Shown: in pieces, positions 1 through 34,707 of the stretch
Layout of the letters: every line of letters begins with the position of its first letter
How positions within the stretch are numbered: position 1 is the stretch's first letter
From: Paracoccaceae bacterium
Lineage (GTDB): Bacteria > Pseudomonadota > Alphaproteobacteria > Rhodobacterales > Rhodobacteraceae
DNA length: 34,707 nucleotides
Assembly: GCA_013373325.1 (NCBI GenBank)
Contig: JABXIA010000101.1
Location: 1 to 34,707, forward strand
Direction: 5' to 3'
Notes under the pieces: generated by a model
Told to the model about the DNA's origin: nothing
The model's database searches: none
What the model saw: only the letters and a program-made list of their open reading frames with translations
Made by a program: the position numbers and the translations under genes

Positions 1-54
1 CTGCACGACGCCGCGCATGACGTGCGCCACGCAACCGGCTTCCCCTGCCACTAA
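1..54 (+). CDS. cbtB: Cobalt transporter subunit CbtB, C-terminal fragment (5' truncated by window edge)
   Basis: Frame 1 from base 1 reads LHDAAHDVRHATGFPCH* and stops at taa 52-54. The His-rich HDxRHxxGFPCH tail is typical of CbtB, and it sits directly upstream of cbtA. Not in the supplied ORF list because it runs off the edge. Confidence 0.85.
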   Translation: MHDAAHDVRHATGFPCH

Positions 55-58
55 GGCC

Positions 59-757
59 ATGTTCAGTCGCATTCTGACCAGCGGCCTGTTCGCTGGTGCT
101 GCAGCAGGGCTGATTACCGCCCTGCTGCAGCTGTATTTCGTACAGCCCGTGCTGCTCCACGCCGAACTCTACGAGGGTGGCGAGCTGGTGCATTTCGGCG
201 CTGCCCCCGTAACCGCTCATCCCGACCTGCCCGGCCTGTTCGCCGAGCCGGTGCGCGATGGCCTCAGCATCATCTTCACCATGCTGACCTACACCGGCTA
301 TGCGCTGGTGATGGCGGCGCTGATGTCGGTGGCCGAACGCCAGGGCCATGAGATCAATGCACGCACCGGCCTGATGTGGGGCCTGGCGGGGTTCATCACC
401 TTCCACTTCGCGCCCGGCCTGTCGCTGGCGCCCGAGGTGCCGGGTGTTGCCGCCGCCGACGTGAGCGCGCGCCAGATCTGGTGGACCGTCACCGTGGCCG
501 CCGCAGGCGTTGCCATGTGGCTGATTGCCTTTGGCGGCAATCTGGTCAGCATCCTGATCGCGGCTCTGCTGCTTATGGGGCCGCATATCATCGGCGCGCC
601 CGAGCCCGACAGCTTCTCCGGCCCGGTTCCAACCGAGATCGGCGCCCTTTTTGCCGCCCGCGCGTTCGGTGTCGGCATGGCTGCCTGGGTTCTGCTGGGC
701 AGCTTTGCCGGTTACTTCTGGCAGGCAGAAGGCAAGCGCGCGGAAGCCGCAGCCTGA
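59..757 (+). CDS. cbtA: CbtA-type cobalt transporter, multi-TM membrane protein
   Basis: ORF 17..757; the internal ATG at 59 (MFSRILTSGLFAGAAAGLITALLQLYFVQPVLLHAELYE) is the more likely start, since it falls just after the cbtB stop. The N-terminal sequence and TM pattern are CbtA-like. Confidence 0.88.
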   Translation: MFSRILTSGLFAGAAAGLITALLQLYFVQPVLLHAELYEGGELVHFGAAPVTAHPDLPGLFAEPVRDGLSIIFTMLTYTGYALVMAALMSVAERQGHEINARTGLMWGLAGFITFHFAPGLSLAPEVPGVAAADVSARQIWWTVTVAAAGVAMWLIAFGGNLVSILIAALLLMGPHIIGAPEPDSFSGPVPTEIGALFAARAFGVGMAAWVLLGSFAGYFWQAEGKRAEAAA

Positions 758-773
758 CCCCGCTCCCTGCTCC

Positions 774-808
774 TCCCCGCCGGCCGCATCCGGCGGGGAA
801 TTTCTTTC
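774..808 (+). terminator. Rho-independent terminator or attenuator hairpin between cbtA and the His-rich gene
   Basis: Perfect 10-bp stem tccccgccgg (774-783) / ccggcgggga (790-799), 6-nt loop, followed by T-rich atttcttt. Confidence 0.7.
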
Positions 809-824
809 TTCAGAGGATGAACAG

Positions 825-1325
825 ATGTCCCGCTCTCTTGCGCTGTTTGCGATCGGCCTGGTGTTCGGCGGCGGTGCCGGTTTCGTAATTGCGGCCGGCA
901 ACGGCATTACCTTCGACGGCCATGACCATGGCGACCCCACGCACCACGGCGGCGGTCACGGCGAAATGGCGTCTCATGACCATTCCCAAAGCGTCAGCCT
1001 GGCTGCAGGCCCGGATGCGCCCGGCGTTGCCATTCAGCTGCACAAGGATCCGATGGCGGGCTGGAACTTGCAGGTGACACCGCAGAATTTCCGCTTTGCC
1101 CCGCAGAATGCCTCTGCCGCAGACGTTGACGGCGAAGGCCATGCGCATGTCTATGTGAACGGAGAGAAGCTTGCCCGGCTTTATGCCAACTGGATGCATA
1201 TCCCTGCTCTGCCCGAAGGAGCTGAGGTGAAGGTCTCTCTCAACACCAACAGCCACAGCGCGCTGCTGGTGGAAGGCCAGCCGGTGGAAGCGACGATCAC
1301 CGCTCCCGCGGGCGAGGGCTCCTGA
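825..1325 (+). CDS. His-rich, N-terminally membrane-anchored or secreted putative metal-binding protein
   Basis: ORF 651..1325; start at ATG 825 (MSRSLALFAIGLVFGGGAGFVIAAGNG...). Hydrophobic N-terminus, then HDHGDPTHHGGGHGEMASHDHS, then a domain with GHAHVYVNGEKLARLYANWMHIP. Confidence 0.75.
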   Translation: MSRSLALFAIGLVFGGGAGFVIAAGNGITFDGHDHGDPTHHGGGHGEMASHDHSQSVSLAAGPDAPGVAIQLHKDPMAGWNLQVTPQNFRFAPQNASAADVDGEGHAHVYVNGEKLARLYANWMHIPALPEGAEVKVSLNTNSHSALLVEGQPVEATITAPAGEGS

Positions 1326-1355
1326 GCCGTTATTCCCGGCTTGCAAGACAAATTG

Positions 1356-1380
1356 CACGGCCCCATAGAGGGCCGTGTTC
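1356..1380 (+). terminator. Putative intrinsic terminator after the His-rich gene
   Basis: cacggccc (1356-1363) / gggccgtg (1370-1377), 6-nt loop, followed by ttct. The T-tract is weak. Confidence 0.55.
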
Positions 1381-1399
1381 TCATGTGAAAGGCCCCGCC

Positions 1400-2152
1400 A
1401 TGATTGAGCTTTCCCTAATCGGCATCGGCACCGGCAACCCGCAGCACATGACGCTGCAGGCGATCGAGGCGCTGAATGCGCAGGATTTGATCCTGATCCC
1501 CAACAAAGGCGCGGGCAAGGACGACCTGGCGGGGCTCAGGCGCGAGATCTGCAACCAGGCGATCCGGGGCGATGGCCCGAAGATTGTGGAATTTGCCCTG
1601 CCAGTGCGCGACGAAGCTACCCAGAGCTACCGCAAGCGGGTGGATGACTGGCACGACGCCATCGCGGAAATCTGGTGGCAGAACGTCACCGAGAACCTGC
1701 CAGAGGGCGGCAAGGCCGGGTTCCTGGTCTGGGGCGACCCGTCGCTTTATGACAGCACAATTCGGATCGCAGAGCGGCTGCAGAAACTAGCCGAAATCAA
1801 GCTGACGGTGATCCCGGGCATCACCTCGATCCAGGCGCTGACAGCGGCGCATGCCATCCCCGTCAACGAAATAGGCGCGCCCTTCACCATCACCACCGGA
1901 CGCCAACTGCGCGTAAACGGCTGGCCGGACAGTGCTGATACGCTGGTGATCATGCTGGACGGGGAATGTTCCTTCCAGGCGGTTGAGCCGCAAGGCGTGG
2001 AGATCTTCTGGACCGCCTATGCCGGGATGGAAAACCAGATTTCCATCGCAGGCCCTCTGGCAGAGGTGGCCGGGCGGATCATCGAAACCCGTGCAACTGC
2101 ACGGGCGGAGCACGGGTGGATCATGGATATCTACCTGCTGCGGCGAGCATGA
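1400..2152 (+). CDS. cobF: Precorrin-6A synthase (deacetylating)
   Basis: ORF 1385..2152; ATG at 1400 gives MIELSLIGIGTGNPQHMTLQAIEALNAQDLILIPNKG, with tetrapyrrole methylase motifs GIGTGNP, GFLVWGDPSLYDST and VIPGITSIQA typical of CobF. Confidence 0.9.
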   Translation: MIELSLIGIGTGNPQHMTLQAIEALNAQDLILIPNKGAGKDDLAGLRREICNQAIRGDGPKIVEFALPVRDEATQSYRKRVDDWHDAIAEIWWQNVTENLPEGGKAGFLVWGDPSLYDSTIRIAERLQKLAEIKLTVIPGITSIQALTAAHAIPVNEIGAPFTITTGRQLRVNGWPDSADTLVIMLDGECSFQAVEPQGVEIFWTAYAGMENQISIAGPLAEVAGRIIETRATARAEHGWIMDIYLLRRA

Positions 2153-2191
2153 AGCGGGCTGCAACCAGGCAGGTTTGCTGCTGATTTGCGG

Positions 2192-3217
2192 TCAGGCAGC
2201 CGGACATGTCGTTCCCCGGACGACGCGTTCCAGCCCGCAGCACAGCCTGAACTGCTCGCGCGTGTCAGACGTGATGTATTCTGTAAACCGCTGCCCGGCG
2301 AGCGATCCGATGGTTTCGGCCGGGATGCGGATGGTGGTCAGCCCGGGTTCGATATCCGCTGATCCCTTGAAATCGCCGATCCCAATGATCGACACGTCCC
2401 CGGGCACCCGCAGACCGCATTTTTGCGCACCGTAAAGAGCGCCTTGGGCGATCACATCATTGCCGCACAACAGGGCTGACGGCCGGGCGCCCCCTGAGAA
2501 CAGCCTGATCGCCGCCTGCTTGGCCTGCGCCACGCTGTAAGGGGCCTCAGACATGCGGTGTTCCGGCACAGACACCCCCTTTTCCCGCAGTGCCTCCAAC
2601 ACCGAGTTCAACCTGTACTGCGCCCGGTCATTCCCGCGGGTATCGGGAAAAATCAGGCCGATATCCCGGTGCCCCAGCTCCAGCAGGTGCTCCGCCGCCA
2701 TCCTGCCGGCCAGACGGTTATCTGCGCCGACACAGGGCAGCTCAGATTCCTCTTCATAGTTCCAGATCGCCATCGCAGGTGTTTCCTGCTGTGCAATCAG
2801 CCGGGACGTGGCTGCCGAATGCTCCAGTCCGATCAGCGCCACACCATCCACCCGGTGCTCCATCAGCTTACGCACCATCTCGTATTCGCGGTCCAGATCA
2901 TAGCCGTGCGACGCCAGCAGCAGAGTGAACCCGGCCTGGTCGATGGCGTCTGAGAAAGCCTGTATCACCTCGGCAAAAATCGCGTGGTTGATGGTGGGCA
3001 CCACCAGCCCGATGGTGCCGGAGCGCTTGCCGTGCATCATCTGCGCCGCGCGGTTCCTGACATAGCCTAGTTTCTGCACCGCGCGGTTGATCTTCTTGCG
3101 AGTCGCCGGGCTCACCAGATCGGGATGATTGAAGGTGCGCGACACCGTGGAGGGCGACACTTTGGCAGCCTTTGCCACAGCCACGATATCCACATTACCC
3201 TTTTGATTTGGCGCCAT
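2192..3217 (-). CDS. LacI-family transcriptional regulator (GntR/gluconate-like subgroup)
   Basis: N-terminal LacI HTH VDIVAVAKAAKVSPSTVSRTFNHPDLVSPATRKKINRAVQKLGYVRNRAAQMM followed by a periplasmic-binding-like effector domain. Confidence 0.95.
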   Translation of the reverse strand: MAPNQKGNVDIVAVAKAAKVSPSTVSRTFNHPDLVSPATRKKINRAVQKLGYVRNRAAQMMHGKRSGTIGLVVPTINHAIFAEVIQAFSDAIDQAGFTLLLASHGYDLDREYEMVRKLMEHRVDGVALIGLEHSAATSRLIAQQETPAMAIWNYEEESELPCVGADNRLAGRMAAEHLLELGHRDIGLIFPDTRGNDRAQYRLNSVLEALREKGVSVPEHRMSEAPYSVAQAKQAAIRLFSGGARPSALLCGNDVIAQGALYGAQKCGLRVPGDVSIIGIGDFKGSADIEPGLTTIRIPAETIGSLAGQRFTEYITSDTREQFRLCCGLERVVRGTTCPAA

Positions 3218-3243
3218 AATCTCCCCTCCTCCGGCAAGATTTA

Positions 3244-3257
3244 TGAAAACGTTTGCA
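3244..3257. promoter_or_regulatory. Candidate LacI-family operator between the lacI-type gene and tctA
   Basis: TGAAAACGTTTGCA contains the perfect palindrome AAACGTTT with a central CpG; the outer TG/CA positions also pair. It lies in the divergent intergenic region. Confidence 0.7.
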
Positions 3258-3330
3258 ATACTATTTTCATGGCCTAACTTGTTTTGTCAACAAAAGCAAA
3301 AGCGCGATCAGCCGGGTTGGGAGGCCCTGA

Positions 3331-4842
3331 ATGGAGTTCATTTATTACTTCGGAGACGTGTTCTCGCCGCTGTCATTCCTGCTGCTCCTGGGCGGTACCA
3401 TCGGCGGGCTGATCCTGGGGGCAACTCCGGGGCTTTCCCCGACGATGGCAGTGGCGCTGCTGATCCCCTTCACCTTCCACCTGGAGGCGGTTCAGGGCCT
3501 GATCCTTTTGGGGGCGGCCTATACATCCACCGTAGCGGGGGGCGCGGTGAGTGCGATCCTGCTGAAGATTCCCGGCGCGCCCGCCAATATCGCCACCACG
3601 CTGGACGGCCACAAGATGGCCAAGCAGGGCCAGGGTGCCAAGGCGCTGCAACTGTCCTTCCTCGCCTCTGCCGCGGGCGGCATCTTCGGCGTGCTCCTGC
3701 TGATTTTCCTGACCCCGCTGCTGGCTGAGTGGGCTCTGGCTTTCGGCCCCTCGCACCTGTTCTGGCTGGCAATCCTGGGCGTCACCGTGATCGGCTCGTT
3801 GGATTCGGCCTCTGTCGTGAAGGGGCTGCTGTCGGGTTGCATCGGGTTGTGGCTGGCGACCATCGGCTTTGACGACATCATGGGTGCCCAGCGCTTTATC
3901 TTCCACCCGTCACTGGGCGGCGGCATCAACATAATTGCAGCCCTCATCGGCCTGTTTGCCATCCCGCAGGTGCTGACCATGTTTGCCAAGGGCCGCCGCA
4001 CGGAGGGCGCCGAAGTGATCGAGGTGCAGAAACATTCCGTCCTCGACGCCACCCGTGAACTGCTGCGCCGCCCACGCGCGCTTGGCATCGGCACCATCAC
4101 CGGCTCCGTCATCGGACTGATCCCCGGCGTCGGCGGCCAGATCGCCGGGCTCGTGGCCTATGACCAGACCAAGAAGTTTTCTTCCGAGAAGGAGAAATTC
4201 GGCAAGGGCCACAGCGAAGGCGTGATCGCCGCAGAGGCCGCCAACAACGCCATGGTCGGCCCGTCGCTGGTGCCGCTCTTGACGCTTTCGATCCCCGGCA
4301 GCCCCACCGCCGCGGTGCTGTTGGGCGGGTTGCTGATCCACGGCATTTTCCCCGGCTCCGATCTGTTCGACAATCACCCGGATGTGGCCTGGACCTTCAT
4401 CAACTCGATGCTGGTCGGCCAGGTCCTGATGTGCCTCTTCGGCCTCTATGTCGCAGGCCTCGCCGCCCGCGTTGCCCAGGTGCCGCAATCGGTGATGGCT
4501 GCCATCGTGCTGGCCCTTTCAGTCTTCGGGGCCTACTCGGTGCAAAGCTCCATGGGCGACGTCTATGTCATGGCCTGCCTCGGCATTGGCATGTATTTTC
4601 TGGAACGTTTCGGCTTTTCCGCCGCGCCGCTGGTGCTGGGTCTGATCCTGGGCCCGATTGCCGAGGCGAACTTCATCCAGGGCGGCATGATCGCCGACGC
4701 CACCGTTGGCAAGGCCAGCTACTTCCTGTCCGGCGGGCTGAACATCTTCCTGATCGCCGTGGTCGTCGCCTCTGTCGCCTACTCGGCCTGGATGGAGCTC
4801 CGGACCCGCCGTTACACCACCAAAGAGGAGGCGCAGGCATGA
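3331..4842 (+). CDS. Tripartite tricarboxylate transporter large permease subunit, TctA family
   Basis: 503 aa polytopic protein; GATPGLSPTMAVALLIPFTF and GLIPGVGGQIAGLVAYD are TctA motifs. Confidence 0.93.
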   Translation: MEFIYYFGDVFSPLSFLLLLGGTIGGLILGATPGLSPTMAVALLIPFTFHLEAVQGLILLGAAYTSTVAGGAVSAILLKIPGAPANIATTLDGHKMAKQGQGAKALQLSFLASAAGGIFGVLLLIFLTPLLAEWALAFGPSHLFWLAILGVTVIGSLDSASVVKGLLSGCIGLWLATIGFDDIMGAQRFIFHPSLGGGINIIAALIGLFAIPQVLTMFAKGRRTEGAEVIEVQKHSVLDATRELLRRPRALGIGTITGSVIGLIPGVGGQIAGLVAYDQTKKFSSEKEKFGKGHSEGVIAAEAANNAMVGPSLVPLLTLSIPGSPTAAVLLGGLLIHGIFPGSDLFDNHPDVAWTFINSMLVGQVLMCLFGLYVAGLAARVAQVPQSVMAAIVLALSVFGAYSVQSSMGDVYVMACLGIGMYFLERFGFSAAPLVLGLILGPIAEANFIQGGMIADATVGKASYFLSGGLNIFLIAVVVASVAYSAWMELRTRRYTTKEEAQA

Positions 4843-5294
4843 ACCGGTCTCAGCACATCCTTGGCTCTGGCCTTGTGTTCGCAGTCGGCATCTGGGTCGC
4901 CTGGGTCAGCTATACACAACAGCCTGCCGAGGCCTTCCTGTTCCCGCGCCTGATCGCATCGGTGTTCGTGGTGCTGGCAGGCTGGACCTTCGGCAAGGCA
5001 GTAATGGGACTCAGCAAAGTCGGCTCGGGCATCTCACGCACCATGTTCCTGAACATGGTGCCGGGGCTGGCTGTGATGCTGGTCTATGTTTTCTGGGCCG
5101 CCAAGGCGCTGGGGTTCTACACCGCCACCGCCATCGGCTTTTTCATCCTGCTGTCGCTCTACGATCCCGCGCCGCATTCCGAAGGCAAAACCTGGCTCCG
5201 GCGCGCGCTGATCACCGCGGTGTTCGTGGCGGTGATGTACGGCCTCTTTGCCAAGCTGCTGAGCGTCTACACGCCGCGTGAAATTCTGTTCTGA
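4839..5294 (+). CDS. Tripartite tricarboxylate transporter small permease subunit, TctB family
   Basis: ATG at 4839 overlaps the tctA stop (atga). About 150 aa with 4 predicted TM segments (MNRSQHILGSGLVFAVGIWVAWVSY...). Internal start of ORF 4431..5294. Confidence 0.88.
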   Translation: MNRSQHILGSGLVFAVGIWVAWVSYTQQPAEAFLFPRLIASVFVVLAGWTFGKAVMGLSKVGSGISRTMFLNMVPGLAVMLVYVFWAAKALGFYTATAIGFFILLSLYDPAPHSEGKTWLRRALITAVFVAVMYGLFAKLLSVYTPREILF

Positions 5295-5334
5295 TCGCCA
5301 AAACCGGTCCGAAACCAATAGGGAGGAGAAGAAA

Positions 5335-6294
5335 ATGAAGAAACTGATTGCAGGCGCGGCCATCGCGCTGATGGGTCTGGCAGGCGCTGCCGTGGCCGAG
5401 GAGTACCCTGACCGCCCCATCATGATGATGGTCTCTTATGGGGCCGGCGGGGCGACCGATTTCCAGGCCCGGATCGTTACCATGACCGCGGGCAACGAAG
5501 ATGCGCTGGGAATGCCCATCGCCATCATCAACAAGCCCGGCGCCGGCGGCCGTGTCGGCTGGAACTGGTTTGCCACCCAGGCCGATGCGGACGGATACAC
5601 CCTGGCGGCCTACAACGTGCCCCACTTCATCGCCCAGTCGATCAAGGGCGGCGTATCCTATTCCGCAGACAGCTTTGAACCCATCGCCAACTGGGGAGCC
5701 GACCCGGCGGTCTTTGTTGTCGGTGCTGACAGCCCCTTCAATTCTATGGCCGATGTGGTTGCCCATGCCACGGAAAATCCGGGCAAGCTCACCTTCTCCG
5801 GTGCGGGCCTGTTCGTTGGCCACCACATCGCTGCGCTTCAAATTGAAAAGGCTGCAGGCGTGAAGATGGCCTATATCCCGACCAAGGGCGGCGGCGCGGC
5901 GGCAATGAAGGCGGTGATCGCCGGTGAGGTCATGGGCGGCATCAACAACCTGTCCGACGCTTTCCGCGCGCAGGAGGCAGGCAACGTGAAAATCCTGGGC
6001 GTTGCGGATCTGCAGCGCTCTGACTTCCTGCCAGACGTGCCCACCATGCAGGAACAGGGGCTGGACGTTGACAATTCCTCCGTCAACTTCCGCGGTGTGA
6101 TGGTGCCCAAGGACACCCCGCAGGAGGTGATCGACAAACTGGCCGCCACCGTGCCTGAGATGTTCGCCAACCCCCGCGTTGCCAAGAAGATGCAGGCTGG
6201 CGGATCGCCCATGCACATCATGACCCGTGACGAGGTCAAGGCGATGTGGGCTGCCCGTGAACAAACACTGAAAGAGCTTCTGGCCGGGCTCTGA
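5335..6294 (+). CDS. Tripartite tricarboxylate transporter substrate-binding protein, TctC/Bug family
   Basis: Start ATG 5335 after ggagg. Signal peptide MKKLIAGAAIALMGLAGAAVAEEYPDRPI; motifs YGAGGATDFQAR, INKPGAGGRVGW and FRGVMVPKDTPQEVIDKL are typical of TctC. Confidence 0.92.
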   Translation: MKKLIAGAAIALMGLAGAAVAEEYPDRPIMMMVSYGAGGATDFQARIVTMTAGNEDALGMPIAIINKPGAGGRVGWNWFATQADADGYTLAAYNVPHFIAQSIKGGVSYSADSFEPIANWGADPAVFVVGADSPFNSMADVVAHATENPGKLTFSGAGLFVGHHIAALQIEKAAGVKMAYIPTKGGGAAAMKAVIAGEVMGGINNLSDAFRAQEAGNVKILGVADLQRSDFLPDVPTMQEQGLDVDNSSVNFRGVMVPKDTPQEVIDKLAATVPEMFANPRVAKKMQAGGSPMHIMTRDEVKAMWAAREQTLKELLAGL

Positions 6295-6364
6295 CCCCAG
6301 CCGGATCTCCTACGGGGCGCGCGCCGCCGCAGCGTGCGTCCCGGCAAAAATATCGAGGTAAGAT

Positions 6365-7786
6365 ATGAACGCTCAGGACGCACTCGCCTCCGGCACCGCC
6401 GAGGTGGAACAGATCATGGTGCGCGCCCGCACCGCCCAACGGGGTTTTGAAGCCAAGGGAAGCCAAGCGCTTTATGACAAGGCAGCTCTGGCGGCAGGCT
6501 GGGCCATCATGGAACCCGCCCGCAACCGCGCCCTGGCAGAGCTGGCGGTGGAAACCACCGGCCTCGGCAATGTGGCGGACAAGATCACCAAGAACCACCG
6601 CAAGACGCTGGGACTGCTGCGCGACATTGCAGGTGTCCAAACCCACGGCATCATCAGCGACGACCCGGCATCCGGCATCACCGAGATCATGCGTCCCATC
6701 GGCGTGATCGGGGCCGTTGTCCCCTCGACCAACCCGGCGGCGACGCCTGCCAACAACATCATCAACGCGCTGAAGGGCGGCAATGCCATCGTGGTGGCCC
6801 CCTCGCCCAAAGGCGTCGCCTCCTGCGAGCTGCTGCTTTCCTATATCCACGCCGAATTTGCCAAGCTCGGCTTGGATCCGGATCTGGTGCAGATGATCCC
6901 TGCCCCCGGCTCCAAGGCCAAGACCCAGGCGCTGATGGAAGCCGCCGACCGGGTGATCTGCACCGGCAGCCAGAACAATGTCCACCGCGCCCAGTCCTGC
7001 GGCACCCCCGCCGTGGCCGTGGGCGTCGGCAATGTGACCGTGATCGTGGATGAAACCGCAGACCTTGCAGATGCGGCGGCCAAGATCACCGCCTCCAAGT
7101 GTTTTGACAATGCAACCTCCTGCTCGTCCGAGAATGCAGTGGTTGTGGTGGATGCCATCTATGACCAGTTCATCGCCGCCTTGGCCCGCGAAGGCGGAGC
7201 ACTGGTGCCGGAGGCAGGCGCCGCTGGCATCATCACCAAGCTGTGGCCGGACGGCCATTTGAACCGCAAAGTCATCGCCCAGGACGCAGATAGAATGCTG
7301 GCCGCGCTGGATATGGCGGGCAAGGTCCCGGACGGCACCAGGTTTCTGGCGGTGGAGACCAAGGGCATCGGTCCGGATCACCCGCTGAGCGGGGAAAAGC
7401 TGAGCCGCATCCTCGCCGTCTACCGGGCCGCGGATTACGTAGATGCCAAGGCCATCGCCACCTGTATCCTTACGTATCAAGGGGCCGGGCATTCCATCGG
7501 TATTCACACCGCCCGGGATGAGCGCGCACTTCAAATGGGCCACGACATGCCCACCTGCCGGGTGATCGTCAACCAGGCCCATACCTTCGCCACCGGCGGT
7601 GCCTTCACCAATGGGATGCCGTTTTCGCTGTCGATGGGCTGCGGCAGCTGGGGTGGCAATTCGATCGACACCAACCTCAACTGGCGGCACTTCGTGCAAA
7701 CCACCAAGATCGTGCGCGAAATTCCCGCCCGCGAGCCTGCGCTGGAAGACATCTTTGGCAGCTACTGGGCGGAGGCGGGCCAATGA
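6365..7786 (+). CDS. Acylating (CoA-dependent) aldehyde dehydrogenase, resembling sulfoacetaldehyde dehydrogenase (acylating) SauS
   Basis: 473 aa ALDH-fold protein: GVIGAVVPSTNPAATPANNIINALKGGNAIVVAPSPKG and the catalytic-Cys region FDNATSCSSENAVVVV. Followed by an acyl-CoA ligase, as in sauST. Confidence 0.8.
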   Translation: MNAQDALASGTAEVEQIMVRARTAQRGFEAKGSQALYDKAALAAGWAIMEPARNRALAELAVETTGLGNVADKITKNHRKTLGLLRDIAGVQTHGIISDDPASGITEIMRPIGVIGAVVPSTNPAATPANNIINALKGGNAIVVAPSPKGVASCELLLSYIHAEFAKLGLDPDLVQMIPAPGSKAKTQALMEAADRVICTGSQNNVHRAQSCGTPAVAVGVGNVTVIVDETADLADAAAKITASKCFDNATSCSSENAVVVVDAIYDQFIAALAREGGALVPEAGAAGIITKLWPDGHLNRKVIAQDADRMLAALDMAGKVPDGTRFLAVETKGIGPDHPLSGEKLSRILAVYRAADYVDAKAIATCILTYQGAGHSIGIHTARDERALQMGHDMPTCRVIVNQAHTFATGGAFTNGMPFSLSMGCGSWGGNSIDTNLNWRHFVQTTKIVREIPAREPALEDIFGSYWAEAGQ

Positions 7787-9291
7787 TGGCGCCGCCTAAG
7801 GGGACCATCCGCGACTGGCTGAACACGCGCGCGGCTGAGGGCGGCACCGGCTTTGTCTTTCCGGACGGCGGCCGCGATCTCAGCTGGGCTGAGCTGCGCC
7901 GGACGGCAGATGCCATCGCCCGCTATCTGACCGGCAAAGGCATCGCCAAGGGCGAAAGCATCGCCATCCTGCATCCCAACGGGCGTGAAGCGCTCGAATG
8001 CCTGTTCGGGGTACTCTACGGCGGCTTCCGCGCCACCATGATCAATCTGGTCGCAGGCAACAGCGCGGTGTCTTACGCCCTGGAGCACAGCGGTGCCCGC
8101 TTTGCCTTTGTGCACGCCAGCCAGATGGACCTGTTCGAGCAGACTGCCAGCCTGCCCTTTCTCTCCCCTTTGGACCAGGCGGCAGCAACCGGCGGGTCAC
8201 CGGCAGAGCTGCATCCGCTTTCCGCCGGTGACCACGCCTTGCTGATGTACACCTCCGGCACCACCGGCCAGCCCAAGGGGGTGGTGCATACGCACGCCAG
8301 CCTGCTGGCGGGCGGGTGGACCACCGCCGTGGCGCATGAGCTCACTCCCCAGGACCGCGGCCTCTGCGTGCTGCCGATCTACCATATCAACGGGCTCTGC
8401 GTGACGGTAATGGGCGCGCTGATCTCCGGCGGCTCCCTGGCGATGTGCGCGCGGTTCTCCGCCAGCCGCTTCTGGGCCCATGTCGGCTGGTCAAAGGCGA
8501 CCTGGTTCTCGGTGGTGCCGACCATCATTTCGCACCTGCTGCACTCGGACCTGGACCCCGCCGACAGTACCAAGGCGCGGCTGCGCTTCGGCCGTTCGGC
8601 GTCATCGGCACTGGCCCCGGACGTGCAGCGCGCGTTTGAGAACAGGTTCGACGTCCCTATATTGGAGACCATGGGCTTGACCGAGACGGCGGCCCAGATC
8701 CTGTCAAACCCGCTGCCCCCCGGTATCCGCAAGATTGGCTCGCCCGGCATCGCCTTCGGCAATGAAGTGACGATCCTTGATGCCAAGCTTCAGCACATCA
8801 CTGACGGCAGCGAAGGCGAACTGGCCGTGCGTGGTCCCAACGCGATGCTGGAGTACCTGAACAACCCGGAGGCCACGGCCGCCACCTTCACCCCGGATGG
8901 CTGGCTGCGCACCGGTGACCTTGGGCGGATCGACTGCGACGGCTATGTCTTCGTTACTGGGCGCCTGAAGGAACTGATCATCAAGGGTGGCGAAAATATT
9001 GCTCCGCGAGAAATCGACGAAGCGCTTTACTCCCATCCCGACGTGATCGAGGCAGCCGCCTTCGGACGCCCCTGCAGCAGCTACGGCGAGACGGTGGAGG
9101 CGGCGGTGAAAATCCGCGACGGTTCTGAACTGACCGAAATGGAGCTGATCGAAATTTGCCGGTCTCAGCTCGGGAAGTTCAAAACGCCCGACGGTGTGCA
9201 TTTCCTGAACGAACTGCCCAAAGGCCCTTCAGGGAAAATCCAGCGGAACAAAATACTGGCGGTGATATCCAACACCCTCCGTCCTGTCTAA
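7783..9291 (+). CDS. AMP-forming acyl-CoA synthetase (class I adenylate-forming), candidate sulfoacetate-CoA ligase (SauT-like)
   Basis: Start overlaps the upstream stop (atgatg at 7783). Adenylation motifs LLMYTSGTTGQPKGVVHTH, GWLRTGDLGRID and KGGENIAPREIDEALYSHPDV; C-terminal PKGPSGKIQRNKI. Confidence 0.88.
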   Translation: MMAPPKGTIRDWLNTRAAEGGTGFVFPDGGRDLSWAELRRTADAIARYLTGKGIAKGESIAILHPNGREALECLFGVLYGGFRATMINLVAGNSAVSYALEHSGARFAFVHASQMDLFEQTASLPFLSPLDQAAATGGSPAELHPLSAGDHALLMYTSGTTGQPKGVVHTHASLLAGGWTTAVAHELTPQDRGLCVLPIYHINGLCVTVMGALISGGSLAMCARFSASRFWAHVGWSKATWFSVVPTIISHLLHSDLDPADSTKARLRFGRSASSALAPDVQRAFENRFDVPILETMGLTETAAQILSNPLPPGIRKIGSPGIAFGNEVTILDAKLQHITDGSEGELAVRGPNAMLEYLNNPEATAATFTPDGWLRTGDLGRIDCDGYVFVTGRLKELIIKGGENIAPREIDEALYSHPDVIEAAAFGRPCSSYGETVEAAVKIRDGSELTEMELIEICRSQLGKFKTPDGVHFLNELPKGPSGKIQRNKILAVISNTLRPV

Positions 9292-9376
9292 ACTGCGCGT
9301 TCCGGCAGCACCGTGCAACCGGAGCCGGGCACGTTGAACAACGGCTTAACAGGGCAGTTATTCGTTCAGAAAAGTC

Positions 9377-9420
9377 AAATGAAACCATTCCAGAGGGGGC
9401 TCTGGAATGGCTCTTCATTT
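9377..9420. terminator. Strong hairpin, likely bidirectional terminator between two convergent operons
   Basis: Perfect 11-bp stem ccattccagag (9385-9395) / ctctggaatgg (9400-9410) with a gggg loop, and flanking aaatga/tcattt outer pairing. Confidence 0.75.
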
Positions 9421-9422
9421 GG

Positions 9423-10961
9423 TCAATCGCTGATTGCGCCCTCCTCGTCCCGGCGCTGATGCATCTTGGCTTTGACCCGCGCGCCGACGATCAGCGGCAG
9501 CACAAAACCGATGATGGCGATGGCCCAGAGCGCGATGGCCAGCGGGCTGTCTATCAGCGTCCACCAGTTGCCGTTGTCGATGGTCACGGCACGGCGCAGG
9601 TTGTTCTCCATCGCATTGCCCAAGAGCGTGCCCAGGATGATCGGCACCAGCGGCACATCCAGCTTGCGCAGCACCCAGCCCATGACGCCGAAGCCGATCA
9701 TCACCAGCAGGTCGAAGGTGCTGCCGGAAATGCCGTAGATGCCGACAAAGCTGACCATCGCCACAATCGGCATCAGGATCCGGGAGGGGATCATCAGCAC
9801 GCGGGTGAACAGCCCGACCATCGGGATGTTCATCGCCAGCAGCATGAAGTTGGCAATGAACAGCGCCGCGATGAGGCCCCAGACCACATCCGGGTTCTGG
9901 CTGAACAGCAGCGGGCCGGGTGTGATATTCAGAGCCAGCAGAACCGCCAGCAGAACCGCGGTGGTGCCCGATCCCGGCACGCCCAGCGCCAGCATCGGCA
10001 CCAGCGCGCCACCGGCAGCCGCGTTGTTTCCGGCCTCGGGCGCTGCCACGCCGCGCGGATCCCCGGTGCCGAAGGTGCCTTCTTTGTCGACCAGTTTCTT
10101 TTCCATCGAATAAGAGATGAACGACCCCAGAGAGGCGCCAGCACCTGGCAGAACACCGGCAATAAAGCCTAAAAAGGATGTCCGAAGCATGGTCGGGGTG
10201 GTCTGCCGGATCATTGAAACCGGCGGATACAGCTTGCCGATGGTCAGTTTGCGCCCCGCGGCGTCGGATCCGCCGTGCCGGGTTTCCAGGAAAATAAAGA
10301 CCTCAGACAGGGCGAACAGGCCAACGATGGCAACCAGGAAATCCAGCCCGTCATAAAGATGCACTTCACCAAAGGTGAACCGCGGCACGCCTGTCTGAGT
10401 GTCGACGCCGATGGTCGCCAGACCCAGGCCCAGCGCTGCTGCAAAGGCCGACTTTGCCTGGTTGGTCGAAGAGACGCCGCCCAAGGTCATGAAGGCGAGC
10501 GCAAACAGCGCGAAATACTCCGCCGGGCCGAACAGAAGGGCGATCTTGACCAGCTGCGGCGCCAGCAGGATCAGCCCCCAGGTGGCCAGGAAGGCGCCGA
10601 CGAAAGACGCGATGCCCGACAGTGACAGCGCTTCGCCCGCCAGGCCCTTCTTGGCCATCGGGTGGCCGTCCAGGCAAGTCATCATGGCCGGCTCATCCCC
10701 GGGGATGTTCAGCAGGATCGAACTGATGCGGCCGCCGTACATGGCACCATAGTAGACGCTGGTCAGCAGGATCAGCGAGGGTGTCGCCCCCAACCCCAGG
10801 GTGAAGGCCAGCGGGATCAGGATGGCAACCCCGTTCGACGGCCCCAGCCCCGGCAGCGCCCCCATGATGGTGCCCAGGAAACAGCCCAGCAGCGCGAGGC
10901 CGATGTTCTGCCAGCTGAGCGCGATGGCAAAGCCGTCGCCAAGATTTGCGAGAAGCTCCAT
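9423..10961 (-). CDS. tctA: Second TctA-family large permease subunit
   Basis: 512 aa; GALPGLGPSNGVAILIPLAFTLGLGATPSLILLTSVYYGAMYGGRISSILLNIPGDEPAMMTCLDGHPMA is typical TctA. Confidence 0.95.
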   Translation of the reverse strand: MELLANLGDGFAIALSWQNIGLALLGCFLGTIMGALPGLGPSNGVAILIPLAFTLGLGATPSLILLTSVYYGAMYGGRISSILLNIPGDEPAMMTCLDGHPMAKKGLAGEALSLSGIASFVGAFLATWGLILLAPQLVKIALLFGPAEYFALFALAFMTLGGVSSTNQAKSAFAAALGLGLATIGVDTQTGVPRFTFGEVHLYDGLDFLVAIVGLFALSEVFIFLETRHGGSDAAGRKLTIGKLYPPVSMIRQTTPTMLRTSFLGFIAGVLPGAGASLGSFISYSMEKKLVDKEGTFGTGDPRGVAAPEAGNNAAAGGALVPMLALGVPGSGTTAVLLAVLLALNITPGPLLFSQNPDVVWGLIAALFIANFMLLAMNIPMVGLFTRVLMIPSRILMPIVAMVSFVGIYGISGSTFDLLVMIGFGVMGWVLRKLDVPLVPIILGTLLGNAMENNLRRAVTIDNGNWWTLIDSPLAIALWAIAIIGFVLPLIVGARVKAKMHQRRDEEGAISD

Positions 10962-10973
10962 GCGGCGCCCTCC

Positions 10974-11405
10974 TCAGAAGCCAAGCGGACCCTTGGCCAG
11001 CGACAGGCCGAGGATCAAATGAAAGGTGACATAGATGCCGATGGAAGTGCCGGCGCCCACGGCCACTGTTTCCAGCGGTCCCGATCCCAGGCGCCAGGCC
11101 AGATAGGCGGCGGCAAAAGCGGTAGCGATGACAAAGCCCGCGACCGGCAGCATTTCGGCGTAGAGGATCAGCACCACCACGGCCGCAGCAACTTCTGCCA
11201 GACGTGCCAAGGCGGGCCAGTGCGGCTCGGGGTCCGGGCGCAGCGCGATCACGGCACCCGAAAGGGCGAGGATGGCGGCAATGATCAGGGGAAAGGCCTT
11301 GGGGCCGACAGCATCTGAGAGAAAACTTTCCTCGATCGCAAGCGCGGCAATGACATAGCCGGCGGCAAGGATGATGCCGAAAACCCCGAAGATACGATCG
11401 CTCAT
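10974..11405 (-). CDS. tctB: TctB-family small permease subunit
   Basis: 143 aa hydrophobic protein (MSDRIFGVFGIILAAGYVIAALAIEESFLSDAVGPKAFPLIIAAIL) directly upstream of tctA on the minus strand. Confidence 0.9.
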   Translation of the reverse strand: MSDRIFGVFGIILAAGYVIAALAIEESFLSDAVGPKAFPLIIAAILALSGAVIALRPDPEPHWPALARLAEVAAAVVVLILYAEMLPVAGFVIATAFAAAYLAWRLGSGPLETVAVGAGTSIGIYVTFHLILGLSLAKGPLGF

Positions 11406-11476
11406 GGCGGTCTCCAGTTCGGGTATTCAGACGGGGCGGGCTGGCAGACTGCTGTGCCGAACCGCCCCGCAGCAGG

Positions 11477-12454
11477 TTACTTGATTATGCCGATGTCCTT
11501 GGAAATCGACTGGATCTGCGCAACCGAACCGGCCACGAATTCCTGGAAATCCGCCCCCTGCAGGTCCAGCGGCGCCAGGCCGTTGGCGGCCATGACCTCT
11601 TTCCATTCGCCGGAAGCATAGAGGTCGCCGATCTTCGATACCCAGGCATCATAGGCCTCGTCCGACATTCCGCCCGGCGCGTAAAAGCCGCGCCAGTTGG
11701 CTCCAATGGCCTCCACGCCTTGTTCCTTGGCGGTCGGGAAGTCCGCGAACTCACCCGGCAGGCGCTCCGGCGACAGCACTGCGATCACCTTGATGTCACC
11801 AGAGTCCACAAAGCCCTTGGCCTCAGAGATATCGCCAGTGAAGGCCTGCACGGAACCTGCCAGCAACTGGGTCACGGCCTCGCCGCCGCCGTCAAAGGCG
11901 ATGTATTTGACGCTGCGGACGTCCTCGATGCCATAGGCACTGGCCGCGATCAGAACCTTCAGGTGGTCCCAGCCGCCCACCGCGGAACCGCCGGCAACGG
12001 AGACCGAGGTTGGGTCCGCCTTGATGGTGTCCAACAGCTGCGGCAGCGTTTCGACCTCGCTGTCGGCAGACACCGCAATCACACCGTAGTCCGCGCCGAT
12101 CGCCGCCAGCCAGCGCACCTGATCCATGCTGTTGCCCGGATAGGCGCCCTGTGCCAGGCGCGTCGCGGTGGCGCTGGAGGCAGCAACGATCAGGCTGTTG
12201 TCGTCCGAGCGCTTGTTGACCACCTCGGCAAAGGCCACGCCGCCGCCGCCGCCAGCCAGGTTCACCACCTGCATGGTCTTGTCGATCAGTCCCAGATCCT
12301 GCAGCGACTTGCCGACCTGGCGGCAGGTAAAGTCCCAGCCGCCGCCCGGATTGGCCGGGGCGATGCATTCGGGGTTGTCCTGTGCCTGGGCCGCAAACGC
12401 GGACAGCGACAGGGCGGCAGCGGCAACCAGGCCGCGGGTGACGGTAATTTTCAT
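11477..12454 (-). CDS. tctC: TctC-family tricarboxylate-type substrate-binding protein
   Basis: Start ATG (complement) at 12454. Signal peptide MKITVTRGLVAAAALSLSAFAAQA; ECIAPANPGGGWDFTCRQVGKSL is typical of citrate/tricarboxylate TctC. Confidence 0.92.
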   Translation of the reverse strand: MKITVTRGLVAAAALSLSAFAAQAQDNPECIAPANPGGGWDFTCRQVGKSLQDLGLIDKTMQVVNLAGGGGGVAFAEVVNKRSDDNSLIVAASSATATRLAQGAYPGNSMDQVRWLAAIGADYGVIAVSADSEVETLPQLLDTIKADPTSVSVAGGSAVGGWDHLKVLIAASAYGIEDVRSVKYIAFDGGGEAVTQLLAGSVQAFTGDISEAKGFVDSGDIKVIAVLSPERLPGEFADFPTAKEQGVEAIGANWRGFYAPGGMSDEAYDAWVSKIGDLYASGEWKEVMAANGLAPLDLQGADFQEFVAGSVAQIQSISKDIGIIK

Positions 12455-12610
12455 GCGTTCCTCCTCAGGTCGTGGCCGGCGCACTCCCAAGCGCCGGAGA
12501 TCGCCCGCAACAATTCGCTTTGGCAGCTCAGTTTCTGCGGGTTAGACATGTTTACCCATTGAAGCTGTCACCAACCTGTCGCCGGTTTCAGCAAAGCGGA
12601 GCACCATTGA

Positions 12611-13282
12611 ATGCGGGTCTTGATGGTTGAGGATGCAGAGGATCTGGCCGAGGGGGTGACCGCCCACCTGGCCCGTTCGGGAATTGCCTGTGATCTGGCA
12701 CCGGACATCGAAAGCGCCCGCGACTGCCGGGCGGTGCAAGCCTATGACGCGGTGATACTGGACATCAATCTGCCGGACGGCTCCGGCCTGTCGCTGCTGC
12801 GCGAGATGCGCCTGGCGGGCGACCCGGCCCCGGTGCTGATGCTGACGGCGCTGACCTCGGTGGACGACCGGGTGGCAGCGCTGGATCAGGGGGCGGATGA
12901 TTACCTGGGCAAGCCTTTCGACCAGCGTGAACTGGAAGCGCGCCTGCGGGCGCTGGTGCGGCGCCAGATGGAGCGTAAGGATGAGCAGATCGTGCTGGGC
13001 TGCCTGGCCTTTTCGCCCAGCGACCGCAGCGCCCGGCTGGACGGCCGCCTGCTGGAACTGACCCGGCGCGAGGCCGCCCTGCTGGATATGCTGATCCGCC
13101 ATCAGGACCGCTACCTGTCCAAAACGCGGCTTTATGACTCGCTCTATGGTTTCGACGATGCCGATGTGGGCGAGAACGCGATCGAGCTTTACATCGCCCG
13201 CCTGCGCAAGAAGATCGCCGGCAGCGATATCAGCATCAGCACCCAGCGGGGGGTCGGTTACCGGCTGCATCTGAATGGCTGA
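12611..13282 (+). CDS. tctD: OmpR/PhoB-type response regulator, TctD-like
   Basis: Receiver (MRVLMVEDAEDLAEGVTAHLARSG, AVILDINLPDGSGLSLL, KPFD) plus winged-helix output domain. Divergent from tctC. Confidence 0.92.
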   Translation: MRVLMVEDAEDLAEGVTAHLARSGIACDLAPDIESARDCRAVQAYDAVILDINLPDGSGLSLLREMRLAGDPAPVLMLTALTSVDDRVAALDQGADDYLGKPFDQRELEARLRALVRRQMERKDEQIVLGCLAFSPSDRSARLDGRLLELTRREAALLDMLIRHQDRYLSKTRLYDSLYGFDDADVGENAIELYIARLRKKIAGSDISISTQRGVGYRLHLNG

Positions 13283-14666
13283 GCCGCGCCCGCCGCTTAC
13301 GCTGGGGGCCCGGGTGCTGGGGGCGGTTCTGCTGATCCTGCTTCTCGGCGGCGTGCTGGTGTCCGGCTCAGCCTGGCTGAACGGCCAGCAGGCCGCGCGC
13401 CAGGCCTATGACCGCATCCTGCTGGGAGCGGCCAGAGATATCGCCGAGTCGGTCCGGATCCAGGAGGGTGTCCCTGCCGCCGACCTGCCGGTCTCGGCTT
13501 TCCAGCTGCTGGCACAGGCTCCTGACGACCGCATCTATTATGCGGTGCATGGGCCCGGGCAGGCGTTCATAACCGGCGTTGATCCCGAAAGTGAAGTTCA
13601 GGTGCCGCCCCCCGGATCCGGCGGCCCGGATTACTTCGAGGCCCGCCTCAACGGCGAGCCCGCGCGCTTCGTCCGGATCACCCGCCGCTTCGCGGAGCGC
13701 AGCTTCTCCGGCCCAGTCGAGGTTGTGGTCGGCCAAACCCTGCGGGCGCGCAAGGCGATGACATCGGATCTGATGCTGGATGCGCTCCTGCCGATGGCAG
13801 TCGCAGGGCTGGCGCTCATGGCAATGGCCTGGCTGGTGATCCGCACCGCATTGCGCCCGCTGGAGGACATCACCAACGATTTGGCGCGCCGCGACCCCTA
13901 TGACCTGACACCGATTGCCACGGGCCGCCTTCCGCGGGAACTGCAGGTGGTGCTGGGTGCCATGAACCGGTTCATGGGGCGGCTGGACACTCAGGTCGAG
14001 GCGATGCGCAATCTGATCTCCGACACTGCACACCAGCTGCGCACGCCGGTGGCCGCAATGCGCGTGCAGGCGGAAACCGCGGTGGCCGAACCCGGCGAAG
14101 CCGCCCGCCGCAGCGCCCTGGAGCGGCTGCTGGCGCGCACCCGCTCGCTGGGCAGGCTGCTGGACCAGCTTCTCAGCCGTGCGCTGGTGGTGCACCGCAC
14201 CGACAGCGCCCCGCGGCGGCCCGTCGACCTGCGCGAGGTGGCACTGGAGATCATGGAGCGCGATGACCACGCATTGTTGGCCCCCGGCAGCGACCTGCGG
14301 CTGGAGATCGGAGAGGACCCGGTGATGGTGCTGGCCGATGCCTTTTCGCTTGGCGAGGCGGCCGGCAATCTGCTGGGCAATGCGCTCAGGCACGGCACAC
14401 CGCCGGTCGCCATAGGCGCAGAGCAGCGCGGCCGCGAGGCCATCCTGTGGGTGCGCGATGCCGGCCCCGGCCCGGCGCCCGCTGTTACGGAACAGCTCGG
14501 CAGCCGCTTCAACCGCAGCGCCGGCACCCAGGAGAACAGCACCGGCATCGGCCTGTCGATCGTGGCTTCCGTGGCCGCTGCCTTTGGCGGCCGGGTAGAG
14601 ATGGCGAACGAGGACAGCGGCTTCCGCGCGGCCCTGGTTCTGCCCGCTGCGGAGGAGAAACCATGA
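13275..14666 (+). CDS. tctE: Sensor histidine kinase, TctE-like
   Basis: 463 aa; two TM segments; H-box NLISDTAHQLRTPVAAMRVQAE; ATPase motifs NLLGNALRHG and GIGLSIVASVAAAFGG. Start overlaps the response regulator end. Confidence 0.92.
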   Translation: MAEPRPPLTLGARVLGAVLLILLLGGVLVSGSAWLNGQQAARQAYDRILLGAARDIAESVRIQEGVPAADLPVSAFQLLAQAPDDRIYYAVHGPGQAFITGVDPESEVQVPPPGSGGPDYFEARLNGEPARFVRITRRFAERSFSGPVEVVVGQTLRARKAMTSDLMLDALLPMAVAGLALMAMAWLVIRTALRPLEDITNDLARRDPYDLTPIATGRLPRELQVVLGAMNRFMGRLDTQVEAMRNLISDTAHQLRTPVAAMRVQAETAVAEPGEAARRSALERLLARTRSLGRLLDQLLSRALVVHRTDSAPRRPVDLREVALEIMERDDHALLAPGSDLRLEIGEDPVMVLADAFSLGEAAGNLLGNALRHGTPPVAIGAEQRGREAILWVRDAGPGPAPAVTEQLGSRFNRSAGTQENSTGIGLSIVASVAAAFGGRVEMANEDSGFRAALVLPAAEEKP

Positions 14667-15703
14667 TGCGGGCCTGGCAGATGCTGTTGCTCATCGCCGC
14701 TCTGCTGCCGGTTCCCGCCGCCGCGCAGGAGGCGGCCGTGCGATACGGCAGCGGCCCGGTGCCTTTCCTGATCCGTTCCACCACCGACAACAGTGTCATC
14801 CAGCCGGTCATGGAACGCTTTGCGGAATTGAACCCGGATCTGACAATCACCTACGAGCAATGGGGCTCAAACGCGCTTTTTGCCAGGAGCCGCGCGGATT
14901 GCCGGGATGGCAGCCCACCGGCCGACGCGGTGCTGTCCTCGGCCGTGCAGCAAATGGTCTGGCTGGTCAATGCGGCCTGTGCGCAACCGCACCGCTCGCC
15001 CGCGGCACTGGCGCTGCCGCCGTCGCGGCGCTGGCGAGACGAACTGTGGGGGATCACCACCGAACCGGCAGTGATCGTCTACAACAAGCAGCTGCTTGAT
15101 GGGGCCGATGTGCCGCGCAGCCGCTTTGCCCTGCTGGATGCACTGCGCGCCAAACCCGGCTTCTACCGCGGCAAGATCGCCACTTACGACATAGCCGCCT
15201 CCGGTCTGGGCTACCTGTTCGCCTACAGCGACAGCCTGGAAGCCACCACCTTTGGCGCGCTGATGGAGGGCTTTGCCCGGGTTGATGCTGTTGCCACCTG
15301 CTGTTCCGCCGAAATCATCGCTGGCGTTGCGGAGGGCCGGTTTCTGATCGCCTACAACGTCTTGGGATCCTATGTTGCCAACGCCTCCGCGCCGGAGGTC
15401 GGCACCATTCTGCCAGAGGACTACACGCTGGTGCTGTCCCGTGCCTTTATGATCCCCAAGCACGCCGCACAGCGAGGCGCATCTGCAGAGCTGCTCGATT
15501 TTCTGCTGAGCGCCGAGGCGCAAGAGATGCTCGTCAAAGCCGGTCTCGTCGCCGTGATCGAGGAGACCGGCTCCGGGCTTACCGCCAGCGCCCGCAGATA
15601 CATCCCTCTATCACCGTCCCTGCTGGTCGCGCTCGATGCCAACCGGCGCGCGCTTTTGCTCAAGTTCTGGAGCGATACCTTTGGCCAGGGCGCCACACCC
15701 TGA
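14663..15703 (+). CDS. Orphan periplasmic (ABC-type, Fe3+/class-like) extracellular solute-binding protein co-transcribed with the two-component genes
   Basis: ATG 14663 overlaps the kinase stop. Signal peptide MMRAWQMLLLIAALLPVPAAAQ; SBP features ITTEPAVIVYNKQLL and LSRAFMIPKHA...AQEMLVKAG. No ABC permease or ATPase adjacent. Confidence 0.8.
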   Translation: MMRAWQMLLLIAALLPVPAAAQEAAVRYGSGPVPFLIRSTTDNSVIQPVMERFAELNPDLTITYEQWGSNALFARSRADCRDGSPPADAVLSSAVQQMVWLVNAACAQPHRSPAALALPPSRRWRDELWGITTEPAVIVYNKQLLDGADVPRSRFALLDALRAKPGFYRGKIATYDIAASGLGYLFAYSDSLEATTFGALMEGFARVDAVATCCSAEIIAGVAEGRFLIAYNVLGSYVANASAPEVGTILPEDYTLVLSRAFMIPKHAAQRGASAELLDFLLSAEAQEMLVKAGLVAVIEETGSGLTASARRYIPLSPSLLVALDANRRALLLKFWSDTFGQGATP

Positions 15704-15896
15704 GCAGACTCAGGCCTTTTCACTCGCCGAAGTTCAGGCTGGGCTTTGAACTCCACGCCACTGGCGCCTCGATGCTGAAGATTTTCAACGTCCAGTGACT
15801 GACAGGACGCTGCCGCTGCGGCATTCGCGCGATTGCCTTCCGCACGCAGCCATGCTGAGGTGCGCGCAACAGAAGACCTCTCAGGGAGACATACAG

Positions 15897-17189
15897 ATGA
15901 CCGACGCCCCGTCTTATGGGTTTGACACCTTGCAAATTCACGCCGGCGCCAAGCCGGACCCGGCCACCGGCGCACGGCAGACACCGATCTATCAATCCAC
16001 CGCCTATGTCTTCCGCGATGCCGAACACGCGGCCGCATTGTTCAACCTTCAGGAAGTCGGCTTCATCTATTCACGGCTGACCAACCCAACTGTTGCAGTC
16101 CTTCAGGAACGCCTGGCGACGCTGGAGGGCGGTGTTGGCGCGGTCTGCTGCTCCTCCGGCCACGCGGCGCAGATCATGGCGCTGTTCCCGCTGATGGGCC
16201 CGGGCTGCAACGTGGTGGCCTCGACCCGTCTTTACGGCGGCACCGTCACCCAGTTCAGCCAGACCATCAAGCGCTTCGGCTGGTCGGCGAAATTCGTCGA
16301 TACAGATGATCTGGACGCGGTGAAGGCCGCGATCGACGAGAACACCCGCGCGGTGTTCTGCGAATCTGTGGCCAACCCCGGCGGCTATGTGACCGATATC
16401 CGGTCGCTTGCTGACATCACCGATGGCGCGGGCATTCCGCTGATCGTCGACAACACATCTGCCACCCCGTACCTGTGCAACCCGATTTCCCAAGGCGCGA
16501 CGCTGGTGGTGCATTCGACAACCAAGTACCTGACTGGCAACGGCACCGTCACCGGGGGCTGTGTTATCGACAGCGGCCAGTTCGACTGGTCCGCGAACGA
16601 CAAGTTCCCGTCGCTGTCAGAGCCGGAAACCGCCTATCACGGCCTCAAGTTCCACGAAACCTTCGGCCCGCTGGCCTATACCTTCCACGGCATCGCAATC
16701 GGATTGCGCGATCTTGGCATGACGATGAACCCGCAGGCGGCGCATTACACGCTGATGGGAATCGAAACCCTGTCCCTCAGGATGCAGCGGCACTGCGAGA
16801 ACGCCCGCAAGGTGGCCGAGTGGCTGGAGAATGACAGCCGGGTTGAGTACGTCACCTATGCCGGGCTGCCCTCCTCCCCCTATTACGAGCGCGCCCAGGC
16901 CTGCTACCCCAAGGGCACTGGCGGTTTGTTCACCTTTGCCGTCAAGGGTGGCTATGAGGCCTGCGTCAAGCTGGTGGATTCGCTGGAGATTTTCAGCCAT
17001 GTAGCCAACCTCGGCGATACCCGCTCGCTAATCATCCACTCGGCTTCGACCACGCACCGGCAGCTGACCCCGGAGCAGCAGGAAGCAGCAGGTGCCGGTC
17101 CGAATGTGGTCCGGGTCTCCATCGGCATCGAAGATGCGGACGATCTTATCCGAGACCTGGATCAGGCACTGGCCCAAGCCTGCGGCTAA
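15897..17189 (+). CDS. metY: O-acetylhomoserine aminocarboxypropyltransferase/sulfhydrylase (Cys/Met metabolism PLP enzyme)
   Basis: YGFDTLQIHAGAKPDPATGARQTPIYQSTAYVF N-terminus; PLP-Lys region VVHSTTKYLTGNGTVTGG; SLIIHPAST-like SLIIHSASTTHRQL. Start ATG 15897. Confidence 0.88.
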   Translation: MTDAPSYGFDTLQIHAGAKPDPATGARQTPIYQSTAYVFRDAEHAAALFNLQEVGFIYSRLTNPTVAVLQERLATLEGGVGAVCCSSGHAAQIMALFPLMGPGCNVVASTRLYGGTVTQFSQTIKRFGWSAKFVDTDDLDAVKAAIDENTRAVFCESVANPGGYVTDIRSLADITDGAGIPLIVDNTSATPYLCNPISQGATLVVHSTTKYLTGNGTVTGGCVIDSGQFDWSANDKFPSLSEPETAYHGLKFHETFGPLAYTFHGIAIGLRDLGMTMNPQAAHYTLMGIETLSLRMQRHCENARKVAEWLENDSRVEYVTYAGLPSSPYYERAQACYPKGTGGLFTFAVKGGYEACVKLVDSLEIFSHVANLGDTRSLIIHSASTTHRQLTPEQQEAAGAGPNVVRVSIGIEDADDLIRDLDQALAQACG

Positions 17190-17208
17190 GGCCTGCCCCA
17201 CCTTAAAG

Positions 17209-17240
17209 GAAAGGCCGGGCACCCCGCCCGGCCTTTCTTC
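17209..17240 (+). terminator. Rho-independent terminator after the metY-type gene
   Basis: gaaaggccgggc (17209-17220) / gcccggcctttc (17226-17237), perfect 12-bp stem with 5-nt loop, followed by ttcgttt. Confidence 0.85.
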
Positions 17241-17248
17241 GTTTGATG

Positions 17249-17968
17249 TTACTCGCTGCCCGGCACAGTCATGTCGAACACAACCGAGACATTGTGGGTA
17301 AAACTCAGTTCCCCGGCCTCAATCGGCATCGCGTCGCTGCGGGCCATTTCCATGGCCATCATCGGACGGCCGCCGCCGCCGCCATGCTCTGTGATAGAGC
17401 GCACCGGGCCCAGTTCCATGCCAGCAGCATCCGCCAGCTGCTGGGCTTTGCGGATGGCATCTTTAACCGCCTCGCCGCGGATCTGGTCAATCACTGCGGC
17501 GGGATCAGACACCGCGAAACTCAAGCCCTGGAACCGGTTCGCTCCTGCAGCCAGAACCTTGTCCAGAACCGGTCCCAGACCATCCAGATCCCGGACCCGC
17601 ACCATCAGCGTGTTCGAGGCCTCGAAACCGGTAATCTCGCGCCTCCCGCCGCTGTCATAGGAACGGTCCTGCGACCATACAGGGCGCATGGATATCTGCT
17701 GGGTCTGCATGTCCTCGGCGGCGATGCCGCCCTCCTTGAGCCGGGTGATCACCGCCCCCATGGATTGTGAGACTGCAGCCATGGCGGCAGCGGCTTCCTC
17801 GGCCTCCTCCGTCACGCCCAGGGTGATCGTTGCCAGTTCAGGCGGCACTTGCAGGGTGCTTTCACCGTTTACGGTAATCTGGCGCGGCGGCACGGTTTCG
17901 CTTGCGGCCAGAGCGCTTGCGCTCATCGACAGCATCAGCGCCGCTGCCAGAAGTTTCTTTGCCTTCAT
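17249..17968 (-). CDS. SIMPL domain (DUF541) periplasmic protein
   Basis: Signal peptide MKAKKLLAAALMLSMSASALA; ITVNGESTLQVPPELATITLGVTEEAEEAAAAMAAVSQSMGAVITRLKEGGI is typical of the SIMPL/DUF541 family. Confidence 0.88.
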   Translation of the reverse strand: MKAKKLLAAALMLSMSASALAASETVPPRQITVNGESTLQVPPELATITLGVTEEAEEAAAAMAAVSQSMGAVITRLKEGGIAAEDMQTQQISMRPVWSQDRSYDSGGRREITGFEASNTLMVRVRDLDGLGPVLDKVLAAGANRFQGLSFAVSDPAAVIDQIRGEAVKDAIRKAQQLADAAGMELGPVRSITEHGGGGGRPMMAMEMARSDAMPIEAGELSFTHNVSVVFDMTVPGSE

Positions 17969-18119
17969 GCTGAAAAAGCTCCTTTTCCGAATGCCCTTTA
18001 GATGGGGACGGCAAACCGCCGCCCGCAAGAGCCAGAAGATGTCTTTTCCTTTAACTCGGCAGGTTCCTGCTTTAAGGTCCGCAGCAAAACACCGGGCGCG
18101 CTATGCGCCCCCGGGCAGT

Positions 18120-20633
18120 ATGGATTTGGATGGTTTGACCCAAAGCATGAAACCGGCCTTTGCTCTTTCGCTTTCCGCCGACGGGATCGCATTGATCTAC
18201 CGCGCAGAGGACGGCTGGAGGAGCGTTGCCAGCACTCCATTTGACACAGAGGACCTTCCCGCCGCATTGGCCGCAATCCGGGCTGATGCTCTGCGGCTGG
18301 CGCCGGACGGGATTTACAGCAAGCTGATCCTGCCCAATGACCAGATCCGGTATCTGAGCATTGAAACCGGCGGCCTGCCCGCCGGAGAACGGATCGCGGC
18401 GGCACGGCAGGCGCTGGAAGGCGCCACACCTTATCCGGTGGACGAACTGGCCTTTGATGTTTGCGCTGACGGCAGTGTAACCCATGTGGCCGCAGTGGCG
18501 CTGGAAACGCTGGATGAGGCCGAGACATTTGCGGTTGAGCATGGTTTCGGGCCTGTCAGTTTCGTGGCGGTGCCAGAAGACGGCGGTTTCCAGGGGGAGC
18601 CGTTCTTTGGCACCACCCGGGCGATCCGGGGCACCGAGGTTGAACCAGATAATACGGCGGTCAAGGCAATCGGTGCTGTTCAGCTGCCCGATCCTGCACC
18701 AGCCAGTGACGTTGAAGACCAGGCTGCTACACCTGAGGCTGAAGAAGCCCTCATCCCTGCCCCCCCTTCCGAGGAAGCGGCAGCACCAGATGAAACATCT
18801 GGCGCTGACGAGAAACCGGGCACCCCGAAAACGCTCCCCAGGCAGGAACGGCCGGCAACACCCGGAGACGTTGCATCCGTGCAGCCAGTCCCCGCTGCAA
18901 TGCCAGCAGGCGTGCCGCCCGCTCCGCCTGGCGTTTCCGAAGCCGACAGCGCTCCTGCCCCGGCGGCCGCAAAGCCGGATACGCCAGAAAACACAAGCCT
19001 CCAGGCGCAGTCGGACGTGCAAGGGAGCGGGAAAAATTCTTCTGCCGGGCCGCTGCCTGCGGCGAAACCAGGGCCCTTGGTCCTGACTGACAGAAGTCCA
19101 AGCGCTGCAAAACCTGCAGCGGTGAAAGCGCTGGGACCGGCAAATGCCAATCCCGCAGAGGAAAAGGCCGGACCGGCACGAACGATTCCACCCGCTCCAG
19201 CCGCCTTGCGCGCCCCGCCCCCTGCCGCACCGGCCCCGCGACCCAAAACTGCACCGGATCGCAAGGCTGCAGCTGGCGGCAAACGGCGCTCGTTCGGCCT
19301 TGTTCTGACAGCCGCGCTGCTTGCGGCGGCAGTTACTGCCTGGGCGCTGCTGCGCGAGGACGGTTTTCTTGCCGCGCTGACGGAAACAGGCAGCGACCTT
19401 TCCCCTGCCCCCGCCATCAGCAGCAGCGAAACCGCTTCCCCCCAGCATTCCGGCACAACCGGAACTGCAGAGGAAATCGCACCGCAAGTCAGCGTGCTGG
19501 CGGATCAGCCGGACCCTGTGCTCGCCGATGCCGGTCTCCCCGAGGCCAGCGGTGCGGATGCAGCTCCCACGGCCGAAGATGAAGCCGCTGCTGATGGCGT
19601 CGAACCGCCTGAAGAAGGAACCGCCACAGCTTTCCTGGAACCGGAAGCCCTTCAGCCTGGTGCCGCGGACACGCCCGTGTCCGCCGAACCGGATGAACTG
19701 GCCCTGGCCGCGCGCTACGCGGCGACCGGTGTCTGGCCAGTGGCGCCGGAGCTGGACGGCATCCCGGCAGCTGCCGGTCTGGATGAACTTTACACCGCGT
19801 CCGTCGACCGCACCGAGTTTGCCGCTGACGCCGTGGCCCTGCCGGACCCCCGGTCCTATGATCAGGATGACGCGCCGGCGGCTGTTGCGTCCCCTGCCGC
19901 GGCAGGGTCAGCCTTTGATCTGGACGCACGCGGTCTGGTCAAGGCAACACCGGAAGGGGCGCTCAATCCTGATGGCATCACGGTTTACCTGGGCCGCCCT
20001 GGCAAGGTACCGCCGCCCGCGCCGGACCGCAGCGACCCGGCTGCCGAAGCGCTGGCAGAAGAAGTCGCCCGAAATCAGGTACTTTCACGCAAACGGCCCA
20101 AGGCGCGCCCGTCTGATCTGGCGGAACAGGTGGAACGGGCTCAGAATGGCGGCCTCAGCCGCGCCGAACTGGCCAGCCTGCGTCCGCGCCACCGTCCCGC
20201 AAGCCTGAAACCGGCAGAAGAAGAGCTACCGGTCACTGCGCAGGCCATCGCGTCCTCAGTCGTGCCACGCGGCCGCCCTGCCAATTTTGCCAATCTGGTC
20301 GACCGCGCCCGCCGCAACGCACAAAACCAAGTGCAGGCTGCTGCTGCTGTTCCCGCCGCCGCAGCCGCAACGCCGCCGCGCATTCCGACCAGCGCCTCTG
20401 TCGCCCGGCGCGCCACCGTCAACAATGCAATCAACCTGCGCAAGCTGAACCTGATTGGCGTCTATGGCACAGCAGCCAACCGCCGCGCCCTGGTGCGCCT
20501 GCCCTCAGGCCGCTACAAGAAGGTGCAGGTTGGCGACCGCATCGACGGCGGCCGGGTGATCGCCATTGGCGAAAGCCAGCTCCAGTATCAGAAAGGTGGC
20601 CGCAACCGCACTCTGACAATGCCCAAGAGCTAA
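18120..20633 (+). CDS. Large single-TM Pro/Ala-rich protein with an N-terminal globular domain and a PilP/GspC-like C-terminal domain (function unknown)
   Basis: ORF 17688..20633; the upstream part overlaps the SIMPL gene and its promoter region, so the start is probably ATG 18120 or 18147 (MKPAFALSLSADGIALIYR). One TM (SFGLVLTAALLAAAVTAWALL) between disordered P/A/E-rich linkers. C-terminus LNLIGVYGTAANRRALVRLPSGRYKKVQVGDRIDGGRVIAIGESQLQYQKGGRNRTLTMP. Confidence 0.75.
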   Translation: MDLDGLTQSMKPAFALSLSADGIALIYRAEDGWRSVASTPFDTEDLPAALAAIRADALRLAPDGIYSKLILPNDQIRYLSIETGGLPAGERIAAARQALEGATPYPVDELAFDVCADGSVTHVAAVALETLDEAETFAVEHGFGPVSFVAVPEDGGFQGEPFFGTTRAIRGTEVEPDNTAVKAIGAVQLPDPAPASDVEDQAATPEAEEALIPAPPSEEAAAPDETSGADEKPGTPKTLPRQERPATPGDVASVQPVPAAMPAGVPPAPPGVSEADSAPAPAAAKPDTPENTSLQAQSDVQGSGKNSSAGPLPAAKPGPLVLTDRSPSAAKPAAVKALGPANANPAEEKAGPARTIPPAPAALRAPPPAAPAPRPKTAPDRKAAAGGKRRSFGLVLTAALLAAAVTAWALLREDGFLAALTETGSDLSPAPAISSSETASPQHSGTTGTAEEIAPQVSVLADQPDPVLADAGLPEASGADAAPTAEDEAAADGVEPPEEGTATAFLEPEALQPGAADTPVSAEPDELALAARYAATGVWPVAPELDGIPAAAGLDELYTASVDRTEFAADAVALPDPRSYDQDDAPAAVASPAAAGSAFDLDARGLVKATPEGALNPDGITVYLGRPGKVPPPAPDRSDPAAEALAEEVARNQVLSRKRPKARPSDLAEQVERAQNGGLSRAELASLRPRHRPASLKPAEEELPVTAQAIASSVVPRGRPANFANLVDRARRNAQNQVQAAAAVPAAAAATPPRIPTSASVARRATVNNAINLRKLNLIGVYGTAANRRALVRLPSGRYKKVQVGDRIDGGRVIAIGESQLQYQKGGRNRTLTMPKS

Positions 20634-20746
20634 AGCGCGCAGATCAGTCCAGGACGTTTAGAGAGCGGAAGCCGCACAGCCCTGCTGCGCGGCAAGCACC
20701 GGCCCAATTGCCCCCTTGCTGTCGCCATTACGGGTAAATCCCAGCT

Positions 20747-20779
20747 AAAAAAGCCGGACCTGCACGACAGACCCGGCTC
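20747..20779 (-). terminator. Rho-independent terminator downstream of hppD (minus strand)
   Basis: On the minus strand agccgggtc...ggtccggct is followed by tttttt; the A-run is at about 20747-20752 on the plus strand. Confidence 0.65.
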
Positions 20780-20800
20780 AATCATGTCCTCAGCCTGCGC

Positions 20801-21901
20801 TTATTCCGCTGCCTGGATCTCGCCGCTTTCGATCTGCTCACGCTCGATCGATTCAAATAGCGCCTTGAAGTTACCCTCTCCGAAGCCGTCATCGCCCTTG
20901 CGCTGGATGAACTCAAAGAAGATCGGCCCGATCACGGTTTTCGAGAAGATCTGCAGTAGGATGCGGGTCTCGCCGCCGTCCACCACACCTTCGCCGTCGA
21001 TCAGAATGCCGTGTTTTTTCATCCGGTCCAACGGCTCATCATGGCCGTGCACCCGCTCCTTGGACAACTCGTAATAGGTGTCGTTCGGGCCGGGCATGAA
21101 CTTCAGGCCCTTTTCGGCAATCGCATCGGTGCTGGCATAGATGTCTTCTGTGCCGACTGCGATGTGCTGGATACCTTCGCCATTGTATTTCTTGAGGTAG
21201 GACACGATCTGGCCGGTCTCACCGCGGTCTTCGTTGATCGGGATCCGGATCCGGCCGCAGGGCGAGGTCAGCGCGCGGCTGAACAGGCCGGTGTACTTGC
21301 CCTGGATATCAAAGAAACGGATCTCCTTGAAGTTGAACAGCTCCTCGTAGAACTTGAACCACTTGTCCATGTTGCCCTTGTAGACATTGTGAGTCAGGTG
21401 ATCGAGGTAGTAGAAGCCGTCGCCGCGCGGCTTGGATTGCTTCAGCCACTCAAACTCCTCGTTGTAGGGCGAGGTGTCATAATACTGGTCGATGAAGTAG
21501 ATCAGAGAACCGCCAATACCCTTGATGGCCGGCACGTTCATGACCTTTCCCGGGCCTTCATAAGCTTCCGCGCCTTTGGACACGGCATGTTCAAACGCCT
21601 TTTGCGCATCAGCAACCCGCCATCCCATCGCAGGGGCGCAGGGGCCATGTTCGTCCACAAATTTAGCGGCAAAGCTCTCCGGGTCAGCATTCAGGATGTA
21701 GGTGACATCCCCCTGCTGCCATAGTTCCACCAGCGGCTGGCCCTTGCGGTGGCCCGTCAGTTCGTAACCCATGCGGGCAAACAGTGCCCGAAGTTCAGCC
21801 GGTTCCGGGCTGGCAAACTCAACAAATTCAAAGCCATCCGTGCCCGCCGGGTTTTCCGGCGTGATCTCGGACTTGGGGGCGTTGTGTGGAAAAGGACCCA
21901 T
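20801..21901 (-). CDS. hppD: 4-hydroxyphenylpyruvate dioxygenase
   Basis: 366 aa; DGFEFVEFASPEPAELRALFARMGYE; YYLDHLTHNVYKGNMDKWFKFYEELFNFKEIRFFDIQGKYTGLFSRAL; IQHIAVGTEDIY. Family-specific metal-ligand regions present. Confidence 0.95.
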   Translation of the reverse strand: MGPFPHNAPKSEITPENPAGTDGFEFVEFASPEPAELRALFARMGYELTGHRKGQPLVELWQQGDVTYILNADPESFAAKFVDEHGPCAPAMGWRVADAQKAFEHAVSKGAEAYEGPGKVMNVPAIKGIGGSLIYFIDQYYDTSPYNEEFEWLKQSKPRGDGFYYLDHLTHNVYKGNMDKWFKFYEELFNFKEIRFFDIQGKYTGLFSRALTSPCGRIRIPINEDRGETGQIVSYLKKYNGEGIQHIAVGTEDIYASTDAIAEKGLKFMPGPNDTYYELSKERVHGHDEPLDRMKKHGILIDGEGVVDGGETRILLQIFSKTVIGPIFFEFIQRKGDDGFGEGNFKALFESIEREQIESGEIQAAE

Positions 21902-21937
21902 AGCGCGTCTCCTTCATGTCATTCGGGACAATGTGAT

Positions 21938-21952
21938 TTCTTGAATCAAGAA
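21938..21952. promoter_or_regulatory. Perfect 15-bp palindrome in the hppD/lrp divergent promoter region
   Basis: TTCTTGAATCAAGAA (7-1-7). Confidence 0.55.
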
Positions 21953-22003
21953 TACCGCATTCACGATGCAGGATTTCCGCATAGTTTCGCATCAAACGAT
22001 TGA

Positions 22004-22026
22004 ATTGTGCGTAGCTTACGCGCAAT
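22004..22026. promoter_or_regulatory. 23-bp imperfect palindrome, candidate Lrp/AsnC operator
   Basis: ATTGTGCGTA-gct-TACGCGCAAT, 9 of 10 arm positions match, just upstream of the Lrp-type gene. Confidence 0.6.
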
Positions 22027-22052
22027 GATCGTCAAAACAGGAGAAATCACGC

Positions 22053-22508
22053 ATGCTTGATCCAACCGACACCAAGCTGCTCGCAGCCTTGCAGAGGAAC
22101 GCGCACCTCACAGCTCAGGAATTGGGTGAACTGCTGAACTTGTCACCAAGCCAGGCCGGGCGGCGGCGGCAGCGGCTGGAGGCTGAGGGCTTCATCGAAG
22201 GCTATGCCGCCCGGCTGAGTCCGGCCAAGCTAGGGCTGGCGGTCCAGGGATTTGTGCAAGTTCATCTCAGCAGCCACGGGCCGGAACAGTCGAAGGGATT
22301 CGCGCGTCTGGTGGCCAGCCAGCCGGAAATCACTTCGGCCTGGACCATGACCGGCGAGGCCGATTACCTGCTGCGAGTCTACTGTACTGACCTGCAGGCG
22401 CTGAACACGCTGATCCACGAGATTCTGCTGCCCCATCCCGGCGTCGCGCGGGTTCAGAGCCAAATCGTGATGGCACAATTAAAACGGGATGCGCCGCTCC
22501 CAACTTAA
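22053..22508 (+). CDS. Lrp/AsnC-family transcriptional regulator
   Basis: LDPTDTKLLAALQRNAHLTAQELGELLNLSPSQAGRRRQRLEAEGFIEGYAARLSPAKLGLAVQGFVQV, the classic Lrp HTH and RAM domain. Confidence 0.95.
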   Translation: MLDPTDTKLLAALQRNAHLTAQELGELLNLSPSQAGRRRQRLEAEGFIEGYAARLSPAKLGLAVQGFVQVHLSSHGPEQSKGFARLVASQPEITSAWTMTGEADYLLRVYCTDLQALNTLIHEILLPHPGVARVQSQIVMAQLKRDAPLPT

Positions 22509-22575
22509 CCAGCTGGGAAGGAATTGGAGGTATTGGTGAACCGACGATTTATGTAATCCAAAGTGGAACTGTTCC

Positions 22576-23796
22576 GTGTCTTTTGTAGACCGCCGTGTTG
22601 AACCCCGCCCAACCAGCGGCGAGGCCCCGTTTGGCCTCAATGAGGTGTTTTTCTCACGAACTGACAGCCGTGGGGTGATCCGCGCCGGAAACTATGTCTT
22701 CCGCCGCGTTGGGGCCTACCCCTGGGAAGAATTGATCGGTGCGCCGCACAAGGTGATCCGGCATCCGGATATGCCCAAGGGCGTGTTTTCGCTGTTCTGG
22801 GACACCATCCAGCGCGGCGAAAGCATAGGCGCTTACGTCAAGAACAAGTCCAAGGACGGGCTGTACTACTGGGTGTTCGCCGTGGTGGTCCCGTGCCAGG
22901 ACGGCTATCTGTCGGCCCGCATCAAACCCAGCAGCAAGCTGTTTGATGAGGTGCGCGGCCTCTATGCCAAGATGCTGAAGCGTGAAAAAGAAGAAGGTGT
23001 CAAGCCGGAGGAAAGCGCCCAGCACCTGCTCGACTGGCTCAAAAGCCAGGGCTACGAAAACTACCATCAGTTTGCGGCCCACGCCCTCAGCCAGGAACTG
23101 ATCGCGCGGGATAAGGGACTGGGAAACCAGGTTCATGCCCGGATTCAAGAGCTGACAAGCATGCTGCAGGACGCCGAAAAACTGGCTGAGGAAACCGATG
23201 GGCTGATTGCGGATTTCGATGCCATGCACACCATTCCGCACAACTTGCGGGTGCTGGCCTCCCGCATCGAGCCTTCGGGCGGCCCCGTCACGGTCCTGTC
23301 CCAGAACTATGGCGCCATGTCCCGGCAGATGTCCGATTGGTTCGGCGCCCACGTGATGGGTGAGAACAGCAACTTTGCCAAGATCAAATCCTCCGTGAAC
23401 GACAGCCTGTTTGTCGAGGGAATGGCCCGCATCCTGATCGAGTGCGACACACAACTCCAGAAGGAGCGCCGTGACCTGGGCGAAGCTGATATGGAGACGG
23501 AGCGCAAGATCCTTGGCGACCTGGTCAAGCAGCAAGTCAAGCGCTCAGAAGACGGCATGAAGGAAGTGGATGAGGAAGCTGCGCGCATAACCGGCGCCTG
23601 CCAGATCATGCACCGTCATTTCCTGGGTCTCAGTTCAACCCGGGTTCTGCTCAAGATCGAAAGCGCGCGGCTGACTGATTCCGGGGAGACCCTGGCCGAT
23701 ATCATCGACCAGCTCGGCGGCTTCCAGGAACGGATCTCCCGGCGGCTGGACCGGATCGCAAGCCTCAGCGAAGACATCCGCATGCTGGAGCAGTAG
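22576..23796 (+). CDS. Cytoplasmic PAS-domain protein with a helical, MCP-like C-terminal region
   Basis: GTG start. Aer-type PAS: NEVFFSRTDSRGVIRAGNYVFRRVGAYPWEELIGAPHKVIRHPDMPKGVFSLFWDTIQRGESIGAYVKNKSKDGLYYWVFAVVVPCQDGYLS. Long helical C-terminus, no TM segment seen. Confidence 0.85.
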   Translation: MSFVDRRVEPRPTSGEAPFGLNEVFFSRTDSRGVIRAGNYVFRRVGAYPWEELIGAPHKVIRHPDMPKGVFSLFWDTIQRGESIGAYVKNKSKDGLYYWVFAVVVPCQDGYLSARIKPSSKLFDEVRGLYAKMLKREKEEGVKPEESAQHLLDWLKSQGYENYHQFAAHALSQELIARDKGLGNQVHARIQELTSMLQDAEKLAEETDGLIADFDAMHTIPHNLRVLASRIEPSGGPVTVLSQNYGAMSRQMSDWFGAHVMGENSNFAKIKSSVNDSLFVEGMARILIECDTQLQKERRDLGEADMETERKILGDLVKQQVKRSEDGMKEVDEEAARITGACQIMHRHFLGLSSTRVLLKIESARLTDSGETLADIIDQLGGFQERISRRLDRIASLSEDIRMLEQ

Positions 23797-23885
23797 CGCC
23801 CCGCAGGCGCTCATTTGCCATAACAGCCAGCCCTGCCGCTGCAAAGCCATTGCCAAGGCACCGGCAGGCTTGCGATACGTGTTTT

Positions 23886-25778
23886 ATGGAAGAGTTTTTC
23901 TATCAGGCAACCATTTACCTGGGCGCTGCGGTCATCGCAGTGCCGCTGGCGGCACGTCTCGGCCTGGGATCGGTCCTGGGGTATCTTGCAGCCGGCATCG
24001 CAATCGGCCCTGTACTCGGCTTGACCGGTGCCGAAACCGAAGATCTGCGCCATTTTGCCGAGTTCGGCGTGGTGATGATGCTGTTCCTTATCGGGCTGGA
24101 GCTGGAACCCCGCGCGCTATGGGCAATGCGGGACAAGCTGATCGGCCTGGGCGGCATGCAGGTTACCGCGTCAACAGTTGTCTTGATGGGCGCGGCCATG
24201 GCCATGGGCCAGCCGTGGCATGTCAGCCTGGCGGTTGGGCTGGCGCTATCGCTGTCGTCCACCGCCATTGTGCTGCAGACACTATCGGAAAAGGGGCTGA
24301 TGCAGACCGGCGGCGGCCGCGCGGCTTTCTCGGTGCTGCTGACGCAGGATATTGCGGTGATCCCGATCCTCGCCTTTTTACCTCTTCTGGGCACCTACGC
24401 CATTCCGCAATTCTCCTCCGACGGCTCAATCAGCCGTGAAGCTGCGGGCGGGCACGGCGGCGGCCATGGATCCCTGTCACTGGTCGATGGGCTGCCCGGC
24501 TGGGCTGTTGCGCTGGTGACCCTGGCTGCGATCGCCCTCATCATCCTGGCAGGCATCTACCTGACCCGGCCGCTGTTCCGCTTCATCCACGCCTCAAACC
24601 TGCGCGAAATGTACACCGCGCTGGCGCTGATGATTGTGGTTGGCATTTCTTTTGTGATGACGCTGGTCGGCCTGTCGCCGGCGCTTGGCGCCTTCCTGGC
24701 GGGCGTGGTTCTGGCCAACTCCGAGTTCCGGCACGAGATGGAAAGCGACCTCAACCCATTCAAGGGGCTGTTGCTCGGACTGTTCTTCATCACCGTGGGG
24801 GCCGGCATCAATTACCGCCAGTTCCTGGCCGACCCCGGCGATCTGATCGGGCTGGCGCTGTTGGTGATCTTCGCCAAGGGGGTGGTGCTGTTTGCTGTCG
24901 GCCGTGCCTTCGGGCTGCGCCGGCGCCGGCTGTGGCTATTCACCCTCAGCCTGGCACAGGCCGGGGAATTCGGCTTTGTCCTGCTGGCGTTCTCCACCCA
25001 GCTAAACGTTATTCCCGCGGCGCTGTCAGAGAAACTGCTGCTGGTGATCGCGCTGTCTATGCTGATCACTCCGCTGTTGTTCATCGCCTATGATCTGCTG
25101 TCCAAGCGCATGGGAGAGCCGCTGCAGGCACCTGAACCGGACGAGATCGACGAAGAAGGGCCGGTGATCATCGCGGGCATCGGCCGTTTCGGGCAGATCG
25201 TCAACCGGCTGGTGCAGGCCAGCGGCTTCAAGACTGTTGTGCTTGATCACGATATGGAAGCGGTGCAACTGATGCGCCGCTTCGGAGTCAAAAGTTTCCT
25301 CGGCGACCCCACCCGCCCCGAACTCCTGAAGGCCGCAGGCATTGCAAAGGCCAAGGTCTTTGTGGTGGCGCTGGACGACCCGGAGGGCGTGGTGAAAATG
25401 GTTTCCTATGTGCGCCGCGCCTACCCCGACCTGCACATCATTGCCCGCGCCAAGGACCGCAATCACGTCTACGAGCTGTATCAGGCCGGCGCCGACGACA
25501 TCGTGCGCGAATTGTTCGACAGCTCAGTCCGCGCAGGCCGCTATGTGCTCGAAAACGTCGGCCTCAGCGAATATGAAGCGGCACAGGCGGCGCAGACCTT
25601 CTACAATCATGACCGCCAGAACTTGCGCGACCTGGCGCAGCACTGGATGCCGGGTGTGCCGGCCAGCCAGAACCCGGCCTATATTGAACGGGCGCAGGAG
25701 CTGGAAAAAGCAATCGAAAGCGCGATCTTCGAGATGGCCGAGAGAAAGCGAAAGAGGTCGTCGGAAGCCGCAGAATAA
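23886..25778 (+). CDS. Monovalent cation:proton antiporter-2 (CPA2) family, KefB/KefC-like, with C-terminal TrkA-N/RCK domain
   Basis: Start ATG 23886 (MEEFFYQATIYLGAAVIAVPLAARLGLGSVLGYLAAGIAIGPVLGL). C-terminal Rossmann motif PVIIAGIGRFGQIVNRLVQASGFKTVVLDHD. Confidence 0.92.
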   Translation: MEEFFYQATIYLGAAVIAVPLAARLGLGSVLGYLAAGIAIGPVLGLTGAETEDLRHFAEFGVVMMLFLIGLELEPRALWAMRDKLIGLGGMQVTASTVVLMGAAMAMGQPWHVSLAVGLALSLSSTAIVLQTLSEKGLMQTGGGRAAFSVLLTQDIAVIPILAFLPLLGTYAIPQFSSDGSISREAAGGHGGGHGSLSLVDGLPGWAVALVTLAAIALIILAGIYLTRPLFRFIHASNLREMYTALALMIVVGISFVMTLVGLSPALGAFLAGVVLANSEFRHEMESDLNPFKGLLLGLFFITVGAGINYRQFLADPGDLIGLALLVIFAKGVVLFAVGRAFGLRRRRLWLFTLSLAQAGEFGFVLLAFSTQLNVIPAALSEKLLLVIALSMLITPLLFIAYDLLSKRMGEPLQAPEPDEIDEEGPVIIAGIGRFGQIVNRLVQASGFKTVVLDHDMEAVQLMRRFGVKSFLGDPTRPELLKAAGIAKAKVFVVALDDPEGVVKMVSYVRRAYPDLHIIARAKDRNHVYELYQAGADDIVRELFDSSVRAGRYVLENVGLSEYEAAQAAQTFYNHDRQNLRDLAQHWMPGVPASQNPAYIERAQELEKAIESAIFEMAERKRKRSSEAAE

Positions 25779-25808
25779 AAAAACCCCGGCATCAAGCCGG
25801 GGTTTTCC
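25777..25808. terminator. Bidirectional intrinsic terminator between the kef-like gene and cobT
   Basis: aaaccccggc (25781-25790) / gccggggttt (25796-25805), 10-bp stem, 5-nt loop, A-run on the left and T-run on the right. Confidence 0.85.
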
Positions 25809-25831
25809 GTTTCATGGCATAGTCCAACGGA

Positions 25832-26848
25832 TCAGCCGTCCGAGACCCCGGCCTCGGCAAATGTGGCCATGCCGCTGTGGCAGGCAATGGCGCCCTTCAA
25901 GATCTGGATCGCCAGCGCCGCACCGGACGCTTCGCCCAGGCGCAGGCCCAGCGACAACAGCGGCTCCTTGCCAAGTTTTGCAAGCAACGCCGCGTGCGCG
26001 CCTTCGGCGCTTTGGTGGCCGGCAACCGTATGGTCCAGCGCTCCGTCGGCCGTTTGCAACAGGCACGCAGCCGCTGCGCAACAGATGAACCCGTCGAGGA
26101 TCACCGGAATGCGCAGCACACGGGCGGCAGCGATGGCGCCGGCCATTGCCGCGATTTCACGGCCGCCAAGGCAGGCCAGCGCATCCAGACCATCGCGGAT
26201 AGAATCCCGGTGCAACGCCACCCCCTCAGAAACAACCCTGGTTTTGTTGGCAAGACCCGCGTCGTCCACCCCGGTGCCGCGGCCGGTCCAGTCCGCGGCC
26301 TCACCCCCGAACAACGCGCAGGCCAGGGCTGCTGCCGGGGTGGTGTTGCCGATCCCCATCTCGCCAACCACCAGAAGATCCGCAGACGGATCCACAACGT
26401 CCCAACCAGCCTTCAGCGCTGTCAGCAGATCACCCTGGCTCATCGCGGCGCCTTTGGTGAAGTCGGCGGTCGGGCGGTCCAGCTCCAGCGCATGTACATC
26501 CATGCGGGCCCCGGCCAGCTTGGCCAGCTGGTTGATTGCAGCGCCGCCGTGCTCAAAGTTGATCACCATCTGCGCCGTCACTTCTGCCGGAAATGCCGAG
26601 ACCCCCTGCTCCATCACCCCATGATTGCCGGCAAACACAATAACCTGGGGCGCTGTGATTTCAGGCCGGTCGCTGCCCCGCCAGCCGCCGTACCATACCG
26701 CCAGATCCTCCAGCCGCCCTAGTGCGCCCGGCGGTTTTGTCAGCTGGCCATTGCGTGCCGCCGCACCGGCGACAGACGTTTGGTCCTGGGCCGGCGCGCC
26801 AGCCAGTGCGGCGCGGAAATCATCAAGGGAGGAAAGCTGTGGCAGCAT
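25832..26848 (-). CDS. cobT: Nicotinate-nucleotide--dimethylbenzimidazole phosphoribosyltransferase
   Basis: ORF 25832..27289 with start at 26848 ([15 protein letters not shown]). Motifs [68 protein letters not shown]. The N-terminal extension of the track ORF overlaps the divergent cobS and is rejected. Confidence 0.94.
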
Positions 26849-26948
26849 GTGAAAGCCACGTTGCATCTGAGTGGTGGACGCGGATAAAGCGGATTGACCC
26901 TCTTTAACCGCTAGCAGCCCCGCCGCAAGCACTGCAATAGGCCCGCGA

Positions 26949-27707
26949 ATGCGAAAAAACGACATACAGCCAAAAGACATCCTGCTGGCACTGGTGCTGC
27001 TGACCAGGCTGCCGCTGCCGCAATTGCCGCCGCAAGCATTCCAGCGGCAGGCCAAGGCGGTTTGGGCCTTTCCTCTGGCTGGCCTTGCGGTTGCCCTGCC
27101 TGCGGTGCTGCTGGCGGCGCTGGCGCTGGCTGCCGGGCTGCCTGCCATGGTGGCCGCGGGTCTGGCGCTGGCAGTGCAGGTGATGCTGACCGGCGCCATG
27201 CATGAGGACGGGTTGGCCGATACCGCCGACGGGCTTTGGGGCGGGTTCACCCGCGAACGGCGGCTGGAGATCATGAAGGACAGCCGCATCGGGGCCTATG
27301 GGGTGATCGCACTGATCCTGGGCCTGGGCCTGCGCTGGAGCGGTCTGGCAGCGCTGTTTGCATCCGCCGGTGTCTGGCCGCTTCTGACTCTCGCCATGCT
27401 GAGCCGGGCCGTGATGCCGGTCTTGATGACAGTGCTTCCCAACGCCCGTTCCGCAGGGCTGTCTCAGACTGTCGGACGCCCTGGCACTCTCCCGTGCCTT
27501 TTGGCCGCGGGAATGGCCATCTCCTTGTCGCTGCCGATTGTCGGCGGCACTGCATTTGCCGCGGCTGCGGTAATGGGTGCGACTGCGGCCGGGCTGGGCC
27601 GGGTGGCAAAGGCCAAAATCGGTGGCCAGACCGGCGATATCCTTGGCGCTTCCCAGCAAGTTGCTGAGATTGCAGGCTTGCTTACCTTGCTTGCACTCTG
27701 CAGCTAG
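26949..27707 (+). CDS. cobS: Adenosylcobinamide-GDP ribazoletransferase (cobalamin synthase)
   Basis: [46 protein letters not shown] is the CobS/CobV signature; polytopic. Confidence 0.95.
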
Positions 27708-27723
27708 GCTGCTTTCAAACACG

Positions 27724-27753
27724 AAAAAAGGCCGCGCCCTTTCAGGCACGGCC
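27724..27753 (-). terminator. Intrinsic terminator downstream of carD (minus strand)
   Basis: ggccgcgcc (27730-27738) / ggcacggcc (27745-27753), 8 of 9 pairs; the A6 run 27724-27729 is a T-tract on the minus strand. Confidence 0.75.
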
Positions 27754-27779
27754 CTCTCAATACGAATTCATCGCAATAG

Positions 27780-28289
27780 TCAGGCAGCGCGGGAGGTGAG
27801 GACCTCATCCACCTGCTTTGCAGCAGCAATTTCATCATTACCGGAAACGGCAGCCACTTCACGGGTCAGGCGCTCCAGCGCGGCTTCATACAGCTGACGC
27901 TCGGAATAGCTCTGCTCGCGCTGGTCGTCAGTGCGGTGCAGGTCGCGCACCACTTCAGCGATCGAGATCAGATCGCCCGAGTTGATCTTCTGCTCATACT
28001 CCTGTGCGCGGCGCGACCACATGGCGCGTTTGACCTTGGCCTTGCCTTTCAGCGTTTTCATCGCCTGGGCAATCACGTCCGGCGAGCTGAGGGAGCGCAT
28101 ACCCACTTCGGTCGCCTTGTTGGTCGGCACCCGCAGGGTCATTTTGTCCTTTTCAAAGGTGATCACGAAAAGCTCCAGCGCAAAGCCGGCCACTTCCTGC
28201 TCCTCGATCGAGATGATCTGGCCGACGCCATGCGCCGGGTAGACCACATAATCATTGGGGCGGAATTCGAGCTTCTTCGACTTGGTCAT
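27780..28289 (-). CDS. carD: CarD family transcriptional regulator
   Basis: FRPNDYVVYPAHGVGQIISIEEQEVAGFALELFVITFEKDKMTLRVPTNKATEVGMRSLSS is the CarD/CdnL N-terminal domain. Confidence 0.93.
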   Translation of the reverse strand: MTKSKKLEFRPNDYVVYPAHGVGQIISIEEQEVAGFALELFVITFEKDKMTLRVPTNKATEVGMRSLSSPDVIAQAMKTLKGKAKVKRAMWSRRAQEYEQKINSGDLISIAEVVRDLHRTDDQREQSYSERQLYEAALERLTREVAAVSGNDEIAAAKQVDEVLTSRAA

Positions 28290-28483
28290 ACAGGTTCTTC
28301 CTCACTCATGGCCGGGCGGCACCGGCACTGTGGCGGAAAAAATCTCCAGTCCCGGTCAGTTCAGTTTGACCAGCTCTCAGGACACTTTCTCCGCAGAAAT
28401 ACCGCCCATTATGCGCGCCACTGCTACGGCGCACCGGGGGCGGACTCCGATTGTTTATGTCTATTGTGGTTTAAGTATACCAT

Positions 28484-28509
28484 AAAAAAGGGCCGCCCGA
28501 AAGGCGGCC
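28484..28509 (-). terminator. Intrinsic terminator downstream of the ferredoxin gene (minus strand)
   Basis: ggccgcc (28491-28497) / ggcggcc (28503-28509) with cgaaa loop; A6 on the plus strand gives a T-tract on the minus strand. Confidence 0.75.
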
Positions 28510-28589
28510 TGCTGGCAAGGGCCCGTGAAAACCCGCACCATTACGGCGGTTTTCCGCACAAATGCGGCATAGCCGCGCGAGGCAGAGAA

Positions 28590-28928
28590 TCAGCCGCCTT
28601 CGCCGGGCGCCTCGGAGAAATACTTCTCCATCTTGCCCTCTTCACCGTCGCGCTCCTCATACCCGGGCATTGGGTCTTTCTTGGAGACAATCACCGGCCA
28701 CAGCTCCGCATACTTGCGGTTGAACTCGACCCATTTGTCCATGTCCGGCTCAGTGTCCGGTCGGATTGCGTCAGCCGGGCATTCCGGTTCGCAAACGCCG
28801 CAGTCGATGCATTCGTCGGGATGGATCACAAGGGTGTTCTCGCCCTCATAGAAACAGTCCACCGGGCATACCTCGACACAGTCGGTGTATTTGCAGGCGA
28901 TGCAGTTTTCCGTCACGACATAGGTCAT
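28590..28928 (-). CDS. fdxA: FdxA-type 7Fe ferredoxin
   Basis: [55 protein letters not shown] has two Cys cluster motifs typical of FdxA. Confidence 0.95.
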
Positions 28929-28990
28929 TGTACCGAGTCCCGTTATCCGTTTGCGCCTAGCTAATCCAGACGCGGCTGCACTTCAAGGCG

Positions 28991-29365
28991 TCAATAGCCC
29001 TCTGGCTTGCGGGTAAGATCAAGCGCCCTGCGGGCTTTTTTGTCCGGGCGGCCTTTTCCCTCGAACTTCGGATTGGCCGGAACTTTTTCCTGCTTTTCCG
29101 TCATGTCGAAGTACAGCGCCTGTGCTTCCGGCGCCGGGCCGCGGCGTGCGCCGATGGCCTCCACCCGCACCACGCGGATCACTTTTGCCTGAGCGAAGGT
29201 CAGAACGTCACCCCGGGTGACGCTCTGAGCCGGTTTCAGTGCCTTGGTGCCGTTGAGGCGCACATGGCCCGCACTGACCTGTTTTGCGGCCAGGCTGCGG
29301 GTCTTGAAGAACCGCGCATGCCACAGCCACTTATCGATGCGGATCTTGGGCGCCCCCTCAGTCAT
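28991..29365 (-). CDS. S4-domain RNA-binding protein (Hsp15/HslR-like)
   Basis: IRIDKWLWHARFFKTRSLAAKQVSAGHVRLNGTKALKPAQSVTRGDVLTF is the S4/HslR signature. Confidence 0.92.
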   Translation of the reverse strand: MTEGAPKIRIDKWLWHARFFKTRSLAAKQVSAGHVRLNGTKALKPAQSVTRGDVLTFAQAKVIRVVRVEAIGARRGPAPEAQALYFDMTEKQEKVPANPKFEGKGRPDKKARRALDLTRKPEGY

Positions 29366-29372
29366 GGCCGGG

Positions 29373-32330
29373 TCAGTCGCCCTGCTTCAACCCCATCAGC
29401 GCAGCGGCAAAGGGGTTGTCGGGGTCGATCTGCTTTTCTTTCTTGGCGGGACGCGAGGAATAGGTCTTGGCGCCCTGATCCTGACGCGGACCGCCCTTAC
29501 GGCCCGGCTTGCCCCGGCCGCCGTCACGGTCGCCGCCTTTGGCGCCGCGCGGCTTGCCCTTGCCGCCGGGCTTGCCGTCGCCCTGCGGGCGGCGGTTCTG
29601 CTGGCGCTGGCCGCCGCCTTGGCGTCCGCCGCGGTTGCCGCCCCAGGTAAAGGTGAAGAATACCTCAACCTCCGGCGCGTCGACGCCCGCATCAGCAGCT
29701 TCGCCAACCGGGGTTTCATCCGCGGCCGTTTCCGCAACAGGCGCCTCGGCTGCCGGCTCAGCCGGCTCCTCGGCGATGGGGGCAACGCCCTCGTCCGCGA
29801 TCGCTTCGGTGCCGGCAGGCACATCCGCCGGCGCAGGCTCGCCCTCAACGGCCGGCGCCGCGGCCGGGGTGTTCTCTGCCTCTGCGGCGGCATCCATCAC
29901 CGGCTGCCCTTCGGCAGGCGTGCTGGTTTCAGCCACCACGGCATCGGCCGGCTTCACCTTCTCGCGCTCGCCCTTCTCGGCCTTGTAGCCCAGGCCCTGC
30001 ATCAGATCGGCGAACTGCTCCAGCGTCATGCCGGTGATCGACAGCATGTCGGCCTTGGCTTCAAAGCCGCCCCGGCTGTCTTCGCTGCGCAGCATGTCGG
30101 CCAGGCGTTCCAGCATGTCGATACGGATCATCCGCTCGCCTGCCGCCCGGTAGCCGGACATGGTGTCATAGCCTTCGGGCGCATCCTTGATCGACGGCAC
30201 CGTGACCAGCCCCGGGGGCGGTGCCTCCGGGAAGTCCTGCAAGCCATTGGCCAGCGACCACAGCACCAGGCGCAGACGTGTCGGCGCGGGCTTCAGCAGC
30301 AGAGGCATAAAAATGGTGAACTGGCCGAACCGGATGCCATGCTTGCGCAGCGCGCCGCGGGCGTCCTGATCCAGGTCCTTGACCTCCTGCGCCACGCCCG
30401 CACGGGGCAGCACGCCGAGGTTCTCGACCATGCGGAATGCAAAACCGCGGGCAAGGCCGGTCAGTTCTTCGTCTTTCTGCAGATTCAAAAGCGGCTCGAA
30501 CAGCGCGTTGATCTTGCGGGTGATGAAATGCAGCAGGCGGCGTTCGACCTTCTGGGCCACATCCGGCCCTGCGGCCTCATCCACGAAAACCTCGATCTGC
30601 GGGTTCAGCGCATCGGCGCCGGCAACCAGCTTGCCCACCGCCTGCTCGCCCCACATCAGGCCGCCCTGCTCGGTAAAATCGATCTCGGTATCGGGTGCGT
30701 TGTAGAACCGGTCCGCACGCAGATGGAATTGCGGCGCCAATGCCTGCAGCGAGGCCGCCTTGAGGGCCTTTGCCTCGGTGCCTTGCGCAGCTTTGTCCGG
30801 GCTGAACCGGAACCCCTCCAGACGGCCGACGAATTCACCTTCGACCGTCACTTCACCCTTGTCATTCACTTCGGCCAAAAGGGCCTCCTTCTGTTTGAGC
30901 CGCCGCAACAGCACAGACGTGCGCCGGTCCACAAATCGCTGAGTCAAACGCTCATGCAGAGCATCCGACAACCTGTCTTCTACAGCGCGCGTCTCCCCGC
31001 GCCAATGGCTTTCGTCACTCAGCCAGCCATTCCGCTGCGCGACATATGTCCACGTCCGGATAAATGCCAGACGCTTAGACAATGTGTCGATGTTTCCGTC
31101 GGTGCGGTCAATCCGCTTTATCTGGCGGGCCATCCAATCGTCCGGCACCACTCCGCCGCCGTGCAGATGCTCGAAAATCACCCCCAGAAGCGACGTGTGT
31201 TCAGCATGGCTGATACCGCGGAAATCCGGGATCCGGCAGACATCCCACAGCAGTTTCACCGACTGCGCGTTGGTGGTGCGCGAGATGACGGCGGATTCCC
31301 GCGACAGCATTTTCAGCGCACCCAGATCATCGGCCTCGCGCGCCTTGATCAGGTTCTCGTTCGAAGGGTTTGATTCGAGCGAATTGATCAGCGCCTCAAC
31401 CGAGCCGAATTGCAGATCGGCAGAGCGCCAGTTGAGTTTCTTCAGCGGTGTGAACTGATGGTTCATAATGGCCGATGCGGTGCCCTCATCCAAGGGTCGG
31501 GCATCGCCGGTGACGCCAAAGGTACCGTGGCTCATCCCCCTGCCGGCGCGGCCTGCGATCTGGGCCAGTTCATTGGGGGCCAGTTCGCGCATCCGGCGGC
31601 CGTCGAACTTGGTGGTGGAGGAGAAAGCCACATGGTCGATATCGAGATTGAGCCCCATGCCGATGGCGTCGGTCGCGACCAGAAAATCAACCTCGCCATT
31701 CTGATAGAGCGCCACCTGCGCGTTGCGTGTCCGGGGGGAGAGCGCTCCCATCACCACCGCTGCGCCGCCTTTCTGGCGGCGGATCAGCTCTGCAATCGCA
31801 TAGACATTATCAACCGAAAACCCGACAATTGCGGTGCGGGACGGCATCCGGCTTATCTTTTTCGAACCTGTATAGACCAGATCGGACATCCGGTCGCGAC
31901 GGACGAATTCGACACCCGTCACCAGCGCCGAGATCGGTCCGCGCATGGTGTCTGCGCCCAGAAACAGCGTCTCATGAGTACCGCGGGCGCGCAGCAGCCG
32001 GTCTGTGAACACATGACCGCGCTCCGGGTCGGCACACAGCTGGATTTCGTCGATGGCCAGGAAATCGCAGCCCATGCCCTCCGGCATCGCCTCCACGGTG
32101 CAGATCCAGTACTGCGCCCGCGGCGGCACGATGCGTTCCTCGCCGGTGACCAGCGCCACGACTGACGGGCCGCGCGCCGCCACCACCTTGTCATAGACTT
32201 CCCGCGCCAAAAGGCGCAGCGGAAAGCCCATCACCCCGGTGCGGTAGCCCAGCATCCGTTCGATGGCATAGTGGGTCTTTCCGGTGTTGGTCGGGCCCAG
32301 AACGGCCACGATCCGCGATGCGCTTGCCAT
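29373..32330 (-). CDS. SUV3-like superfamily 2 helicase with long low-complexity, Gly/Arg/Lys-rich C-terminal tail
   Basis: ORF 29373..32378, start at 32330. Walker A AVLGPTNTGKTHYAIERM, DEIQ box, DAIGMGLNLDIDHVAFSS, QIAGRAGR; C-terminal tail GGNRGGRQGGGQRQQNRRPQGDGKPGGKGKPRGAKGGDRDGGRGKPGRKGG ending DPDNPFAAALMGLKQGD. Confidence 0.92.
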   Translation of the reverse strand: MASASRIVAVLGPTNTGKTHYAIERMLGYRTGVMGFPLRLLAREVYDKVVAARGPSVVALVTGEERIVPPRAQYWICTVEAMPEGMGCDFLAIDEIQLCADPERGHVFTDRLLRARGTHETLFLGADTMRGPISALVTGVEFVRRDRMSDLVYTGSKKISRMPSRTAIVGFSVDNVYAIAELIRRQKGGAAVVMGALSPRTRNAQVALYQNGEVDFLVATDAIGMGLNLDIDHVAFSSTTKFDGRRMRELAPNELAQIAGRAGRGMSHGTFGVTGDARPLDEGTASAIMNHQFTPLKKLNWRSADLQFGSVEALINSLESNPSNENLIKAREADDLGALKMLSRESAVISRTTNAQSVKLLWDVCRIPDFRGISHAEHTSLLGVIFEHLHGGGVVPDDWMARQIKRIDRTDGNIDTLSKRLAFIRTWTYVAQRNGWLSDESHWRGETRAVEDRLSDALHERLTQRFVDRRTSVLLRRLKQKEALLAEVNDKGEVTVEGEFVGRLEGFRFSPDKAAQGTEAKALKAASLQALAPQFHLRADRFYNAPDTEIDFTEQGGLMWGEQAVGKLVAGADALNPQIEVFVDEAAGPDVAQKVERRLLHFITRKINALFEPLLNLQKDEELTGLARGFAFRMVENLGVLPRAGVAQEVKDLDQDARGALRKHGIRFGQFTIFMPLLLKPAPTRLRLVLWSLANGLQDFPEAPPPGLVTVPSIKDAPEGYDTMSGYRAAGERMIRIDMLERLADMLRSEDSRGGFEAKADMLSITGMTLEQFADLMQGLGYKAEKGEREKVKPADAVVAETSTPAEGQPVMDAAAEAENTPAAAPAVEGEPAPADVPAGTEAIADEGVAPIAEEPAEPAAEAPVAETAADETPVGEAADAGVDAPEVEVFFTFTWGGNRGGRQGGGQRQQNRRPQGDGKPGGKGKPRGAKGGDRDGGRGKPGRKGGPRQDQGAKTYSSRPAKKEKQIDPDNPFAAALMGLKQGD

Positions 32331-32358
32331 AACTTCAGCCCCCGCGCCCCAGCGGGGC

Positions 32359-32925
32359 TTACAGTTCCCTGCCCTCAACCGAGGGCCTCAGACGTTCGAG
32401 GGCGCTGCTTACTTCCTCGTGGTGCGGATGTATAGCCTTGGCGCGCTGGTAGGCCTCATAGGCGCGCTCCGGCTGGCGGAATTGCTCAAACACCACGCCC
32501 AGCGCATAAATCGCGTTGTAGTCCTGCGGGTTCAAAGCCAATGACCGCTCCAAATCCGCGATAGACGGCCCGTAGAGCCCGATCTCGAAATAGACCCGCG
32601 CGCGTTCATACCAGCCGCGGGCAAAGCCAGGCGCGTGATCGGTCAGCGCGGTCAGATGCTCCACCGCCTCCTGCAGGTCCCCGCGCTCCATCGCATCGCG
32701 CCCCCGCCGCAGCAGCAGGTCCATTGAAGGAGAGCCGCTTCTGGCCCACAGTGCCTGCAGCTCGCGGTCAATCGCGGCGGCTTCAGACGCTTCCGCCTGC
32801 GCCAGGTCCTGCAGCAGCACGTCGGCGGACAGCACCTGCGCAGTGCTGCTGAAGGGCAGGCACAGCGCCGTCATGGCCGCCGTTGCCGCCACGATAGCTT
32901 TGAGCTTTGGGAAATTTGCCACCAT
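32359..32925 (-). CDS. Secreted tetratricopeptide-repeat protein
   Basis: N-terminal signal region (MVANFPKLKAIVAATAAMTALCLPFSSTAQ); TPR-like repeats GWYERARVYFEIGLYGPSIADLERSLALNPQDYNAIYALGVVFEQFRQPERAYEAYQRAKAIHP. Confidence 0.88.
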   Translation of the reverse strand: MVANFPKLKAIVAATAAMTALCLPFSSTAQVLSADVLLQDLAQAEASEAAAIDRELQALWARSGSPSMDLLLRRGRDAMERGDLQEAVEHLTALTDHAPGFARGWYERARVYFEIGLYGPSIADLERSLALNPQDYNAIYALGVVFEQFRQPERAYEAYQRAKAIHPHHEEVSSALERLRPSVEGREL

Positions 32926-33026
32926 GATGCTCCCAGTGTAATCCCGCGCGCTGCATTTACCAGTAATAGCTGCTATGGCTTCACAGGTTTGTGCTATAAG
33001 GCGCGCAAAACAGATTGAGGATCAAG

Positions 33027-33317
33027 ATGAGCGTTACCCTTGAACAGGCAGCTGAGGCCCTGAACGGCAAACTGGACGCAGGCGAATTCACCGCCTCCGC
33101 CAAATTCCAGATCGAAGGTCTGGGCGCCATCATGCTGGACGGCTCCGGCGCCCGCGTCGCCGATGAAGAAGCCGACGTGACCATGTCTGCGGACGCCGAC
33201 ACCTTCCAGTCGATCCTTGAGGGCGAGCTGAACCCGACCGCTGCGTTCATGTCCGGCAAGCTGACCATCGACGGCGATATGGGCACAGCGATGCAGCTCG
33301 CCTCTGCGCTGGCCTGA
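33027..33317 (+). CDS. SCP2 sterol-binding domain protein
   Basis: 96 aa; FQIEGLGAIMLDGSGARV..DEEADVTMSADADTFQSILEGELNPTAAFMSGKLTIDGDMGTAMQLASAL is the SCP2 fold signature. Confidence 0.93.
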   Translation: MSVTLEQAAEALNGKLDAGEFTASAKFQIEGLGAIMLDGSGARVADEEADVTMSADADTFQSILEGELNPTAAFMSGKLTIDGDMGTAMQLASALA

Positions 33318-34279
33318 TGGACGGAACCCCGGTGGACCTCCAGCCTGCTCCCTTGTTCACGGAGATCGCGCAAGGACCGGCAGGCGGGGCAGCCCACTGG
33401 GTGCACACCTCAGATGGCCTGCGCATCCGTGCAGGCCATTGGAGTCCGGTGGGGGAGGCAAAGGGCACGGTCCTGCTGTTCCCCGGACGCACGGAATATA
33501 TCGAGAAATACGGGCCCGCCGCGGCCGAGTTTGCCGCCCGCGGCTATGCCACTCTGACCGTGGACTGGCGCGGCCAGGGACTGTCCGGGCGGATGCTGGC
33601 GGAACGGCGGCTGGGCCACGTCGGGCATTTCACCGATTTCCAGAAAGATGTGCAGGCGCTGGCGGCGCTGGCCGCGCAGCTGAACCTGCCCCGGCCCTGG
33701 CACCTGGCTGGCCATTCAATGGGCGGCGCCATCGGACTGCGGGCGCTGACCGAGGGGCTGGAGGTCAACTCCTGCTGTTTCACCGGCCCGATGTGGGGCA
33801 TCCAGATCCCACCGCTGCTGCGGCCGCTTGCCAGCCTTCTGGGCAGCATCGCGCCGTATCTGAGACTGGACGAGCGGCTGCTGCCGACCACCGCGCTGGA
33901 TCAGTATGTTCAGATCACCCCGTTTGAGGGCAACACGCTGACAACTGATCCGGACATGTACAAGCTGATGCATGCCCAGCTGGCCGCCCAGCCCGATCTG
34001 GTGCTTGGCGGCCCCACCATTCAATGGCTGCGGGTCAGCCTGCAGGAATGCGCCGAACTGGAGAAATTGCCCTCACCCGCGCTGCCCTGCATCACTTTCC
34101 TCGGCACTGAGGAGCAGATCGTCAATCCAGAGGCGGTCCACGACCGCATGAACCGCTGGCCGGGCGGCGAGCTGGACCTGATCAAGGGCGCCCAGCACGA
34201 GGTGATGATGGAAACCCCGGAAATCCGCGCCCATGTGTTTTCCAGCATGTGCCGGTTGTTTGACCAGTACAGCCGCTGA
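33317..34279 (+). CDS. Alpha/beta hydrolase (lysophospholipase / monoacylglycerol lipase-like)
   Basis: GTVLLFPGRTEYIEKYGPAAAEFAARGYATLTVDWRGQGLSGR and the nucleophile elbow LAGHSMGG. Start is immediately adjacent to the SCP2 stop. Confidence 0.9.
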   Translation: MDGTPVDLQPAPLFTEIAQGPAGGAAHWVHTSDGLRIRAGHWSPVGEAKGTVLLFPGRTEYIEKYGPAAAEFAARGYATLTVDWRGQGLSGRMLAERRLGHVGHFTDFQKDVQALAALAAQLNLPRPWHLAGHSMGGAIGLRALTEGLEVNSCCFTGPMWGIQIPPLLRPLASLLGSIAPYLRLDERLLPTTALDQYVQITPFEGNTLTTDPDMYKLMHAQLAAQPDLVLGGPTIQWLRVSLQECAELEKLPSPALPCITFLGTEEQIVNPEAVHDRMNRWPGGELDLIKGAQHEVMMETPEIRAHVFSSMCRLFDQYSR

Positions 34280-34435
34280 CACTCCGCTGCCACGTTGCGC
34301 GGGCTGCGCACGCCCCGTTTACCCGGCCCTTACCCGCTTCTGCCATTCTCTCCCGGTTCCGCACCCGGCTGCTTGTGATCCCGCAAGCCCGCCCTTAGAT
34401 GTTGGGTCAAAGCATTTCTCATGACAGGAGCCCCT

Positions 34436-34707
34436 ATGTTCCAGCTTCCCTTCCCCGTTCGCGACGCAAATGCCACTGCCGGTTCCGGCGGCCTCGGCGA
34501 TCTGCCGGAATGGGACCTCAGCGATCTCTATGCGTCTGAGGACGCCCCCGAACTGGCCCGCGACCTGGACTGGCTGCAAGAGGAATGCGCCGCCTTTGCC
34601 GCCGATTACGAGGGCAAGCTGGCGGATCTGGATGCAGACGGGCTGCTGGAATGCGTGCAGCGCAACGAGAAGATCAACAACATCGCCGGCCGCATCATGT
34701 CCTTTGC
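34436..34707 (+). CDS. pepF: Oligoendopeptidase F family (M3) protein, N-terminal fragment (3' truncated by window edge)
   Basis: ATG 34436 opens MFQLPFPVRDANATAGSGGLGDLPEWDLSDLYASEDAPELARDLDWLQEECAAFAADYEGKL and stays open to the window end. The LPEWDLSDLY opening is typical of PepF/M3 proteins. Not in the supplied ORF track. Confidence 0.8.
   Translation, partial: MFQLPFPVRDANATAGSGGLGDLPEWDLSDLYASEDAPELARDLDWLQEECAAFAADYEGKLADLDADGLLECVQRNEKINNIAGRIMSF

Follow-up and report, generated by a model that had tools for sequence, protein, structure and literature searches.

An orphan MctA-like solute-binding protein as a probable co-sensor for a TctE-like kinase

What does an ABC-type solute-binding protein (SBP) do when it is encoded in one operon with a response regulator and a sensor histidine kinase, and with no ABC transporter beside it? 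The question is raised by a 34,707-nt stretch of DNA from a Paracoccaceae bacterium (contig JABXIA010000101.1; hereafter the window), in which three genes on the plus strand diverge from a tctCBA (TTT) importer on the minus strand. The main features are as follows.

12611–13282, plus strand: TctD-like OmpR/PhoB-type response regulator (223 aa; Pfam PF00072, E 8.5e-24; PF00486, E 4e-18)
13275–14666, plus strand: TctE-like sensor histidine kinase (463 aa; Pfam PF08521 (2CSK_N), E 5e-32; PF00512 (HisKA); PF02518 (HATPase_c))
14663–15703, plus strand: MctA-like secreted SBP without an ABC partner, the proposed kinase co-sensor (346 aa; Pfam SBP_bac_1, E 9e-16)
14663–14728, plus strand: Sec signal peptide of the SBP (about residues 1–22; hydrophobic segment 8–26, AxA-type site)
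11477–12454, minus strand: TctC, the SBP of the divergent TTT (Pfam TctC, E 2e-19; start re-placed)
10974–11405, minus strand: TctB (Pfam TctB, E 2e-17)
9423–10961, minus strand: TctA (Pfam TctA, E 5e-148)

The regulator and kinase genes overlap by 8 nt, and the kinase stop and SBP start overlap by 4 nt as ATGA; the latter overlap is possible in 89 of the 118 non-redundant relatives that share the gene order. The initial annotation had described three genes with overlapping stops and starts, an ABC-type SBP with a signal peptide and no ABC permease or ATPase nearby, and each of these points was borne out, with a match to SBP_bac_1, a Sec-type N-terminus carrying an AxA-like site and lacking a lipobox, and no ABC gene flanking the operon. 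The SBP also matched Pfam models of the SBP_bac_6/8/11 type, but not that of TctC. By Pfam and hydropathy the kinase consists of TM1 (residues 14–32), a periplasmic 2CSK_N domain, TM2 (residues 171–189), HisKA and HATPase, and it is the only 2CSK_N protein detected in the host genome. The best NCBIfam model for the regulator was TctD (NF012023) at 197 bits, under the curated 337-bit cut-off for calling an equivalog, while an OmpR-type regulator and a 2CSK_N-HisKA-HATPase kinase adjoining tctCBA together place the pair in the TctD/TctE two-component family. The most likely start of tctC is the ATG at 12454, which has a GAGGAGGA-type ribosome site in front of it and is a better candidate than the TTG at 12490. 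On the far side of the importer, two genes with a 4-nt overlap (6365–9291, plus strand), one aldehyde dehydrogenase/LuxC-like and the other for an AMP-dependent acyl-CoA ligase, are convergent with tctA and end close to it.

The host genome is of the genus Leisingera, and the window SBP is 98% identical to the SBP of Leisingera sp. ANG-M7. Its closest solved relatives are 3c9h (phmmer E 9e-46), an ABC SBP of Agrobacterium tumefaciens, and 7f6e (phmmer E 1e-32), one of the 7f6 series identified by PDB titles as MctA, metal-citrate-binding and Mg-citrate-bound. In Foldseek, the AlphaFold2 prediction for the window SBP (pLDDT 91.6) matched 3c9h and 7f6e with TM 0.80–0.87, so that sequence and fold (Foldseek E 1e-28, TM 0.83) both assign it to the MctA-like family. 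By contrast, the gene of a Thermus relative adjoins those of a permease and an ATPase, and the window SBP lacks this cognate pair; MctA also has SS at the ligand loop where the window SBP has CC. Through printed alignments to the PDB MctA mutants, the mutated ligand positions S26, D28, S79, S164, T199 and Y221 map to T40, D42, S93, S180, S215 and Y237 of the window SBP, four of them identical and two S/T exchanges, so that all six are kept or conservatively changed, and each is kept in 98–100% of 66 non-redundant window-like SBPs. The preserved site points to a functional ligand receptor, from which a citrate-like ligand is inferred; citrate, metal-citrate or a similar di/tricarboxylate is a serious candidate, with a likelihood a little short of even. 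The SBP appears to derive from a protein that once fed a citrate-type ABC importer.

The SBP might then still serve an ABC importer encoded elsewhere, its adjacency to the kinase being incidental: its fold and nearest relatives are those of ABC binding proteins, and relatives with a permease and an ATPase do exist. Homologues came from three taxonomic levels, the host's family (SBP in 73 of 150 genomes), its class (32 of 387) and its phylum (74 of 398), as well as from plasmids and named genome contigs. Profiles made from the window genes and from annotated ABC loci served to type about 210 neighbourhoods. Among the 212 SBP occurrences, a raw count that includes close relatives, the kinase was followed by the SBP beside a TTT in 145, the SBP was divergent from the kinase beside a TTT in 19, kinase and SBP shared one ORF in 5, the SBP was kinase-linked with a full TTT not nearby in 15, lay beside a 2-hydroxycarboxylate transporter (2HCT) in 2 and beside a TTT with no kinase found in 1, and was ABC-linked in 25, 6 of which also have a divergent TctDE pair. 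Reduced to 156 non-redundant SBPs (below 80% identity), the survey comprised 139 that are kinase-linked without an ABC transporter, 16 that are ABC-linked and 1 whose TTT neighbourhood yielded no kinase. All of the first 40 neighbourhoods from the host's family have the regulator, and the SBP with the kinase, beside tctC and tctA, the kinase of one (L053) being fused to the SBP. In the SBP tree, a 68-row set (SH-aLRT 99) excludes every ABC-linked SBP and holds all kinase-linked ABC-less SBPs except L204, a locus retrieved close to the end of its contig.

The ABC-linked relatives thus all fall outside the clade of the window SBP, and the linkage to the kinase is stable both inside and outside the host's class. 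An ABC partner elsewhere was what the initial annotation had named as speaking against its proposal, and none that is cognate was found: the 90.5%-complete host genome contains no close match to the ~586-aa permease of the SBP family, only superfamily matches of 20–27% identity, and the permease loci fetched far enough to judge (contigs C399, C7, C245 and C85) each have their own SBP; loci were also fetched on C209 and on C69, the latter truncated at its contig edge. Continued service to a distant ABC importer is therefore highly improbable.

Some surveyed loci deserve mention in their own right. Two paralogous SBPs stand at L185:7338-14469, one in a regulator-kinase-SBP operon and the other in a divergent SBP-permease-ATPase operon, possibly a split of sensor and transporter roles. 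On a Thermus brockianus plasmid (L071:4890-10308), an MctA-type ABC operon precedes genes for a kinase-like ATP-binding protein and for a different type of response regulator, and in Klebsiella and relatives (L081, L224) the MctA-type ABC operon is also paired with other two-component genes. The 6,689-base contig JAFKDC010000055.1 (L112), whose record names the actinobacterium Enemella evansiae, matches the Rhodobacteraceae-type contig L033 (G002:C55) in length and in its kind of SBP, and so is probably contamination.

Co-occurrence of the SBP with TctDE across genomes, a check proposed in the initial annotation, turned out in favour of a sensory partnership. In the 150 genomes of the host family, a 2CSK_N kinase is present in 73 of 73 SBP-positive versus 18 of 77 SBP-negative genomes (Fisher 9e-26, a value inflated by phylogeny), and the SBP occurs, with no exception, in 0 of the 59 genomes that lack such a kinase. 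Across 123 loci, SBP distances correlated with those of the kinase at 0.93 (catalytic part) and 0.87 (sensor domain), with TctC at 0.68 and with TctA at 0.66. Given the kinase, the partial correlation of SBP and TctC fell to 0.03 (93 of 300 permutations as high), while that of TctA and TctC remained 0.86. The SBP thus follows the kinase, not TctC, suggesting that kinase and SBP remain paired when the TTT beside them is replaced. Co-variation with the cytoplasmic half of the kinase was at least as strong as with the sensor domain. Co-inheritance of the operon accounts for part of this signal; it fits less well with loci in which SBP and kinase lie in different transcription units yet are kept together.

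These data also bear on the idea that TctAB has a second delivery protein in the SBP, which would broaden the substrate range of the TTT, an idea in keeping with the SBP's nearly constant position inside a TTT locus and with Sinorhizobium-type loci, where it is encoded upstream of tctCBA in the same direction. Co-variation with TctA or TctC is nevertheless absent once the kinase is accounted for, and the SBP stays with the kinase beside a 2HCT or with no TTT near. In addition, kinase, signal anchor and SBP form a single ORF in five loci, whereas no fusion of the SBP to a TTT part was seen.

L074:4450-6960, kinase-SBP fusion (Azospirillum brasilense Sp7; a single 836-aa CDS in the annotation)
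L162:9299-11830, kinase-SBP fusion
L172:7948-10482, kinase-SBP fusion
L183:9526-12003, kinase-SBP fusion
L053:9409-11934, kinase-SBP fusion

Given this preference for the kinase, a delivery role for TctAB is very unlikely. The positions of the fusions on the trees need at least 2–3 origins. Their joint is a signal-peptide-like hydrophobic segment after the ATPase domain, giving an unusual predicted topology in which the C-terminus would return to the periplasm. Since the joint could be cut by signal peptidase, the fused proteins may be processed; cleaved or not, the kinase and SBP parts would be made in equal amounts. An AlphaFold2 model of one natural fusion gave confident domains and a non-confident arrangement (pTM 0.64, linker pLDDT ~42). 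A sixth candidate, L131, was not counted, as its kinase part is out of frame past the first ~130 residues.

A further reading is that ligand sensing by the kinase is direct or runs through TctC, leaving the SBP a passive neighbour or merely a ligand buffer. BctC is a co-sensor for BctE (PMC5812351), and the Pseudomonas aeruginosa kinases AgtS and AruS do not interact with their neighbouring SBPs (PMC11113362), so adjacency of SBP and kinase genes is not proof by itself. The host's family also contains SBP-less TctE kinases (L257-L276), which mostly form their own clade (15 rows, support 100) and adjoin a different TTT, recognised by its divergent, long TctA (~675 aa in L257); this type of kinase therefore does not generally need the SBP, and these systems may be the counterpart of the BctCDE arrangement with TctC as co-sensor. 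In the distance comparison, however, TctC shows no residual co-variation with the kinase sensor domain (partial −0.05), and a passive neighbour would hardly be expected to be kept, fused and tracking the kinase across different transporters. We regard direct or TctC-mediated sensing as unlikely here.

The divergent promoter region contains a candidate operator.

12565–12580, plus strand: direct repeat CTGTC-N6-CTGTC, proposed TctD operator (1 match in the window versus 0.05 expected)

The 11-bp period of this repeat is usual for OmpR-type regulators. CCTGTCA words are over-represented between tctC and tctD in 66 relatives, and 69 of 108 non-redundant loci have the exact repeat no more than 320 bp upstream of tctD, with an expectation near zero. 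Where the SBP stands in a separate unit (L170, L179), one repeat lies between regulator and SBP and another before tctC, and at a 2HCT locus (L077) the repeat lies ~50 bp upstream of a porin gene that precedes the 2HCT gene. A genome-wide search for a TctD regulon with the bare repeat gave 16 sites versus 16 in the reversed control, and with the repeat at background only the local site at 12565–12580 is credible. The repeat is thus a putative binding site of TctD.

Taking these observations together, we consider it likely that the TctE-like kinase has the orphan SBP as its co-sensor in a three-component sensor, as the initial annotation had proposed; exclusive co-occurrence, a separate clade without ABC-linked members, co-variation that follows the kinase rather than TctC, the fusions, the association with a non-TTT transporter and the kept pocket all point this way, and SBP, kinase and regulator are encoded together with no permease belonging to the SBP. 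In the proposed mechanism, the SBP, formerly serving a citrate-type ABC importer, would bind a carboxylate in the periplasm, and its liganded state would be read by the 2CSK_N domain of the kinase. The kinase would then phosphorylate the TctD-like regulator, which would bind the CTGTC-N6-CTGTC repeat between tctC and tctD and switch on the divergent tctCBA importer and probably also its own operon. The contact between SBP and kinase, its activating or inhibiting direction, the identity of the ligand and the regulation of tctCBA are all inferred in this scheme.

The SBP also has a cysteine pair and a CC motif, both listed in the initial annotation, and all four cysteines (C80, C106, C213 and C214) proved to be present in 66 of 66 non-redundant window-like homologues.

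14900–14902, plus strand: SBP Cys80, probable disulphide partner of Cys106 (pairwise co-occurrence in homologues)
14978–14980, plus strand: SBP Cys106 (pairwise co-occurrence with Cys80)
15299–15304, plus strand: SBP vicinal Cys213-Cys214, directly before Ser215, the equivalent of MctA ligand residue T199 (homologue counts, alignment to MctA mutants)

Of the 156 non-redundant homologues, 76 have both C80 and C106 and none has just one of them, the pattern expected of a disulphide, which the two probably form. The pocket-side CC at 213-214 is found in 107 of 140 non-ABC versus 0 of 16 ABC-linked non-redundant SBPs, and it may form a vicinal disulphide, bind metal or play a structural part. A bolder extension, that a sensor-only clade of formerly ABC-linked, citrate-type SBPs moves with TctE kinases among unrelated carboxylate transporters and that the vicinal cysteines add a metal or redox response, is speculative and in our judgement rather doubtful.

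If the co-sensor role is correct, there would be at least two forms of TctE-type kinase, one that reads the TctC of the transporter itself and another that reads a separate, dedicated receptor, and the latter form would separate sensing from uptake. It would also provide an example of a transport protein turned signalling receptor, a transition that is directly testable given that ABC-linked relatives, a two-paralogue locus and kinase-SBP fusions are all still extant. Many genes annotated merely as 'ABC transporter substrate-binding protein' would thereby gain a function, and the arrangement, found here in a marine bacterium, is kept in many related bacteria. The co-sensor principle itself is already known from HptRSA, PgtABC and BctCDE. 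A search of the open-access literature, with subscription journals outside its scope, found no earlier description of TctDE with an MctA-like SBP, and the family is probably undescribed.

In HptRSA of Staphylococcus aureus, SBP (HptA), kinase (HptS) and regulator (HptR) genes likewise lie beside the non-ABC transporter that they control (uhpT). That system differs from the present one in its ligand, glucose-6-phosphate, its target, UhpT, and its kinase and regulator types. Foldseek with the window SBP also returned PDB 6lkg (TM ~0.7), titled as a two-component signal transduction protein, which is probably HptA. Structures of HptA-HptS show the SBP reporting its ligand to the kinase, the G6P-free and G6P-bound SBP touching different parts of the kinase extracellular domain (reviewed in PMC8774646). 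Salmonella PgtABC likewise encodes a regulator (PgtA), a kinase (PgtB) and a separate sensor (PgtC) together with a transporter (PgtP), and it differs from the window system in ligand and transporter. The PgtB kinase also belongs to a different family from the window kinase. PgtC senses 3-phosphoglycerate and acts on PgtB (PMC11077982). In Bordetella pertussis BctCBA-BctDE and Salmonella TctCBA-TctDE, a TctD/TctE-type pair controls a TTT; in the Bordetella system, the TTT's own SBP acts as co-sensor (PMC5812351). The BctCDE co-sensor is thus of the TctC family, whereas the one proposed here is a second SBP of ABC type, which sets the window system apart from the BctCDE arrangement. On the best explanation, the window system would be a sensor of the HptRSA/PgtABC kind assembled from other parts: a TctDE kinase and regulator, an MctA-type SBP, and carboxylate importers as targets.
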